Positions 1 through 64,000 of a stretch of DNA of 64,000 bases are shown in pieces. A model generated the notes under the pieces. That model was not told where the DNA came from. It worked only from the letters and a program-made list of their open reading frames with translations, and made no database searches. The DNA comes from Bacteroidota bacterium (GTDB lineage: Bacteria; Bacteroidota; Bacteroidia; B-17B0; Aurantibacillaceae). The DNA is taken from positions 1 to 64,000 of the forward strand of contig CANFTW010000001.1 of the NCBI GenBank assembly GCA_947450025.1, given 5' to 3'. The position numbers and the translations under genes are program-made. Numbering within the stretch: position 1 is the first letter of the stretch; every line of letters begins with the position of its first letter.

Positions 1-32
1 TAATGAACTATCCGCTTTTCATTTGCGGGTTG

Positions 33-64
33 CAAAAGTACATAACCTTTTTCTAATCACCAAA
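33..64 (-). promoter_or_regulatory. Bacteroidota-type promoter P2 firing out of the left edge
   Basis: On the minus strand this reads TTTG, 20 bases, TACTTTTG, an exact match to the Bacteroidota sigma-A form TTTG-N19-21-TAnnTTTG. It is followed by CAACCCGC and then a GCGG that can pair with it. No coding start lies between it and the window edge, so its transcript leaves the window. The inferred target is an rRNA operon (see finding). Confidence 0.7.
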
Positions 65-145
65 TTTATTTTAAAAAAAATTAATCTTTTTTATTATAAA
101 CTATCTCTCTCCTCTTTTACTCTCACTTCCTCAAATAACGGGCTG

Positions 146-175
146 CAAATGTAATAACTTTTTCTTTACCCACAA
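146..175 (-). promoter_or_regulatory. Bacteroidota-type promoter P1, upstream tandem copy
   Basis: On the minus strand this reads TTG, 19 bases, TACATTTG, followed by CAGCCCG. It resembles the promoter at 33-64 in both the spacer (GAAAAAG then TTA) and the start-site sequence (TTTGCARCCCG), so the two look like tandem promoters of one strong leftward transcription unit. Confidence 0.65.
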
Positions 176-377
176 TAACTTTTTTAATATTTTTTTGAAT
201 GATTTACATATTCTTTGTAAGATATTGATTTACTGAGTATTATTTTTTAATAAAAACAGTTATCAACTACTGAATTTATTGAATATTATCATGTCAAGAG
301 AAATTAAACCGACAATTTTAATTTTTAGACTAATGAATTGAAACTATCTATAACTAAGTGCATTATGATTTTTTTAT

Positions 378-866
378 TTATTTCATATTAATAAACTGTA
401 AAGGTATTTCATAATCACCTTTACGACATAAAGCAATGACGGCCTGCAAATCATTAATACTCTTACTTGAAACACGAATGATATCATCCATAATCTGAGC
501 CGTTACCTTAATTTTACTATCTTTTATATCTTTTAATATTTTTTTGGAAGCTTCTTTTTCTATTCCTTGACGAATTTTAATTTCCTTTTTAATTATCATA
601 CCTGAAGGATAATGAGCTTTACTCTCATCTAAACAACGAGGATCTAATCCTTGTTTAATCATTCTGCTATGGATAGCGTCAATAATGGCAGTTAAGCGCA
701 TATCGTGCTCTGTTACTATACTAAGAATTAAATCTTTTTTATTTAATTCTATTTCACTTTTAGAATCTCTAAAGTCAAACCTATTTAAAATTTCTTTTTT
801 AGCAACATTTATTGCATTATCAAGGGTTTGAGGATCTGCTTTACTAGTAATATCAAAAGAAGGCAT
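378..866 (-). CDS. yajQ: YajQ-family (UPF0234) nucleotide-binding protein
   Basis: The 162-residue length and sequence match the YajQ family throughout. It opens with MPSFDI, has the family's NRFDF segment near residue 29, and a C-terminal domain with DLQAVIALCRKGDYEIPLQF. The fold is two RNP-like alpha/beta domains. Family members bind nucleotides, and Xanthomonas and Pseudomonas homologues bind cyclic di-GMP as transcriptional co-regulators; whether that applies here is unknown. It has no signal peptide and should be cytoplasmic. It is transcribed leftward on its own, divergent from the giant exported protein at 999. The start is the ATG at 864-866, the first in frame giving the conserved N-terminus. 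Confidence 0.93.
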   Translation of the reverse strand: MPSFDITSKADPQTLDNAINVAKKEILNRFDFRDSKSEIELNKKDLILSIVTEHDMRLTAIIDAIHSRMIKQGLDPRCLDESKAHYPSGMIIKKEIKIRQGIEKEASKKILKDIKDSKIKVTAQIMDDIIRVSSKSINDLQAVIALCRKGDYEIPLQFINMK

Positions 867-998
867 AAGCTATATTTATTTTTTATTAAAAATTATGGGA
901 TTACGAAGTTAGTGATAAAAGTATAAATTTTTGTTTGTAAAATGTGTATCGATTATGAATCTGTATCAATATATTTGAGAAAGGTTAAAACCAAAATT

Positions 999-3900
999 AT
1001 GACAATAAAAAAAGGATTTTTGCTTACAGTATTTGTATTGACTATTAATGCAGTTCATGGACAAAAACTAACTCATTTCAGTTCTGATTCGATTAAATTT
1101 TTCAAAGAACTAAATGAATATTTTTACGAATTTTCGGCTAACAAAAAAGATGCTGAAGTATACATGCAAGGTTTTCAACAAATATGGAAATCACCTGATT
1201 TTTCAAGTAAATATAGGCAAGCTGTATATAAAACCTGCAACGCCATGCTAGAAAGAAGGTTAAAGCCTTATCCTAATTTTATTAGCTATCTTAATGCCGT
1301 AGTAAATTTTATTGACTCTCGACAAAATCCTGAGGTATTTGATAATTGGCAGTTATGTATTGAGAAAATTTTTAAATCAAAGAATCTTAAAAATTACAGT
1401 GAATATTTAGAGATGAGTGAAAATATATTTTCTGAAAATATATTTTACAAATCACCCACATATAGTTATAAAAGTACTGAAACCAACTATAAATTTGAAT
1501 TTGATTCTATCCCTAAAGTTATATTCCCAAATTTCACTTTAGTAGGAACCAGTCCAAGAGGAGATTCAATTACAATAGAAAATATTCAAGGAACATACTA
1601 TCCCTCTTGGGGAAGATTTGTAGGCAAAGGAGGAAGATTGAGTTGGAAAAGAACAGGAGTTGGAAATGATGTTTATGCAGATTTAACCCGTGTAAATTTA
1701 GATTGCAAAACCGGAGGCTACACATCAGATTCTGCAACATTTGTTGGAAAACAATACTTTGATATCCCACAAAAAGGAAAAGTAACTGATAAAATTGTTA
1801 CGGAAAAAGACAATCCCACCTATCCCCGATTTGATTCATACAGTAAAAGATTAGTTGTAAAAAACATTTATCCAGATGTTGATTACGATGGTGGATTTGG
1901 CATGAGGGGAAATAAGTTTGTAGGTTCAGGAAATTCAAAAAATCCTGCAAAACTTCTTTTTAAAAGAAATAATGCTAGATTTTTAGAAATTTCAGCACAA
2001 TCTTTTTCAATGACTAAAGAGAAAATTAATGCGAAGCCTGCAAGTGTAAAATTTTATTTAGAAAAAGATTCAATTATTCATCCTGGATTAAGCTTTGTTT
2101 ATCAAGTTGATAAAAAAACTGTAACATTATTAAGAACAGATGACGGCTTGGAAAAATCTCCATATTTCAATACTTTCCATAAAGTAGACATGTATTTTGA
2201 GCAATTAGTTTGGAAAACAGATGAGCCTAAAGTAGAATTTAATTTCTTGCCAAATAATACACAAGGCGAAGCCTTCTTTGAGTCTCAAGATTTCTTTTCA
2301 AAAGAACGATTGGAAGCTATTAAAGGACAAGAAGCTATTAGCCCAGTTCAAAAAATAAATGATTATTACAATAATAATGGAAATGTAATCACATTCACAA
2401 CCGTGGAGTTAGCTAAATATATTAAATACTTAGCCGTTGATTTAAGACCAATGATCTTTAAAATGGCCAATTTTGGTCTATTATACTATGAACCTGAAAC
2501 CGATTTAATTACTATTAGACCTCGTTTGTTTGATTATATAAAAAATCTAAAACATGAAAAAGATTATGACATTTTAACCATACATTCTGTATTTCCTAAT
2601 AGAAATAATGCGACATTAAGCTTAATTAATAACTCTTATGATTTAACCATCAGGGGAGTTGAAAATATTCTATTAAGTGATACTCAAAAAGTTTTTATTT
2701 TTCCTAAACACAATGAATTAATACTTAAGAAAAACAGAACGATTGAATTTTCTGGAACAGTAGCATCAGGAAAATTTGAATTTCATGGTAAAGATTTTTT
2801 ATTTGATTACGATATGTTTAAATTAAAAATGAAAACAATTGATTCTTGTCGAATTTATGTAGTATCAGCTGAGCCAGATATTAATGGTAATTATCCATTT
2901 AAGCGTGTACAAACCGTTATCGAAAATTTAAATGGAGAATTGCGCATTGACGCACCTAAAAACCATAGTGGTTATGGCAAAGCGCCAACATTTCCTCAAT
3001 TTCAAAGCTTTAAAGAGAGTTATACATTTTACGATAAAAAAACCATTTTTAAGGGGGTATATAATCGTAATAAATTTTATTACAAACTCGATCCATTTAC
3101 TATGGATAGTCTAGATAACTTTAGAAATGAAGGTTTAGTATTTGAGGGGGAATTTTCTTCAGCTGGCATTTTTCCAACATTTAGAGAACAATTAAAACTT
3201 CAAAAAGATTATTCATTAGGATTCATTAGAAATACACCTCCTGGTGGATTTCAAGTATATGATGGGAAAGCCAAGTTTGAAAATGAAATCAGATTAAGTA
3301 ATAAAGGATTAAGAGCAGATGGAGATTTGAATTACATTACCTCAACTACAAAATCCAAAGACTTTATTTTCTTTCCTGATAGCATGAATACAAAAGCATC
3401 TAGCTTTGATATTAAAGAACAAATTAATCCTATAGAATTTCCTCAAGTTCATGGTGATACTGTTTATGTACATTGGATTCCTTATAAAGATATCTTGAAT
3501 GCCACCGACAAAGCTAGTCCTTTTAAAACCTTTAATAATACTTGCACATTCAAAGGTAAATATTCTTTAAGTCCACAAGAGTTGCATGGAAACGGCACTG
3601 TAGATATGGTTAAAGCAGATATTGTGGCTATCAACATATTATTTAAACAACATCAATTTTTTTCTGACACTGCTAATTTTCACTTAAAAGCAATTGGAGA
3701 AGGAGGGTTAAGCTTTGCCTCTGACAATGTAAATACTAAAATGGATTTAGAAAAACGAATTGGTGAATTTGTTGCAAATGGAAAAGCAACTATCGTAAGG
3801 TTCCCAAAAAACCAATATATAGCCTATATGGAAAGATTTAAATGGTTTATGGATTCTGAAGAAATTCAACTTGGTGATGAAAATAAAAAACTAGACAGTA

Positions 3901-5468
3901 ATATAGAAAATTCTTTAGATTTAGAGGGGCCTGAATTCATTTCAGTTCATCCAAAACAAGATTCACTTCGCTTCCTAGCACCTGCAGCCAAATATAATCT
4001 TAGAAAATGTATTATTAATTGTATCAATGTTCCATTTATCAATGTTGCCGATGCGCGTCTTTTTCCTGATTCAGGTAAGGTTGTTGTTTATAAAAATGCC
4101 GTGATGGATACGCTTAAAAATTCTGTAATTTTAGCAAATACCGTAACAAAATATCATACAATTAGAAATGTTACGGCAAATATTTTTGGAAGAAAAAATT
4201 ATTTAGCTACTGGAGAATACCAATATCTTGATGAAAACAATAAACCCTATCTGATTAAATTTAACACGATCAAACCTGATACATCTGGACAAACTGTATC
4301 TTCAGGTTTAATTTCCGAAAACTCAAAATTTCAGTTTAATGACTATTTCAGTTTTGCTGGTAATGTCTATCTCTTTTCTAATAATAAATTTCTAACTTAT
4401 GAAGGAGGTACAAAAATTGTTCACTCATGCGGAAAAATCGGAAAAGCATACTTGAAATTCAACGGCGAAATTGATCCAAAAGAAATTTTAATTCCCTTAC
4501 CTGCCAATACAACTGATGTAAATGGCAAACCTGTAGGATCTGCAATTATTTATGGCCAAGATACAAATATGGTATACTCTTCCTTTGTTTCATTAAGAGG
4601 AGGAAAAAAAGATGTAGATGTAATAAGTGCTGATGGTTATCTTGGATATGATAAAGAATCAAAAGAATATAGGATTACAAATAAAGAAAAATTTATTGAA
4701 CAATCTTTACCAGGAAATTACATTAGCTTAAATACTGAAAATTGTAAGGTTTATGCTGAAGGAAAAATGGACCTTGGTGCAGATTTAGGACAAGTAAAAT
4801 TCAATAGTTTTGGTATCGCTACTCACAGCACAATCAATGATTCTGCAACTTTTGATTTTATGTCTACAATCGACTTCTTTTTTGATAAAGGAGCTTTAAA
4901 GAAAATGGTAAAAGATATTGAAGTGTATTACAATACATTGCCAGCGATTGATTTCAGTAACAGTGTATTTAATAAAGGCATTACAGAAATATTAGGAAAA
5001 GAAATAGGCGATAAAGCTATTTCTGATTTAAACCTAAATGGCTCTATTAAAAAGTTCCCTGATGAGTTTGAAAAAACATTTATGATTACAAATACTCAAT
5101 TACGATATGACAAAACTAGCCGTTCTTTTCTATCTGTTGGACCAATTGGATTAGGCGCCATAAATAAAAATGAGATGTACAAACAAATTCCTGGATACAT
5201 TCAACTACAAAGAAAAAAAGGGGGAGATAACTTTACACTATACTTTGAATTAGATGCTAAGACCTGGTATTATTTCTACTATTTTAAAGGAGTTATGAGT
5301 GTTGTCAGTAGTAACGCTGATTTTAACAATACCATTAAAGAATTAAAATCTAAAGATAAAAAACAAGAAGTTAAAAGTGGACCAGGATTTCAGTTTACAC
5401 TATGCAGTCCAACAAAACGTGATGTCTTTTTAAGAAAAATGAAACAAGTTAATGCCTCGGAGGACTAA
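999..5468 (+). CDS. Giant exported beta-rich protein of unknown function
   Basis: I do not recognise a named domain, but the style is that of a very large exported protein family found in Bacteroidota. The frame is open from 942, but I choose the ATG at 999. It places a normal signal peptide (MTIKKGFLLTVFVLTINAVHGQ, given here as its two parts MTIKKGFLLTVF and VLTINAVHGQ) at the N-terminus, with cleavage after the Q. The mature protein of about 1,465 residues starts with a short helical part. A long series of beta-strand segments with alternating polar and hydrophobic residues follows, many of the form xFxGxxxxxxFxFxGKDF. Some resemble the LptA/AsmA-type beta-taco layers, which is only an impression. 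It has no transmembrane helix after the signal and no T9SS sorting domain. It is a single-gene unit ending in a strong terminator. Confidence 0.75.
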   Translation: MTIKKGFLLTVFVLTINAVHGQKLTHFSSDSIKFFKELNEYFYEFSANKKDAEVYMQGFQQIWKSPDFSSKYRQAVYKTCNAMLERRLKPYPNFISYLNAVVNFIDSRQNPEVFDNWQLCIEKIFKSKNLKNYSEYLEMSENIFSENIFYKSPTYSYKSTETNYKFEFDSIPKVIFPNFTLVGTSPRGDSITIENIQGTYYPSWGRFVGKGGRLSWKRTGVGNDVYADLTRVNLDCKTGGYTSDSATFVGKQYFDIPQKGKVTDKIVTEKDNPTYPRFDSYSKRLVVKNIYPDVDYDGGFGMRGNKFVGSGNSKNPAKLLFKRNNARFLEISAQSFSMTKEKINAKPASVKFYLEKDSIIHPGLSFVYQVDKKTVTLLRTDDGLEKSPYFNTFHKVDMYFEQLVWKTDEPKVEFNFLPNNTQGEAFFESQDFFSKERLEAIKGQEAISPVQKINDYYNNNGNVITFTTVELAKYIKYLAVDLRPMIFKMANFGLLYYEPETDLITIRPRLFDYIKNLKHEKDYDILTIHSVFPNRNNATLSLINNSYDLTIRGVENILLSDTQKVFIFPKHNELILKKNRTIEFSGTVASGKFEFHGKDFLFDYDMFKLKMKTIDSCRIYVVSAEPDINGNYPFKRVQTVIENLNGELRIDAPKNHSGYGKAPTFPQFQSFKESYTFYDKKTIFKGVYNRNKFYYKLDPFTMDSLDNFRNEGLVFEGEFSSAGIFPTFREQLKLQKDYSLGFIRNTPPGGFQVYDGKAKFENEIRLSNKGLRADGDLNYITSTTKSKDFIFFPDSMNTKASSFDIKEQINPIEFPQVHGDTVYVHWIPYKDILNATDKASPFKTFNNTCTFKGKYSLSPQELHGNGTVDMVKADIVAINILFKQHQFFSDTANFHLKAIGEGGLSFASDNVNTKMDLEKRIGEFVANGKATIVRFPKNQYIAYMERFKWFMDSEEIQLGDENKKLDSNIENSLDLEGPEFISVHPKQDSLRFLAPAAKYNLRKCIINCINVPFINVADARLFPDSGKVVVYKNAVMDTLKNSVILANTVTKYHTIRNVTANIFGRKNYLATGEYQYLDENNKPYLIKFNTIKPDTSGQTVSSGLISENSKFQFNDYFSFAGNVYLFSNNKFLTYEGGTKIVHSCGKIGKAYLKFNGEIDPKEILIPLPANTTDVNGKPVGSAIIYGQDTNMVYSSFVSLRGGKKDVDVISADGYLGYDKESKEYRITNKEKFIEQSLPGNYISLNTENCKVYAEGKMDLGADLGQVKFNSFGIATHSTINDSATFDFMSTIDFFFDKGALKKMVKDIEVYYNTLPAIDFSNSVFNKGITEILGKEIGDKAISDLNLNGSIKKFPDEFEKTFMITNTQLRYDKTSRSFLSVGPIGLGAINKNEMYKQIPGYIQLQRKKGGDNFTLYFELDAKTWYYFYYFKGVMSVVSSNADFNNTIKELKSKDKKQEVKSGPGFQFTLCSPTKRDVFLRKMKQVNASED

Positions 5469-5478
5469 AAAATTAATT

Positions 5479-5514
5479 AAAAAAGGCTTAACTAAATTTA
5501 GTTAAGCCTTTTTT
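5479..5514. terminator. Bidirectional intrinsic terminator
   Basis: This is a perfect 36-base palindrome with A-rich and T-rich ends and a GGCTTAACTAAA core. It sits between the convergent giant exported gene and the MuiA-like gene, so it can serve both strands. Confidence 0.92.
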
Positions 5515-5538
5515 AATAATGTGACATATTATGTAGTT

Positions 5539-7218
5539 CTAATTAATTGCTACTGACATAGTTTTTGGAGCCTTAATTTGGTAAACTAATGATAATTTTT
5601 TATTGTCTTTAGCTTGTATAATAGAGCGCCATTTTACGATGCCTGTTATTTCATCATATTTAGCTCCTGATAATTCTTTTCGCTCAATTGTTATTGTATT
5701 ATCTTGGGTTAAAGGCAATTGATCCTCTACCTCTATTTCTACTTTTGAATTTCTAGAGTTTTTAATTGTAATTTCAAAAGTATATTGATGAAGAATGTCA
5801 TTTTCTAAAATTTTTTGAGAACATTTATCTTTAATTTTTTGACGTTTAATGGCAATATTTTTATCAATTCCTAAAGATAATTGCATCGTATCTTCTGTCC
5901 CTCCAGGCACTAAATTTGTTTCGCCTATATAGGAGCCATCATAATAAATAGATGCTTCACCTCCCATTGTAATCGCATCTTCCCAATCTGGCAAGACAGC
6001 AGTTAAATATACATTGTTATTCAACTTTGGAATGGCCTTGTATCGATAAATTGTTTTTAAATCTTTTACCATAATAGCGGCAAAATGTTCTTTACCATCA
6101 CTTGGGATATTATAATTTAACTTTATCTCATATTCTGTTTCAATCACATTTTCACTTACTGTATTATAATCGTATGCATTTTGAGCTTTCACAGCATCTT
6201 GTTCCATGGTTATACTTGAATAGCCCTGTTGATTTTTTTCAAGATAGGATGATTTATTTACACTAGGAACGGCTAGAGAATTATCTTTTAATTTTTTATA
6301 GTTATAATTTGTATATCCTAAATACCAAGGAGATAATTCAGGTAATTCATACGATCGATTAGGGTTTGCTGTAGATAGTACTAACTTTACACTTCCCCAG
6401 TCTGAGCCTGATTGCTGGTGTATTTGAGCTTTGTAAGTTAACTTTACATTTTGTTCGTTTGAAATTGCTCTCAAATCATAGGAAGGCGTCCACCCAGCAT
6501 TGGTTATATAATAATTTAAATTAACAGAAGCTTGTATTGCTTGATCAGCGATAACATGTACCAAAATTCGATAATCCACTTTTTCAATTTCACCTGTATT
6601 ATCAATATTAGCAAGTTCATTACTGACATTGACTAATCTTTCATTTAATATTATTTTTTTTTGATCAATTTTTTCTCTCTCTCGTTTTAGCTTTAATTGC
6701 TCCGTATTAATATTAAATAATTTCTCTCTTAAATAAGATAGCCCTTCTTTTAAAGAAGCAATACTATCTCTTTTTGAAATACCTTTATACAAACTATAAT
6801 TTAATAACACATTTTTTTCAGTTGACAATGCATCATATTTTGAATTAATATCCTCAATTAAATAATTTAATTCTAACAAGCTATCGTTAACATTCTTTAA
6901 TAATTTTTTATAACGAACATCTCCGTTTAATTTAACCTTTGCTAATTCAGGGTAGTGAATTTCATGTTGGATATCGGCAATAATAAAATTACCATTACCT
7001 GAAGCCTGAATAGCCGATGAATTTATACAATTCTCTAAACCTATAAAGATTAATGTGTTTTGTCCTGCTATTAGATTAACCAATGCATTACGATGCACTT
7101 GAGCGCCTTGTGTATATACAATGATTTTTTCAGGTTTAGATTTAACTATTTTTTCTGTTTCAGAAGCATTTGCCTTGAATGTAGCAATACAAAATGCAAG
7201 TATTATTAATTGTTTCAT
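5539..7218 (-). CDS. MuiA-like DUF4140/DUF4139 exported protein
   Basis: The 559-residue protein has a short signal peptide (MKQLIILAFCIATFKANA). An N-terminal DUF4140 domain follows (about 28-125, with VYTQGAQVHR and LIFIGLENCI), then a coiled-coil stretch rich in E/K/L (about 105-205) and a long DUF4139 domain (about 215-555, with NAGWTPSYDLRA and LVLSTANPNRS). This is the layout of proteins annotated 'mucoidy inhibitor MuiA family', whose biochemical role is not established. It is probably periplasmic or outer-membrane associated. It is transcribed in the same direction as recR, 89 bases away, and ends at the shared terminator at 5479-5514. Confidence 0.88.
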   Translation of the reverse strand: MKQLIILAFCIATFKANASETEKIVKSKPEKIIVYTQGAQVHRNALVNLIAGQNTLIFIGLENCINSSAIQASGNGNFIIADIQHEIHYPELAKVKLNGDVRYKKLLKNVNDSLLELNYLIEDINSKYDALSTEKNVLLNYSLYKGISKRDSIASLKEGLSYLREKLFNINTEQLKLKREREKIDQKKIILNERLVNVSNELANIDNTGEIEKVDYRILVHVIADQAIQASVNLNYYITNAGWTPSYDLRAISNEQNVKLTYKAQIHQQSGSDWGSVKLVLSTANPNRSYELPELSPWYLGYTNYNYKKLKDNSLAVPSVNKSSYLEKNQQGYSSITMEQDAVKAQNAYDYNTVSENVIETEYEIKLNYNIPSDGKEHFAAIMVKDLKTIYRYKAIPKLNNNVYLTAVLPDWEDAITMGGEASIYYDGSYIGETNLVPGGTEDTMQLSLGIDKNIAIKRQKIKDKCSQKILENDILHQYTFEITIKNSRNSKVEIEVEDQLPLTQDNTITIERKELSGAKYDEITGIVKWRSIIQAKDNKKLSLVYQIKAPKTMSVAIN

Positions 7219-7307
7219 ATAAATAGATGTTTAAGATTTCTATTTAGATGAAACAAAATTTAATATTCCATAAAAAATCAAAAAATAATAACCAAAGAAA
7301 AAACCAG

Positions 7308-7925
7308 TTACCTCGCTAAACTATTATTATAAGGAATTCTATTCACAATTGAGCGACCAAGCGTTACTTCATCAGTATATTCTAATTCATCGCCAACAGC
7401 AATTCCTCTAGCAATAGCAGAAAGCGTAACATTATATGTTGCTAGTTTTTTGAAAATAAAAAAACTAGTTGTTTCCCCTTCCATAGTCGCATTTAATGCT
7501 AAAATAATTTCTGAAACCTCTTGACGAATAACTTTTGCTAACAAAGAGTCTATCGTCAAATTACTAGGCCCTACCCCTTCCATTGGAGAAATTAAGCCTC
7601 CTAAAACATGATAAACACCTTTATATAAACCAGTATTTTCGATAGCCATTACATCTCTGTAATCCTGAACGACGCAAACTAATTGTTGGTTACGAATAGG
7701 ATTTGAACAAACTTCACAAATATCATGATCAGAAATAGTATGGCAATTTTTACAAAATTTTAAATCATGTTTTAACGCTTTTAATATTTCAGAAAAGTTT
7801 GTAATATCTTGCTCATCTTGTTTAATTAAATGAAGGACATAGCGTAGCGCCGATTTTTTACCCACACCTGGAAGGCTTGAAAAATGACCAACAGCTTGTT
7901 CTATTAATTTTGATGAGAATTCCAC
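7308..7925 (-). CDS. recR: Recombination mediator RecR
   Basis: All RecR parts are present in 205 residues. There is an N-terminal helix-hairpin-helix with [16 protein letters not shown], a four-cysteine zinc finger (FCKNC then CEVC), and a Toprim domain starting [15 protein letters not shown] with the HVLGG loop. A C-terminal Walker-B-like segment follows. With RecO it loads RecA at gaps in the RecF pathway; recF lies elsewhere in this window (41460). It is transcribed with the PD40-repeat protein upstream (24-base gap). Confidence 0.97.
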
Positions 7926-7949
7926 TTAAAAAAGTTACTATTAAAAAAA

Positions 7950-9512
7950 TTATTTTACCAATTGAATATTCATATTAATTTCTGCTTGATATGAAACCTT
8001 ATCATACACTTCAATGTTTTTGTTGACTGTTTTAAATCCCTTTGCATCAATATTCATTTGATATTTTCCAGGAGGTAAAATTACAACAAATCTTCCAGTA
8101 GCTGGATTTGGCAAATAATTTCCTACCAATTCTTTAGAAATATTATCACTAACAGAAATAAACACATCACTGTAATTAACTTCGGCATTATCTTTTGCCG
8201 AAAACTCTCCAATAACTACTGAATAATCATTCTCAACCTCATTAAAAGTAACTCTATAAATATCAAAATCTCCTTGCCCTCCATTTTTAGAAGAAGCTAT
8301 ATATCCGTATTTTCCATTTTTGGAAATACGAAAATTCATATCATCATCAGTTGTATTAATTGGATAACCGATATTTTTAGGATTCACAAACAACTGAGTG
8401 GTTTCATCTAAAGTTGCTTTAAAAATATCATATCCGCCCATACTAGTGTGTCCTTTTGAGGAGAAATATAATAGTTTCCCATCAGGCGAAATATTTGGAA
8501 AATCTTCATCATAAGGAGTATTGACACCAGGGCCTGCATTTCTTGGCTCCGACCATTTTTTGCCTATTTTTTTACAAACATAAATATCAGTTCCTCCAAG
8601 CCCATCCTTTCTGTGACTGGCAAAATATAATGTATTTCCATCCGATGAAATAGATGCGGCAATTTCATCACCTCCTGAATTTATTTTAGCATCTAGTTTT
8701 TCAGGTTTAGAAAACATACCTTCTGCATCTAATTTACTAACATAAATATTCCCTTTTCCAGAACCTTCTGGCATATATAACAAAATATTGTCCCCTGTTT
8801 CACTTAATCCAATCACCTCCATTCCAGCATTTCCTGCATTAATTGGCGCCCCTATTGGACTAGCTTTTATGTATTCGCCATTAATCACTTTTGAAATATA
8901 AATTGAATTTCTGTAAGAACCATTTTCTAACTTCTCTGCGTTTTTTTCAGGGCGGCTCGTATTATATACAATAAAGGATTCGTTTGATGTAACGAATGGA
9001 TAATAATCACTATACTCTGAGTTAATGTTAATTCCTAAATTTTGAAAAACTACGTCAACAGGAAATTTCATCAATTCTTTAGCATTAATGCAATGCTGAA
9101 TTTGTAAATCAGCGTCAATCAAATTAAAAACAGTTCCTTTGGCATCCTGCTTGAATTTTTTAAAAATAGCAATAGCATCATCAAACCTATTAGCATATTG
9201 ATAAGCTCTTCCAAGCAAATAATCAACATTTGGATCTGGCTTATCTTTACGTGATGCTATTTCTAAATAAGGGACAGCTTTAGATTTGTTAGTATTGTTA
9301 TTTAAATAACATACTCCTACATTATAATTGTATAATGTGTTTCTAATATCATCATTTAACAATTGTAAATAATCTACTAAAGCGTCTTCGTAGTTACCGG
9401 CTTTCATTTTATTTGATGCTGATTCTGGAGTCACCTCTGTTAATCCATCTTGTTGGGCATAATACAAATTAGTTAGGCATAAAAATGCACATAATAAAAA
9501 ATAATTCTTCAT
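7950..9512 (-). CDS. Exported TPR / PD40-repeat protein, PorE-like without OmpA domain
   Basis: The protein has a signal peptide (cleavage near LYYAQQ) and a TPR region (about 30-150). A beta-propeller of PD40/WD40-like repeats (about 170-420) is visible as repeated D-G-xx-LYFxS motifs such as SSDGNTLYFASHRKDG and SPDGKLLYFSSKGH. The last 90 residues form a carboxypeptidase-regulatory-like beta sandwich ending in the NMNIQLVK strand. The order TPR-PD40-CRD matches PorE, the T9SS-associated outer-membrane protein. However, the C-terminal OmpA-type peptidoglycan-binding domain of PorE is missing and the stop codon is clean, so it is either a shorter paralogue or a different member of this common Bacteroidota architecture. 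Confidence 0.85.
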   Translation of the reverse strand: MKNYFLLCAFLCLTNLYYAQQDGLTEVTPESASNKMKAGNYEDALVDYLQLLNDDIRNTLYNYNVGVCYLNNNTNKSKAVPYLEIASRKDKPDPNVDYLLGRAYQYANRFDDAIAIFKKFKQDAKGTVFNLIDADLQIQHCINAKELMKFPVDVVFQNLGININSEYSDYYPFVTSNESFIVYNTSRPEKNAEKLENGSYRNSIYISKVINGEYIKASPIGAPINAGNAGMEVIGLSETGDNILLYMPEGSGKGNIYVSKLDAEGMFSKPEKLDAKINSGGDEIAASISSDGNTLYFASHRKDGLGGTDIYVCKKIGKKWSEPRNAGPGVNTPYDEDFPNISPDGKLLYFSSKGHTSMGGYDIFKATLDETTQLFVNPKNIGYPINTTDDDMNFRISKNGKYGYIASSKNGGQGDFDIYRVTFNEVENDYSVVIGEFSAKDNAEVNYSDVFISVSDNISKELVGNYLPNPATGRFVVILPPGKYQMNIDAKGFKTVNKNIEVYDKVSYQAEINMNIQLVK

Positions 9513-9658
9513 TTCAGATAGATTTAATAATACGACACTAATTTATGCAATTTAAGAGAATTGACATGCTAATGTGAAAAACTGTTGAAATAGTTTTAAA
9601 AAAACAACGCCTATTTGCTTAATATTGATAGTTAGGTACTCCTTAAATCTAAAAAATC

Positions 9659-11326
9659 ATGATTTCATATATAAAAACAGTAAAATTAGTGGCTTTATGT
9701 CTACTTATCTGTGTATTTACAACAACTTGTACCGATTCTCAAAGCGATAAAGATCATCGTACTGTATTTAATTATAATGAAATGGCGGGAGTATCATCTT
9801 TAGATCCAGCATCTGCAAACAACACAGAAGTAATTTGGCCCGTTAATCAATTATATAATGGATTGGTACAATTAGATGATTCTTTAAAATTATCACCTTG
9901 TATTGCAAAAAGATGGACGGTTAGTGAAGATGGTTTAACGTATACTTTTGTTTTAAGAAATGACGTGTTTTTTCATAATAATGCCTGTTTTGAAAAAGGA
10001 AAAGGCAGAAAAGTCGTTGCGAAGGATTTTGTTATATCATTTAATCGATTATACGATGCTAAAGTTAGTAGTGCTTTATCATTATTAGCTAATATTGATA
10101 GAACAGAAAAAACTAGCTACAAAGGGTTTTTGGCTTTAAACGACTCCACCTTTGAAATATATTTAAAAGAACCATTTAGCGCATTTTTAAATGTACTTAC
10201 AATGAAGTATTTTTCAGTTGTACCTTTTGAAGCTATTGATTTTTATGGGCAAGATTTTAGACGAAACCCTGTAGGTACAGGTCCTTTTAAGTTTAAATTA
10301 TGGGAAGAGGGTACAAAATTAGTTTTATTAAAAAACGAAAATTATTTTGAATTTGATGGTAAAAATAGATTACCGTATTTAGATGCCGTTACCATTTCAT
10401 TTGTAAAAGACAGAGAAACAGCTTTTATGGAATTGTTAAATGGGAAATATGATATGCTAAGTGGTGCCGATGCATTTAATATCAATGAGGTTCTTGATAA
10501 AAACGGAAATTTAAAACCTATTTATCAGGAAAAATTTGATTTACAAAAACAAACTTTTTTAAAAACGGATTACCTTGGAATTTTAGTAGATGAAAATATT
10601 GATATTGTAAAAAAATCGCCTCTACGCATTAAAGCCTTAAGAAAAGCTATAAATTACGGATTTGATCGTGTGAAAATGGTGAAGTATTTTAGGAATAATA
10701 TTGGATACCCTGCTACCGCTGGATTTATTCCAAATGGCATGCCTTCGTTTAATCAAAATATCGTAAAAGGATACTCCTATGACCCAGAAAAAGTTCGTCA
10801 ATTATTAATAGAAGCTGGATATCCTGAAGGAAAAAATTTACCTGAAATTACCCTACATACCACCGATAATTACTCTGAACAAACCGAATTTATTCAATCT
10901 CAATTGGCTGACAATCATATTAAAGTAAAAATTAGCGTTGATAAACCTGTTGTATTGCGACAAGCAGTAGCAAGTTGCGAGTATAATTTATTTAAAAAAT
11001 CATGGGTTGGCGATTATGCAGATGAAGAGAATTTTATGAGTTTATTTTACAGTAAAAATTTCGCACCTATAGGTTCCAACTATACACATTACAAAAATCC
11101 TGATTTTGATATTTTATTTGAAAAAGCTATTAAGGAACAAAATCAAGTAACTAAAAACACCCTTTACCAACAAATGGATCAAATGCTCATTGATGATGCA
11201 CCAATTGTTCCATTATATTATGACCAAGTGATACGGTTAGTTCATAAAAATATCATAGGATTAACTACCAATCCTATGAATTTATTGAATTTAAAGCTTG
11301 TAAAAAAAGAAAATAATCATAAATAA
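9659..11326 (+). CDS. Peptide ABC transporter substrate-binding lipoprotein (SBP family 5)
   Basis: The N-terminus is a lipoprotein signal with the acylated cysteine at residue 24 (VFTTTC). The rest is a full-length solute-binding family 5 (OppA/DppA) domain, with SSLDPASANNTE near residue 40, LSPCIAKRWTVSEDGLTYTF, RRNPVGTGPFKF and the terminal PIVPLYYDQV. It should bind oligopeptides or similar ligands in the periplasm. No permease or ATPase gene is adjacent, so the membrane part must be encoded elsewhere. An MMPL transporter follows on the same strand 119 bases downstream. A second family 5 protein is at 34101. Confidence 0.93.
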   Translation: MISYIKTVKLVALCLLICVFTTTCTDSQSDKDHRTVFNYNEMAGVSSLDPASANNTEVIWPVNQLYNGLVQLDDSLKLSPCIAKRWTVSEDGLTYTFVLRNDVFFHNNACFEKGKGRKVVAKDFVISFNRLYDAKVSSALSLLANIDRTEKTSYKGFLALNDSTFEIYLKEPFSAFLNVLTMKYFSVVPFEAIDFYGQDFRRNPVGTGPFKFKLWEEGTKLVLLKNENYFEFDGKNRLPYLDAVTISFVKDRETAFMELLNGKYDMLSGADAFNINEVLDKNGNLKPIYQEKFDLQKQTFLKTDYLGILVDENIDIVKKSPLRIKALRKAINYGFDRVKMVKYFRNNIGYPATAGFIPNGMPSFNQNIVKGYSYDPEKVRQLLIEAGYPEGKNLPEITLHTTDNYSEQTEFIQSQLADNHIKVKISVDKPVVLRQAVASCEYNLFKKSWVGDYADEENFMSLFYSKNFAPIGSNYTHYKNPDFDILFEKAIKEQNQVTKNTLYQQMDQMLIDDAPIVPLYYDQVIRLVHKNIIGLTTNPMNLLNLKLVKKENNHK

Positions 11327-11445
11327 GAATTAAGTCGTTTTAATTAATCACTAACTTTAACAGTTTAAATTTAAACCTAATCAAGATTTCTTTTTTAGTT
11401 AGTATTATAAAAAAATTAAATATCAGATATTAAATAAAAGACATT

Positions 11446-13800
11446 ATGTGGAAATATTTTTCGAGTAAATTATTAAGGAACAAGGCCATTTTCACCACCA
11501 TTGTATTGTTAATTACCGCATTCATGGGATTTGAAACCTCTAAAGTTGAGCTTTCTTATGATTTCGCGCAAATTTTACCAGATACGGATAGTACGTATAT
11601 TGAATACCAAAACTTTAAAAAACACTTTGGAGAAGATGGAAATGTTATGGTTATTGGATTTCAGGACAAAAATCTATTCCAATATCAAAAGTTTAAAGAT
11701 TGGAACGAATTAAGCAAAACAATTAAAAATATTCAAGGTATTAAAGATTTAATGTCTGTACCTACTGTATATAAGCTTACTAAAAACGATAGCTTACAAA
11801 AGTTTGATTTTATTCCATTAATCAATCATCCTATTAATAATCAACATGATGTTGATAGTATAAAAGTGGATTTTTTAAATATGCCTTTTTATGAAGGTAT
11901 TATCTATAACAAAGAAACTGGGGCCAATGTCATGGCAATTACTTTTACTAAAAAGGACTTAAATTCGAAAAGACGTTTAGAAATTGTAGCCGAAATCAGA
12001 AAATTAGCAGACGCTTTTTCTCAAAAACACCATATCGAAATGCATTATTCAGGGATGCCGTATATCCGCTCCCAAGTCATGACAAAAGTGTCACATGAAA
12101 TGACCTTATTTTTAATCCTAGCCATTTTAGTAACTGCCTTAATATTATGGATATTTTTCCGCTCAGGCAATGTTGTTTTCTTTTCCCTCATTATTACAGC
12201 TATTGGTGTATTATGGTCCATGGGTATTATGTTTATGTTTGGTTATAAAATCACCATTTTATCTGGTCTAATTCCACCACTTATCATGGTCATCGGTTTA
12301 CCAAATTGTATATTCTTAATTAATAAATATCAAAGTGAATTTGTTGCTCATGGTAATAAAATAAAAGCCATTACTAGAAGTATTGAAACCATTGGAGTAA
12401 CCTTGTTTTTAGCAAATATTACTACAGCCATAGGATTTGGAGTTTTATATTTCACGAAAAGTTTAATGTTAGTTGAGTTTGGAGTTGTAGCATCTATTAG
12501 CGTTATGGCTACCTATTTTATAACTCTAATATTAGTACCCGTTATTTTAAGTTTATTACCTACTCCTAAACCCAAACATACCAAACACCAAGACGGAAAA
12601 ATCATTACCAATGCGCTCAACTTTGTAGATTACTTAGTACAAAATAGAAGAGCGGCGATTTATATTACAACCACCATCATAACAGGTATCTGCTTTTGGG
12701 GAATGTCTTTTATCGACATGAATGGTTTTGTGGTTGATGATTTACCAAAAAAAGATCCTATTTATACTGATTTACATTTTTTTGAACAAAACTTTAATGG
12801 AGTATTGCCTTTTGAAATTTCGGTGGATACAAAAAAAGAAAATGGATTATTTGAAAACAACGCCAAAGCCTTATACAAAATTAAAGCGATGCAAAAAGTT
12901 TTTGAAGGCTATCCAATTTTCTCTAAACCTTTATCCATTGTAGAAGGTATAAAATTCTCATACCAATCATATAAAGATGGGAATCCGAAGTATTATAAAT
13001 TTCCAGGAGTAACTGATTTAAAAACCTTATCTGAGTTCAATGGATCACTTAAAGGGCAAAATAATAAATTATCTAAATTTATAGATAGTACTAAACAAAC
13101 AACTCGAATTAGTTATCAAGTAGCTGATATTGGCTCTAAAAAAATGAAAGAATTAATGAAAGTGTTACGTCCAAAAATTGATTCAATATTCAGTCCGGCT
13201 GAATATGATGTCAATTTAACAGGACATAGTTTAGTATTTTTAAAGAATAATGATTATTTATTATCAAACTTAATTGAAAGCTTAATTATTGAAATCATTT
13301 TAATTGCCATCGTGGGTATCGCCTTATTCCGATCAGTGCGCATTATTGTATTATCCAAATTACCTTGCTTAATCCCATTAGTTATTACCGCAGGGATTAT
13401 GGGCTTTTTAGATATTAGATTTAAACCATCTACCATTTTAATTTTTAGTATAGCCTTTGGTATATCTAGTGATGGGACCATTTATTTTTTAACCAAATAC
13501 CGACAAGAATTAAGAAAACATAATGCCGGTGCAGCAGCTGCTATCTCTGCCGCTATAAAAGACACAGGATTAAGTATGGTCTACACTTCTATTATTTTAT
13601 TTAGTGGCTTTAGTATTTTTTCGGCTTCTAGTTTTGGTGGCACTGTAGCGTTAGGGGTGTTAGTATCCTTAACCTTAGTGATTTCAATGTTTACCAATAT
13701 CATTTTATTACCAGCGATTTTATTATCCATCCATAAAAAATCGATGAAAAATGAAATTATTGAAGCGCCATTAATTGATATTGAAGATAGCTTAGAGTAA
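11446..13800 (+). CDS. MMPL-family RND transporter
   Basis: The 784-residue protein has the duplicated RND layout: TM1 near residue 15, a periplasmic loop of about 190 residues, and five helices (about 215-370). TM7 (about 400-420), a second periplasmic loop and five more helices (about 605-770) follow. Each half has the MMPL/SSD-like block (GLPNCIFLINKYQSE and FGISSDGTIYFLTKYRQEL). It is in the family of predicted exporters that includes HpnN-like hopanoid/lipid transporters. The substrate cannot be read from the sequence; lipid or hydrophobic cargo is typical. No membrane-fusion or outer-membrane partner is adjacent. A bidirectional terminator follows. Confidence 0.9.
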   Translation: MWKYFSSKLLRNKAIFTTIVLLITAFMGFETSKVELSYDFAQILPDTDSTYIEYQNFKKHFGEDGNVMVIGFQDKNLFQYQKFKDWNELSKTIKNIQGIKDLMSVPTVYKLTKNDSLQKFDFIPLINHPINNQHDVDSIKVDFLNMPFYEGIIYNKETGANVMAITFTKKDLNSKRRLEIVAEIRKLADAFSQKHHIEMHYSGMPYIRSQVMTKVSHEMTLFLILAILVTALILWIFFRSGNVVFFSLIITAIGVLWSMGIMFMFGYKITILSGLIPPLIMVIGLPNCIFLINKYQSEFVAHGNKIKAITRSIETIGVTLFLANITTAIGFGVLYFTKSLMLVEFGVVASISVMATYFITLILVPVILSLLPTPKPKHTKHQDGKIITNALNFVDYLVQNRRAAIYITTTIITGICFWGMSFIDMNGFVVDDLPKKDPIYTDLHFFEQNFNGVLPFEISVDTKKENGLFENNAKALYKIKAMQKVFEGYPIFSKPLSIVEGIKFSYQSYKDGNPKYYKFPGVTDLKTLSEFNGSLKGQNNKLSKFIDSTKQTTRISYQVADIGSKKMKELMKVLRPKIDSIFSPAEYDVNLTGHSLVFLKNNDYLLSNLIESLIIEIILIAIVGIALFRSVRIIVLSKLPCLIPLVITAGIMGFLDIRFKPSTILIFSIAFGISSDGTIYFLTKYRQELRKHNAGAAAAISAAIKDTGLSMVYTSIILFSGFSIFSASSFGGTVALGVLVSLTLVISMFTNIILLPAILLSIHKKSMKNEIIEAPLIDIEDSLE

Positions 13801-13846
13801 ACTCATATAGACTTATTAATAACAAGTTAAATGAAATAAACACCAC

Positions 13847-13885
13847 AAAAAAATCCCCATCTGATGCTCAGATGGGGATTTTTTG
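13847..13885. terminator. Bidirectional intrinsic terminator
   Basis: A 17-bp stem with core TCCCCATCTGA, a TGC loop and A/T runs on both sides lies between the convergent MMPL and thiolase genes. Confidence 0.93.
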
Positions 13886-13900
13886 TTATAAAGTTTTCAA

Positions 13901-15079
13901 TTACATGTTTTCAATCACAACCGCACTAGCTCCTCCGCCGCCATTACATATAGCAGCTCCACCAAACTTAGCATTATTTTGTTTTAGTACATTAATTAAA
14001 GTAACGATGACACGCGCTCCAGAGCAACCTAATGGATGACCTAATGATACTGCTCCACCATTAACATTAACTTTACTTGCATCTAAATTCATTAATTTCA
14101 TATTTGCTAAACCAACAACTGCAAATGCTTCATTTAATTCAAAATATTCAATATCACTAACTTTTATACCAGCTTTTTCTGCAGCTTTAGGTAAAGCAAT
14201 TGATGGAGTTGTTGTAAACCACTCTGGGGCTTGCTCTGCATCAGCATAACCTTTAATTTTTGCTAATGGTTTTAAACCTAATGCTTCTGCTTTTTCTTTA
14301 CTCATTAATACTAAAGCTGCAGCTCCATCATTCATGGTTGATGCATTTGCCGCTGTAACAGTTCCATCTTTAGAAAATACAGCTTTTAGGCCAGGGATTT
14401 TATCAAAATTCACATTTTTATACTCTTCATCTTCAGCAAATAAAACTGTTCCCTTTTTAGTTACAATTTCAACCGGTACAATTTCTTCTTTAAATTTACC
14501 AGCAGCCCAAGCTGCAGCAGAACGTTTATATGATTCTATAGCAAATGCATCTTGATCTTCACGAGTGAAATTATATTCTTTAGCACATAAATCAGCACAG
14601 TTTCCCATTGGAACGTTACCATATACATCCGTTAAACCATCTTTTGCTAAGCCATCAATTACCACCCCATTACCGTATTTTGCGCCCCAACGATTATTCT
14701 CTAAATAAAAAGGAACCTGACTCATGTTCTCCATACCACCTGCAATTACAACATCGGAATCACCCAACATAATAGCTTGTGCTGCTAAAGAAATAGCTTT
14801 CATGCCACTAGCACACACTTTGTTAACGGTTGTACAATTTACATTATCAGGTAAACCTGCAAACTTAGCAGCCTGACGTGCAGGTGCTTGACCAAGATTT
14901 GCCTGAATAACTGAGCCCATAAACACTTCGTTTACTAAAGCTGGATCTAATTTTATTTTATCTAATGCGCCCTTAATAGCAACAGCGCCTAATTTTGTAG
15001 CTGACATTCCAGCTAAAGTTCCACCAAAAGAACCCATTGGAGTTCTTACAGCTGATACAATATATACTTCTTTACTCAT
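13901..15079 (-). CDS. Acetyl-CoA C-acetyltransferase (thiolase)
   Basis: This is a full-length thiolase II of 392 residues. The nucleophilic Cys89 lies in VNKVCASGMKA, the histidine of VSLGHPLGCSGAR is residue 348, and the second catalytic cysteine is Cys378 in AICNGGGGAS. It condenses two acetyl-CoA to acetoacetyl-CoA or runs the reverse cleavage, in the cytoplasm. No other beta-oxidation or butanoate gene is adjacent, so the direction used is not evident. It is a single-gene unit closed by the terminator at 13847-13885. A TACATTTG -7 box lies on the minus strand at 15111-15118. Confidence 0.95.
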   Translation of the reverse strand: MSKEVYIVSAVRTPMGSFGGTLAGMSATKLGAVAIKGALDKIKLDPALVNEVFMGSVIQANLGQAPARQAAKFAGLPDNVNCTTVNKVCASGMKAISLAAQAIMLGDSDVVIAGGMENMSQVPFYLENNRWGAKYGNGVVIDGLAKDGLTDVYGNVPMGNCADLCAKEYNFTREDQDAFAIESYKRSAAAWAAGKFKEEIVPVEIVTKKGTVLFAEDEEYKNVNFDKIPGLKAVFSKDGTVTAANASTMNDGAAALVLMSKEKAEALGLKPLAKIKGYADAEQAPEWFTTTPSIALPKAAEKAGIKVSDIEYFELNEAFAVVGLANMKLMNLDASKVNVNGGAVSLGHPLGCSGARVIVTLINVLKQNNAKFGGAAICNGGGGASAVVIENM

Positions 15080-15323
15080 TTTCTTAATTTTTAAGTTTTA
15101 ATTAGTGCGCCAAATGTAATATATAGATTGAAGTTTGGTTTCCCGTTCATCGAAATTTGATTAACATTTTTACAAGTAATTAACAATTATTCAAATTAGA
15201 GTAACTCTCATCGATTAGAGGCTACCAATCGCCTAATTCTATATTTTTTTAGTGAAATATAACAAACTCCTTTAGGGTAAAATGCTTTAAAACTATACCT
15301 TTGACTTTTTGTTATTATACATT

Positions 15324-16580
15324 ATGTTCATACGATTTTTAATTTTCTTCATTTTAATAGTATTAGTAGAACTCTACTTTTTACAAGCTCTTAAAACAAT
15401 TAGTATTGATTATACTCCTCAAAAACGCAAAGTCATTTTTTGGATTGCCTATTCATTAGCGGGAATTAATATTTTAATTAGTTCGGTGGCTATGTTTTAT
15501 CCACCACCTGAGTGGAATAGCACACTGCGTTTTATTTCGTCTCTTGCATTAATTTTTTTTGTATGTAAATTAATGGGTTCTTCTTTTTTATTAATCGATG
15601 ACGTTATTCGTTTATTTAGATGGATTGCTAGCTTGTTTAATAAAGCTCCAAAACATAGTGTTGAAGATGGTGCCCAACAAATTAGTCGTTTAAAATTTTT
15701 AAGTTATTTAGCGGTAACCTTTACGGTGATACCTGCTGTTTCGTTTTTATACGGCATGGTAAGGGGCGCTTACAAATACAGAGTTCACAAAGTAAAAGTG
15801 AGTTCGCCAAACTTACCTGAGGCTTTTGAAGGATTTAAAATTGTTCAATTATCCGACATGCATTGTGGCAGTTTTATGAGTACAGAGCCATTAATTAAAG
15901 CTTTTAATATTGCTCTTAATCAAAATCCTGATATTATATTCTTCACAGGTGATTTAGTTAATAATGAATCTTCAGAAACAGAACCTCATTTAGAAACATA
16001 CAAAATGCTAAATGCACCTTATGGGGTATACAGTACTTTAGGAAATCATGACTATGGTGATTATAAAAAATGGACAAGTGATGAACATAAAAAACAAAAT
16101 TTAGAAGATTTAAAAAAAGTTCATGCTCAATCAGGATGGCGACTATTAATGAATGAACACGTTCCCATTGAAAAAGATGGACAAAAAATTGCCTTATTGG
16201 GAATAGAAAATTGGGGTGGGAATCTAAGCTTTCCTAGATATGGTAAACTTGAAAATGCCTATGCTGGAACTGAAGAGTATCCTTTTAAAATTTTGTTATC
16301 TCATGACCCTTCTCACTGGGATGTTCAGGTGAGTCAGGAAGCTAAATACAATGACATTGATTTAACGCTCAGTGGACATACTCACGGAATGCAATTTGGT
16401 ATTGAAATTCCAGGATTTATTAAATGGAGTCCTGTAAAATACATTTACAAACACTGGGCTGGTTTATATAAGCAAGACAATCAGTACTTATATGTAAACC
16501 GTGGTTTAGGATTTTTAGGCTATCCCGGACGATTAGGTATTTGGCCAGAGATTACGGTAATTGAGCTATCAAGAGCATAG
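15324..16580 (+). CDS. Membrane-anchored metallophosphoesterase (YkuE-like)
   Basis: About four hydrophobic segments occupy the first 150 residues. A calcineurin-like phosphoesterase domain follows with every metal-binding motif: QLSDMHCG (DxH), FFTGDLV (GD), STLGNHDYG (GNHD), LLSHDPSHW and LSGHTHGMQ (GHTHG). It probably hydrolyses a phosphoester at the membrane; related YkuE-type proteins are cell-wall associated. The frame is open from a TTG at 15309, but the ATG at 15324 gives a normal membrane N-terminus (MFIRFLIFF). A TACCTTTG -7 box sits 20 bases before it (15296-15303). It ends 33 bases from the convergent amidase gene. Confidence 0.92.
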   Translation: MFIRFLIFFILIVLVELYFLQALKTISIDYTPQKRKVIFWIAYSLAGINILISSVAMFYPPPEWNSTLRFISSLALIFFVCKLMGSSFLLIDDVIRLFRWIASLFNKAPKHSVEDGAQQISRLKFLSYLAVTFTVIPAVSFLYGMVRGAYKYRVHKVKVSSPNLPEAFEGFKIVQLSDMHCGSFMSTEPLIKAFNIALNQNPDIIFFTGDLVNNESSETEPHLETYKMLNAPYGVYSTLGNHDYGDYKKWTSDEHKKQNLEDLKKVHAQSGWRLLMNEHVPIEKDGQKIALLGIENWGGNLSFPRYGKLENAYAGTEEYPFKILLSHDPSHWDVQVSQEAKYNDIDLTLSGHTHGMQFGIEIPGFIKWSPVKYIYKHWAGLYKQDNQYLYVNRGLGFLGYPGRLGIWPEITVIELSRA

Positions 16581-16613
16581 TATTTTTTTTGGAATTCAAT
16601 ACTCCAAAAAAAA

Positions 16614-18236
16614 TCATTGTGTTAATTTCTTCGCCTCATTAATATCCATACGAACACCATCTTTAAAAGCTACTACAAAACAATCTTTATATCCAGCCTC
16701 TCTCAATTTATTTTGTTGTTTATTAGCGTCATTAAAAGACGAATATTTTCCAGAAGTATATTTATAGATTAACCCTACTTTATAAAATGATACATCCGAA
16801 ACGTTTAGATATTTAGTTTTGATATCCATTTCCTTGTCGGTACTAGCAAACTGAACTTTAAAGACAATTCCTGATATATTTGAATGCTCTTTTTCTGTAT
16901 TAGGCTTGACTGTAACTTTTTCTTCATCAATGGTTGGCGTAAAAACAGCGGATAGTGATTCAATCTCTTTGATTTTTTGGGTTGAATATGAATCATCTTT
17001 ATTCTTAATAGCGTTTGCTTTTCGATATAAATCTAAAGCCTCTTCATACTTTTTATTTTTAAAATTAATATCTCCTAAAGCAATAAACTGTTTATATTTT
17101 TTTTCTTGCTCATCAATCTTCAATTGTTTCTTTTGAATTTCAGCTAATGAGTCTGCTTTTATTTTAGCATTTGTTACGTCCTTTTCTTCTTTCTTTTCTA
17201 TGTCGTGATTTTCTTGATTAACAATCGCATCAGCTTCTTCTTCTAATATCTCTTCCGCCTTTTCTTCTTTTTCTTCAGCAATGGTATATTTTTCTTTTTC
17301 TAAGGGTATTTGATTTTCAATATCATCGTTATATGTTTTTTTGATGCCTTCTTGCTCATCCTTATAACTTCTAAAAGCTCTAAATAGACAAGCTGCTAAA
17401 TAATTTTGGCCATTTTCCGACCCTAAAAATTTTTCTTCCTGTGGATTTGTTAAATAACCTATTTCCGTTAATACACTAGGCATTGACGTTCTCCATAACA
17501 CCCATATACTTTGACGATGAACCCCTTTATCAATTCTGCCTGCTTTTTTCGAATATTGTTCCTGAATTTTTAAAGCCAAACCAGCGCTTTGAATCACATA
17601 ACTCGATGTATAATTACTCATGATGATGTAACTCTCCTCGCTATTAGGATCAAAGCCCTGATATTTACTTTCATAATTATCTTCTAACAACATTGCTGAG
17701 TTTTCGCGCTGAGCAACTTTCATTTTTCCTTCCTCATTTTTTAATCCCATCACATAGGTCTCAGATCCAAATGGCTCTGGGTTAGATGTTTCAACGACAA
17801 CTATTTTCCCTTTTGAATTTTTAAATGTTTTCGGACGCATTTTACCAGTATTTTTATCTTTTACCATAACAGGTTTACCAGCTGCATTACAATGTATTGA
17901 GATAAATAAATCAGCATTATTGTCATTAGCAATTTTTGCGCGATCTTCTAATTCAACAAAAACGTCGGTTTTACGTGTAAAAATCACTTTTACATCCTTC
18001 ATTCGCTCTTCAATCAGCTTACCAAACTTTAAAGCAACCGCTAACGCCACTTCTTTTTCTTTACAAGAAACGCCGTTACATCCTGGATCTTTACCTCCAT
18101 GCCCGGGATCAATCACTATGATTTTAACTTTATGTTTATTATCATCCTTTAACGAGTGAAATGAACAAAAAACAAACACTATTAAAACCTGAAAAAGCGT
18201 TAATTTTAGTAAAATATTATATTTTTTTATCATCAT
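16614..18236 (-). CDS. N-acetylmuramoyl-L-alanine amidase with SPOR-like tail
   Basis: A hydrophobic export segment (about 8-25) precedes an amidase_3 domain (about 36-285). Zinc ligands are His46 (DPGHGG), Glu60 and His115 (ISIHCNAA), and the catalytic glutamate is Glu258 (LTEIGYLTNP). The enzyme cleaves the stem peptide from N-acetylmuramic acid during cell separation. After the catalytic domain come a highly charged E/K-rich region (about 295-410) with one TPR-like repeat and a C-terminal SPOR-like domain (about 455-540, VFKVQFAST through YKDCFVVAFKDG). SPOR domains bind denuded septal glycan, which fits a division amidase. It is divergent from the LptD-like gene (104-base gap). Confidence 0.93.
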   Translation of the reverse strand: MMIKKYNILLKLTLFQVLIVFVFCSFHSLKDDNKHKVKIIVIDPGHGGKDPGCNGVSCKEKEVALAVALKFGKLIEERMKDVKVIFTRKTDVFVELEDRAKIANDNNADLFISIHCNAAGKPVMVKDKNTGKMRPKTFKNSKGKIVVVETSNPEPFGSETYVMGLKNEEGKMKVAQRENSAMLLEDNYESKYQGFDPNSEESYIIMSNYTSSYVIQSAGLALKIQEQYSKKAGRIDKGVHRQSIWVLWRTSMPSVLTEIGYLTNPQEEKFLGSENGQNYLAACLFRAFRSYKDEQEGIKKTYNDDIENQIPLEKEKYTIAEEKEEKAEEILEEEADAIVNQENHDIEKKEEKDVTNAKIKADSLAEIQKKQLKIDEQEKKYKQFIALGDINFKNKKYEEALDLYRKANAIKNKDDSYSTQKIKEIESLSAVFTPTIDEEKVTVKPNTEKEHSNISGIVFKVQFASTDKEMDIKTKYLNVSDVSFYKVGLIYKYTSGKYSSFNDANKQQNKLREAGYKDCFVVAFKDGVRMDINEAKKLTQ

Positions 18237-18274
18237 AACTGTAAAAAATAGCTACCATTTAAACTAGTAATTGT

Positions 18275-18282
18275 TAGCTTTG
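18275..18282 (+). promoter_or_regulatory. Putative -7 box (TAGCTTTG) upstream of the LptD-like gene
   Basis: An exact TAnnTTTG box lies 58 bases before the ATG at 18341, in the divergent amidase/LptD gap. The -33 part is poor (a TTT about 15-17 bases upstream), so this is a weak call. Confidence 0.4.
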
Positions 18283-18340
18283 TACGTTTAGGTAAATTTA
18301 GTTCGGAGTCGTTATTTATACTATAAAACATATCTTTTTT

Positions 18341-20887
18341 ATGCTCTTATTAATGTTAATAAGTGGCATAAGTGCATTGGCTCAAACTACCCCAAATACA
18401 TCTACTGGTAATTTTTCTAATCCTCAAGAAACTACAAAAACGGTTAAACAAGACTCGTTAAACACTGAAGAGGACGCTAAGCCTCTGGAGCATCCTATTG
18501 TTTATAACGCCAGAGACTCAATAAGATACGAAAATAAAGGGCATAAGATTTATTTATTTGGAGATGGCTTTGTTCAGTATGAAGACATGAATCTAAAGGC
18601 TGAGTATATAGAAATAGACAATGAAAAAAACACCATTACAGCCTACGGAAAAATTGACAGTCTAGGTAAACAAATTGGCAATCCGATTATGAAGGCTGAG
18701 GGACAAGAGTCTAGTGCTCGAAAAATTATTTACAACATCAAAACAAAAAAAGGTAAAATTTTTGATATTTCGAGTAAGGAAGGCAATTTATTATTGATGG
18801 GCAGTGAGGTTAAAAAGGATAGCAATAATGTTGTATACATGAAGAATTTGAAATGTATTCCTTGTGAATTTGAAGATTCACGAACTATTTTTAAGGCAAA
18901 AAAAGCGAAAATCATCCCAGATGATAAAATTGTAACTGGTCCCATGTATTTAGAAATTGGCGGTGTCCCGACTCCTCTTGGCTTACCCTTTGGTTTTTTT
19001 CCAAATACAAAAAAAAGCCATTCAGGAGTATTGATTCCTTTTTACGGTAATAGCGATGCCTTAGGATTTTATTTAAAAGATGGTGGTTTTTATTGGGGTA
19101 TAAACGATAAAACAGATATGACCATTAGAGGAGATATATACAGTAATGGCAGTTGGGGTTTGAGAACGCTTAATAATTATAATGTGAATTATAAATACAA
19201 TGGATACTTATCCTTAGGCTATTCAGAATTTAAAACAGGAGAACGAGAAATACCAAGTTCATACTCCAAACAAAAAGATATTGCTATCAATTGGAAGCAT
19301 AATCAAGATCAAAAAAATAATCCCACCATTCGTTTTAGCAGTGATGTCAATATTAGATCATCAAAATACAATAAGTACAATGCACAAAATACAGGTCAAT
19401 ACTTAACCAATACATTTCAATCAAATATTAATTTTTCGAAAACATTTAAAATTGGGACATTAGGTATTAATGCTCGACATGATCAAAATACACAAACAAA
19501 ATTAATGAACATATCATTTCCTGAACTCACGTTTAATGTCAATCGTTTTTATCCTTTCAAAAATGAATCTCGAGTTAAGCAAAACCCCATTGATAAAATT
19601 GGAATTAGTTATTTATTTGAAGCTCGTAATACTTTATCTGGAACAGACTCAACTATTTTCAAAGGAAATATTGGTGATAGTTTAAAATATGGATTTAAAC
19701 ACACTTTACCAATTTCAACCAATATTACATTATTAAAATATTTCACTTTAACTCCTTCTTTAAATTTAAGTGCGGTGATGTATACAAAAACAACTCGTAA
19801 ACAACTAAATGAAAGCACTAATGCAATTGTCAGAAGTTCAGATCGAAATTTTCAAACAGGTTACGATGCCAATTTTAATACTTCCTTAAGTACAAAATTA
19901 TTTATGGATTATGTTTTTAAAGGAAAAAAATTAAAACAAATTAGGCATTTATTAATCCCTAATATAGCATATACTTATCGTCCTGATTTTGGAAAGGAAC
20001 AATTTGGTTTTTGGAAAGATGTTTTAACCGACACGACTAATCGTGTCAAAACAAAATACTCCATTTTTGAAAATACATTATTTAATGGTCCTGCTCAAGG
20101 CATGCAAAACACATTAAGTATTAACTTAAACAATAATTTAGAAGCTAAACTCAGAAAAAAAACAGATACAGGATATGTGTTTAATAAAGTAACCTTATTA
20201 CAAAACTTAAGTTTTAACGGAGCCTACAATTTTGCGGCCGACAGCTTTAAAATGAGCCTAGTATCAATGACAGGAAGAACAAAAATTTGGAAATATTTTG
20301 ATTTGTTATTTGGTTCATCCTTTGATCCATATTATTCAACTACTATTACCAGCACGGTTACAAATATTGAAAGCACTTATCGAACGAGCAGGTATTTATT
20401 GAATGAAAATGGAAGGATAGCAGATTTTAAATCAGGCAACCTCGCAATCAATGCATCTTTTAGCTCTAATGCCTTAAAATCTAAAGCAAAAAAACCTGAT
20501 TTAACTAATGGCGCTGAAAGAGGTTCTGTGCCAACAAATACAACCCAAGCGCAAGAGAAATTACCTTGGAATTTAAATATATATTACAACATTAATTACA
20601 CGAAAGTCTTGAATAAAATTAATGATATACAAACTTTAAATTTTAGTGGGGATGTAAATATTACAAAATATTGGAAACTTGGGTTAACAAGCGGTTACGA
20701 TTTCACTAACCGTCATTTAAGCTATACGAGTGTAAATATTTATAGAGATTTGAAATGTTGGGAGGCGAGAATTGACTGGGTACCTTTTGGTTTCAGAAAA
20801 AGTTATAGCTTAACTATTAATTTAAAAACCAGTATGTTAAGTGATGTAAAGATACCACGTCAACGACAGTGGTATGATAATTTTTAA
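18341..20887 (+). CDS. lptD: LptD-like LPS assembly outer-membrane protein
   Basis: After a signal peptide ending ISALAQ, residues about 50-200 form an LptA/OstA-type domain (YLFGDGFVQYEDMNLKAEYI; AYGKIDS). The rest is a long outer-membrane barrel starting around GVPTPLGLPFGFFPN and SHSGVLIPFYG. The protein ends in Phe, as barrel proteins usually do. LptD with LptE inserts LPS in the outer leaflet. The 848-residue length fits Bacteroidota homologues. From ATG 18341 the signal peptide lacks basic residues at its N-terminus; the in-frame sequence just upstream would supply them (see finding). It ends 5 bases from the convergent gene at 20893. Confidence 0.9.
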   Translation: MLLLMLISGISALAQTTPNTSTGNFSNPQETTKTVKQDSLNTEEDAKPLEHPIVYNARDSIRYENKGHKIYLFGDGFVQYEDMNLKAEYIEIDNEKNTITAYGKIDSLGKQIGNPIMKAEGQESSARKIIYNIKTKKGKIFDISSKEGNLLLMGSEVKKDSNNVVYMKNLKCIPCEFEDSRTIFKAKKAKIIPDDKIVTGPMYLEIGGVPTPLGLPFGFFPNTKKSHSGVLIPFYGNSDALGFYLKDGGFYWGINDKTDMTIRGDIYSNGSWGLRTLNNYNVNYKYNGYLSLGYSEFKTGEREIPSSYSKQKDIAINWKHNQDQKNNPTIRFSSDVNIRSSKYNKYNAQNTGQYLTNTFQSNINFSKTFKIGTLGINARHDQNTQTKLMNISFPELTFNVNRFYPFKNESRVKQNPIDKIGISYLFEARNTLSGTDSTIFKGNIGDSLKYGFKHTLPISTNITLLKYFTLTPSLNLSAVMYTKTTRKQLNESTNAIVRSSDRNFQTGYDANFNTSLSTKLFMDYVFKGKKLKQIRHLLIPNIAYTYRPDFGKEQFGFWKDVLTDTTNRVKTKYSIFENTLFNGPAQGMQNTLSINLNNNLEAKLRKKTDTGYVFNKVTLLQNLSFNGAYNFAADSFKMSLVSMTGRTKIWKYFDLLFGSSFDPYYSTTITSTVTNIESTYRTSRYLLNENGRIADFKSGNLAINASFSSNALKSKAKKPDLTNGAERGSVPTNTTQAQEKLPWNLNIYYNINYTKVLNKINDIQTLNFSGDVNITKYWKLGLTSGYDFTNRHLSYTSVNIYRDLKCWEARIDWVPFGFRKSYSLTINLKTSMLSDVKIPRQRQWYDNF

Positions 20888-20892
20888 AAACA

Positions 20893-21444
20893 TTAAATAG
20901 CATTCAAAACTCTTAATCGGTTTTTTAAAACGTAGTATAGTTCAGGTGCTTTTTGAGTTCCAATTCTGTAGGTAAATCCACTGCTATCTTTTAATTCAAC
21001 AAATTCATTCCCACTCGTGAAAAACCGAATAATGCCTCTGCTATGAAGATTATAAACTGCACGCCTGAAAATATGTTTTTTATACTTACTTTTTCTGATA
21101 TGAGTAATAGTTTCTAAATTAATTTTCACTCTTCTAGCTGTCCAAAACCCATCTATAATAATATAATTTGAATACACTTGTGTATGGGTATGTAAAATAA
21201 AGGTTAACATTGCTGAAAACATCATAATCAACAACCCTAATAAAAAAAATATGTTTCCTGAATTAGGAATATCAATTGCTGGGTAATGACCTATCTTAAA
21301 GATAGCTAATTGAACAGGCTTTGGATTCTCACTCCAATAATATCCAACAAAACAAAAAAATGCAATAACGGTTCTCCAAATAATACTGAGTCGATTATGT
21401 CCCATGTATTGTTTTTCATCAAATATTCGATTTTCTACCTGCAT
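20893..21444 (-). CDS. Membrane protein with PH-like tail, function unknown
   Basis: The 183-residue protein has two hydrophobic segments (about 22-42 and 64-88). The C-terminal half (about 95-175) has the strand pattern of bacterial PH-like (bPH/YdbT-type) domains, with IIIDGFWTARRVKINLETI, FVELKDSSGFTYRIGTQKA and a final helix ELYYVLKNRL. I infer an inner-membrane protein with a cytoplasmic PH-like domain; no function is known. An own promoter (21456-21485) overlaps the end of the upstream methyltransferase gene. Confidence 0.7.
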   Translation of the reverse strand: MQVENRIFDEKQYMGHNRLSIIWRTVIAFFCFVGYYWSENPKPVQLAIFKIGHYPAIDIPNSGNIFFLLGLLIMMFSAMLTFILHTHTQVYSNYIIIDGFWTARRVKINLETITHIRKSKYKKHIFRRAVYNLHSRGIIRFFTSGNEFVELKDSSGFTYRIGTQKAPELYYVLKNRLRVLNAI

Positions 21445-21455
21445 CGTTCCTTATT

Positions 21456-21485
21456 CAAATATACTAAAAAAACATTTGTTTCAAA
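21456..21485 (-). promoter_or_regulatory. Promoter of the PH-like membrane protein gene
   Basis: On the minus strand it reads TTTG, 18 bases, TATATTTG. The -7 box ends 11 bases before the start codon at 21444, giving a very short leader. The -33 part overlaps the stop codon of the methyltransferase gene. Confidence 0.6.
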
Positions 21486-22071
21486 TTGACTTAGGTTGCA
21501 TGATGATAAACAGCTCTCTCCCTTCTCTTGGCTTAATTGAATTATAACAAGTCTCTATTTTAATGATATTAAAATATTCAGAAAACAATTGATTATATTC
21601 TACTTCATTACCTCCAAATGGTGGATGATCAATATTTAAAATATCATTAAACAATAAGCCTACGATTTTACCATTTGAATTTAACAAGCTTCTCATATGC
21701 TGAACATACTGAGGTCGTAAATTTGGATTAATCGCACAAAAAAAAGTTTGTTCAAAAATCAAGTCATATTGTCCTTCGTGTTCAAAAAAATCTTGCTGTA
21801 TCAATTGATGACTAGGGAATACCGGGGAACGCTTTTTTATATTTAACAAGGGGGTTTCTGCAAAATCAAGAACATAAACATTTTTAAATCCCAACTGAAA
21901 TAATAATTCTGCTTCGTAAGCATTACCAGCCCCTGGAATTAAAATCTTCAATTCCTTATTATCTAATTGTTCAATATATTTTTTTAGTGGAATGGAAGGC
22001 TCTCCTAAGTCCCAACTAAAATCATTTGTTTGATATCGATTATTCCAATAACTTTCTGTTAACGTATCCAT
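21481..22071 (-). CDS. TPMT-family SAM-dependent methyltransferase
   Basis: This 196-residue class I methyltransferase matches the thiopurine S-methyltransferase family: YWNNRYQTNDFSWDLGEPS at the N-terminus, the SAM-binding motif ILIPGAGNAYEAELL, an acidic ribose contact in VYVLDFAETPL, and QQDFFEHEGQYDLIFEQTFF. Bacterial members methylate sulphur, selenium, tellurium or halide substrates; the substrate here cannot be read. It is divergent from the UbiA-family gene (59-base gap). Confidence 0.88.
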   Translation of the reverse strand: MDTLTESYWNNRYQTNDFSWDLGEPSIPLKKYIEQLDNKELKILIPGAGNAYEAELLFQLGFKNVYVLDFAETPLLNIKKRSPVFPSHQLIQQDFFEHEGQYDLIFEQTFFCAINPNLRPQYVQHMRSLLNSNGKIVGLLFNDILNIDHPPFGGNEVEYNQLFSEYFNIIKIETCYNSIKPREGRELFIIMQPKSI

Positions 22072-22130
22072 TAATATTTTTTTATAAAATTAGAATTTTA
22101 ATTACTAACTTTCTATCAAAATAACTGCAG

Positions 22131-23081
22131 TTGCTAAAAAATCCAATCATAGCTTTTTTTAAACTAATTCGAATTGAAAATTTGTTAATTATTGTAATGA
22201 CACAATGGTGTATAAAATATTTGGTTTTTGCACCGATTAATGAGTTTTCAAAATTCACCCCTTTACTATTTAGTATTTCAGTCATTAGTACTGTTTTAAT
22301 TGCCGCTGCTGGGTATATTATTAATGATTATTTTGATGTGAAAACTGATAAAATTAATCGTCCTGAAACAGTTGTAATAGATGTTATCGTAAAGCGCAGA
22401 TGGGCAATGATATTGCACATTATCTTCAATATCATTGGTTTATTTTTAGGATTATATTTAGCTCTTAAATGCCATAGCTTAAAACTGGTTTTATTTCAAT
22501 TACTGAGCATTTTATTACTCTGGTTTTATTCAACTCATTTCAAAAAACAATTACTCGTTGGCAACATTGTTGTATCCATTTTAACAGCCACCGTTCCTTT
22601 AATTCCAATGGTTTACGATTACTATTTAATGGGAGAATTGGATGTTTTTACAACAATTATTATTGGAGACTTTATAAAAACATTAGAAATTATCATTATA
22701 GGATACTCAGCTTTTGCTTTCCTAACTTCATTTTCCCGAGAAGTGATTAAAGATATGGAAGATTACAAAGGTGATATTCAAACGGGGTGCAAAACAATGC
22801 CTATTGTTTGGGGAATTATTACTAGTAAAGTCGTCACATTTTTTATTATTGTCATTACCATAGGATTATTATTAATGGCAAGTTTTAAATTTAACAAACA
22901 AGATCAGTTATTAGCCACTTATTACATTTTAGCATTACTAATTTTTCCATTATGTATTTTAATAGTTTTAATCATTAAGGCAAAAAGTAGTAAAGATTTT
23001 AAAAATGCCAGCTTATTACTTAAATTTACCATGCTATTTGGCATAGCATTTACATTTATAATTAAACATATATACGAGTAA
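22131..23081 (+). CDS. UbiA-family prenyltransferase
   Basis: This is a polytopic membrane protein of 316 residues with about nine helices and both aspartate-rich motifs: NDYFDVKTD (Asn65 to Asp73) and REVIKDMEDYKGD near residue 205. Such enzymes join a polyprenyl diphosphate to an acceptor; Bacteroidota members are often labelled geranylgeranylglycerol-phosphate geranylgeranyltransferase, but the acceptor is not proven by sequence. The start must be TTG at 22131. An in-frame stop lies at 22122-22124, and the next ATG (22197) would remove the conserved FFKLIRIENLLII segment of the first helix. maf follows 36 bases downstream. Confidence 0.88.
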   Translation: MLKNPIIAFFKLIRIENLLIIVMTQWCIKYLVFAPINEFSKFTPLLFSISVISTVLIAAAGYIINDYFDVKTDKINRPETVVIDVIVKRRWAMILHIIFNIIGLFLGLYLALKCHSLKLVLFQLLSILLLWFYSTHFKKQLLVGNIVVSILTATVPLIPMVYDYYLMGELDVFTTIIIGDFIKTLEIIIIGYSAFAFLTSFSREVIKDMEDYKGDIQTGCKTMPIVWGIITSKVVTFFIIVITIGLLLMASFKFNKQDQLLATYYILALLIFPLCILIVLIIKAKSSKDFKNASLLLKFTMLFGIAFTFIIKHIYE

Positions 23082-23117
23082 CTTTGTTACAAAAATAAAA
23101 AGGATAAAATCAAACTT

Positions 23118-23711
23118 ATGAATAGCGTAGAACAGCATATTAAAGAATTTCCATATCAAATTATTTTAGGATCAAATTCACCTCGTCGTCAAGAGTTATT
23201 GAAAAGTTTAGGATTTAATTTTTTAAATAAACCGATCAATGCCGACGAATCATTTCCTGCTAATTTACAAGCAGAAGAAATATGCCTATATCTTGCTGAA
23301 AAAAAAGCGGATGCTTACGAGGACGATTTAACTGACGAAGAAATTTTAATTACAGCAGACACAATTGTATGGTGCGAAGGGAAGGTATTTAATAAACCAG
23401 CTAATTTTGTAGAAGGAAAAAAAATGTTAGAAACCTTAAGTGGTAAAATGCATGAGGTTTTTACTGGCATTTGCTTAAAAAGTGGCAATAAACAAACAAC
23501 ATTTTACGATGTTAGTAAAGTCTATTTTAAAAAATTAAAATCCGAGGAGATAGAATATTATTTAACAAACTACAGCCCTTATGATAAAGCAGGCGGATAT
23601 GGTGTGCAAGATTGGTTGGGATATATTGGGATTGATAAAATTGAAGGAAGTTTTTATAATGTCATGGGACTTCCTGTAAAAGAATTATACGAAGAATTAG
23701 TGAAATTTTAG
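23118..23711 (+). CDS. maf: Maf-family nucleoside triphosphate pyrophosphatase
   Basis: The 197 residues include the family's N-terminal LGSNSPRRQELLKSLGF, the catalytic ITADTIVW, an ETLSGKMHEVFTGI block and GYGVQDWLG. Maf proteins hydrolyse dTTP, UTP or modified nucleotides to monophosphates, cleansing the pool or slowing division. It is probably co-transcribed with the UbiA-family gene. A TAACTTTG box at 23079-23086 overlaps that gene's stop codon and may give maf its own promoter. Confidence 0.94.
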   Translation: MNSVEQHIKEFPYQIILGSNSPRRQELLKSLGFNFLNKPINADESFPANLQAEEICLYLAEKKADAYEDDLTDEEILITADTIVWCEGKVFNKPANFVEGKKMLETLSGKMHEVFTGICLKSGNKQTTFYDVSKVYFKKLKSEEIEYYLTNYSPYDKAGGYGVQDWLGYIGIDKIEGSFYNVMGLPVKELYEELVKF

Positions 23712-23753
23712 AGTAAACAATAATCATAGAATGATATCGTTCTGTGGTTGTTA

Positions 23754-23978
23754 TTAGAAAGGATAACCAAATCCAATTACTCCTCCCCATAATGGTAATT
23801 TATTTTGCCAAATCCACTTATAGCCATCGGCAAATATTGGCGTATAAACTAATGCTCCATAATCGTATCTAAGCACAATAAACTTCAAATCTAGCCTTAA
23901 CCCCACTCCTGCTGTTAAATAACTATCTTGAATAATTTTATTCCATCTAATTCCTGAATTTGGTTTTAAAATAGCTTG
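23754..23978 (-). pseudogene. 3' remnant of a BamA/TamA-type outer-membrane protein gene
   Basis: Read leftward, 74 codons and a stop encode YLTAGVGLRLDLKFIVLRYD, then YGALVYTPIF and a final GGVIGFGYPF. This matches the last strands of the Omp85 (bacterial surface antigen) barrel, including the terminal Phe. An in-frame TGA (23979-23981) closes the frame on the 5' side, and no start codon or remaining barrel is present. Just beyond, NIGNNDKLF occurs in a different frame, where intact homologues have a GNIW-type segment. I infer a decayed or truncated gene; only its 3' end is left. Confidence 0.75.
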
Positions 23979-24102
23979 TCATTATTTCCAATATTCTTGT
24001 ATTTAAAACACTCATTCCTCAAACCTGAATAAGTTTTAAATTTAGTGTTTTTAAAATAAATTAATCGTTAATTCCCTTTATTATTTTAGGTAAATTTTAT
24101 AA

Positions 24103-24139
24103 AAAAAGGGTATTGAATTTTTATTTCAATACCCTTTTT
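24103..24139 (-). terminator. Intrinsic terminator of the M48 peptidase gene
   Basis: A 15-bp stem with core GGGTATTGAA, a 7-base loop and flanking A/T runs lies about 40 bases past the stop codon. Confidence 0.9.
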
Positions 24140-24179
24140 AAAATGACGATTATCACTTAGGTTCTAAAAATCGTTAAAA

Positions 24180-24980
24180 CTATAGTGGTTTTGTATATAA
24201 TAAAAGTGCTTTTGGCAAATTCTTTTTCAAAAGCTTTAACCGTTTTTCGTCTGACGGATGAGTTTGCAAAAGCACTAAGGATTTTTTGTGATTCATCATC
24301 ACCATCTTTTCCCATAATTTCACTGAACTATTAGGATTATATCCGGCTAAAGCCATAAACGTTAGTCCCATTTTGTCGGCTTCTTTTTCATCATCTCTGC
24401 TAAATTGAAGCATTCCGATTTGAGCCTGAGCACCAAATGATGCTAAAGCTATTTTACGAACAAGATATGGTGCAGCAATTAAGGCCAGAGATAATGTTTT
24501 TTGTCCGAAATTAACCATAAGCGCATGACTCATTCGCTTATTACCATGTCGCGCAATCGCATGAGAAATTTCGTGAGACATCACAAAGGCTAGCATGGAA
24601 TCATCTTCCATTTCCCTTAGTAATTTAGTGTAAACAATTACTTTTCCACCAGGCATACAAAACGCATTAAATATAGAATCATCTTTTACGACATTAAATT
24701 CCCAATTAAATCCATCAAGGGTATTACTTGAGCCTTTTGATGCATAAAATTGTTCAACTGCATTTTTTATTTTAAGTCCAATAGTTCTAACTCTGATAAC
24801 TGAAGCGTCATTATCAGGCAACACAACATTAGAATCAAGAATTTTTTGATACTCTTGGGCACTATATTTATCTAACTCCGGTTCAGAAATTAAATTCAAG
24901 CCTCTTCTGCCTGTTAGCTCATTTTTATGACAAGAGGACACTAATAGAATCAAAAATAAATAGAAAGAATAACGCAACAT
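24180..24980 (-). CDS. M48-family metallopeptidase lipoprotein
   Basis: A lipoprotein signal with Cys17 (LVSSC) precedes an M48 protease domain. HEISH (136-140) carries the two zinc histidines and the catalytic glutamate; Glu198 in SRDDEKEAD is the likely third ligand. At 266 residues it lacks the C-terminal TPR of BepA and is closer to LoiP/YcaL-type proteases. The likely job is degrading misfolded outer-membrane proteins in the periplasm. Single-gene unit with its own terminator. Confidence 0.92.
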   Translation of the reverse strand: MLRYSFYLFLILLVSSCHKNELTGRRGLNLISEPELDKYSAQEYQKILDSNVVLPDNDASVIRVRTIGLKIKNAVEQFYASKGSSNTLDGFNWEFNVVKDDSIFNAFCMPGGKVIVYTKLLREMEDDSMLAFVMSHEISHAIARHGNKRMSHALMVNFGQKTLSLALIAAPYLVRKIALASFGAQAQIGMLQFSRDDEKEADKMGLTFMALAGYNPNSSVKLWEKMVMMNHKKSLVLLQTHPSDEKRLKLLKKNLPKALLLYTKPL

Positions 24981-25148
24981 ATAGTGTATTTTTTAAAAAT
25001 AAATATAACAAATATTGATTGTGATTATAAAAAAAATATTATTTTTAAAATGATTAATATTATTATAAAATCTTTTTATATTGATCAAAAAAGGTATCAA
25101 TCATTAAATTTTTTCTATTTACAAGTATCGACTTAAAATATATATTCT

Positions 25149-26588
25149 ATGTATAAAAACAATATTATCATTTTTACCATCACTTTTCTTTTTTTATCAT
25201 CGATTTCAGTTAATGCTCAAGATACGCATTACTGGACGCAGCAATATGGAACTAAATCATCCTTACTTGGAGGGGCCGCAATTGGAGGAGTAAGAGATAA
25301 TAGCGGTGTATATTATAATCCTGGTGCTATTGGATTTATAAACAATAAAAATTTATCAATCACCGCAAATGCTTATCAATTAGATAGAATAAAATTAATT
25401 AAAGGTGGTGGTAATGGAATTGATTTGTCATCAAGTGGGATACAAACCATGCCCTTAATCATCTCGGGCTTATTAAAAGCGGAAAAACACCCTAAACATA
25501 CTCTAGGTTACTGTATGTTAACCAAAGATCAATTTGAAATAAACACAAATGCTCGCTATGAAGATTCGAAAAATTTATTAAATGATTCGTACGCCAATGG
25601 AAATGAAGATTATACTGATCAATTTAATTTAATATCAAGTGTTTATGAAGTAATGGCTGGATGGGCATATGGATACAAGGTATCTGATAAATTTTCAATT
25701 GGAATTGGTAATTACGGGAGCTACAGATCTTACCACAGTGATTATAACAGAAACGTTAGAGTTATTCCTACCGATAGTAATTTAATTCTTCAAGAAATTT
25801 CGACGTTTGATAGAAGTTATTCCATTGGCTTAAAAAATGTAAGAACCGTTTTTAAACTAGGCGCCGCTTTAAATCTCAAAAAGTGGAAATTTGGATTAAC
25901 CCTAACGAGTCCAAGCATTAATGTTTGGGGCCAAGGTAGTATGCAGTCTGATGTTACTGTTTCAAATATTGATTATTTTGGAACTGGGACACTCATCAGC
26001 TTAACTGCCAATACTAGGCAGGATAAATTAAAAACAACTTACAAAACACCTCTAACGATAGGATTTGGAGCAGAGTATTCAAATGACAAAACCACATTTG
26101 CTTTTTCATGCGAATGGTTTGATAAAGTAAAAGATTATACCATTATTAAAGCCAATGGAGGAGCTTATTTGCGGCCAGCAATATTAGGAATATTTACTTC
26201 ATCTGATGTTTTAAAAATTAATGAAGAAAAAAAAAGTGTGTTTAATTATGCGATTGGCTTTGAACAAAAAATTACCGATAAATATTACGCAAGTATTGGG
26301 TTCAGAACAAACAAATCCTATAGCACTGTAGAAAAATTAGCTAAAATCAATTTAACTTATACTAATTGGGATATTTATCATACAAGCTTTGGGATTACCA
26401 AAAAACGTGAAAAGTCTGATATCAGTGTAGCCATCAATTATGCGATTAGTGCAAAAAAGGATATTTATCAATATGCAAATTTAACAAATAGTGATGCTTC
26501 TAACTTTTTTGAAGGGAATCCAGAGAAAGCAAGTGCTATATTTACCTCGTTTGCATTCATGATTGGCTACACTCACCGATTGAAATAA
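25149..26588 (+). CDS. OmpP1/FadL-like outer-membrane protein
   Basis: A signal peptide (cleavage near SVNAQ) is followed by LLGGAAIGGVRDNSGVYYNP, the N-terminal hallmark of FadL/OmpP1 proteins, where the plug meets the first strands. The remaining residues alternate as in a beta barrel of about 14 strands, ending in a short MIGYTHRLK strand. FadL-type porins admit hydrophobic compounds. The barrel is diverged, and the ending in Lys rather than an aromatic residue is not canonical. Single-gene unit with a terminator at 26626. Confidence 0.82.
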   Translation: MYKNNIIIFTITFLFLSSISVNAQDTHYWTQQYGTKSSLLGGAAIGGVRDNSGVYYNPGAIGFINNKNLSITANAYQLDRIKLIKGGGNGIDLSSSGIQTMPLIISGLLKAEKHPKHTLGYCMLTKDQFEINTNARYEDSKNLLNDSYANGNEDYTDQFNLISSVYEVMAGWAYGYKVSDKFSIGIGNYGSYRSYHSDYNRNVRVIPTDSNLILQEISTFDRSYSIGLKNVRTVFKLGAALNLKKWKFGLTLTSPSINVWGQGSMQSDVTVSNIDYFGTGTLISLTANTRQDKLKTTYKTPLTIGFGAEYSNDKTTFAFSCEWFDKVKDYTIIKANGGAYLRPAILGIFTSSDVLKINEEKKSVFNYAIGFEQKITDKYYASIGFRTNKSYSTVEKLAKINLTYTNWDIYHTSFGITKKREKSDISVAINYAISAKKDIYQYANLTNSDASNFFEGNPEKASAIFTSFAFMIGYTHRLK

Positions 26589-26625
26589 TTCTTTTAGTGT
26601 TATTATTTCGATTTTCGATCATTAT

Positions 26626-26673
26626 AAAACAACAAACCCTTGAAAGTATTAACTTTCAAGGGTTTGTTGTTTT
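26626..26673. terminator. Long intrinsic terminator
   Basis: This is a 22-bp perfect stem (26626-26647 with 26652-26673) and a 4-base loop; the core is AACCCTTGAAAGT. It can end the rightward FadL-like gene and the leftward operon that stops at 26712. A copy of the 3' end of tRNA-Ser directly abuts it. Confidence 0.93.
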
Positions 26674-26686
26674 GTGGAGAAGGAGG
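26667..26686 (-). repeat. Partial copy of the tRNA-Ser 3' end (possible att repeat)
   Basis: GGAGAAGGAGG at 26676-26686 is identical to 33909-33919, the 3' acceptor end of tRNA-Ser, in the same orientation. TTGTTTT precedes it at both places (26667 and 33898) with a 2-base length difference. The copy sits at the far end of the accessory gene block. An 11-base match alone could be chance; position and context make it interesting. Confidence 0.4.
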
Positions 26687-26711
26687 TTGCCTCTTTGTTC
26701 TAGATAAAATA

Positions 26712-27056
26712 TTAATGCTTTGTTTTTGATATGCCGTATAAAAGCAAAAGTAAAAAAATTATTAAACTGCCATTAACTAGCACATAAGTTGGCAAAATAA
26801 AATTGGTGATTGCGAAGATTATTTGACTACTTAAATACAAAAGAAAAAATACTGCCGCTGCAGTCCTTGTTAAAGTTGTTGTTCTGTCGTAATCAAAGGA
26901 AATTGAAAAGGCTGAAGCGCTGGATAAAAAAAGCCCTATAAAACAACCAATGCCAAGGATTAGTTTGTTACTATCAACTTGATAACTCGATAAAAAGTAA
27001 CTAATAATAACTGCTAATAGTAAAGATAGAATTAAGGTAAATTTATTTATTTTCAT
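26712..27056 (-). CDS. Small multi-pass membrane protein, unknown
   Basis: The 114 residues are almost entirely hydrophobic, with about four transmembrane segments (near 7-25, 33-50, 66-85 and 90-108) and a basic tail ISKTKH. I recognise no family. It is the last gene of the leftward SPFH/GYF operon, 3 bases downstream of the preceding gene, so it probably acts with it at the membrane. Confidence 0.65.
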   Translation of the reverse strand: MKINKFTLILSLLLAVIISYFLSSYQVDSNKLILGIGCFIGLFLSSASAFSISFDYDRTTTLTRTAAAVFFLLYLSSQIIFAITNFILPTYVLVNGSLIIFLLLLLYGISKTKH

Positions 27057-27059
27057 TTT

Positions 27060-27482
27060 TTATTTTTTAAAGATTGTTTCCCATGCATTTTCATCTAAAT
27101 ACACTCTGCACGTGTCATTGATTAAAGCGCATTCTATTTTAAATGTATCATTTGTTCCTAGTATCGTGCGTTGATACGTTAATGACCAACTAGTTTTGTT
27201 TTTTACTTTGACGCCAACTCGTTTTAATGAATAACCAAAATTAGCATTAGTTAATCTTTCTAATAGTTTACTTTTAATATTTACAGATGAACCATAAAAG
27301 AAAGGTAACATTTTTTCGTACTGCTGATTTTTGTGTACTGCCTGTAAATAACTTAAAATGTCGGTATTGTAAAAGCATAAAGGATTTTTATACAAACAAT
27401 TATTTTTCTCTTGCGAGTAGTTAACTTTATTCAGGCACAAAGTAAACAAGCAAATAATAAATATTTTAATAATACGCGTCAT
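27060..27482 (-). CDS. Small exported protein of unknown function
   Basis: The 140-residue protein has a signal peptide (cleavage near VNYSQ). The secreted part has four cysteines (NNCLYKNPLCFY, then ECALINDTC) that could form disulphides, and a predicted alpha+beta fold. I do not recognise it. Its ATG overlaps the stop of the GYF-like gene by one base (TAATG), so the two are probably translationally coupled. Confidence 0.65.
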   Translation of the reverse strand: MTRIIKIFIICLFTLCLNKVNYSQEKNNCLYKNPLCFYNTDILSYLQAVHKNQQYEKMLPFFYGSSVNIKSKLLERLTNANFGYSLKRVGVKVKNKTSWSLTYQRTILGTNDTFKIECALINDTCRVYLDENAWETIFKK

Positions 27483-27832
27483 TATTTAATTGGTGGTGGC
27501 ACCAAAGCAAATAACTTATTTACATCCATAACTTGTTCAGCTGGCATCCAACTTGGCATCCCTTGAAGCCAAACCATAGTCGTTTTTTGTACTCTACCAG
27601 CTACTATATGTCCAGTTAATTCACTTTCAGTAAAAGGACCTTGAGGCATTTCATTTACTAATGCATAAAATTGTTTTGCAGTAGGAACAGGCACATTTAC
27701 ATTTTTAAATTGTGATATTTGCATCTGACTCATAGCATGATTCATGGTCTGCATCATTTGCTGAGCTACTGACATGCTCATTCCAAACTCCATCATTCTT
27801 TCTATTGAATTAAAATTGTTGTCGTCGCTCAT
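27482..27832 (-). CDS. GYF_2 (DUF4339) domain protein
   Basis: An N-terminal helical part, Met/Gln-rich (about 1-45), is followed by one GYF_2-type domain (about 50-110): YALVNEMPQGPFTESELTGH, then TMVWLQGMPSWMPAEQV. This domain resembles the C-terminal domain of the neighbouring SPFH protein, suggesting binding of a shared partner. GYF-type domains usually bind proline-rich peptides, and the Pro-rich ends of this protein (VPPPIK) and of its neighbour are candidate ligands. No signal peptide. 24 bases downstream of the SPFH gene. Confidence 0.8.
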   Translation of the reverse strand: MSDDNNFNSIERMMEFGMSMSVAQQMMQTMNHAMSQMQISQFKNVNVPVPTAKQFYALVNEMPQGPFTESELTGHIVAGRVQKTTMVWLQGMPSWMPAEQVMDVNKLFALVPPPIK

Positions 27833-27856
27833 ATTATTTATTTTAAAATTAATTAA

Positions 27857-29269
27857 TTACGGCATCGGTGGAGGCGGAGGCATTGCATTAAAAAGACTTT
27901 GTAATTCGATTACCTTACCAGCCTCTAACCAATTTGGCATACCTTGTTTCCAAACATACGTATTGGTTACTAATTGCCCACTCATAACCATTTGTTGTAA
28001 TTGTTGCGTATTAAACGGACCTGTTTGTTGACCATTTACCGATAATAAATATTGTATAACTGGAGGTGGTGGAGGTGTTTGATTATTAGGTGTTGCTTGC
28101 GGATTCATAGTGTTGCCCATTTGATTCATCATGCCTGCCATTTGGTTGCCCATGGCTCCGCCCATCATCATACCTGTCATCATGCCCGCAGGGTTCATCC
28201 CGCCACCAGAACCGCCGCCAAGGTTCATAGTCCCCATTTCTCCAAGACTGTCAGCCGCTGCTGTTAAAATTGTTTTTTGAGCGTCTGTTTGAATTTTTAA
28301 CTTTAATAAATCAAGGTTATTTGTTTCTGTTTGTAAACTTTGTGCTTTTTCATATTGTTCCCTTTGAATACGTAATTGTTCTTCCATATTCTCAGTATTT
28401 ATTCTCTGAGTATCCTTTAGATTTTTAATATTGGTTTCTGCCTGAGCCTTAAACGTATCAATTTCTACTTCAATTTGTACGTTTTGTGTCTTCAATCGTT
28501 TTTCAATAATATCAGTTGTTAACTCTTTTAATTTAAAAAACTTCTCATCTTCATTTATTCTAATAGAATCTACATTTATCATATTTGTTGTTAAACCAAA
28601 TACGTTTTCGATTTCACTTTTCAACCTATTGTCTAATTCTATATTTAATGAGTCTAACTGCGATTCAATAGCAATAGCTGGAATATTATTTTGTTTCGGC
28701 AAATTTGCGGTAAGTGCTTTTATATTTCTCTCAATAAACGGCCTCAATTTAGTTTTAACTTCATTTATTTCTAAATTCTGTAATCTATGGATTTTAATAA
28801 AATTTTGATAGTCAGATATTTTAGTTAAAATTTGATAATCAACAGAACATTCAATAGGAAATCTGCTTAAGTTTATGTCAAAGTCATAAATATTAAAAAA
28901 TGGTACTGTAGCATTAAACTCTATAACTTGAGATAAGTTTATAAAATATATTTCAGCTTGAAATGGGGAACCTCCGCCATAAGCTGCACCTAAGATACTT
29001 GACAGGATCGGTAAATTAGCAGTTTCTAACATCTTATCAAATGGACCCATTATAAACTCCTGCATTACACCGTCTTTTTGTTTATAAAGAAAAACAGCAA
29101 CCTCGCCATCCTTAACACGAAGACTGCTTTTCCATCTAATAGCATTTTCTTTACTTGTTGAGTTTACTTCATTTCCTTCAGGCCTCCATTTCCATATTAG
29201 AAAATCTTTTTCATCACAACGGATTATATCCATCATGCTACCTTCTTTTTTATTGCTAAAAAGTCCCAT
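27857..29269 (-). CDS. SPFH-domain protein with C-terminal GYF_2 domain (YdjI-like)
   Basis: Residues about 20-240 form the SPFH/band-7-like domain of the 'virion core protein' (YdjI) type: IIRCDEKDFLIWKWRPEG, SLRVKDGEVAVFLYKQKDG, FIMGPFDKMLETANLP. A long coiled coil (about 240-335) is followed by a Gly/Met-rich linker (about 345-395), a run of five prolines, and a GYF_2 domain (about 405-460) ending PPPPPMP. Bacillus YdjI works with PspA and membrane partners YdjG/YdjH in envelope stress; here a zinc-ribbon membrane gene is directly upstream but no pspA is visible. It probably assembles at the inner membrane. Confidence 0.87.
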   Translation of the reverse strand: MGLFSNKKEGSMMDIIRCDEKDFLIWKWRPEGNEVNSTSKENAIRWKSSLRVKDGEVAVFLYKQKDGVMQEFIMGPFDKMLETANLPILSSILGAAYGGGSPFQAEIYFINLSQVIEFNATVPFFNIYDFDINLSRFPIECSVDYQILTKISDYQNFIKIHRLQNLEINEVKTKLRPFIERNIKALTANLPKQNNIPAIAIESQLDSLNIELDNRLKSEIENVFGLTTNMINVDSIRINEDEKFFKLKELTTDIIEKRLKTQNVQIEVEIDTFKAQAETNIKNLKDTQRINTENMEEQLRIQREQYEKAQSLQTETNNLDLLKLKIQTDAQKTILTAAADSLGEMGTMNLGGGSGGGMNPAGMMTGMMMGGAMGNQMAGMMNQMGNTMNPQATPNNQTPPPPPVIQYLLSVNGQQTGPFNTQQLQQMVMSGQLVTNTYVWKQGMPNWLEAGKVIELQSLFNAMPPPPPMP

Positions 29270-29277
29270 AAATGTTA

Positions 29278-30537
29278 TTATTTACATTTTTCATTTATTA
29301 AATTATATGCGTCTAACCACACTGTCTTCAATTCTACAATTTGATTTGAACTTAATTTATTAAATTCTTTACATCCCTCGTTTTTCAATCCAGAGTCAAA
29401 CATTACAGAAATTTTCCAAATATGCCTTTCTAAGTCTAAGGGCAAATTTTTTGGATACTTTTTAAGATATAAATTAATATCATTCAGTGAGTTTATATAA
29501 TCCTTTTTATCGTAGTAAATAGCAGATCTATATGGTAAATATATATAACCAAATTTCTTATCTAAAGAAATTGCTTTAGAAATAAACTTTAAACTTGAAT
29601 CCTTATTATCAACTACCTGATGTAAACGAAAATAAATAGGGCTAAAAGTTGGATTTAAAACCAATGCTGTGTCTAAGTACAATTTTGCATTTATTATATC
29701 GCTATTTAAAATACAATCACTTGCTTTTGCATAAAAATAAAACTCAGAAATATCCCTCTTTAAATCCCATTTATTCCATTCATTATTTAAACTGTCTTTT
29801 ATAATAGCGTTAGTAAACATGTTGCATAATCTGCTTCGGAAATACAACTTGTTAAAATTTGTAAGATCAATTAAATATTCGTTCGATGATTTATATAAAA
29901 GATAATTATCTAAGTATGCCCTATTTACATTTTCAACAAATTTTTCTGCGACGTTTTTCTTTGTAATTCTTTTATAAACAATAAATGAAATAATAGAAAT
30001 TGAAACAATCAATATAATGACTCTTACAAACTTTCTTTTTTTAGATTTGTTTACTATCTCATTAATGTATTTATCAGAGATAGCTTCCAATTCAGATAAT
30101 AATTTTTTTATTTCATTGTTATCTGAATATCTAGTTTTAATAAATCTAATTTCTTTTTCAACACGAGCAATTAAACTTTCAATAACTTCTTTGGAAGTCG
30201 AGCTACTCAATCCTCTAACTTGAACAATAAGATTTTCGAGAGTTTCAATAGCTGCCTCTAGTGATTTAGACTCTTGAATTGATCCAGTGTTAAAAACATA
30301 ACCACAAGAACATGTTTTAGCAAGGCCACTAATTCTTTTTCCACAAGATGGGCATTTAATTTGTGATGCAACGGTCTCTTTTTCTTTTAAATGCTTTTTA
30401 GCCTCTATAATTATTTCAATCTCATCTTGATTTATACCAAAATCAGATGCTTTTTTAATAATTACATTTCGTTCTTTTTCTGTGATTTGACCATCTGCTA
30501 AAGCGAGCTCGATTAGTTTTTCAATTTCTGGATGCAT
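29278..30537 (-). CDS. TerB-like / zinc-ribbon single-pass membrane protein with TPR-like region
   Basis: Residues 1-50 resemble a short TerB-type helical domain (LIELALADGQITEKERNVII). A zinc ribbon follows with Cys62, Cys65, Cys76 and Cys78 (CPSCG then CSCG), then a coiled coil (about 85-165). One transmembrane helix (about 171-188) leads to a C-terminal region of about 230 residues with TPR-like helices (LNPTFSPIYFRLHQV; YDKKDYINSLNDINLYLKKY). The layout zinc ribbon plus one helix is like YdjG, the partner of the SPFH protein YdjI. Start and upstream stop overlap (TAATG), implying coupling. Confidence 0.7.
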   Translation of the reverse strand: MHPEIEKLIELALADGQITEKERNVIIKKASDFGINQDEIEIIIEAKKHLKEKETVASQIKCPSCGKRISGLAKTCSCGYVFNTGSIQESKSLEAAIETLENLIVQVRGLSSSTSKEVIESLIARVEKEIRFIKTRYSDNNEIKKLLSELEAISDKYINEIVNKSKKRKFVRVIILIVSISIISFIVYKRITKKNVAEKFVENVNRAYLDNYLLYKSSNEYLIDLTNFNKLYFRSRLCNMFTNAIIKDSLNNEWNKWDLKRDISEFYFYAKASDCILNSDIINAKLYLDTALVLNPTFSPIYFRLHQVVDNKDSSLKFISKAISLDKKFGYIYLPYRSAIYYDKKDYINSLNDINLYLKKYPKNLPLDLERHIWKISVMFDSGLKNEGCKEFNKLSSNQIVELKTVWLDAYNLINEKCK

Positions 30538-31154
30538 TAGTTAGTTTTTGAAATTTCAATTAAAAATAAACGGACTTGATGTCCTATATTTTTCCTATCC
30601 AAACTATTATTATGAGATATAGTATATGAAGATATTAATTGCTGCTTAAATCCTCTTTTTAGTTTTAGTGGTGAAGATTTGGTTTTATGATCTAAATAAT
30701 CAGACAATTCTTTGTTTTTCGTTTTGGTACGTTGCAACGTTTTTTCTCGAGCAGCAATAACCATAAAAGCTCTTTTTTCTGAACTACTCTTTTCGATAAA
30801 AAGACTTTCTAAATTGCTGATATCATTATTAATTCCATCGATATTAATATATTCGTGTGTCTTAATAAATGACTTTATCTCAAACCAATAATTAAATGTT
30901 TTCTTCTCATTTTCAATTGATATATCAACTTTATTTTTCTCCTTCTTTATTTTACATCCTTTATTTTTTAATTGTTCTTTTAACGAAACAAATAATAAAT
31001 ACTGAATATCGTATTCACTTAAATCATCTTCATTAGATATATAAGCACTATTAATATCAAAATAAGTTTTATTTATAATATTTCTTAGTGTAGATTTTGT
31101 TAATATGTTTTCGTTGTTATTCATATTTAATTTTTGAAAATTATACTTGACCAT
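30537..31154 (-). CDS. Hypothetical protein with possible PD-(D/E)XK core
   Basis: The 205-residue soluble protein is not one I recognise. Residues 75-98 contain KVDISIE, then YWFEIKSF: an acidic residue (Asp77), a strand, and E-I-K (Glu92, Lys94). This spacing fits the core of PD-(D/E)XK nucleases, and a following LESLFIEK helix also fits. It may equally be a catalytically dead relative or chance. The start could be the ATG at 31154 or the one at 31124 (residue 11). It is coupled to the downstream gene by a one-base overlap. Confidence 0.55.
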   Translation of the reverse strand: MVKYNFQKLNMNNNENILTKSTLRNIINKTYFDINSAYISNEDDLSEYDIQYLLFVSLKEQLKNKGCKIKKEKNKVDISIENEKKTFNYWFEIKSFIKTHEYINIDGINNDISNLESLFIEKSSSEKRAFMVIAAREKTLQRTKTKNKELSDYLDHKTKSSPLKLKRGFKQQLISSYTISHNNSLDRKNIGHQVRLFLIEISKTN

Positions 31155-31224
31155 AAAATGTTTTATTTAATCAATATGCTTAGATAGATAATATTAAATA
31201 GCCATTTTTACTAGAAAACGCTTC

Positions 31225-31455
31225 CTACTCTTTTTTATCTGAAATATGCATAGATTTATAATATCCAAAACCAACAAAAAATAATGCAACTATTGCCCCT
31301 AAAACATAAGCAGTTGTTTTATAATAGCTAATGGGATGAAATATAAATTTTTTTCTGTCTTGTCCTTGCATATAATCAGGCAAAAGCAATGATGATATCG
31401 CAAATACAACAATAAACACAATTAAATAAAAACCAAAAACTTTCAATTTCTTCAT
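31225..31455 (-). CDS. Small two-helix membrane protein
   Basis: The 76 residues have two transmembrane helices (about 6-26 and 48-66) separated by a basic, aromatic loop (QGQDRKKFIFHPISYYKT). No family recognised. It is the first gene of the leftward accessory operon; a conserved triple-half-site element lies about 120-150 bases upstream (31574-31608). Confidence 0.6.
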   Translation of the reverse strand: MKKLKVFGFYLIVFIVVFAISSLLLPDYMQGQDRKKFIFHPISYYKTTAYVLGAIVALFFVGFGYYKSMHISDKKE

Positions 31456-31573
31456 ATTTCTTAAATTTTTTTTCTTCTCTACTCTAAATGGCTTTTCGAG
31501 TTCCGCCTAATTTTCTTTTAGAAAAATTATATACAAAAAAAACGTTAAAATATCTGAAAGTCAATTGGTAATG

Positions 31574-31608
31574 GTTTCATAATAGGTTTCACAGGGCAAT
31601 GAAACCAA
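31574..31608. promoter_or_regulatory. Candidate operator upstream of the SPFH operon
   Basis: The site reads GTTTCA-N6-GTTTCAC-N5-AATGAAACCAA, with half-sites starting at 31574, 31586 and 31598: exact 12-base steps, the last one inverted. The same arrangement occurs at 33022-33056. It lies 119 bases upstream of the first gene of the leftward operon. A weak -33/-7 pair (TTG at 31562-31564, TTTTTTTG at 31534-31541) lies downstream of it. Confidence 0.6.
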
Positions 31609-31645
31609 TAAAAAGAAGAAAAGAAGATGAAAATGTAGGATTGAT

Positions 31646-32947
31646 TTACAATTTAGTATTGTAAAAGTTTTCTAAAATAGATCGGTTTATTAAATACATA
31701 AATCGTCGTTTGTCTATTTCGGCTTTGTTGCGTGTAATCATTCCTTTAGGAAAATCTTTTAAAATTCGGTGGCGACGAAGCTTTCGGCTATCACCTTCAA
31801 GGTGTGAGATGTTTAAAATCTTATCCATTTCGTCCCAATTGATTTCCGAAACGTTCAAGTCAATAAATAGTTGTGCAATGCGCTTCAACTCTTTATGGTC
31901 GGTGTGCGATTCAACTTTTGCTTGTATAGGCTGTAAAATCAGTTCTTCTGGCTCCTCAACTACTTCTATTATATTACTTACATTTTGTTTTTTTCGATTT
32001 AAGTATACAAAAGCACCTGCTATGATAGCACCTATTAAAACTATAATGATACAAATAGTGGTAAAAAATGTGCTGGTAATGCTTGGTTCTTCATGTTTCC
32101 AAACAATGTCTTTTGCTTTATTGGAATTTGCTTTCCAGATGTTATCAAAATCTAACACCACATTGCTTGAACGAATCTCATTAAAACGATTAAAGGCACA
32201 TTTATTTCTATCTATGAATTTTAATTTACTTACAATTCCAATGCCGTAATCTTCGTTGCTAATCAACATAAATTTATTCAACTGAGGTGAAATTACCATA
32301 GTCTTTAGGTCTTTCAATAACACTACATAGTCTTGTGTGTATATAAATTGGGGCTTCGGAAAAAAAGTGTGATGTTCCATGTTAGTTATTACGCGCTGCC
32401 AGCACATTGTTTTTAAATCAAGACGGTAGTCATTTGCATCCAACGAATCGGGCTCCACATTATTACCCGATTTAAAATTATTGAACGAATAAACATAATT
32501 ACCTTGCTTATACGCAGGGCCTAAAATAAATGGAGGAACATCTCCTTTAGTTTTTACAAAGCACCATTCCTTTAATCTTAAATTAAAATATTTTAAATTA
32601 TTATTGGTTGTAAAATGTCCATATCCGCCTAAAGCATATAAGTTATGATTATAGGTAAACAAAAATCTGTGGTTATCGCTACCGTGAAACAGCGAATGAT
32701 CTAATCGTTCAAGTGTATCAGCTTTTAAACGAAATACATAATGAAACCCATGAGGGTTAAATAAGGTGTCGCCATCTAAATATTGAAAATTAGCAGCTCC
32801 TAAATGCAACATATAACTTTGCGCATGAGCGTCGCCAAATTGAGCAGCAATGGTATTTCTAATGGCTATTTCTTGTTTTTTAGAAAGTATTTGCGAAAAA
32901 ATAGTGTGCGATAATAAGAGTAAAAAAGTAAAAGTAAGTTTTAGCAT
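31646..32947 (-). CDS. Kelch-like membrane-spanning protein, possible sensor/regulator
   Basis: A signal peptide (cleavage near IFSQI) leads to an exported domain (about 20-290) with Kelch/beta-propeller features, e.g. HNLYALGGYGHF, NNLKYFNLRLKEW and YRLDLKTMCWQRV. One transmembrane helix spans about 292-316. The cytoplasmic tail of about 115 residues starts acidic and ends in a basic helical region (SRKLRRHRILKDFP; NKAEIDKRRFMYLINRS) that could be a winged-helix DNA-binding domain; that is inference. Identical-architecture sites lie upstream of this gene and of the next operon. Flanking genes differ from the surrounding housekeeping set. Confidence 0.6.
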   Translation of the reverse strand: MLKLTFTFLLLLSHTIFSQILSKKQEIAIRNTIAAQFGDAHAQSYMLHLGAANFQYLDGDTLFNPHGFHYVFRLKADTLERLDHSLFHGSDNHRFLFTYNHNLYALGGYGHFTTNNNLKYFNLRLKEWCFVKTKGDVPPFILGPAYKQGNYVYSFNNFKSGNNVEPDSLDANDYRLDLKTMCWQRVITNMEHHTFFPKPQFIYTQDYVVLLKDLKTMVISPQLNKFMLISNEDYGIGIVSKLKFIDRNKCAFNRFNEIRSSNVVLDFDNIWKANSNKAKDIVWKHEEPSITSTFFTTICIIIVLIGAIIAGAFVYLNRKKQNVSNIIEVVEEPEELILQPIQAKVESHTDHKELKRIAQLFIDLNVSEINWDEMDKILNISHLEGDSRKLRRHRILKDFPKGMITRNKAEIDKRRFMYLINRSILENFYNTKL

Positions 32948-33021
32948 CTTAGTTTAAATTTAGACAGATAATTTGTTGGTTGCAAAAAAAAGAAATAAAA
33001 CCAAACTTAGTCCATTTTTTA

Positions 33022-33056
33022 GTTTCAAAGTTGGTTTCACGAGTGAATGAAACCAA
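33022..33056. promoter_or_regulatory. Candidate operator upstream of the Kelch-like gene
   Basis: Three half-sites start at 33022, 33034 and 33046 with the same 12-base steps and orientation as at 31574-31608. Around the inverted pair the palindrome extends to 11 bp (AGTTGGTTTCA with its complement, 33029-33058). It lies 75 bases upstream of the start at 32947. A TAAGTTTG box on the minus strand at 33002-33009 could be the -7 element. Confidence 0.6.
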
Positions 33057-33180
33057 CTTTTGACCGAATTTAAAAGAGAAAGTTTTGATTTTAAAGAATC
33101 AAACAATTATAGATGCGCAAAAAATGCACTCGCTATTTTTTAAAGAAATTAAAAAATAAGTAACTTTTAGTTTTTAGAAA

Positions 33181-33364
33181 CTAACTGATCATAAATTCCA
33201 TCCCAAAGTTTAATTCATTTTGTAAAGATAAAATAGTTGCCTCTTCGGCTTCTTGCCAAAACTGTCCATTTTGTTCACATAAATTATCTGACATTTGCAG
33301 TGCTAAATGGCTATGATGAATTGTCGCCATCAATTTCAATATGTCTTTCTAAATAATATTCTAG
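33181..33364 (-). pseudogene. Frameshifted remnant of a DUF3050 (haem-oxygenase-like) gene
   Basis: Read leftward, LEYYLERHIEIDGD appears in one frame (about 33364-33321). HHSHLALQMSDNLCEQNGQ and FWQEAEEATILSLQNEL continue in another to a stop at 33181. Together they match the C-terminal third of DUF3050 proteins (YYLERHIEvDGD-HHSHLALEM...FWxEAEEAT). The break between the two frames and the lack of any N-terminal two-thirds show a dead fragment. Confidence 0.75.
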
Positions 33365-33600
33365 CCTGTTTAAGGGCAATATTTGATTTATTCCCCCATG
33401 AGGCGATTTCCGCTACACGATAACTCAATTCTACATTTGCACCCTTTCAAGGGTTAATATAACCCGTCTTTTTCTGCATCACTCATTGGGGGCTGAGTTT
33501 GGGATTGATAAGGTAAGAAACTCAATTATATCTTCTTTATTTGTAGGAATTGGAAACGAATAAATCATTCATGGTCTGTCCTATGAAGTTGCCTTGGTAA
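33365..33600 (-). pseudogene. Unidentified decayed coding sequence
   Basis: Leftward frames hold protein-like stretches in shifting frames, for example NVELSYRVAEIASWGNKSN and NFIGQTMNDLFVS, interrupted by stops. They do not look like DUF3050, so they may come from a second broken gene joined to it. I cannot name the family. Confidence 0.4.
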
Positions 33601-33867
33601 TTTTTTGTTGAAATAATTTGCACTTATTTATTAAAGTTTTAAAAAATAAGCCCAATAAATATAATTCAAATTGTAAAATTGTTTTAGTTATGCTTTTTAC
33701 ACCTCTAATTCTTATTAAATAGTTTCATACTATTCTAAAATTGGAACTTAAAAAAGTTGCTATTTTAAAAAGTAAATTTTTACTCTTACTAAAAAGATAT
33801 TAAAAGTAATAAAGCAAATTGAACTACAATACATGAAATTTCACCCCAGTATCCACCCCAAAAAAAA

Positions 33868-33895
33868 CAAAACCCCTGTAAATACAGGGGTTTTG
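33868..33895 (-). terminator. Terminator downstream of tRNA-Ser
   Basis: A 13-bp stem with core ACCCCTGTA, a 2-base nominal loop and a run of T on the minus strand follows the tRNA 3' end by 13 bases. Confidence 0.88.
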
Positions 33896-33907
33896 AATTG
33901 TTTTAAG

Positions 33908-33994
33908 CGGAGAAGGAGGGATTCGAACCCTCGGAACAGTTTCCCGTTCGCATGTTTAGCAAACATGTCCTTTCGGCCACTCAGGCACCTCTCC
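33908..33994 (-). tRNA. tRNA-Ser (GCU)
   Basis: The 87-base minus-strand gene folds as a class II tRNA. The acceptor stem is GGAGAGG with CTTCTCC and the discriminator base is G. The anticodon stem is CATGT/ACATG with loop TTGCTAA (anticodon GCT, reading AGC/AGU). A long variable arm (AACGGGAAACTGTT) is typical of serine tRNAs, and the T arm is GAGGG-TTCGAAT-CCCTC. CCA is not encoded. Its 3' end is partly repeated at 26676-26686. Confidence 0.97.
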
Positions 33995-34100
33995 AACTCT
34001 ATATTTAAATAGAGGTTACAAATGTAATTATTTTTTTAAATTATGAAAACTTAATCTTAAAAATATTTTTTCATTGCCTGATTTTCGTACTTTTATTTCT

Positions 34101-35816
34101 ATGAAGCTATTGTTATCCTCTATTATTTTTCTTCTAGTGATAACATTTTCAATAAGTTGTCAAAAAAAACAAGAACATACCTTAATTGTTCAAATCTTAA
34201 ATGGACCTGATAACCTTCATCCATTTAATAATATGACTAGCCAAAATAACGACCTAAACCTCTATACCCAACTCAATTTATTACGAATTAATTATCGCAC
34301 AGGATTATTAGAACCATGCTTAGCAAAAGTATTAGCACAAAAATCAGATAATGGATTAAATTTTTCTTACGAATTAAGAAATCACATCGTTTGGGATGAT
34401 TCATCTCCTATTACCGCATATGATATTGCCTTTTCTTTTAAGGCCTATCTATGTTTTACATCTGAAAAGCAAAATTTAAATCTAATTGCTCAACATATTG
34501 ATGATATTATTATCGACAAAAAAAACAACAAAAAATTCACTGTAAAAATGAAACATCCTCATATGTTAAACGAATGGTTTTGGACTAGCTTGCCAATCAT
34601 TCAAGAAACTTTTTATGATAAACACAAACTATTAAGCCGTTTTAATTGCTCCGGAATTCATGATACAAACCCCACAATTAAACAGTGGCTCAGCGAATTT
34701 ACGAGTTCCGAAAACTCTCAAAATCCACTTTTTATAAATGGCGCTGGTCCATACAAAATTTGTGAATGGAAAAAAGGCGAAAGCATTACACTTATTAAAA
34801 AGAAAAATTATTGGGCCGAATACGAATCAGAAAATGAGAGTTTGCAATCAAACCCCGATAGCATAATTTTAAAAATACACACTCTTCCTTCAAATGCATT
34901 AGAAGACTTGAAAAATACCTCCATTGATATTTCAACAGTCATTGATTTTGAATCATTTACTAAATTATCAAAAGATGAACTTTTTAAAAAGAAATACTTT
35001 TTAAAATTAGCAGACACCTATAATTATATTTACGTTGCTATGAACATGAAACCTGATGGCAAAAATCATCAGGAACTTTTTTCAGATGTCGCAGTTAGAA
35101 AAGCTATGGCATTACTCACACCCTATGAGCAAATTAACAAAACGCTTTTTGCTAACCAAGGAAAACGAGCAATTGGTCCAGTGCCTATTTTTAAACACGA
35201 ATTTAATTGGAATTTAAGGCCGATTAAAACCAATGTGGCGCAAGCAAAAGCCATTTTAAAAGAGGCTGGATGGATAGATAGTGACCATGATCAACTATTA
35301 GATAAAGTGATAAATGGAAAAAAAATAAACTTAGAATTCAATATTAATTACCTAAGTGGGTATAAAATTGGAGAAGAAATATCAAAACAAATATCTGAAA
35401 GTATGCGCCAAGCAAATATTTTTGTTATGCTAAACCCATTAGATTACTTTCATTTCACTAATGCCACCTACCAACATGATTTTGATATGAGCATTAGCGT
35501 ATGGCAAGGCAATGCTCAGCCCGAAGATTTTTCTCAATTATGGCATACTAAATCATGGGCTAATAATGGATTAAATTTTACTGGTTTTGGAACAGCAACA
35601 TCTGATGCACTAATAGATAGTATGAATAGCTGTTTCAACGAAAACAAACGTATAAACCTATCTAAACGATTTCAAAAAATAGTTTACGACAATCAACCAT
35701 ATATATTTTTATTTGCTCAAACTCGCCGAATCATTATCAAAAAAAAATGGGAAAATTCGGAGGTTTATAAAGGGTATCCTAATGTTTTGCTGAATACTTT
35801 AAGACCGAAACAATAA
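34101..35816 (+). CDS. Second peptide-binding lipoprotein (SBP family 5)
   Basis: The frame is open from TTG 34074, but ATG 34101 gives a clean lipoprotein signal with Cys20 (ITFSISC). The 571-residue protein is a solute-binding family 5 domain: GPDNLHPFNNMTSQNNDLNL, LEPCLAKVLAQKSDNGLNFS, INGAGPYKICEWKKGESITL and FSDVAVRKAMALLTPYEQIN. Like the family 5 protein at 9659 it has no transporter genes next to it. The two are only distantly similar, so this is not a recent duplication. Confidence 0.92.
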   Translation: MKLLLSSIIFLLVITFSISCQKKQEHTLIVQILNGPDNLHPFNNMTSQNNDLNLYTQLNLLRINYRTGLLEPCLAKVLAQKSDNGLNFSYELRNHIVWDDSSPITAYDIAFSFKAYLCFTSEKQNLNLIAQHIDDIIIDKKNNKKFTVKMKHPHMLNEWFWTSLPIIQETFYDKHKLLSRFNCSGIHDTNPTIKQWLSEFTSSENSQNPLFINGAGPYKICEWKKGESITLIKKKNYWAEYESENESLQSNPDSIILKIHTLPSNALEDLKNTSIDISTVIDFESFTKLSKDELFKKKYFLKLADTYNYIYVAMNMKPDGKNHQELFSDVAVRKAMALLTPYEQINKTLFANQGKRAIGPVPIFKHEFNWNLRPIKTNVAQAKAILKEAGWIDSDHDQLLDKVINGKKINLEFNINYLSGYKIGEEISKQISESMRQANIFVMLNPLDYFHFTNATYQHDFDMSISVWQGNAQPEDFSQLWHTKSWANNGLNFTGFGTATSDALIDSMNSCFNENKRINLSKRFQKIVYDNQPYIFLFAQTRRIIIKKKWENSEVYKGYPNVLLNTLRPKQ

Positions 35817-35829
35817 GTCTAATAAAACC

Positions 35830-38058
35830 TTATTGAATTACAAATCTCCTTGTAATGAACTTCAATTGCGTTTCGCTTTGATTTAGGATTTTAATAAAAT
35901 AAACCCCTTGACTAAATTTCGAAACATCAAGTTGAATCGATTTATTATAAGTCATTATTTTATAAACTTCATTACCTAAAATATCAAATACTGAAATTGT
36001 TATTTCTCTAATAGCTGCGTCATTAATTGTCACAGTTACGTTATCAGATGTTGGATTAGGATATAATAATACATCCTCATCCTCCCATAACTCATCTATT
36101 CCAACTCCATTAACATTAACCGAATTAAAAAAAGCAAGACCACCAGCATAATTCCCTAAAAATAAATCTCGTTTTCCATCGTTAGTTATGTCTTCATAAA
36201 ATGGAGCGCATCTTGGGCCTTCATTAATATGAAACAATGTAGAATCAACCTTATTAAAAACACCTGTTAAATTATTATTTATATTATCATACATATACAA
36301 ATTTCCAGTTTCACTTCCAACAATCAGTTTCGTAACTCCTAACTCTGTATATATGTAAGGCATACTATAGCCTGTTGTCCAGCCTGATTGTTTAACATCG
36401 ACGCTGCCAAAAAATGCACTTTGTAAAGAAAACGTAGGGCTCGCTTGAGTACCAATGTTGTTGTAATAACTTAGTTTTCCATTAAGAGACCCAATCACTA
36501 AATCTAAAGTGCCATTGGCATTCACATCAAATAATTGCGGATACGCAAAATTACCTACATCAATTGACTGATAAAAACTTACATGATTACTAAATTGAGC
36601 AGGCAAACCCAATGGAGCTGTATTTTGAAAATAATGTAACTGCCCATTATTATCGCCAATTAATAAATCTTCATCGCCATCATGGTCTAGGTCTCCAAAG
36701 GTAGGAGCCATTGAATATATATTATAGGTTGAAAATGATTGATAATCTTTAGTGATTAATGAAAAAGAAGGCGATGATGAGCTTCCAATATTTTTATAAA
36801 ATGCTAATTTAGATTTATTGGTATTACCAATATAATATCCCAAATTACCAACTATCAAATCTTTTTTACCATCAGAATCTGCGTCAAATAATACTGGATA
36901 AGCTCCTTCTCCAAATTCCATCATATCTTCTTGTAAAAAATTATTTTTTTGAAAAACAAAATTAACGGTTGGTGTAATCGATGCATTTTTATAATACCAC
37001 ACACTCTGAAAATTCTCTGATCCTGCAATGGCATTAGGACTAGCAATTAAATCTTTAAATCCATCATTATTCACATCCAAATTAAACGTACATGGAAAAG
37101 AATTTAGCTTAATAACATTAGTACTTGCCTTGTTAGGATAATTGGGATACAGTAATGTCGTATCTGCAATATGGGCATTTGATGAATTACCCTGATTGTC
37201 CACATAAAAAACAGTATTACAAGAGATATCACCCATTATTAATTCTTGATCTCCATCACCATCTCTATCAAAACACATCAAACAAGATCCCGAATGTAAA
37301 GGTTTATATAAGCTATCCTGAGTAACCTCTTGATACTGCTTCATAAAAGGACATTGATTCAAATCAACTTGGCAATTATTTTCTTTAATATCACCCCAAC
37401 ATTCATCTACCATATCAAACACTAAACTATCTGAAGTTCCATAAAGTTCTTGACTCATATTTTTATGATATTCGATCTTAATACCAAACACAGAAAAGCT
37501 CAAAATATCTAAATCTCCATCTCCATCAATATCAGCAATACCCGGAAGAGCAACAGAATTACAATATAAATTAGACAAACTTGGGGAACCTGCAGGATTA
37601 TAATCGCTCATTAATAAAGATTTAGCTAAAACAAAACTTAAATTTTGTCCAACCGAAGTGTTTCTATACACTTTAATGCCTCCAGTGGTATAGGTAAATA
37701 AATCAGCTTTGCCATCAACATTATAATCAAAAAACAAAGCCCAATCTGTTACCCTTGGAAATTGATCTTGATAGCTATAAGCATGGAGATACTTCTCTTC
37801 TCCTACATTTCCAACATTTAAATAAGCTCTTAATTTTCCTCCCGACCCACATATTTTATCATAGGCTACAATATCTTTTTTTCCATCGGCATTTAAATCA
37901 ATTTGGGTAAATGAGCTGAAATTGATACCTCCTGCCCATGGCATTTTTAATTTTTTATTATTTTCATAAACAGAAATGGTATCCCTAAAAACATTGGTTT
38001 GAGCCTTAGAAACATGCAAAAAGCTCAAAAAAATCGCTAAAAAAGGAATACGTGCCAT
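35830..38058 (-). CDS. T9SS-secreted FG-GAP/VCBS-repeat protein
   Basis: A signal peptide (cleavage near SKAQT) is followed by at least nine FG-GAP/VCBS-type repeats. Each has a calcium-loop motif of the form DxDxDGxxD, such as DLNADGKKDIVAYD, DIDGDGDLDILSF, DRDGDGDQELIMGD and DLDHDGDEDLLIGD. The last 75 residues are a type A T9SS sorting domain: LYPNPTSDNVTV, then ITISVFDILGNEVYK and FSQGVYFIKI. The product should cross the outer membrane by T9SS and be attached or released as a beta-propeller-like surface protein; ligand unknown. Single-gene unit. Confidence 0.93.
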   Translation of the reverse strand: MARIPFLAIFLSFLHVSKAQTNVFRDTISVYENNKKLKMPWAGGINFSSFTQIDLNADGKKDIVAYDKICGSGGKLRAYLNVGNVGEEKYLHAYSYQDQFPRVTDWALFFDYNVDGKADLFTYTTGGIKVYRNTSVGQNLSFVLAKSLLMSDYNPAGSPSLSNLYCNSVALPGIADIDGDGDLDILSFSVFGIKIEYHKNMSQELYGTSDSLVFDMVDECWGDIKENNCQVDLNQCPFMKQYQEVTQDSLYKPLHSGSCLMCFDRDGDGDQELIMGDISCNTVFYVDNQGNSSNAHIADTTLLYPNYPNKASTNVIKLNSFPCTFNLDVNNDGFKDLIASPNAIAGSENFQSVWYYKNASITPTVNFVFQKNNFLQEDMMEFGEGAYPVLFDADSDGKKDLIVGNLGYYIGNTNKSKLAFYKNIGSSSSPSFSLITKDYQSFSTYNIYSMAPTFGDLDHDGDEDLLIGDNNGQLHYFQNTAPLGLPAQFSNHVSFYQSIDVGNFAYPQLFDVNANGTLDLVIGSLNGKLSYYNNIGTQASPTFSLQSAFFGSVDVKQSGWTTGYSMPYIYTELGVTKLIVGSETGNLYMYDNINNNLTGVFNKVDSTLFHINEGPRCAPFYEDITNDGKRDLFLGNYAGGLAFFNSVNVNGVGIDELWEDEDVLLYPNPTSDNVTVTINDAAIREITISVFDILGNEVYKIMTYNKSIQLDVSKFSQGVYFIKILNQSETQLKFITRRFVIQ

Positions 38059-38127
38059 ATGAATAGCAAAAATACAAATTAATAAACTAATAAAATGCTA
38101 ACTATCTAATTTTCAGCACTAAATTAA

Positions 38128-38159
38128 TTTGCTTTATATAAGTGATAAAACTATATTTG
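38128..38159 (+). promoter_or_regulatory. secDF promoter
   Basis: TTTG, 20 bases, TATATTTG: an exact Bacteroidota consensus, 33 bases before the secDF start codon. Confidence 0.8.
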
Positions 38160-38192
38160 CACCCTTAATTTATTTAGAAATAATACCGATTT

Positions 38193-41100
38193 ATGCAAAA
38201 CAAAGGTGCCATCAAAATTTTCGCTATACTTTTAGCGCTTTCTTGTATTTTTTATTTATCATTTACGTGGATTACACGTGGGGTAGAAACAGATGCAAAA
38301 GAATATGCAGAAGGAATTTCTAGCTCGGCTGGAGTGCAAGCAACTGCTAAGAAATATGCAAACGGCGACGCTACTAAAGAGCTATTTTATGTAGATTCTT
38401 TAAAAGAAAAATTAGTTGACAGATACTTAGATTCTGTAAAGAATCAACCTGTTTATAATTTAGTATTTGCAAGCTATACTTATGAAGAGTGTAAAAAACG
38501 TGAAATCAACTTAGGTTTAGATTTACGTGGAGGTATGAATGTTACTTTAGAAATCTCTGTAAAAGATATTGTTAAAAATCTTTCTAATGACAATCAAGAT
38601 CCTGCCTTCAAAAAATCTTTAGAAGATGCTCAAGCTAATTTAGGCGTTGGTAATAATGACGATTTCTTAACCTTGTTTGCTAAAAAATATAAAGCAAATA
38701 CTCCTTCAGGTCAATTAGCTCCATTGTTTCAAACTTTAGAATTAAAAGGTAAAATCGCATTTAATGCTACCAACGAAGAAGTAATCGCTTTTTTAAATAC
38801 CAAAGTACAAGAATCAATATCTAACTCGGAAAAAACGTTCCGTTCTCGTATCGATCGTTTTGGTGTAGCTCAACCTAACATTCAAAAATTAGGAAACAGT
38901 GGACGTATCCTAGTTGAATTACCTGGGGTAAAAGATAAAGAGCGCGTTCGTGAATTATTACAAGGTACAGCAAACTTAGAATTCTGGGAAACCTATGATA
39001 ATACTGAATTAGGCAATTTATTAATTGGCGCTAACGATAAATTATCTAAAGCTTTATTTCCAAACTTTGCTTCTAAAAACGATACAACAGCTCAATCATC
39101 TGATACAACCAAATTAGCAGATGTAAAACCTGCAAATACTGATACTGCAAAAGGAAAGATTGACACAACTGCAACAACTGCTGTAAAAACATCAACAGCT
39201 GTTCCTACATCTTTAGACACATTCAATATGCGTTTCCCTTTAATTTATGTTGGAAACGTACCATGTCCATTAAAAGCAAATGTATCATTCAATCAGCAAA
39301 CACAACAACCTGAGCAGTTTTTACCAGGTCCGGTTATTGCTCGTGCCTACAGCAAAGAAGATACAGCTAAAGCCAATGCTTTATTAAAAAATCCAGCATT
39401 AAAATCTTACTTACCAAATAAATTAAAATTCATGTGGGGTTCTAAACCAGAAGAAGTTAAGAACGAAACAGGAGAAACTATTGGTGTTTACTATGAATTA
39501 TATGCCATTAAAGTAACAGACAGAAGTGGTAAAGCGGCTATGTATGGTGATATTATCACTGATGCTCGTCCTGATTTTGACGCTCAAAGCGGTGGTCACC
39601 CTTATATTAGTATGACGATGACTGGCGAAGCTGCTACTAAATGGGCTAAATTAACAAGAGAAAATTCTCCTCAAGGAGACAAAAAAGGTCGTTCAATTGC
39701 AGTGGTAATGGATAACATGGTTTATTCTGCTCCAACAGTTAACGGTGAGATTAAAGGTGGTAAGTCTCAAATCACTGGTAACTTTACTGTAGAAGAAGCA
39801 AATACATTAGCAGCGGTTTTAAGTGCTGGTAAATTACCTGCTCCTGCTCGTATTGTTGAAGAAAGTGTGGTTGGTCCTACTCTAGGTCAAGAAGCTATTG
39901 ATTCTGGTTTAATGAGTACAGTAATTGCTTTATTAGTCATCTTAGTATTTATGTACATGTACTATAATAAAGCGGGTATGGTTGCTAACATTGCATTAAT
40001 TGCCAACATGTTCTTTATTATGGGAATTCTGGCCTCCATGAATGCGGTGTTAACTTTACCTGGTATTGCTGGTATCGTATTAACCATTGGTTTAGCAGTG
40101 GATGCCAATATCTTAATCTTTGAGCGTATTCGTGAGGAATTAGCTCATGGTAAAAATGCAGCACATGCTATTAAAGAAGGTTTCAAACATGCGATGAGTT
40201 CTATTATTGACTCTAACGTTACTTTAGCTATCCTAGCAATTATCTTAATGGTGTTTGGTTCGGGACCAGTTCAAGGTTTTGCTACTACTTTATTAATTGG
40301 TATCGGAGCTTCTTTATTCTCTGCTATTTTAATTACTCGTGTTATTTTTGAATGGATGTTATCTCGTAAAATGGAAATTCCATTTGACAATACAGCTACT
40401 AGAAACGCTTTCAAAAATGTTGCCTTTAATTTCGTAGGTCGCAGAAAAGTATATTACACAATTTCATCTATTATTATTGTATTAGGTGCTGTGATGTATT
40501 TTGCTCATGGCGGTTTAAAATTAGGTGTTGATTTCAAAGGAGGACGCACATACCAAGTTCGTTTCGAAAAAGAAATGAATACAGAAGAAGTGAAACAAGC
40601 TTTAAAAGGTGCTTTTAAAGATGCGTCTTTAGAAGTAAAAACAGTTGGTAGCAGTAACCAAATGAAAATCACTACTTCATACCGTGTAACAGACAACTCT
40701 CCTACCGTTGATACAGAGGTTGAATCAGCCTTAAACGATGGTTTAAATACTTTAAAAGTTAAACACGAATTAGTGAGTCAACAAAAAGTTGGGCCTACTA
40801 TTGCAACAGATATTTTATATGGTGCTTATGCAGCAATCTTATTCTCTTGCTTAGTAATGTTTATCTATATCGTTGTTCGATTCAAAAAATGGCAATATGG
40901 TTTAGGTGCGGTTGTGGCTTTATTCCATGACGTATTAATGGTATTATCATTCTATACAATTTTAGATGGTATCGTTCCTTTCTCATTAGAAATTGGCCAG
41001 GATTTCATCGCAGCCATCTTAACCGTTATGGGTTACACGATGACTGAAACGGTTGTTGTATTTGATAGGATTCGTGAGCGTTTAACGGAACATGTAAATG

Positions 41101-41339
41101 CTGATTCTACTAACGAAGAACGTAACACTTTAATTAACTACGCATTAAATAGTACATTAAGTCGTACAATCTTAACATCGTTAACTGTATTCTTCGTATT
41201 ATTAGTCATCTTCATCTTTGGAGGTGAAAGTATTCGTGGATTCATCTTCGCATTATTAATTGGCCGTATCATTGGTACATACTCTTCATTATGTATCTCT
41301 ACTCCAATCGTTGTAGATTTTGATAAAAAGAAAAGCTAA
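38193..41339 (+). CDS. secDF: Protein translocase subunit SecDF (fused)
   Basis: SecD and SecF are fused in 1,048 residues. The SecD half has LGLDLRGGMNVTLEI near residue 110 and six helices (about 570-750). The SecF half has LGVDFKGGRTYQVRF near residue 777 and six more helices ending about 1040. Both membrane halves carry the expected motifs (LAVDANILIFERIREELAHG; ETVVVFDRIRERLTEH). It uses the proton-motive force to complete protein export. The SecD periplasmic domain has a Thr/Asp/Lys-rich, low-complexity insertion (about residues 293-342), a lineage-specific linker. A promoter at 38128 and a terminator at 41361 define a single-gene unit. Confidence 0.97.
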   Translation: MQNKGAIKIFAILLALSCIFYLSFTWITRGVETDAKEYAEGISSSAGVQATAKKYANGDATKELFYVDSLKEKLVDRYLDSVKNQPVYNLVFASYTYEECKKREINLGLDLRGGMNVTLEISVKDIVKNLSNDNQDPAFKKSLEDAQANLGVGNNDDFLTLFAKKYKANTPSGQLAPLFQTLELKGKIAFNATNEEVIAFLNTKVQESISNSEKTFRSRIDRFGVAQPNIQKLGNSGRILVELPGVKDKERVRELLQGTANLEFWETYDNTELGNLLIGANDKLSKALFPNFASKNDTTAQSSDTTKLADVKPANTDTAKGKIDTTATTAVKTSTAVPTSLDTFNMRFPLIYVGNVPCPLKANVSFNQQTQQPEQFLPGPVIARAYSKEDTAKANALLKNPALKSYLPNKLKFMWGSKPEEVKNETGETIGVYYELYAIKVTDRSGKAAMYGDIITDARPDFDAQSGGHPYISMTMTGEAATKWAKLTRENSPQGDKKGRSIAVVMDNMVYSAPTVNGEIKGGKSQITGNFTVEEANTLAAVLSAGKLPAPARIVEESVVGPTLGQEAIDSGLMSTVIALLVILVFMYMYYNKAGMVANIALIANMFFIMGILASMNAVLTLPGIAGIVLTIGLAVDANILIFERIREELAHGKNAAHAIKEGFKHAMSSIIDSNVTLAILAIILMVFGSGPVQGFATTLLIGIGASLFSAILITRVIFEWMLSRKMEIPFDNTATRNAFKNVAFNFVGRRKVYYTISSIIIVLGAVMYFAHGGLKLGVDFKGGRTYQVRFEKEMNTEEVKQALKGAFKDASLEVKTVGSSNQMKITTSYRVTDNSPTVDTEVESALNDGLNTLKVKHELVSQQKVGPTIATDILYGAYAAILFSCLVMFIYIVVRFKKWQYGLGAVVALFHDVLMVLSFYTILDGIVPFSLEIGQDFIAAILTVMGYTMTETVVVFDRIRERLTEHVNADSTNEERNTLINYALNSTLSRTILTSLTVFFVLLVIFIFGGESIRGFIFALLIGRIIGTYSSLCISTPIVVDFDKKKS

Positions 41340-41360
41340 TTAAAAATTAAAATAAGTTTT

Positions 41361-41391
41361 AAAACGCCTCAAAGAAATTTGGGGCGTTTTT
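41361..41391 (+). terminator. secDF terminator
   Basis: A 13-bp stem (41361-41373 with 41378-41390, one U-G pair), GAAA loop and T run. Confidence 0.9.
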
Positions 41392-41459
41392 GCTTTATGA
41401 AACTAAATTAATTAACAGTCTATCTATAATCACGATTTCATTCGTACCTTTAATCTGTA

Positions 41460-42566
41460 ATGATTTTAGAAAAATTATCCCTTATTAATTTTAAAAATTA
41501 CGACGAAGCTCAAGTAGATTTTTGCAAAAAATTTAACTGTTTTGTTGGTAATAATGGTATGGGCAAAACTAATTTACTAGATGCCATTCATTACATTTCT
41601 TTTTGTAAAAGTTTTTTTAATGCCATAGATAGTCAAAATATCAAACACGATTTGCCATTTTTTGCTATTCAAGCATGGATTAATAAAAATGGAGAAACAC
41701 ATGAAATATTTTGTGGCGTAAAACGTGGCGCAAAAAAACAATTTAAGCATAATAAAAAAGAATACGAACGTTTATCCGAACATATTGGATTATATCCTTT
41801 AGTGATGATTTCGCCATCAGATATTGAATTAATTTGGGATGGTAGCGAAGTGCGCCGTAAATTCATGGATAGTATCATTTCTCAATACGATAAAGTGTAT
41901 TTAGAAAAACTAATTGCTTATAACCATGTATTACAGCAACGTAATGCCTTATTAAAACAGTTTCATGAAAGCCGTTCTTTTGATAATGCTAGTTTAGAAA
42001 TTTGGGATGATCAATTGATTATTCATGGCCAGGAAATCATCAGAATACGCACGCATTTTCTAGAAGAATTTATTCCACTGTTTACCAAAAATTATCAATT
42101 CATCAGTGGCAGTAATGAACAAGTGAGTTTAGAGTATGAATCATCGATTAAAGATTTATCATACCAAACCGTTTTAACTGCAAGCTTATCAAGAGACAGA
42201 GCTGTTCACCACACAACGGTTGGTCCACATCGAGATGATTTGGATTTTAAATTAATGAGTAATAGCTTAAAGAAATTTGCTTCTCAAGGACAACAAAAAT
42301 CATATTTACTAGCTTTAAAATTAGCCCAATTTGAGTTTATTAAAGAAAAAAAGCACACAAAACCATTATTATTACTAGATGACATCTACGATAAATTGGA
42401 TGAAACACGTTTTAAAAAATTGATTGAATTAGTAAGTGGTGATGAATTTGGGCAAGTTTTTATAACAGATACGCATCCCCAACGCATAAAGGAATTATTT
42501 GAGCAAAGTAATTCAGAACACTTGATTTATATTGTAAACGATGGTTCAATTGTAAAACATGGCTAA
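41460..42566 (+). CDS. recF: DNA replication/repair protein RecF
   Basis: The 368 residues have the SMC-like ATPase motifs: Walker A in VGNNGMGKTNLLDAIHYIS, signature FASQGQQKSYLLALKLAQ and Walker B LLLLDDIYDKLDE. It recognises gaps and acts with RecOR to load RecA. It starts a five-gene operon; the next gene overlaps it by 8 bases. A near-consensus TACCTTTA box lies about 10 bases before the ATG, so the mRNA may be almost leaderless. Confidence 0.97.
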   Translation: MILEKLSLINFKNYDEAQVDFCKKFNCFVGNNGMGKTNLLDAIHYISFCKSFFNAIDSQNIKHDLPFFAIQAWINKNGETHEIFCGVKRGAKKQFKHNKKEYERLSEHIGLYPLVMISPSDIELIWDGSEVRRKFMDSIISQYDKVYLEKLIAYNHVLQQRNALLKQFHESRSFDNASLEIWDDQLIIHGQEIIRIRTHFLEEFIPLFTKNYQFISGSNEQVSLEYESSIKDLSYQTVLTASLSRDRAVHHTTVGPHRDDLDFKLMSNSLKKFASQGQQKSYLLALKLAQFEFIKEKKHTKPLLLLDDIYDKLDETRFKKLIELVSGDEFGQVFITDTHPQRIKELFEQSNSEHLIYIVNDGSIVKHG

Positions 42567-42852
42567 GAACAATAATCTCATAAAACTAGGTGATGCTATT
42601 TCTCAAATTTTTAAAGAAGAGAAGTTAGATGAGAAATATAGCATCTTTGCCATAAGAAATGGTTGGGAAGGTATTGTTGGAAAAACAGTTGCAAAACATA
42701 CCACTCAAATAAACTATGCGCAAGGTATTTTGTTTGTCTCTATAGATTCTCCAATTGTAAGGAATGAAACCGCGTATGTCAAAGAAACGATTATTGAAAA
42801 GGTAAATAAATTTGTAGGAAAAAGATTAATTAAAGAATTAGTGTTGAAATAA
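42559..42852 (+). CDS. DUF721 (DciA-like) protein
   Basis: A 97-residue DUF721 domain with IRNGWEGIVGKTVAKHTTQI and LFVSIDSPIVRNETAYVKE. This domain defines DciA, the ancestral loader of the replicative helicase, and often sits next to recF. This short version has only the core KH-like domain. It overlaps recF by 8 bases and directly abuts ispH, implying coupled translation. Confidence 0.88.
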   Translation: MAKNNNLIKLGDAISQIFKEEKLDEKYSIFAIRNGWEGIVGKTVAKHTTQINYAQGILFVSIDSPIVRNETAYVKETIIEKVNKFVGKRLIKELVLK

Positions 42853-44076
42853 ATGAAAGCATTTAACGTACCAGAGTTTTATAGAAGCCCTATCATAAGC
42901 AAAATAAAACAATACCGTAAAATACAAGATCCACGAAAAAGAGACAACTCACCTACTCTATTAGATTTTGGTGCCGTACAATTTTTAATTGCTCGTCATT
43001 TTGGTTTTTGTTATGGTGTTGAAAATGCCATTGAAATTTCATTTAAAGCCCTAGATGAAAATCCTGGAAAACGTATTTTCCTACTAAGTCAAATGATACA
43101 CAACCCAGATGTCAATAATGATTTAATTGACAGAGGCGTACAATTTTTACAAGACACAAACGGCAATCAATTAATCCCTTTTGATATTTTAACCTCAGAA
43201 GATGTTGTGATTATTCCCGCATTTGGCGCACCTTTAGATATTATTGCTTTACTAGAATCTAAAAACATCAAAACAGAAGCTTATAATACTACTTGTCCGT
43301 TTGTAGAACGTGTTTGGAAAAAATCGGAAAGTATTGGAAAAGATAATTATACGATTATCATTCATGGTAAACACAATCACGAAGAAACTAAAGCAACCTT
43401 TTCGAGAAGTGACAAACATAACAAAGCCATTATCGTTAGAGATATTACAGAATCAAAATTACTTGCAGATTACATTCTAGGAAATAAATCAAAAGAACAA
43501 TTCGCTATTGATTTCAAAGGACGATATTCTGAAAATTTGGATATTGAAAAAGATTTACAACGTGTGGGAGTGATTAATCAAACAACTATGTTGGCAAGCG
43601 AAACACAAGAAATTGCTGATTATTTTAAAACAGTGATGTTAGAAAAACATGGGGCGATTAATATCGCTAACCATTTTGCAGATACTCGTGATACTTTATG
43701 TTATGCAACCAACGAAAATCAAGACGCTACTTATGGTTTATTAGAAACAGAAGCTGATTTAGCGATTGTTGTTGGTGGGTATAATAGTAGTAACACGTCT
43801 CACTTGGTTGAATTATGCGAACGAAAATTTCATACGTATTTTATTTCATCTGAAAAAGAAATTATTGACAATAATACCATCAATCATTTCGATTATCCGC
43901 ACAAAAAACATTTAACGAGTTCTAATTTCTTACCGAACAAAACACCTGTGCGTATTATATTAACCAGCGGAGCCTCTTGTCCAGATTCGGTTATAGAAGG
44001 TGTCATTCATAAAATCAATAGTTTTTATACTAACATTAAATCAGTAGAAGAAGCGATTACACATTTATCCAATTAA
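42853..44076 (+). CDS. ispH: 4-hydroxy-3-methylbut-2-enyl diphosphate reductase IspH (long type)
   Basis: It carries out the last step of the MEP pathway, making IPP and DMAPP with a 4Fe-4S cluster. The cluster cysteines are in HFGFCYGVENA (Cys53), TTCPFVERVW and SGASCPDSV; the substrate-binding SQMIHNPDVN, IIHGKHNHEE and NQTTMLASET are also present. At 407 residues it has the extended N-terminus and internal insertions of the long (cyanobacteria/plant-like) form rather than the 310-residue enterobacterial form. It is placed between a DciA-like gene and an exonuclease in a tight operon. Confidence 0.95.
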   Translation: MKAFNVPEFYRSPIISKIKQYRKIQDPRKRDNSPTLLDFGAVQFLIARHFGFCYGVENAIEISFKALDENPGKRIFLLSQMIHNPDVNNDLIDRGVQFLQDTNGNQLIPFDILTSEDVVIIPAFGAPLDIIALLESKNIKTEAYNTTCPFVERVWKKSESIGKDNYTIIIHGKHNHEETKATFSRSDKHNKAIIVRDITESKLLADYILGNKSKEQFAIDFKGRYSENLDIEKDLQRVGVINQTTMLASETQEIADYFKTVMLEKHGAINIANHFADTRDTLCYATNENQDATYGLLETEADLAIVVGGYNSSNTSHLVELCERKFHTYFISSEKEIIDNNTINHFDYPHKKHLTSSNFLPNKTPVRIILTSGASCPDSVIEGVIHKINSFYTNIKSVEEAITHLSN

Positions 44077-44078
44077 TC

Positions 44079-44882
44079 ATGAACTTAAACTTAACAAAAC
44101 CCCTCGCTTTTTTTGACCTAGAAACTACTGGTATCAGTGTTGGTGGAGATAGAATAGTAGAAATATCCATCGTTCGAGTAAACATTGATAATACAACCGA
44201 TATTTTAACTAAGAAAATAAATCCAGGTATTCCAATTCCTGAATTTACTTCTAAAATTCACGGTATTTATGATAAAGATGTAGTTGATTGCCCAAGTTTT
44301 AAAGAACTTGCTCCACAATTAGCACAATTTTTAACTAACTGCGATTTAGCTGGTTTTAATTCTAATAAGTTTGATGTTCCTTTTTTAGTGGAAGAATTTC
44401 TTCGCGCAGACATTGATTTTGATTTAAAAAATCGAAAGTTAATTGATGTGCAAAATATTTTTCATATGATGGAACCTCGCAATTTAACCGCAGCCTATAA
44501 ATTTTATTGCAATAAACCATTAGAAAATGCGCACTCTGCCGAAGCTGATACTTTAGCAACTTATGAAATTTTTAAAGCTCAATTAGCTCGTTATGAAAAT
44601 ACAGAGCTAATTGACGAAAAAGGAAACATTTACAAGCCAGTTAAAAACGACATGAGTGTATTAAGCACCTTAACGGCTCGCACTCGTAACGTTGATTTAG
44701 CAGGAAGAATTGTTTACAATGAACAAAATGTAGAAGTATTTAATTTTGGAAAACATAAAGATAAATCTGTGAGAGAAGTGTTTGAAAAAGAACCTTCATA
44801 TTACAATTGGATGATGCAAGGTGATTTTCCTTTATATACTAAAAAAGTGTTAACTCAAATTCGTTTGAGTATGAAAGGTTAA
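44079..44882 (+). CDS. DnaQ-like 3'-5' exonuclease with C-terminal quick-loop domain
   Basis: The N-terminal DEDDh exonuclease domain has all parts: FFDLETTGIS (Asp, Glu), GFNSNKFDVPFLVEEF (Asp) and HSAEADTLATYEIF (His, Asp). Residues about 215-265 form a DUF3820-type tail (VFNFGKHKDKSVREVFEKEP, then YYNWMMQGDFP), common in putative exonucleases of this kind. It likely works in repair or proofreading, or on RNA; substrate not evident. Starts 2 bases after ispH. Confidence 0.92.
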   Translation: MNLNLTKPLAFFDLETTGISVGGDRIVEISIVRVNIDNTTDILTKKINPGIPIPEFTSKIHGIYDKDVVDCPSFKELAPQLAQFLTNCDLAGFNSNKFDVPFLVEEFLRADIDFDLKNRKLIDVQNIFHMMEPRNLTAAYKFYCNKPLENAHSAEADTLATYEIFKAQLARYENTELIDEKGNIYKPVKNDMSVLSTLTARTRNVDLAGRIVYNEQNVEVFNFGKHKDKSVREVFEKEPSYYNWMMQGDFPLYTKKVLTQIRLSMKG

Positions 44883-44903
44883 AAAGAAAGATTACTAGGT
44901 AAA

Positions 44904-45476
44904 ATGCACGAATTAGAACCCTTTTATAACTGGCAACATTTATACATCGCTTCGGAAGATGAAGACTCTCCGTTTTATGGAGCTGAGTACAGTGAATTTA
45001 CTTTTAGTAATACCGTCTATAACTTCTATATCCATCCACAATGGGATGATATGGGAAGTGAAACCTTGTATTTAAAAATTTTATTTGTAGATTATGATGA
45101 ACATTATGCTATTATTGAATTAATAGGCGAATGGAATGATGCTATCAATAATGATATTATGCTTTTAAAACGCGACATTATTGATGAGCTGGCTTTTCAT
45201 GGTATTAATAAATACATCATCATTGGAGAAAACGTATTAAACTTTCACCACTCCGACGATTCCTATTACGAAGAATGGTTTGAGGATGTGCAAGACAATG
45301 ATGGTTGGATTACCTTTATCAATTTCCAAGAACATGTCTTAAAGGAGTTTAAACAAGCAAACCTTGATTATTATTTTATTACTGGTGGCGAATTAAACGA
45401 TTACGAATGGCGTAAATTTTCGCCAGGTCAAGTGTTTGGCAATATTTCAAAAATTATCTCCAAACGGTTAGCGTAA
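44904..45476 (+). CDS. Hypothetical acidic protein
   Basis: The 190-residue protein is cytoplasmic, strongly acidic (many D/E runs) and rich in Tyr/Trp, with no motif I can name. The pattern (YLKILFVDYDEHYAIIELI and KYIIIGENVLNF) suggests an alpha/beta core of about 150 residues. It closes the recF operon, 21 bases after the exonuclease. Confidence 0.7.
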   Translation: MHELEPFYNWQHLYIASEDEDSPFYGAEYSEFTFSNTVYNFYIHPQWDDMGSETLYLKILFVDYDEHYAIIELIGEWNDAINNDIMLLKRDIIDELAFHGINKYIIIGENVLNFHHSDDSYYEEWFEDVQDNDGWITFINFQEHVLKEFKQANLDYYFITGGELNDYEWRKFSPGQVFGNISKIISKRLA

Positions 45477-45568
45477 TTTTTAAACTTAACACATCGTTTC
45501 TTGTTAATACTTAGATGGTATTTTCATATCTCAAACTATTATATTTGATACTGATTTAAACTAACATT

Positions 45569-48388
45569 TTGGCAACTCAAAAAGACATTACCACTCTTAA
45601 TCCCAAAGAATTTATTATCATTAAGGGCGCTCGCATGCACAACCTTAAGGGCATTGATGTGGCACTCCCTCGTAATAAATTTATTGTCATAACTGGTTTA
45701 TCTGGTTCAGGAAAATCATCTTTAGCCTTCGATACATTATATGCAGAAGGGCAAAGACGTTATGTTGAAAGTTTATCGGCTTATGCTCGTCAGTTTTTAG
45801 GGCGTTTAGAAAAACCAAAAGTAGATTATATCAAAGGTATTTCTCCTGCAATTGCGATTGAACAAAAAGTCATTTCTCGCAACCCACGAAGCACTGTTGG
45901 AACCATTACCGAAATTTATGATTATTTAAAATTATTATACGCTCGCGTTGGTAAAACATACAGCCCTATTTCTGGTAAAATAGTCAAGCGTGATTCAGTA
46001 ACAGATGTGGTTGATTTTGTGAATACACTTTCAAATGACACCAAATGTTTAATCGTTTCTAGATTAATTGTTCCAAAAGATAGAGATTTAACTAAGCATT
46101 TAGAATTACTAAATCAACAAGGATTTGCTCGTATTTTAGTCAATAATCAAATTACCAAAATTTCTGAATTCGACGCTAAGAAATCAAAAAAGACAGATAC
46201 TATCTTTTTATTGATTGATAGAATTGTGGTTGATATTACAGATGAAGATTTTCAAAATCGTATCGCTGATAGTGTTCAAACCGCTTTTTTTGAAGGTAAT
46301 GGAGAATGCGATATTTTCATTGAAAAAGAAGACAAATCCTATAACACCCATCATTTCTCAAATTTATTTGAAGCGGATGGAATGTCGTTTGAAGAACCTG
46401 ACATGAATTTTTTCAGTTTCAATAACCCTATTGGCGCTTGTAAAACCTGCGAAGGTTTTGGAAGCATTATTGGGATTGACCCTGATTTAGCCATTCCTAA
46501 CAAAAGTATATCTGTCTATGATAGCGCTGTGGCTTGTTGGAACGGAGAAACGATGTCTTACTACAAAAATCAATTAGTAAAAAGTGCGCATAAATTTGAT
46601 TTCCCAATTCATAAACCTATTGCTCAATTAACAAAAGCACAATATAATTTATTATGGACTGGTAACGAACATTTTGAAGGCATTACCGCTTTCTTTAAAA
46701 TGTTAGAAAAGGAAAGTTACAAAATTCAGTACCGTGTGATGCTGGCTCGTTACCGAGGAAAAACAACTTGTCCTGATTGTAACGGTACACGTTTGCGTAA
46801 AGATGCAAACTACGTTAAAGTTGGCGACATGGGTATTTCTGAGTTAGTATTGATGCCTGTGTCGGATATCCGAGAATTTTTTAAAAAATTAAAATTAAAC
46901 GAACACGATACTTCTATTGCTAAACGTTTGTTAGTTGAAATCAATAGTCGTTTGCAATTTTTATTAGATGTTGGTTTAGGCTATTTAAGTTTAAATCGTG
47001 TAGCTAATACTTTAAGCGGTGGCGAAAGTCAAAGGATTAATTTGGCAACATCACTAGGCAGTAGCTTAGTTGGTAGTTTATATATTTTAGATGAACCCAG
47101 CATTGGTTTGCACTCCAGAGATACCGAACGTTTAATTGGGGTTTTAAAATCCTTAAAAGCACAAGGTAATACTGTTATAGTTGTGGAACACGATGAAGAA
47201 ATCATGCAAGCAGCCGACCAATTGATTGATATTGGTCCTGAAGCTGGAACTAAAGGTGGAGAATTGGTATTTCAAGGCAATCAAGCAGAATTATTAAAAG
47301 ATTCTAGAAGTTTTACTGCAAAATATTTAACTAATAAGTTAAGAATTGAAGTTCCAAAAACACGTCGTAAATGGAAAGAATTCATAGAAGTACATAATGC
47401 CACTGACCATAATTTAAAAGATATCACAGTTAAGTTTCCGTTAAATACATTATGCTGCGTAACAGGTGTGAGTGGTTCGGGGAAATCAACTTTAGTAAAA
47501 AAAGTATTATATCCTAATGTCAAAAAACATTTAGAAGGTTATTTCGCCAATGCAAAAAGCGATAAAATATCAGGTAGCTTAAAACAAATTCAACACGTTG
47601 AGTTTATCGATCAAAATCCAATTGGTAAATCTTCTCGCAGTAATCCTGTTACATACACCAAAGCTTATGATGAAATCAGAAATTTGTTTTCTGAACAATC
47701 TTTAGCAAAAGTTCGTAATTATAAACCTTCACATTTCTCATTCAATGTGGATGGTGGAAGATGTGAAGTGTGTGAGGGCGAAGGAACCATCACAGTTGAA
47801 ATGCAATTCATGGCAGACATTTCGTTGCCATGTGAGGCTTGTAATAGTAAGCGTTTTAAGGCAGAAACTCTTGAAATTTTATATAAAGGAAAATCCATTT
47901 CTGATGTATTAGAAATGACCATTGATGATGCTGTGATTTATTTTAGTCAAGATGAAACTGACAGAATTTGTAAACGTATCATTGAACGCTTAAAACCTTT
48001 ACAGGAGGTTGGATTAGGGTATGTACAATTAGGTCAGTCATCTAGTACGTTAAGTGGTGGCGAGGCACAACGTATTAAATTAGCTACTTTTTTAATTGGA
48101 GGAAGTTCTACGACACAAACCTTATTTATTTTTGATGAACCTACTACAGGTTTGCATTTTCATGATGTCGCCAAATTATTAAAATCCTTTAATGCTTTAA
48201 TTGAAAGAGGGCATTCTATTATTGTGATTGAACATAATTTAGATGTCATTAAATGTGCAGATTGGATAATTGATATTGGCCCTGAAGGAGGTGAAGAAGG
48301 CGGAACAGTTGTTGCTCAAGGAACTCCAGAAGATGTAGCTAAAAATAAGATAAGTTATACTGCCAAGTATTTAAAGGAAAAATTGTAA
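45569..48388 (+). CDS. uvrA: UvrABC excinuclease subunit A
   Basis: The 939-residue UvrA has two ABC ATPase halves: Walker A motifs [12 protein letters not shown] and [11 protein letters not shown], signatures [13 protein letters not shown] and [13 protein letters not shown]. Zinc fingers are CKTCEGFG with TTCPDCNG, and CEVCEGEG with LPCEACNS. The lesion-binding FEGNG loop region is present. The start is TTG at 45569: an in-frame stop (45557-45559) lies just upstream, and the next ATG would cut into the conserved first strand. It initiates nucleotide-excision repair. A large hairpin follows the stop codon. Confidence 0.97.
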
Positions 48389-48389
48389 T

Positions 48390-48513
48390 AAGCATTACTA
48401 TTTAATCAGGATTTTTTAGGCGAACGAGATTTTAAAAACGGAGTATACATCTCGTATATGAGGCTTTTAAAATTGAAGTTCAACGACAAAAAGACGATTA
48501 AATAGTGATGCTT
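48390..48513. repeat. Long imperfect hairpin element downstream of uvrA
   Basis: The outer arms of 18 bases (48390-48407 and 48496-48513) pair completely in RNA with one U-G. Inner arms ATTTTAAAA (48429-48437) and TTTTAAAAT (48465-48473) pair perfectly, and GTATAC with GTATAT closes a 5-base loop. The bases between are partly complementary. This is much larger than an intrinsic terminator and lacks its GC core and T run. It may be a palindromic repeat element or a structured RNA. Confidence 0.6.
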
Positions 48514-48601
48514 ACAAGTTTTTAAAAACCTATTAACAAATCTTTCTAATTCTTTAAATTATTCGCACCTTTGGTTTTTAGAAAAACCTTTCTAAAAATC
48601 T

Positions 48602-49717
48602 ATGCAACTAAAATATCAAACTAAGCCTAAAGCCATCCTTTTATTAGAAGACGGTAAAGTATTTGAAGGCAAAGCCGCTGGAAAAATCGGCACTACTACT
48701 GGAGAAATTTGTTTTAATACTGGGATGACTGGTTACCAAGAAATTTTCACTGACCCTTCTTATTTCGGACAAATAGTGGTGATGAACAATGTTCACGTTG
48801 GAAATTATGGTATTGAAGCAAGCGAAGTAGAAAGTGATAGCATTAAAATTTCGGGCATGATTTGTAAGAAATTTAATGATGGTTTTTCTCGTAAACGCGC
48901 TCAACAATCTTTACAAGATTATTTTTTAAACGATGGTGTTGTTGCTATTAGTGACGTAGATACAAGAGCTATTGTTCGTTATATTAGAGATAAAGGCGCT
49001 ATGAACTGCATCATTTCTTCTGATAATGCGGACATTGATGCTTTAAAAGCACAGTTAGCAAAAGTTCCTAAAATGGAAGGTTTAGAATTATCTTCTAAAG
49101 TGGCGACGACAACTGCTTTTAATTTCGGAGAATCAACAGCTTCTCACAAAGTAGCCGTTTTAGATTTTGGAGTAAAGAAAAACATCTTACGTTCGTTAGC
49201 AGAAAGAGATTGTTATTTAAAAGTATTTCCAATGAAATCATCTATCAAAGATATTTTAGATTTCAATCCAGATGGCATCATGTTAACTAACGGACCTGGA
49301 GATCCAAGTGTTATGAAAGACGAAATTGCTTTAATTAAAGAATTAGTGGCAACTGGAAAACCTGTATTTGGTATCTGTTTAGGCCACCAATTATTAGCTC
49401 AATCTCAAGGAATTTCTACTTATAAAATGCATGCCGGTCACCGTGGAATTAATCACCCAGTAAAAAATATCATTACAGGCAAATCTGAAATTACTTCTCA
49501 AAATCATGGTTTTACAGTAAATGCTGAGGATATTGCTAAAAATCCAAATATCGAAATTACTCATATGAACTTAAATGACCATACCATTGAAGGTATTCGC
49601 ATTAAAAATAAGCCTGTATTTTCGGTACAATATCACCCAGAGGCTTGCCCTGGACCATTAGATGCTCGTTACCTTTTTGATGATTTTGTAAGTAATATCA
49701 AAGCGTCTAAAAAGTAA
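48602..49717 (+). CDS. carA: Carbamoyl-phosphate synthase small subunit
   Basis: The 371-residue CarA has the N-terminal synthase domain (LLLEDGKVFEGKAAG; CFNTGMTGYQEIFTDPSY) and a class I glutamine amidotransferase domain. The nucleophile is Cys259 (GICLGHQLLA), with His345 and Glu347 (QYHPEACPGP). It supplies ammonia to CarB for carbamoyl phosphate in pyrimidine and arginine synthesis. carB is not adjacent. Followed by a terminator at 49757. Confidence 0.97.
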   Translation: MQLKYQTKPKAILLLEDGKVFEGKAAGKIGTTTGEICFNTGMTGYQEIFTDPSYFGQIVVMNNVHVGNYGIEASEVESDSIKISGMICKKFNDGFSRKRAQQSLQDYFLNDGVVAISDVDTRAIVRYIRDKGAMNCIISSDNADIDALKAQLAKVPKMEGLELSSKVATTTAFNFGESTASHKVAVLDFGVKKNILRSLAERDCYLKVFPMKSSIKDILDFNPDGIMLTNGPGDPSVMKDEIALIKELVATGKPVFGICLGHQLLAQSQGISTYKMHAGHRGINHPVKNIITGKSEITSQNHGFTVNAEDIAKNPNIEITHMNLNDHTIEGIRIKNKPVFSVQYHPEACPGPLDARYLFDDFVSNIKASKK

Positions 49718-49756
49718 TTACGGGCTAATACCCCCATTTTTATCATTCTTACACTT

Positions 49757-49781
49757 AAAAGCCTAAATTTTAGGCTTTTTT
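49757..49781 (+). terminator. carA terminator
   Basis: A 9-bp stem AAAAGCCTA with TAGGCTTTT, a 5-base loop and a T run. The der promoter begins only three bases later. Confidence 0.85.
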
Positions 49782-49783
49782 GT

Positions 49784-49791
49784 TACCTTTG
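49784..49791 (+). promoter_or_regulatory. der -7 box
   Basis: TACCTTTG, the Bacteroidota -7 consensus, ends 7 bases before the der ATG, implying a nearly leaderless mRNA. The -33 region would fall inside the carA terminator; I see no clear TTTG there. Confidence 0.5.
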
Positions 49792-49798
49792 CGGCATT

Positions 49799-51109
49799 AT
49801 GCCAAATTTAGTAGCCATTGTAGGTCGTCCCAATGTTGGGAAATCGACCCTTTTTAATAGATTAACTGAAACTCGTGAGGCCATCGTTGACGATGAGCCT
49901 GGGGTTACACGTGATAGACATTATGGTAAATCAAACTGGAATGGTGTTGAATTTTCTGTCGTAGATACTGGTGGATATATTAAAGGGAGTGATGATATTT
50001 TTGAAGAAGAAATTCGTAAGCAAGTTCAAATTGCAGTTGATGAAAGTACCAGTATCTTATTTATGGTGGATGTAACTGACGGTGTTACTCAATTTGATAA
50101 AGATGTTGCCAATATTGTTCGTAGAAGTAAAAAGCCAGTTTTATTAGTAGTTAATAAAGTTGATAATAGCGAACGAAATTCATATGCTTTAGAATTTTAT
50201 GAGTTAGGATTAGGCGACCCATATTGTATTTCATCTAATAGCGGAGCAGGAACTGGAGATTTATTAGACTCTTTAATCAAAACATTTCCGGAAGATTTAG
50301 GCGCTATTGCAGATAGTCATTTACCGAAAATTGCTATCGTTGGCCGTCCTAACGTTGGAAAATCTTCTTTAACCAATGCGTTATTAGGCGAAGATAGAAA
50401 TATTGTAACTGCTATTGCAGGAACCACAAGAGATACTATTCATACACGATACAATAAATTTGGGCATGATTTCTTATTAATTGATACCGCAGGTATGCGC
50501 AAGAAAGCTAAGGTACATGAAGATATTGAATTTTACAGCGTCATGCGCACTATCAATGCTATTGAACATTCAGATGTCTGTGTATTAATGCTAGATGCTA
50601 CTTTAGGTATTGAATCACAAGACTTAAACATCATTCACTTAATCGTAAAAAACCATAAAGGAATTGTTATCGTAGTAAACAAATGGGATTTAGTTGAAGA
50701 TAAAAATACCATGACAACAAAACACTTTGAAGAGCAAATCAGAATTAGTATGATGCCTTTTAAAGATGTGCCTATTATTTTCACTTCAGTGACTGAAAAA
50801 CAACGTATCATGAAAGTAATTGATATAGCGATGGAAGTATATCAAAATAGAACAACTAAAATACCTACCAGTAAATTAAACGAATATTTCTTACCATTAA
50901 TTGAAAACTTCCCACCTCCAGCAGTCAAAGGAAAAATTGTGAAGATTAAATATGTTACTCAAATTAAAGATACTTGTGCATTCGTGTTTTTTTGTAACTC
51001 GCCACAATATTTAACAGATGCTTACAAACGTTTTCTTGAAAATAAATTCAGAGAAAGCTTTAATTTTACTGGAGTTCCTCTATCATTTTATTTTAGAGCC
51101 AAAAGCTAA
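49799..51109 (+). CDS. der: Ribosome-assembly GTPase Der
   Basis: Two tandem G domains with [14 protein letters not shown] and [17 protein letters not shown], both DTGG/DTAG switch motifs and both NKxD motifs (VNKVD, VNKWD) are followed by a KH-like domain in the last 85 residues. The 436-residue length is normal. Der acts in maturation of the 50S subunit. Single-gene unit with its own terminator. Confidence 0.97.
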
Positions 51110-51132
51110 TTTAATATTAAAATAATCTATCT

Positions 51133-51162
51133 AAAAAAGTTTGACAAATGTCAAACTTTTTT
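51133..51162 (+). terminator. der terminator
   Basis: A 14-bp stem AAAAAAGTTTGACA with its complement and a 2-base nominal loop, followed by T residues. Confidence 0.88.
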
Positions 51163-51243
51163 AATTTATACTATACTAAATTTTTAATCGTGACTTTTTA
51201 GTTTATTATAAGTTATAGAAGTAACCAACTAAACTTATCTGAC

Positions 51244-52104
51244 ATGAAAACTCTAACCACCTTCCTTTTAGGAATATTACTTATTAATAAGGTTTCTGCC
51301 ATTCACAAAGGAGATTCTTTAAAAGATAAACCAATAAAACCTAATAACCCTTGTGATATATATGACAAACAAAATATTGGCAGCAGACGTCCAATTGGTT
51401 ATACAAATTTACGAGAAGGAGATGTTGCTTGGGAGAAAAGGGTTTGGCGAGATATTGACCTACGCGAAAAGCAAAATCAACCTTTGTATTATCCGCTAGA
51501 ATATAGCGCTTGCAGAACCTCTCTTTTTCAAACCATTACAAGACAAATTTTAATCGGAAATATTACAGCCTTTAAAGACGAAGATTTTTTAGTTCCATAC
51601 AATGATGCAGAAATAAAAAACAAACTCGTTAAACGGGATACGGTTCCACAAATCACTTACAATGAATTGGGAGAAGAATTACCACCAATCATGGTTCCGA
51701 CGGTTGATTCAACAAGTATCTATGAACGTATTTTAAAATTTAGAGTAAAGGAAGATTGGTATTTTGATAGACAAAAATCAAGTTTAGAAGTTCGTATTGT
51801 TGGCTTGGCTGCTATTGAATATAATGAAGAACGAGATTACTATAGAGAATTGTATTGGGTATATTTCCCATCTTGTCGCCCCTACTTTGCTCGCAATGAT
51901 GTATATAATTTCAAGAACGATGCCGAGCGAAGAAGCTTAGATGATATTTTTTGGAAACGACAATTCACGAGTACGATTGTAAAAGAATCTAACGTACAAG
52001 ACCGTTATATTGACCAATATCAGAAAGGAATTGATGCATTAGTAGAAGCAGAAAAAATAAAGATGAACATCTTTACTTGGGAACATGACTTGTGGAATTA
52101 TTAA
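51244..52104 (+). CDS. gldN: GldN/PorN-family protein, isolated
   Basis: A signal peptide (cleavage near KVSA) precedes 265 residues matching GldN/PorN: KRVWRDIDLREKQNQPLYYP, EDWYFDRQKSSLEVRIVGLA, YWVYFPSCRPYFARNDVYN, and the end YDxY-type block leading to TWEHDLWNY. In T9SS, GldN/PorN forms a periplasmic ring with the GldK/PorK lipoprotein under the outer membrane. Usually the gene is last in gldKLMN; here it stands alone between der and purL, with its own terminator. Confidence 0.9.
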   Translation: MKTLTTFLLGILLINKVSAIHKGDSLKDKPIKPNNPCDIYDKQNIGSRRPIGYTNLREGDVAWEKRVWRDIDLREKQNQPLYYPLEYSACRTSLFQTITRQILIGNITAFKDEDFLVPYNDAEIKNKLVKRDTVPQITYNELGEELPPIMVPTVDSTSIYERILKFRVKEDWYFDRQKSSLEVRIVGLAAIEYNEERDYYRELYWVYFPSCRPYFARNDVYNFKNDAERRSLDDIFWKRQFTSTIVKESNVQDRYIDQYQKGIDALVEAEKIKMNIFTWEHDLWNY

Positions 52105-52110
52105 AAAACA

Positions 52111-52140
52111 AAAAAGGTTCAGCGATTGCTGAACCTTTTT
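52111..52140. terminator. Bidirectional terminator between gldN and purL
   Basis: A 13-bp stem AAAAAGGTTCAGC with its complement and a GATT loop, between convergent genes. Confidence 0.93.
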
Positions 52141-52150
52141 AAAGAATATA

Positions 52151-55100
52151 TTACTTTTTCTCAATCCATTTTTTGGCATTTTCAAAAGCTTCTATCCAAG
52201 GAGAAACCTCATCGTTTCTATCAGGATAATTAGCCCAATTCCATGGAAATGTTGAGCGCTCAATATGCGGCATCATTACCAAATGACGGCCAGTTGTATC
52301 GCACATCATGGCTGTATTAAAATCAGAACCATTTGGATTAGCAGGGTAACTGTTGTATCCATATTTAGCCACAATATTGTATTTATCTTCGGCATAAGGT
52401 AATTTAAATTTCCCTTCGCCATGCGAAATCCAAACACCTAACGTTGTTCCTTCTAAAGTAGATAACATCACTGAATTATTTTTTTGAACTTTCACCGATG
52501 TAAATCCACTCTCATGTTTTTGAGATGTATTATGGTGCATCTTACCATGAACTTCATGTTCAGGATTAATTAATTCTAATTCCATTAATAATTGACACCC
52601 ATTACAAATACCGACTGATAAGGTATCTTCACGTTTAAAGAACTTCTTTAATGCTGTGTTTGCTTTTTCGTTATATAAAAATGCTCCAGCCCAACCTTTA
52701 GCCGAACCTAATACATCCGAATTGGAGAATCCACCAACCGCACCAATAAACTGAATATCTTCTAAATTTTCTCTACCAGAAATTAAATCTGTCATGTGCA
52801 CATCCTTCACATCAAAACCTGCTAAATACATCGCATTAGCCATTTCACGCTCTGAGTTAGAACCTTTCTCACGAATGATGGCTGCTTTAGGACGAGGTTT
52901 AGAAGAATCAATCACTGGCAATTTACCATCAAAATGAGCTGGGAAAGTAAACTGTAAAGGTTGATTTTTAAAGTTATTATAACGCTCTTGCGCCATACCG
53001 TTTTTAGATTGTTTTGAATCTAATAAGAAAGATGTTTTGTACCACGTGTCTCTTGTTTCAGAAACATTAAATGTAAAAGTATCTGCGTTGTTTTTAATCG
53101 TCACAGAATTGCCTTCAACGACTGAACCAATTTTGAAAACCTCAATCTTATGTTTTGCAAACTCTGCTTCAACAGAAGCATCCGCTTGAAATACGACGGC
53201 AATGTTTTCGTTAAATAATGCTTTTACTGAATCGCTTTCTTTTAAAGCCGTTAAATCATAATTCGCACCTAAGTTTACATCAGCAAAACATAACTCCAAT
53301 AACGTTGTAATTAAACCACCGCTACCAACATCATGTCCTGCTTTGATTTTACGATCTTTAATTAAATCTTGTAATACATTAAATGCTTTTTTAAAGAATG
53401 CGCCATCCTTAATAGTTGGAACATTCGCACCTATTTTATTTAATACTTGTGCAAACGACGAACCTCCTAATTTAAATGAATCTTGAGATAAGTTAATGTA
53501 ATAAATATTTCCACCCTTACGTTTTAAAACTGGCTCAACAACTTTTGTAATATTAGAGCAATTTCCTGCTGCTGATATAATAACTGTTCCTGGCGCAATC
53601 ACCTCATCGTTAGGGTATTTTTGTTTCATCGATAAAGAATCTTTTCCAGTTGGAATATTGATTCCTAATTCAATAGCAAATTCAGAACAAGCTTGAACAG
53701 CTTCATATAAACGAGCATCTTCACCTTCGTTCTTGCAAGCCCACATCCAGTTAGCAGAAAGTGATACTGATTGCATACCATCTTTTAATGGTGCCCAAAC
53801 TAAATTAGATAAGGATTCAGCAATGGCCGTTCTTGAACCTGCAGCTGGGTTAACTAAAGCAGATATTGGCGAATGACCAATAGTGGTTGCAATACCTTCT
53901 TTACCTTTATAGTCTAATGCCATGACACCCAAATTGTTTAATGGTAATTGTAATGGGCCAGCACATTGTTGTTTTGCTACTCTACCTCCTACACAACGGT
54001 CAACTTTGTTAGTTAACCAATCTTTACAAGCTACTGCTTCTAATTGCAACACTTGATTTAAGTAAGAAGGAATATTTGCTGTTGAATACGTTAATTCAGA
54101 ATAATTTGTTTTAACGGTTTTATCCGTCATAATGGTTTTTGGAGAGCTTCCAAAGAAATCTTCCAAAGCATAATCCATTGGTTTTAATCCAGTAGTTTTT
54201 GATTGGAACGTAAAACGGTGATCATTCGTCACATCACCTACTTGATACATTGGAGAACGTTCACGGTCTGCAATACGTTGTAAGGTATCAATATCTTTTT
54301 GGCCAATCACTAAGCCCATCCGCTCTTGCGATTCGTTACCAATAATTTCTTTAGCTGATAAAGTTGGATCACCTACAGGCAATTTATCCAAATCAATTAA
54401 ACCACCAGTTGCTTCTACTAATTCTGATAAACAGTTTAAGTGTCCACCAGCACCATGATCATGAATTGATACAATTGGATTATTATCGCTTTCAACTAAA
54501 CCACGCACTGCATTAGCGGCACGTTTTTGCATTTCAGGATTAGAGCGTTGTATAGCATTTAATTCGATACCCGAACCAAACGCCCCAGTGTCAGCTGATG
54601 AAACTGCGGCTCCACCCATGCCAATCCGGTAATTTTCTCCGCCTAAAATAACAATCTTATCGCCAGCTTTAGGTTCCTTTTTAATTGCCTGGTTTAATTT
54701 TCCATAACCAATCCCACCCGCTTGCATAATCACTTTATCGTAACCAACCTTACGGTTATTTTCTTCATGCTCAAAAGTTAATACTGAACCTGTAATTAAT
54801 GGCTGACCAAATTTATTTCCAAAATCAGAAGCACCATTTGATGCTTTGATTAAAATATCTATGGGTGTTTGATACAACCAAGGCCTTTCACTCATTCCTT
54901 TCTCCCACTCTCTTCCACTCTCTAAACGTGAGTAAGAAGTCATATACACTGCTGTTCCAGCTAATGGTAATGAACCTTGACCACCTGCTAAACGGTCACG
55001 AATTTCTCCACCCGAACCAGTTGCTGCTCCATTAAATGGTTCAACGGTTGTTGGAAAATTATGCGTTTCAGCTTTTAATGATAAAACCGATACAAATTCT

Positions 55101-55807
55101 TTCTCTTCGTAAAAGTCTGGTTTATCAGCACTCTTAGGAGCAAATTGAGTAACCTTTGGTCCTTTCACAAAAGCCACGTTGTCTTTATAAGCAGAAACGA
55201 TATCGTTAGGATTGGTCTCTGATGTTTTTTTAATTAATTTAAAAAGTGATGTTGATTTTGTTTCTCCATCAATCACAAACGTGCCGTTAAATATTTTATG
55301 ACGACAGTGTTCTGAGTTTGCTTGAGAGAAAGCAAAAATTTCAGAGTCGGTTAATTTGCGTCCTAGTTTAGTAGATAAATTATTTAAGTAATCGACTTCT
55401 TCTCCACTTAATGCTAAACCTTCCGATTTATTATAAGCAGCAATATCGGTAATTTCTAAAATTGGTTCAGGCTTAATGTTAATGGTATATATCTCTTGAT
55501 TTAATTCGCTATACTTTTGAGATAACATTGGATCAAAAGCAGTAAAATCAGCAACTACTTTTTCAAATTCTTCAATTCGTATAATACCGATAATACCCAT
55601 ATTCTGAGTGATTTCAACAGCATTTGTGCTCCAAGGAGTAATCATAGCGGCACGTGGACCAACAAAAAAATCTGTTAAAACAGATTGCTCAATTTTATGA
55701 GCGCCGTCAAATAGCCAGTTTAGTTTTTGAATGTCTTCTGAAGAAATAGAATCTAGCGTTTGAACTGCAAAAACAGTATTGGATTGGTTTCCGAAGAAAT
55801 GAATCAT
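52151..55807 (-). CDS. purL: Phosphoribosylformylglycinamidine synthase (large PurL)
   Basis: The 1,218-residue large-type enzyme converts FGAR to FGAM in purine synthesis. The N-terminal PurS-like part and linker have [20 protein letters not shown]. The catalytic core has [20 protein letters not shown] and two AIRS-like halves. The C-terminal glutaminase has the nucleophile in [13 protein letters not shown] and the His-Glu pair in [12 protein letters not shown]. No separate purS or purQ is needed. It has a consensus promoter at 55838-55868 and no other pur gene nearby. Confidence 0.97.
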
Positions 55808-55837
55808 AAGGTTTGTTATTGATTATTTTTGAAAGTG

Positions 55838-55868
55838 CAAAGTTAACGTTATTAGATAAATAAGCCAA
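55838..55868 (-). promoter_or_regulatory. purL promoter
   Basis: On the minus strand TTG, 20 bases, TAACTTTG; the -7 box ends 30 bases before the start codon. Confidence 0.7.
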
Positions 55869-55912
55869 TTAGCCAAGTATTATTTATCCCACAAAAATCA
55901 ATAGATTTAAAC

Positions 55913-55945
55913 AAAAAAGGCCCAGTTTTTAACTGAGCCTTTTAA
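55913..55945 (-). terminator. Terminator of the first DUF4412-type gene
   Basis: On the minus strand a GGCTCAGTT stem pairs with AACTGGGCC (one U-G), with an AAA loop and a T run after it. It is about 20 bases past the stop codon. Confidence 0.85.
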
Positions 55946-55964
55946 ATGAAATTTATAATAAATT

Positions 55965-56645
55965 TTATTTTCCTCCTTGCATCGATTTTAACTCGTCCAT
56001 GGTCATTAATTTATATCCTTCAGTCGATAATTCAAATTTTGAATCTGCAACTGGTTCAATCGACACCTCCTTAGCAACCATTTTCAATTTCATAGCACCT
56101 TGTCCACCAGAATATTCAAATGGAACCCCTTTTAAACCTTTCATGATAGTTTGTCCTCGGCCTTTTCCATCTTTATTAGGGTTTTCAAATTTATCACATA
56201 CCCACATTTCTGTTTTCTCTTCCTTTTTATCTTTAGAAACAGTTGTCATAATAACTTTTTTACATTCGTAACCTGCAATCATTTTTGTTTCGGACGTATA
56301 TTCAAATTTAGGATCAGGTGATTTATCTTTTGCTTTTGCAGCTTCTTTTTCCATCTCCTCTTTGGTTTGCTTAATGGCAATTTTGTTTCCCATTTGTTCC
56401 ATTAACATCACCATTCCTTTGTCATCAACTAAGGTTTGATTTGTAAACATCATTGATGACATTTCCGTTAATGATTTACCGTTTTTAAATGTTGACTTTA
56501 ATTCCATATCCCCCATCATGGCAGCTTGCTCAGGAGGAAGACCTTCCATTGTCATGTTGTATGTGATTGAACCTTCCTTAATTTGTGCATTTAACGATAA
56601 AGCTGATAACGCAACGACAGCTAGAGTAGAAAATAATTTTTTCAT
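55965..56645 (-). CDS. DUF4412-type exported protein
   Basis: A signal peptide (cleavage near LSLNAQ) precedes a 205-residue LolA-like/DUF4412-type beta sandwich. The hallmark motif is IAGYECKKV (central), preceded by FEYTSET. It begins with the KEGSITYNMTMEG strand typical of this family and is Met-rich. It is related to the protein at 56791 (IAGYNCKKV at the same place). No function is known; the fold suggests binding of a hydrophobic ligand in the periplasm. Confidence 0.8.
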   Translation of the reverse strand: MKKLFSTLAVVALSALSLNAQIKEGSITYNMTMEGLPPEQAAMMGDMELKSTFKNGKSLTEMSSMMFTNQTLVDDKGMVMLMEQMGNKIAIKQTKEEMEKEAAKAKDKSPDPKFEYTSETKMIAGYECKKVIMTTVSKDKKEEKTEMWVCDKFENPNKDGKGRGQTIMKGLKGVPFEYSGGQGAMKLKMVAKEVSIEPVADSKFELSTEGYKLMTMDELKSMQGGK

Positions 56646-56790
56646 GTTTATTTGAATTTATAATTGTGTATTTTGTGTTTCAATTGATATGCCAATTTAC
56701 AATTTTACCAGATTAAGTGTGCGAAAATATGCTAAATGGCAAATAATATGGATAAGAGTTGTTTTTTATTTTCGTAATAAAAAATTTGAA

Positions 56791-57480
56791 TTAGTTCTGA
56801 ATATCCATAAATAACTTTTCCATTTCAGGTTGAGTCACTATTCTGTAGAATCCAGGAATTTCAAATTCTTCTTCCTTAATAACTTCTTTTTTAACTGAGG
56901 TTGCCGTGAAAACCATTTCTAAACCTAGTTTTTTTAAACGGTAAGACATTAACATGCCATTAATTTTTTTATAAGGACCTACATTATTTATGCTATCAAG
57001 TCCTAAATCTGATGTATAATAGACATCAAAAGATTTAGAAGGGTCACTCGCATAACTGGCTTTTACCTTTTTACAATTATAGCCAGCTATTTTTTTAGTC
57101 TCTTTGGTTTCTTCAAATATTAATTCATATTGCGCATTTTCAGCTTTCAAGTCCGCTTCCCTCTGAATGCAAGCATCTTTAATATCCATAAACTTCACCA
57201 TTTGAGATAACGTTTTTTTGCTAGGATCGCTAATAAAAATAGTAGTAAAAACACCCATAGTGCTCATTTCGACATGAAGTCTGTCATCCTTAAACTTCAT
57301 AGTAGCTCCACTTGGCGCTAATCCTGCCATTGGATGATTAGGGTCAACAACCTCAGCTTTATACTCAATCACGCCCTCAGTCAATGAATGTTCGGTTAAC
57401 TTTGAACCACCTCCACAAGAAGCTATAACACATAGCAAAACTACTGAGAATAATGAGAATATTCGTTTAAATGCTTTCAA
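56791..57480 (-). CDS. DUF4412-like lipoprotein, paralogue of its neighbour
   Basis: A lipoprotein signal with Cys22 (VIASCGGG) precedes a domain like that of the protein at 55965: TEGVIEYKAEV at the start, IAGYNCKKVKASY in the middle, EFEIPGFYRIVTQPEMEKLF at the end. It is the membrane-anchored counterpart of a soluble exported paralogue, suggesting tandem duplication followed by different targeting. Both are transcribed leftward, with a 145-base gap, so they may have separate promoters. Confidence 0.78.
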   Translation of the reverse strand: MKAFKRIFSLFSVVLLCVIASCGGGSKLTEHSLTEGVIEYKAEVVDPNHPMAGLAPSGATMKFKDDRLHVEMSTMGVFTTIFISDPSKKTLSQMVKFMDIKDACIQREADLKAENAQYELIFEETKETKKIAGYNCKKVKASYASDPSKSFDVYYTSDLGLDSINNVGPYKKINGMLMSYRLKKLGLEMVFTATSVKKEVIKEEEFEIPGFYRIVTQPEMEKLFMDIQN

Positions 57481-57530
57481 TGGTTAAGTTATAGAAAGCG
57501 AAAGGTAATCATTTGAATTAAATCAGCAAA

Positions 57531-58928
57531 TTAATAGCCTAAAATTTTAAGCATGGACTTGTAACTTTGTTCCTTTGCAAATAATTTAGTGGTAATCTTC
57601 CCATCCTCATCCTTATCAATTAACACATGTTTGGGAGCAGGAACCAAGCAATGCTGAGTTCCGCCATAACCACTTAATGCTTCTTGATAAGCACCTGTGT
57701 GAAAGAACCCTATATATAAAGGTTGTTTATCTGTTTTTTCAATTCTTGGTAAAAACACCTGATTGGTATGTGCTTCTGTATTATAGTAATCCATACTATC
57801 ACAAGTTAATCCACCTAAATTCACGGGGATATATGGTTTTTCCCAATTATTAACGGCTAACATAATAAAATGCTGTTTAATACCCCAAGTATCTGGCAAG
57901 GTAGTAATAAACGAACTATCAATCATGTACCACTGCTCTCGGTCGTTTTGCTGTTTTTGATCAATAATAGAGTATAAAGTAGCGCCACTTTCTGCCACAG
58001 TAAATGAACCGAATTCAGTGAAAATATTCGGTTCATCTATTTCATGTTGCGTACAAAATGTTTTTATTTGAGAAACAATTTCCTCAACCATGTACTCATA
58101 ATTATAGTCAAAACTTAAAGAAGTTCGAATTGGCATTCCTCCACCAATATTTAACGAATCTAAGGTTGGACAAATCTTTTTTAGCTCTTTATAGATATTT
58201 AAACACTTGTTTAACTCCGTCCAATAATAGATCGTATCCTTGATACCATTATTAATAAAGAAGTGCAACAACTTTAGTTCGAACTTAGGGTTGTTTTGTA
58301 TCTTCTCCTTATATAAACTAATAATATCTGTGTAACGAACTCCTAAACGAGACGAATAAAAGGCAAAAGAGGGTTCTTCTTCGGTACTTATTCGTATTCC
58401 AAGTTTACATTTAGGTACTTTTACGTTCTTCTTATAGTGCTCAAATTCATCTAAATGATCTAAAACAGGGATGACATTATACCCATCATTTAGCAATTCG
58501 GAGATATATTGTTTGTAGTTTGTTTTCTTATAACCATTACATATAATAAAGGTATCCTTTGTAATACTACCTTTTTTAATTTGCTCACGGATAATTTGAA
58601 TATCGTAGGCCGAAGAGGTTTCGATATGTACATCGTTTTTTAACACTTCGTCTAAAACAAAGCTAAAGTGCGAACTTTTTGTGCAATAACAGTAAACATA
58701 TTTACCTTTATAATCCGATTTTGCCATGGCTACATTAAACATACGCTTAGCCTTTTGAATCTGCTGGGTAATTTTAGGTAAATATGTGATTTTCAATGGA
58801 GTACCATATTGCTTGATGATATCCATAAGAGGAATATCATTAAAATACAATTCATCGTCAATAACTTCAAACGATTCTTGTGGGAAATCGAAAGTTTGCT
58901 CAATTAAATTTTGATATTTATTTTCCAT
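57531..58928 (-). CDS. speA: PLP-dependent arginine decarboxylase (short Bacteroidota type)
   Basis: The 465-residue fold-type III decarboxylase has the PLP lysine Lys84 (YCTKSSHFSF), the LNIGGGMPI phosphate-binding glycines, GIRISTEEEP and the C-terminal TGAYQEALSGYGGTQHC. It matches proteins annotated as arginine decarboxylase in this phylum, far shorter than enterobacterial SpeA (about 650 residues). Expected product is agmatine for polyamines; ornithine or diaminopimelate activity cannot be fully excluded from sequence. A consensus promoter with an overlapping palindrome precedes it (58934-58964). Confidence 0.9.
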   Translation of the reverse strand: MENKYQNLIEQTFDFPQESFEVIDDELYFNDIPLMDIIKQYGTPLKITYLPKITQQIQKAKRMFNVAMAKSDYKGKYVYCYCTKSSHFSFVLDEVLKNDVHIETSSAYDIQIIREQIKKGSITKDTFIICNGYKKTNYKQYISELLNDGYNVIPVLDHLDEFEHYKKNVKVPKCKLGIRISTEEEPSFAFYSSRLGVRYTDIISLYKEKIQNNPKFELKLLHFFINNGIKDTIYYWTELNKCLNIYKELKKICPTLDSLNIGGGMPIRTSLSFDYNYEYMVEEIVSQIKTFCTQHEIDEPNIFTEFGSFTVAESGATLYSIIDQKQQNDREQWYMIDSSFITTLPDTWGIKQHFIMLAVNNWEKPYIPVNLGGLTCDSMDYYNTEAHTNQVFLPRIEKTDKQPLYIGFFHTGAYQEALSGYGGTQHCLVPAPKHVLIDKDEDGKITTKLFAKEQSYKSMLKILGY

Positions 58929-58933
58929 AATTA

Positions 58934-58964
58934 CAAATGTAAGTTACTTACATTAGAGTTCAAA
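58934..58964 (-). promoter_or_regulatory. speA promoter with overlapping palindrome
   Basis: On the minus strand TTTG, 19 bases, TACATTTG, with the -7 box only 5 bases before the start codon, so the mRNA would be almost leaderless. A palindrome AATGTAAG-TTA-CTTACATT (58936-58954) covers most of the -7 box and the adjoining spacer, where a repressor could act. Confidence 0.7.
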
Positions 58965-59020
58965 GCACTAAAGTAAGTAATTTAGATTTATTAATGAAAA
59001 CTTAACCGCAAAAAGGTTTG

Positions 59021-59095
59021 ATTACGAATATAATACGAGTATACGAATCTGGGTTTAGCCATTCTCGATTCGAATATTCGTACCTGATTCGTAAT
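59021..59095. repeat. 75-base imperfect inverted repeat
   Basis: Two 29-base arms (59021-59049 and 59067-59095) are complementary at 23 of 29 positions, with a 17-base loop. The arms are built from ATTCG/CGAAT and TACGA words. It lies in the divergent gap between speA and the DUF4293 gene. It could be a repeat element or a regulatory site. Confidence 0.55.
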
Positions 59096-59134
59096 TATTT
59101 TCTTCTTATTAAAACAAAACCTTAATTTTGCCTT

Positions 59135-59575
59135 ATGATTCAACGTAAACAAACCCTTTTTTTGCTAGCAGTTGCCATTATAGGCATTTTGATGTTATTT
59201 ATTCCATTTATTGTTTTGGGAGGAGATACTCATAACGAAGGTCTTAGTTTATCAAGTGCTTTTCAAGGGTACGATAATTCTAATATTTATTACCCTGTAT
59301 TTTTAAATTTTGTAGTCATTATATTAAGTATCATTATTATCTTTTTATTTAAAAATAGAGTCATGCAATATAAATTATCCAATTTATTAGTGGTATTTAA
59401 TGTATTTATTACAGGATTGTTTTTTATTTTATCGTTTGATGTTGCCTTTGGAAAATTTGTGAGTTACCAATTTGGGTCATTTTTACCTATTATCTCAGCA
59501 ATTTTCGCTTATTTAGCTGCTCATTTTATTAAAAAAGATGAGCAATTAGTTAGAAGTGCCGATAGAATTAGATAG
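59135..59575 (+). CDS. DUF4293 four-helix membrane protein
   Basis: The 146-residue protein has four transmembrane helices (about 8-28, 52-72, 80-100 and 108-128) and the DUF4293 signature ends: MIQRKQTLFLLAVAIIGI at the start and DEQLVRSADRIR at the end. Function unknown; the family is specific to Bacteroidota. A TAATTTTG box (59123-59130) lies 4 bases before the ATG. Confidence 0.9.
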   Translation: MIQRKQTLFLLAVAIIGILMLFIPFIVLGGDTHNEGLSLSSAFQGYDNSNIYYPVFLNFVVIILSIIIIFLFKNRVMQYKLSNLLVVFNVFITGLFFILSFDVAFGKFVSYQFGSFLPIISAIFAYLAAHFIKKDEQLVRSADRIR

Positions 59576-59619
59576 GATTTTATACATAAGAAGTGGGAAT
59601 TATTTATACTAAATCTCAC

Positions 59620-59728
59620 AAATCTTAAATCATACTTCTTAAATCTTAATTTGATTTTTCGCCTAACCAGAAAGCCGTTTTTTGGATGAAGTCCTAAATC
59701 TTAAATCAAACTTCTAAAATCTTAATTT
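59620..59728. repeat. Direct repeats upstream of accB
   Basis: Two 33-base copies (59620-59652 and 59696-59728) are identical at 31 positions and start 76 bases apart; each contains AAATCTTAA twice. They fill the accB upstream region, 70-180 bases before the promoter. Confidence 0.75.
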
Positions 59729-59797
59729 TAATTTGTTGATAATTAGGTATTTTTTAAACATTTAGCCTAATTTGAAGCAAAAATCGATGAATTATCA

Positions 59798-59825
59798 TTG
59801 TTTTTGTAAAAAAATGATACTTTTG
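59798..59825 (+). promoter_or_regulatory. accB promoter
   Basis: TTG, 17 bases, TACTTTTG, 25 bases before the accB start codon. Confidence 0.65.
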
Positions 59826-59850
59826 CAATCACTAACTAAAACAAAAAAAA

Positions 59851-60327
59851 ATGAAATTAACTGAAATTCAAGATTTAATTAAATTTGTTTCTAAAAGCGG
59901 GGTAAACGAAGTTGAACTAGAAACTAAAGAAATTAAAATAGTTATTAAAACAGGTAAGCAAGCTGCTCCTGTAATGTATCAAGCTGCTCCAGCTCAAATT
60001 ACTGCAGCTCCTGCACAAGTAATGGCTGCTCCAGTTGCTGATGTTGCTTCACCGGCTGCTAATGCAGCTGCTGCAACCGAAGCAAAATACATTACTATTA
60101 AATCGCCAATGATTGGTACCTTCTATCGTTCTGCTGGTCCGGATAAGGCGCCATTTGTAAACGTAGGTGATGATATTGATACTGGAAAACCAGTATGTAT
60201 TATTGAAGCGATGAAATTATTTAACGAAATTGAAAGCGAAGTAAAAGGTAAAATCGTTAAGGTATTGGTAAATGATGCGACTCCTGTTGAGTACGATCAA
60301 CCATTGTTCTTAGTAGATCCAGCTTAA
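59851..60327 (+). CDS. accB: Biotin carboxyl carrier protein of acetyl-CoA carboxylase
   Basis: The 158-residue BCCP has a short N-terminal domain, an Ala/Pro-rich linker (about 38-78) and a biotinyl domain with the biotin lysine Lys122 in IIEAMKLFNEIESEV. The 'thumb' segment PMIGTFYRSAGPDKAPFV is of the AccB type. It shuttles the carboxyl group for malonyl-CoA synthesis, with accC 100 bases downstream. Confidence 0.97.
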   Translation: MKLTEIQDLIKFVSKSGVNEVELETKEIKIVIKTGKQAAPVMYQAAPAQITAAPAQVMAAPVADVASPAANAAAATEAKYITIKSPMIGTFYRSAGPDKAPFVNVGDDIDTGKPVCIIEAMKLFNEIESEVKGKIVKVLVNDATPVEYDQPLFLVDPA

Positions 60328-60427
60328 TTTGAAAATGTGCTAATTTGTTAATGTGCTCATGCACACTAATTAATTATGCCACATACACAATTTGCTATTT
60401 TGCAACAACATTAAATAATTAAATACA

Positions 60428-61771
60428 ATGTTTAAAAAAATATTAATTGCCAATAGAGGCGAGATTGCTTTACGTGTGATTAGAACATGTAGAGAAATGG
60501 GAATTAAAACCGTAGCGGTTTATTCTACAGCCGATAAAGACTCTTTACACGTAAAGTTTGCCGATGAGGCTGTGTGTATTGGGCCACCGCCTAGTAAAGA
60601 TAGTTACTTAAGCATGTCGAATATTATTGCGGCTGCCGAAATTACTAATGCGGATGCTATCCATCCTGGTTACGGTTTCTTAAGTGAAAACGCTAAGTTT
60701 TCTGAGATTTGCCGTCAAAACAAAATTAAGTTCATTGGAGCCTCTCCTGAGATGATTAACCAAATGGGCGACAAGAGTAATGCAAAGGCAACGATGATTG
60801 CTGCAGGCGTGCCTTGTGTGCCAGGTTCGGTTGGTTTATTAGAAAGCGCTGACCAAGGAAAAGAATTAGCCAAAGATATTAAGTATCCTGTGATTATTAA
60901 AGCAACTGCCGGTGGTGGTGGAAAAGGGATGCGTATTATTTGGAAAGAAGAAGATTTTCAAGCAGCATGGGATAGCGCTGTTCACGAAGCAACAGCTGCT
61001 TTTGGTAACGGTGCCATGTATATGGAAAAATATATTGAAGAACCACGCCATATCGAAATTCAGATTGTGGGAGATGCACACGGTAAAGCTTGCCACTTAA
61101 GTGAGCGTGACTGTTCAGTTCAACGCCGTCATCAAAAATTGGTTGAAGAAACGCCTTCTCCATTTATGACTCCTGAATTACGTGAAGCGATGGGTGATGC
61201 TGCTGTGAAAGCGGCTTTATCTATTGGTTACGAAGGTGTAGGAACTATTGAGTTTTTAGTAGATAAGCACCGTAATTTTTACTTCATGGAAATGAATACT
61301 CGTATTCAAGTGGAGCATCCAATTACTGAAGAGGTTATTAACTACGATTTAATACGCGAACAAATTTTAGTAGCCGCTGGTGTGCCTATTAGTGGTAAAA
61401 ACTACTACCCACAACTGCATGCTATTGAGTGCCGTATTAATGCCGAAGACCCATTTAAAAACTTTGCACCATCTCCAGGAACTATTACAACTTTACACAC
61501 ACCAGGTGGACACGGTATACGTGTTGACTCTCATGTGTATAGCGGTTACCGCATTCCACCAAACTATGATAGTATGGTAGGTAAATTAATTACGGTAGCT
61601 CAAACCCGCGAAGAGGCTATTGCAAAAATGCATCGTGCTTTAAGTGAGTACGTGATTGAAGGAGTTAAAACAACCATTCCTTTTCATATAAAACTAATGC
61701 AAAACGAAGATTTCAAAGCAGGTAACTATACCACTAAGTTTATGGAAACCTGGGATTATAACAACGCTTAA
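60428..61771 (+). CDS. accC: Biotin carboxylase subunit of acetyl-CoA carboxylase
   Basis: The 447-residue ATP-grasp enzyme has [20 protein letters not shown] at the N-terminus, the ATP-binding [14 protein letters not shown], and [16 protein letters not shown] with the catalytic residues; the C-terminal biotin carboxylase domain is complete. It carboxylates the biotin on AccB. The accAD carboxyltransferase genes are not in the window. The unit ends at the terminator 61777-61806. Confidence 0.98.
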
Positions 61772-61776
61772 TTTTT

Positions 61777-61806
61777 AAAAGCCTTTCATTTCTGAAAGGC
61801 TTTTTT
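61777..61806 (+). terminator. accBC terminator
   Basis: A 12-bp stem AAAAGCCTTTCA with its complement, TTTC loop and T run. Confidence 0.93.
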
Positions 61807-62002
61807 GTTTTTAATGAAAATTATTTCTTTAACTAGAATTCTATTTATCCGTAAAACTTACAATTAATCGTTTCCTAGTTGTAAAGATTTTTTTACAAAA
61901 AAAGATACTTTTATACATTTTATATGACTTATATCAGATGCAAACATGACATAAGATGCCATTGATGAATACAATTTATGTTAGATTAGTACTATATATT
62001 CG

Positions 62003-62758
62003 ATGCTAAAAAACATTTTTATAGAAGTTGGATTAATTGCTCGGTTTACTGGGCGTTTTTTCGTGGAAGTGTTTAAGCCACAGTTTGAGTTTAAAGAGTT
62101 TTTAAGACAATGTTTTTATATAGGTAATAAATCACTTCCTTTAGTGGTTATTACAGCATTTATAATGGGATTAGTTCTAACCATGCAATCTCGCCCTACC
62201 CTTCTTGAATTTGGCGCTCAAGCTTGGTTACCTAAAATGATTTCAGTTTCACTAATTCGAGAAATTGCCCCCGTTATTACAGCATTAATTTGTGCAGGAA
62301 AAATAGGTTCAGGAATTGGTGCCGAACTTGGTTCGATGAAAGTTACCGAACAAATTGATGCTATGGATGTATCAGGAACTAACCCTTATAAATTTTTGGT
62401 AGTTACACGAGTGATGGCAACCACCTTAATGATTCCTTTGTTGGCTATTTTAGCCGATGCGGTCTCTTTATATGGAGGATATTTGGGGTGTAACATTAAA
62501 GGTGTAGTAAGTTGGGATTTATTTTGGAATCAAATATTTGACACTTTAGTATTTGGTGATATCTTACCCTCCATTATAAAAACATTTTTCTTTGGCTTTG
62601 TCATTGGCATTATTGGTTGTTATCAAGGTTTTAATTCAAGCAAAGGAACAGAAGGAGTTGGACAATCAGCAAATTCAGCTGTAGTAATTTCATCATTATT
62701 AGTATTTATAATTGATTTATTAGCCGTTCAAATAACCGACGTCTTAAATTTAAATTAA
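62003..62758 (+). CDS. mlaE: MlaE-family ABC transporter permease
   Basis: The 251-residue membrane protein has five or six helices and the MlaE/YrbE core: GLVLTMQSRPTLLEFGAQ, REIAPVITALICAGKIGSG, and GAELGSMKVTEQIDAM. It forms the inner-membrane channel of an Mla-type lipid transport system that maintains outer-membrane asymmetry. Its last base overlaps the mlaF start (ATG after TTAA), so translation is coupled. Confidence 0.95.
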   Translation: MLKNIFIEVGLIARFTGRFFVEVFKPQFEFKEFLRQCFYIGNKSLPLVVITAFIMGLVLTMQSRPTLLEFGAQAWLPKMISVSLIREIAPVITALICAGKIGSGIGAELGSMKVTEQIDAMDVSGTNPYKFLVVTRVMATTLMIPLLAILADAVSLYGGYLGCNIKGVVSWDLFWNQIFDTLVFGDILPSIIKTFFFGFVIGIIGCYQGFNSSKGTEGVGQSANSAVVISSLLVFIIDLLAVQITDVLNLN

Positions 62759-63513
62759 TGACAACCAACAAACCCATCATCAAAAAAGAATCGGTCATTA
62801 GCATTAATGATTTAAATAAAGCATTTGGCGATCACAAGGTTATTAATGAGTTTAATTTTAATCTATTTCGAGGCGAAAATGTTGTTGTGTTGGGAAAATC
62901 GGGTTCTGGAAAATCTGTATTAATCAAATTGATAATTGGATTAATGAAACCAGATAAAGGAACCATTCATGTATTAGGCAATAATGTCCCCGAATTAAAT
63001 TCTTCGGAATTGGATGAAATGCGAGTTAAAATTGGATTTCTATTTCAAAGCAATGCCTTATACGATTCGATGACCGTTCGTGAGAATTTAGAATTCCCTT
63101 TAAGAAGACATTGGATTAAAACGAGTAAACAAGATGTTAACGCTTTAGTGATAGAAGCTTTAACCAATGTGGGACTGCCAGAAACTATTGATATGATGCC
63201 TTCTGAATTATCAGGTGGTATGAGAAAACGAATTGCCTTAGCAAGAACATTAATATTAAAACCGGAAATTATCTTATATGATGAACCTACTACTGGACTA
63301 GATCCTATTACAGGAAAAGAAATCAGTCAACTCATGCTTGATATTCAAAAAAAATATAACACATCGTCAATTATTATTTCTCATGATATCAACTGTGTTA
63401 AAATAGTTGCCAATAGAATTGTGATGTTGATTGACGGAACATGCTACGCTACCGGAACATTTCAAGAACTTGAAAACTCAAAAGATCCCAAAGTAAAACA
63501 ATTTTTCGAATAA
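62758..63513 (+). CDS. mlaF: MlaF-family ABC ATPase
   Basis: The 251-residue ABC ATPase has Walker A GKSGSGKSVLIKLI, Q-loop FLFQSNALYDSM, signature LSGGMRKRIALARTL, Walker B IILYDEPTTGLDP and the switch histidine in IIISHD. It powers the Mla lipid transporter with MlaE and MlaD, which flank it. Confidence 0.96.
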   Translation: MTTNKPIIKKESVISINDLNKAFGDHKVINEFNFNLFRGENVVVLGKSGSGKSVLIKLIIGLMKPDKGTIHVLGNNVPELNSSELDEMRVKIGFLFQSNALYDSMTVRENLEFPLRRHWIKTSKQDVNALVIEALTNVGLPETIDMMPSELSGGMRKRIALARTLILKPEIILYDEPTTGLDPITGKEISQLMLDIQKKYNTSSIIISHDINCVKIVANRIVMLIDGTCYATGTFQELENSKDPKVKQFFE

Positions 63514-63517
63514 AAAT

Positions 63518-64000
63518 ATGTCACAAGAAACATCAAAAAACATACGAGTAGGAGCCTTTGTCATGGTGGGCACTTTGTTGCTAATCGTTTCCCTTTATTT
63601 CATAGGAATCAAACAAAATTTATTTGGTTCTACTTTTAAATTGACGTCTCAATTTAAAAATGTCAATGGATTAATGCCTGGTAACAATGTTCGTTTTACT
63701 GGTATTGATGTAGGAACCGTAAAAAGTGTTGAAATTCTCAATGACTCAACAGTGAATGTTACCATGATAATTGAAAATAAAGTTCAAGCCTTTATTAAAA
63801 AAAATGCCATGGCTATGGTAGGAACTGATGGCTTAATGGGTAATAAATTAATTAACATCATTCCTTCCAATGAATCAGCAGTCAGTGTCGAAGATGGAGA
63901 TATTTTAGCGTCAAAAAATCCATTGGGAACTGATGATATGATGAGAACTTTAAACATCACTAATGAAAACGTTAAAGACATCACTGTTGATTTAAAAAAC
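63518..64000 (+). CDS. mlaD: MlaD-family MCE-domain protein (cut by the window end)
   Basis: The frame from ATG 63518 stays open for 161 codons to the window edge. A signal-anchor helix (about 11-30, VGAFVMVGTLLLIVSLYFIG) precedes an MCE domain (about 38-115): LTSQFKNVNGLMPGNNVRF, GIDVGTVKSVEI, VGTDGLMGNKLINIIPS. It starts 4 bases after mlaF and completes the mlaE-mlaF-mlaD operon. The C-terminal part, usually helical in Bacteroidota, lies outside. Confidence 0.93.
   Translation, partial: MSQETSKNIRVGAFVMVGTLLLIVSLYFIGIKQNLFGSTFKLTSQFKNVNGLMPGNNVRFTGIDVGTVKSVEILNDSTVNVTMIIENKVQAFIKKNAMAMVGTDGLMGNKLINIIPSNESAVSVEDGDILASKNPLGTDDMMRTLNITNENVKDITVDLKN

Follow-up and report, generated by a model that had tools for sequence, protein, structure and literature searches.

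A Kelch-like membrane protein of Bacteroidota as the probable activator of its own gene and of adjacent cargo through operators of three half-sites

In a 64,000-nucleotide stretch of Bacteroidota DNA (hereafter the window), the gene for a Kelch-like membrane protein and a seven-gene SPFH/GYF operon are each preceded by a copy of the same three-part element, which raises the question of what binds the two copies and whether the Kelch-like protein could regulate both units. Our answer is that this protein is probably a one-component, membrane-anchored activator of its own gene and of the adjacent cargo, acting via triad operators. All window features described here lie on the minus strand. Operator 1 (31573..31608), 5′ of the seven-gene operon, reads GGTTTC-N10-GAAACC-N6-GAAACC on the gene strand (18/18 letters), and operator 2 (33021..33056), 5′ of the regulator gene, reads GGTTTC-N10-GAAACC-N6-GAAACT (17/18 letters). 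The original prediction had placed two 35-base sites here, and its coordinates proved right, with zero mismatches and identical spacing. Its distances of 75 bases to the Kelch-like gene and 119 to the operon, the latter measured to the 76-aa ORF at 31225-31455, were also correct (from the operator ends as defined here, 73 bases to the regulator start codon and 117 to that ORF), and the CAAAAAAAA tracts that it described near both sites are present. Its half-site steps had all been given as 12 bases; this holds for the direct pair, whereas the inverted pair, counted as GGTTTC/GAAACC words, has a step of 16.

Allowing up to three mismatches, the 35-base pattern, which was defined after both sites had been seen, matched these two sites alone, both in the window (0 matches in 100 shuffles) and in the whole genome (3,207,305 bases, 28 contigs; 0 in the reversed control), and the expectation that the sites would be confined to these two units was thus borne out. 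The genome contains one more exact palindrome, at C9:40903, which was discarded because it appears by our own reading to be coding and is without a third half-site. The two operator copies have 27 of 34 letters in common, their spacer letters being different, and when the downstream region was shuffled 60 times, one shuffle reached this similarity; the window contains five direct pairs this similar within 3 kb, the operator pair included. By bare similarity the pair is unexceptional and is modest evidence, and for this reason we consulted relatives, since it is the comparative results that lift the pair above chance.

Homologues of the regulator were found in 11 of 150 genomes and, by profile, in 25 of 395 with the window's own genome counted; two or three copies each occur in this genome (G000), G002 and G004. 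Named records gave 17 homologue loci, several of them being the same genes, and the closest homologue (L112, from the window's genus) is 68% identical. GGTTTC or GAAACC words flank many close homologues, 5′ of the gene and again after it, before the next gene. To put numbers on this, we scored triads of 18 letters in 8 geometries on both strands at 19 loci; L124, with a broken reading frame, was excluded here and also from the alignments, the upstream/downstream similarity test and the de novo repeat score. Scores of at least 14 were reached upstream at 10/19 loci and downstream at 11/18, a level attained by 21 of 1356 control tiles. For L113, the upstream score belongs to a site on the other strand. 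Both sides reached this score at 9 of the 18 loci testable on two sides, a count that includes the window, which had itself supplied part of the pattern. The four top control tiles (score 16) correspond by position to three further sites, two at L114 and one at L118, each of them 5′ of a gene with a signal-like start by our own reading.

The two-sided test failed at 10 of the 19 loci, which counts against the activator reading. L113 and L118 passed on one side, L115 fell just under on one side, and the sites of L114 lie farther out; no such word occurs near the gene at L119, L123 or L128, and L126 has no upstream site and a downstream part that is too short. L121 (3090-3125) and L122 (2100-2130) have, after the Kelch gene, only GATAC(C) words in 11-base steps, possibly a changed half-site specificity. 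The loci without a recognisable triad may represent either changed specificities or absences. Near the distant homologues the triad is absent, two of them having a lone word. Conservation of sites beside homologues, which had originally been named as support, is found at many close homologues, but not at all of them. Two further scores were set aside. A position-free upstream/downstream similarity was too blunt: the values of L019, L022, L115, L116 and L114 were reached in 0/60 shuffles (that of L114 being due to an unrelated inverted repeat), that of the window in 1/60, those of L112 and L125 in 6/60 and those of the remaining loci in more. The second, a de novo repeat score, picked out 10 regions at step 11, of which some were A/T-rich stretches and no sites, and 0, 4, 0 and 1 regions at steps 9, 10, 12 and 13.

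The arrangement of the half-sites was compared between paralogues and along the gene tree. The C8 paralogue has direct triads, GAAACC-N5-GAAACC-N5-GAAACC, before the gene (C8:40584) and after it (C8:42039). When direct and inverted triads were searched in 14 genomes each with up to two mismatches, the direct triad was confined in G000 to both flanks of the C8 paralogue, the inverted 16/12 triad occurred there only at C1:31573 and C1:33021, and the direct triad of G004 was found only at its C77 Kelch gene. Nine congeners without a detected homologue gave two-mismatch matches only, one of nine in the direct and two of nine in the inverted search, like the reversed controls. Strays with two mismatches came from G012 in the direct search and from G004, G005, G015 and G016 in the inverted one; those of the inverted search that are distant from Kelch genes, two in G004 and one in G015, were counted against an activator.

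Supported groups of the tree retain the inverted or the direct arrangement. The window and L112 have inverted 16 plus direct 12, L117, L120, L125 and L127 (L022 more weakly) have inverted 16 plus direct 11 or 12, the group of L019, L116 and L115 has direct 11-base steps, and L118 and L114 have direct 11. L113, sister of window and L112, has by our own reading GTTTCA-N7-TGAAAC and a third half-site before the gene. L114 groups weakly with the window in the tree, yet its sites are direct and not inverted, a further point against an activator. At L115, the Kelch and LamG genes are each preceded by an array (4700-4760, 6259-6330) in which ACC recurs about six or seven times at a step of 11 bases; we read these arrays as longer and degenerate, with drifting outer letters.

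A different, unlinked regulator could bind these sites, with the Kelch protein a mere cargo whose tail has another role, and this would agree with the several homologue loci that have no recognisable sites. We consider it unlikely, because the Kelch gene is the constant element beside varying cargo, the arrangement largely tracks the Kelch-gene tree and two paralogues of one genome have private arrangements. Moreover, the nine congeners without a detected homologue have no such pairs, and in the window operon Pfam recognises no DNA-binding regulator above its cut-off.

The sites also keep a fixed distance to a candidate core promoter element. In the window, TTTG stands at 32983..32986, where its offset relative to the operator 2 end is 34 and where it is part of the CAAAAAAAA tract, and at 31534..31537, with an offset of 35 relative to the operator 1 end. 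Among 20 regions, 12 have TTTG 34 or 35 bases past the proximal half-site (7 of 12 sequence clusters), and 0 of 2000 random shifts had as many TTTG at any offset pair. The anchor words of this test had been chosen by hand, so it was repeated position-blind. A scan of 217,364 bases gave 14 sites with at least 16/18 letters. In 12 of them TTTG follows downstream at 34/35, and in the other two at 25, closer by roughly one helical turn. With at least 15 letters the count is 13 of 17, and the four exceptions comprise L112:3157, operator 2 read in reverse and the two sites with TTTG at 25. In the three sites found later by sequence alone, TTTG is at 35 in all. The site L113:4736 (15/18, opposite strand) has TTTG at 35 inside TAATTTTG and may serve an oppositely running gene.

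The octamer TAnnTTTG is present at 6 of the 14 sites (two of L114, and L117, L120, L125 and L127). According to PMC6847099 it is the −7 promoter consensus of the phylum, with a stricter form that bars G at two positions; L120 and one L114 site break this stricter form, and the window octamer TTTTTTTG bears only a partial likeness to TAnnTTTG, which we counted against an activator. With TTTG at −8 to −5, the end of the operator would fall near −44, a typical position for bound activators. The fixed distance, the fixed strand and the place just upstream of the core promoter favour an activator touching the polymerase.

In a less probable reading the same protein represses. The regulator would then bind both sites and, by looping or blocking, keep the two promoters off until the propeller binds its signal. 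MarR proteins mostly repress, on palindromes, and the tail fold is nearest to MarR; two sites 1448 bases apart could loop. We regard repression as an outcome to be reckoned with but less probable than activation, given that some 35 bases separate the sites from the TTTG downstream, which they do not cover, and that distance and orientation are fixed, as expected of activators. That the inverted arms form RNA hairpins in a leader or terminator instead of protein sites is hardly credible: GGTTTCA-N8-TGAAACC could pair, but at the paralogue and at several homologues the repeats are all direct and so unable to pair with each other, and they stand at the same TTTG distances.

Behind operator 1, the window operon comprises gene 1 (31225..31455, 76 aa, two hydrophobic stretches by our own reading), gene 2 (30537..31154, 205 aa, no family above cut-off), gene 3 (29278..30537, 419 aa, TerB-like and zinc-ribbon matches under the cut-off), gene 4 (27857..29269, 470 aa, SPFH (Band_7_1) and GYF_2), gene 5 (27482..27832, 116 aa, GYF_2), gene 6 (27060..27482, 140 aa, a signal-like start by our own reading) and gene 7 (26712..27056, 114 aa, hydrophobic by our own reading). 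Other loci carry different cargo behind the downstream operator: LamG plus T9SS-sorted proteins at L112, L115 and L019, and in the second gene of L120, and unclassified small proteins at L116, L117, L125 and L127. L128, which has no operator, has a GYF match just under the cut-off. Between window and L112, the operator, the T-rich promoter and the leader agree up to GAGTAGAG and then diverge, which looks like cargo exchange directly after the leader. The SPFH/GYF operon, originally proposed as the partner of the Kelch-like gene, is a partner here but not a fixed one, since at L112 another gene follows a similar operator and leader.

An exchange of this kind could also come from recombination or element-end sites, the same-oriented copies serving to move the regulator cassette or its cargo. 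The copies do flank the gene on both sides, and window and L112 have different genes after a leader and operator that are kept (window 31460-31608, L112 6243-6450; 82% agreement over 45 bases after the site); nevertheless we consider this very unlikely, as the spacers of the copies and the arrangements of the paralogues differ, the sites keep a fixed spacing to a promoter-like element, and a recombinase is absent among the 20 cargo proteins scanned. As separate observations, repeated intergenic units of 50-124 bases follow the Kelch gene at L010/L113; an imperfect inverted repeat (GGCTTAATAAAAATGGAC...) flanks the Kelch gene of L114 at about 4846 and 6560, possibly a small inserted element; and the cargo protein at L116 4343-4885 has a weak Pycsar TIR-like match (E 0.0027, under the cut-off), a protein with a similar start being present at L128.

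The operon leader contains a DUF805b-like RNA (31476..31509), which at 26.4 bits falls short of the gathering score of 35.6 bits of the DUF805b RNA family (RF02914) and so is not reported there. At L013, L014, L015 and L021, the sister family RF03081 scores above its own threshold in the same place as the window leader. DUF805/DUF805b motifs also occur at L116 and L128, and there are several per genome in the genus, G004 having 11 RF03081 matches at E ≤ 0.01. The RNA is present in 7 of 14 genomes of the genus, mostly without the operator, and RNA leader and operator thus look like separate control layers. The idea that the DUF805 RNA is the cause of the sites was rejected, since 4 of 51 rows (12 genus genomes) have a word within 250 bases upstream, three of them at Kelch loci (L054, L060, L066) and the fourth a lone word at L092. 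The 51 rows are 30/30 fetched RF03081 loci and 21/30 fetched RF02914 loci, with some RNAs in both lists; the omitted RF02914 loci are L093, L101, L102 and L104, which are at Kelch loci, L094, L106 and L107, which scored weakly, and L109 and L111.

The regulator gene (31646..32947) encodes 433 aa with a hydrophobic N-terminal helix, which we read as an export signal, a Kelch-like propeller, one membrane helix and a winged-helix tail. Residues 287-319 form the single hydrophobic segment above threshold. AlphaFold2 modelled the whole protein with pLDDT 80 and pTM 0.60, residues 322-348 being below 50. The 50 matches listed for the propeller model are all Kelch domains (LZTR1, Keap1, KLHDC2 and others) or designed SAKe6 proteins, which we take to be propellers, with E from 5.3e-8 to 9.3e-7 and probability 1.00 at a TM by query of just 0.26-0.33. 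The structure search therefore assigns a propeller fold, and at the sequence level the Kelch repeats stay under the Pfam cut-off (29 bits vs 50, 16 vs 25.3).

The tail (codons 351-433, 31649..31897), in the order H-s-H-H-s-wing-s-H, was modelled alone with pLDDT 85, and eight residues are invariant across the 15 aligned tails, the window included. A winged helix was what the original prediction proposed to look for, and this is what the model gives, with MarR/SarA-type regulators as the best structural matches. In Foldseek the best E is 2.1e-3, with no match under 0.001, and the first 25 matches, described as regulators, are presumably of the MarR/SarA type; VIA-align ranks SarS (Z 8.0) and MepR (Z 7.5) best, values that may reflect a common arrangement. 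Pfam finds no family in the window tail, and its MarR models match 3/15 tails at E ≤ 0.1 (best 0.014); a tail profile searched against PDB sequences gave nothing firm (best E 0.013). Residues 351-433 hold 18 K+R and 12 D+E; taken as a whole, the cytoplasmic part has almost no net charge (21 K+R, 19 D+E), which counts against a DNA-binding activator. A tail search across the phylum matched 6 of 395 genomes, the window's own and G210 among them, and the other four matches (L146-L149) seemingly have Kelch-like ectodomains too, by our own reading. A defence-library scan returned two weak matches.

Taken with the sites beside homologues, the winged-helix model supports the proposal that the protein regulates its own gene and the operon. 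From computed sites, their co-occurrence with the gene, the clade-wise arrangement, the fixed TTTG distance and the predicted fold, we infer binding, signal, sign of regulation and membrane topology as follows. The propeller would sense a ligand or partner in the periplasm, the single helix would span the inner membrane, and the cytoplasmic C-terminal MarR/SarA-like winged helix would bind three GAAACC half-sites about one helical turn apart. With the operator ending directly upstream of the core promoter, at about −44 if TTTG is the −7 element, the bound regulator would recruit RNA polymerase to two promoters. At its own promoter this would amount to positive feedback; the second promoter drives the neighbouring cargo operon, and transcripts from it would begin with the DUF805b-like RNA leader. 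Paralogues in one genome could be kept apart via a different arrangement of the same half-site. Several cargos are exported and lectin-like, and on these grounds our guess for the signal is a cell-surface or periplasmic glycan or protein.

Whether these proteins make up an undescribed Bacteroidota sensor-regulator class, combining a propeller, a membrane helix and a MarR-like tail with interchangeable cargo and with paralogue specificity set by half-site arrangement and not by letters, is a more tentative matter, on which we lean slightly towards doubt. Paralogue insulation would there come from inverted-plus-direct versus direct 11-base steps. If right, the phylum would have a further membrane-anchored regulator design beside SusR and the hybrid two-component systems, with operators readable from DNA alone. 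The sensor and its promoter would form a compact pair, specificity through the arrangement of half-sites could be put to the test, and some operons with a DUF805-type RNA leader would be under transcriptional control as well. In the open-access literature searched, judged by titles and abstract openings, no paper described such a Kelch/winged-helix protein class or the RNA.

The closest known systems share parts of this design. The predicted fold of the tail is most like that of MarR/SarA winged-helix proteins, which are soluble, whereas the regulator is predicted to be membrane-anchored. Unlike the hybrid two-component systems described in PMC3243724 and PMC3878776, the regulator gave no match to Reg_prop, YYY, histidine kinase, receiver or AraC domains in a Pfam scan at E ≤ 1. 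SusR and SusR-like proteins of Bacteroides (PMC3878776) are membrane proteins with a periplasmic sensor and a C-terminal cytoplasmic DNA-binding domain, activate two operons and belong to a regulator type described as unique to the phylum; our protein resembles them, by prediction, in being a membrane protein with a periplasmic sensor and a C-terminal DNA-binding domain. For SusR, the predicted motifs consist of a pair of direct-repeat sites far apart, with a long spacer (PMC3878776), in contrast to the three half-sites in 11-, 12- or 16-base steps found here; in addition, the sensor is here a Kelch-like propeller and the cargo not a Sus system. With ToxR/CadC (PMC5936718) the protein shares, again by prediction, a bitopic one-component design with a periplasmic sensor and an intracellular winged helix. 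The DNA-binding domain of the ToxR family is N-terminal, however, so that the order is reversed here, propeller first and winged helix last, and the fold search ranks MarR/SarA first. Given this reversed order and an operator type unlike that of SusR, we file the regulator as a variant of membrane-anchored one-component regulators.
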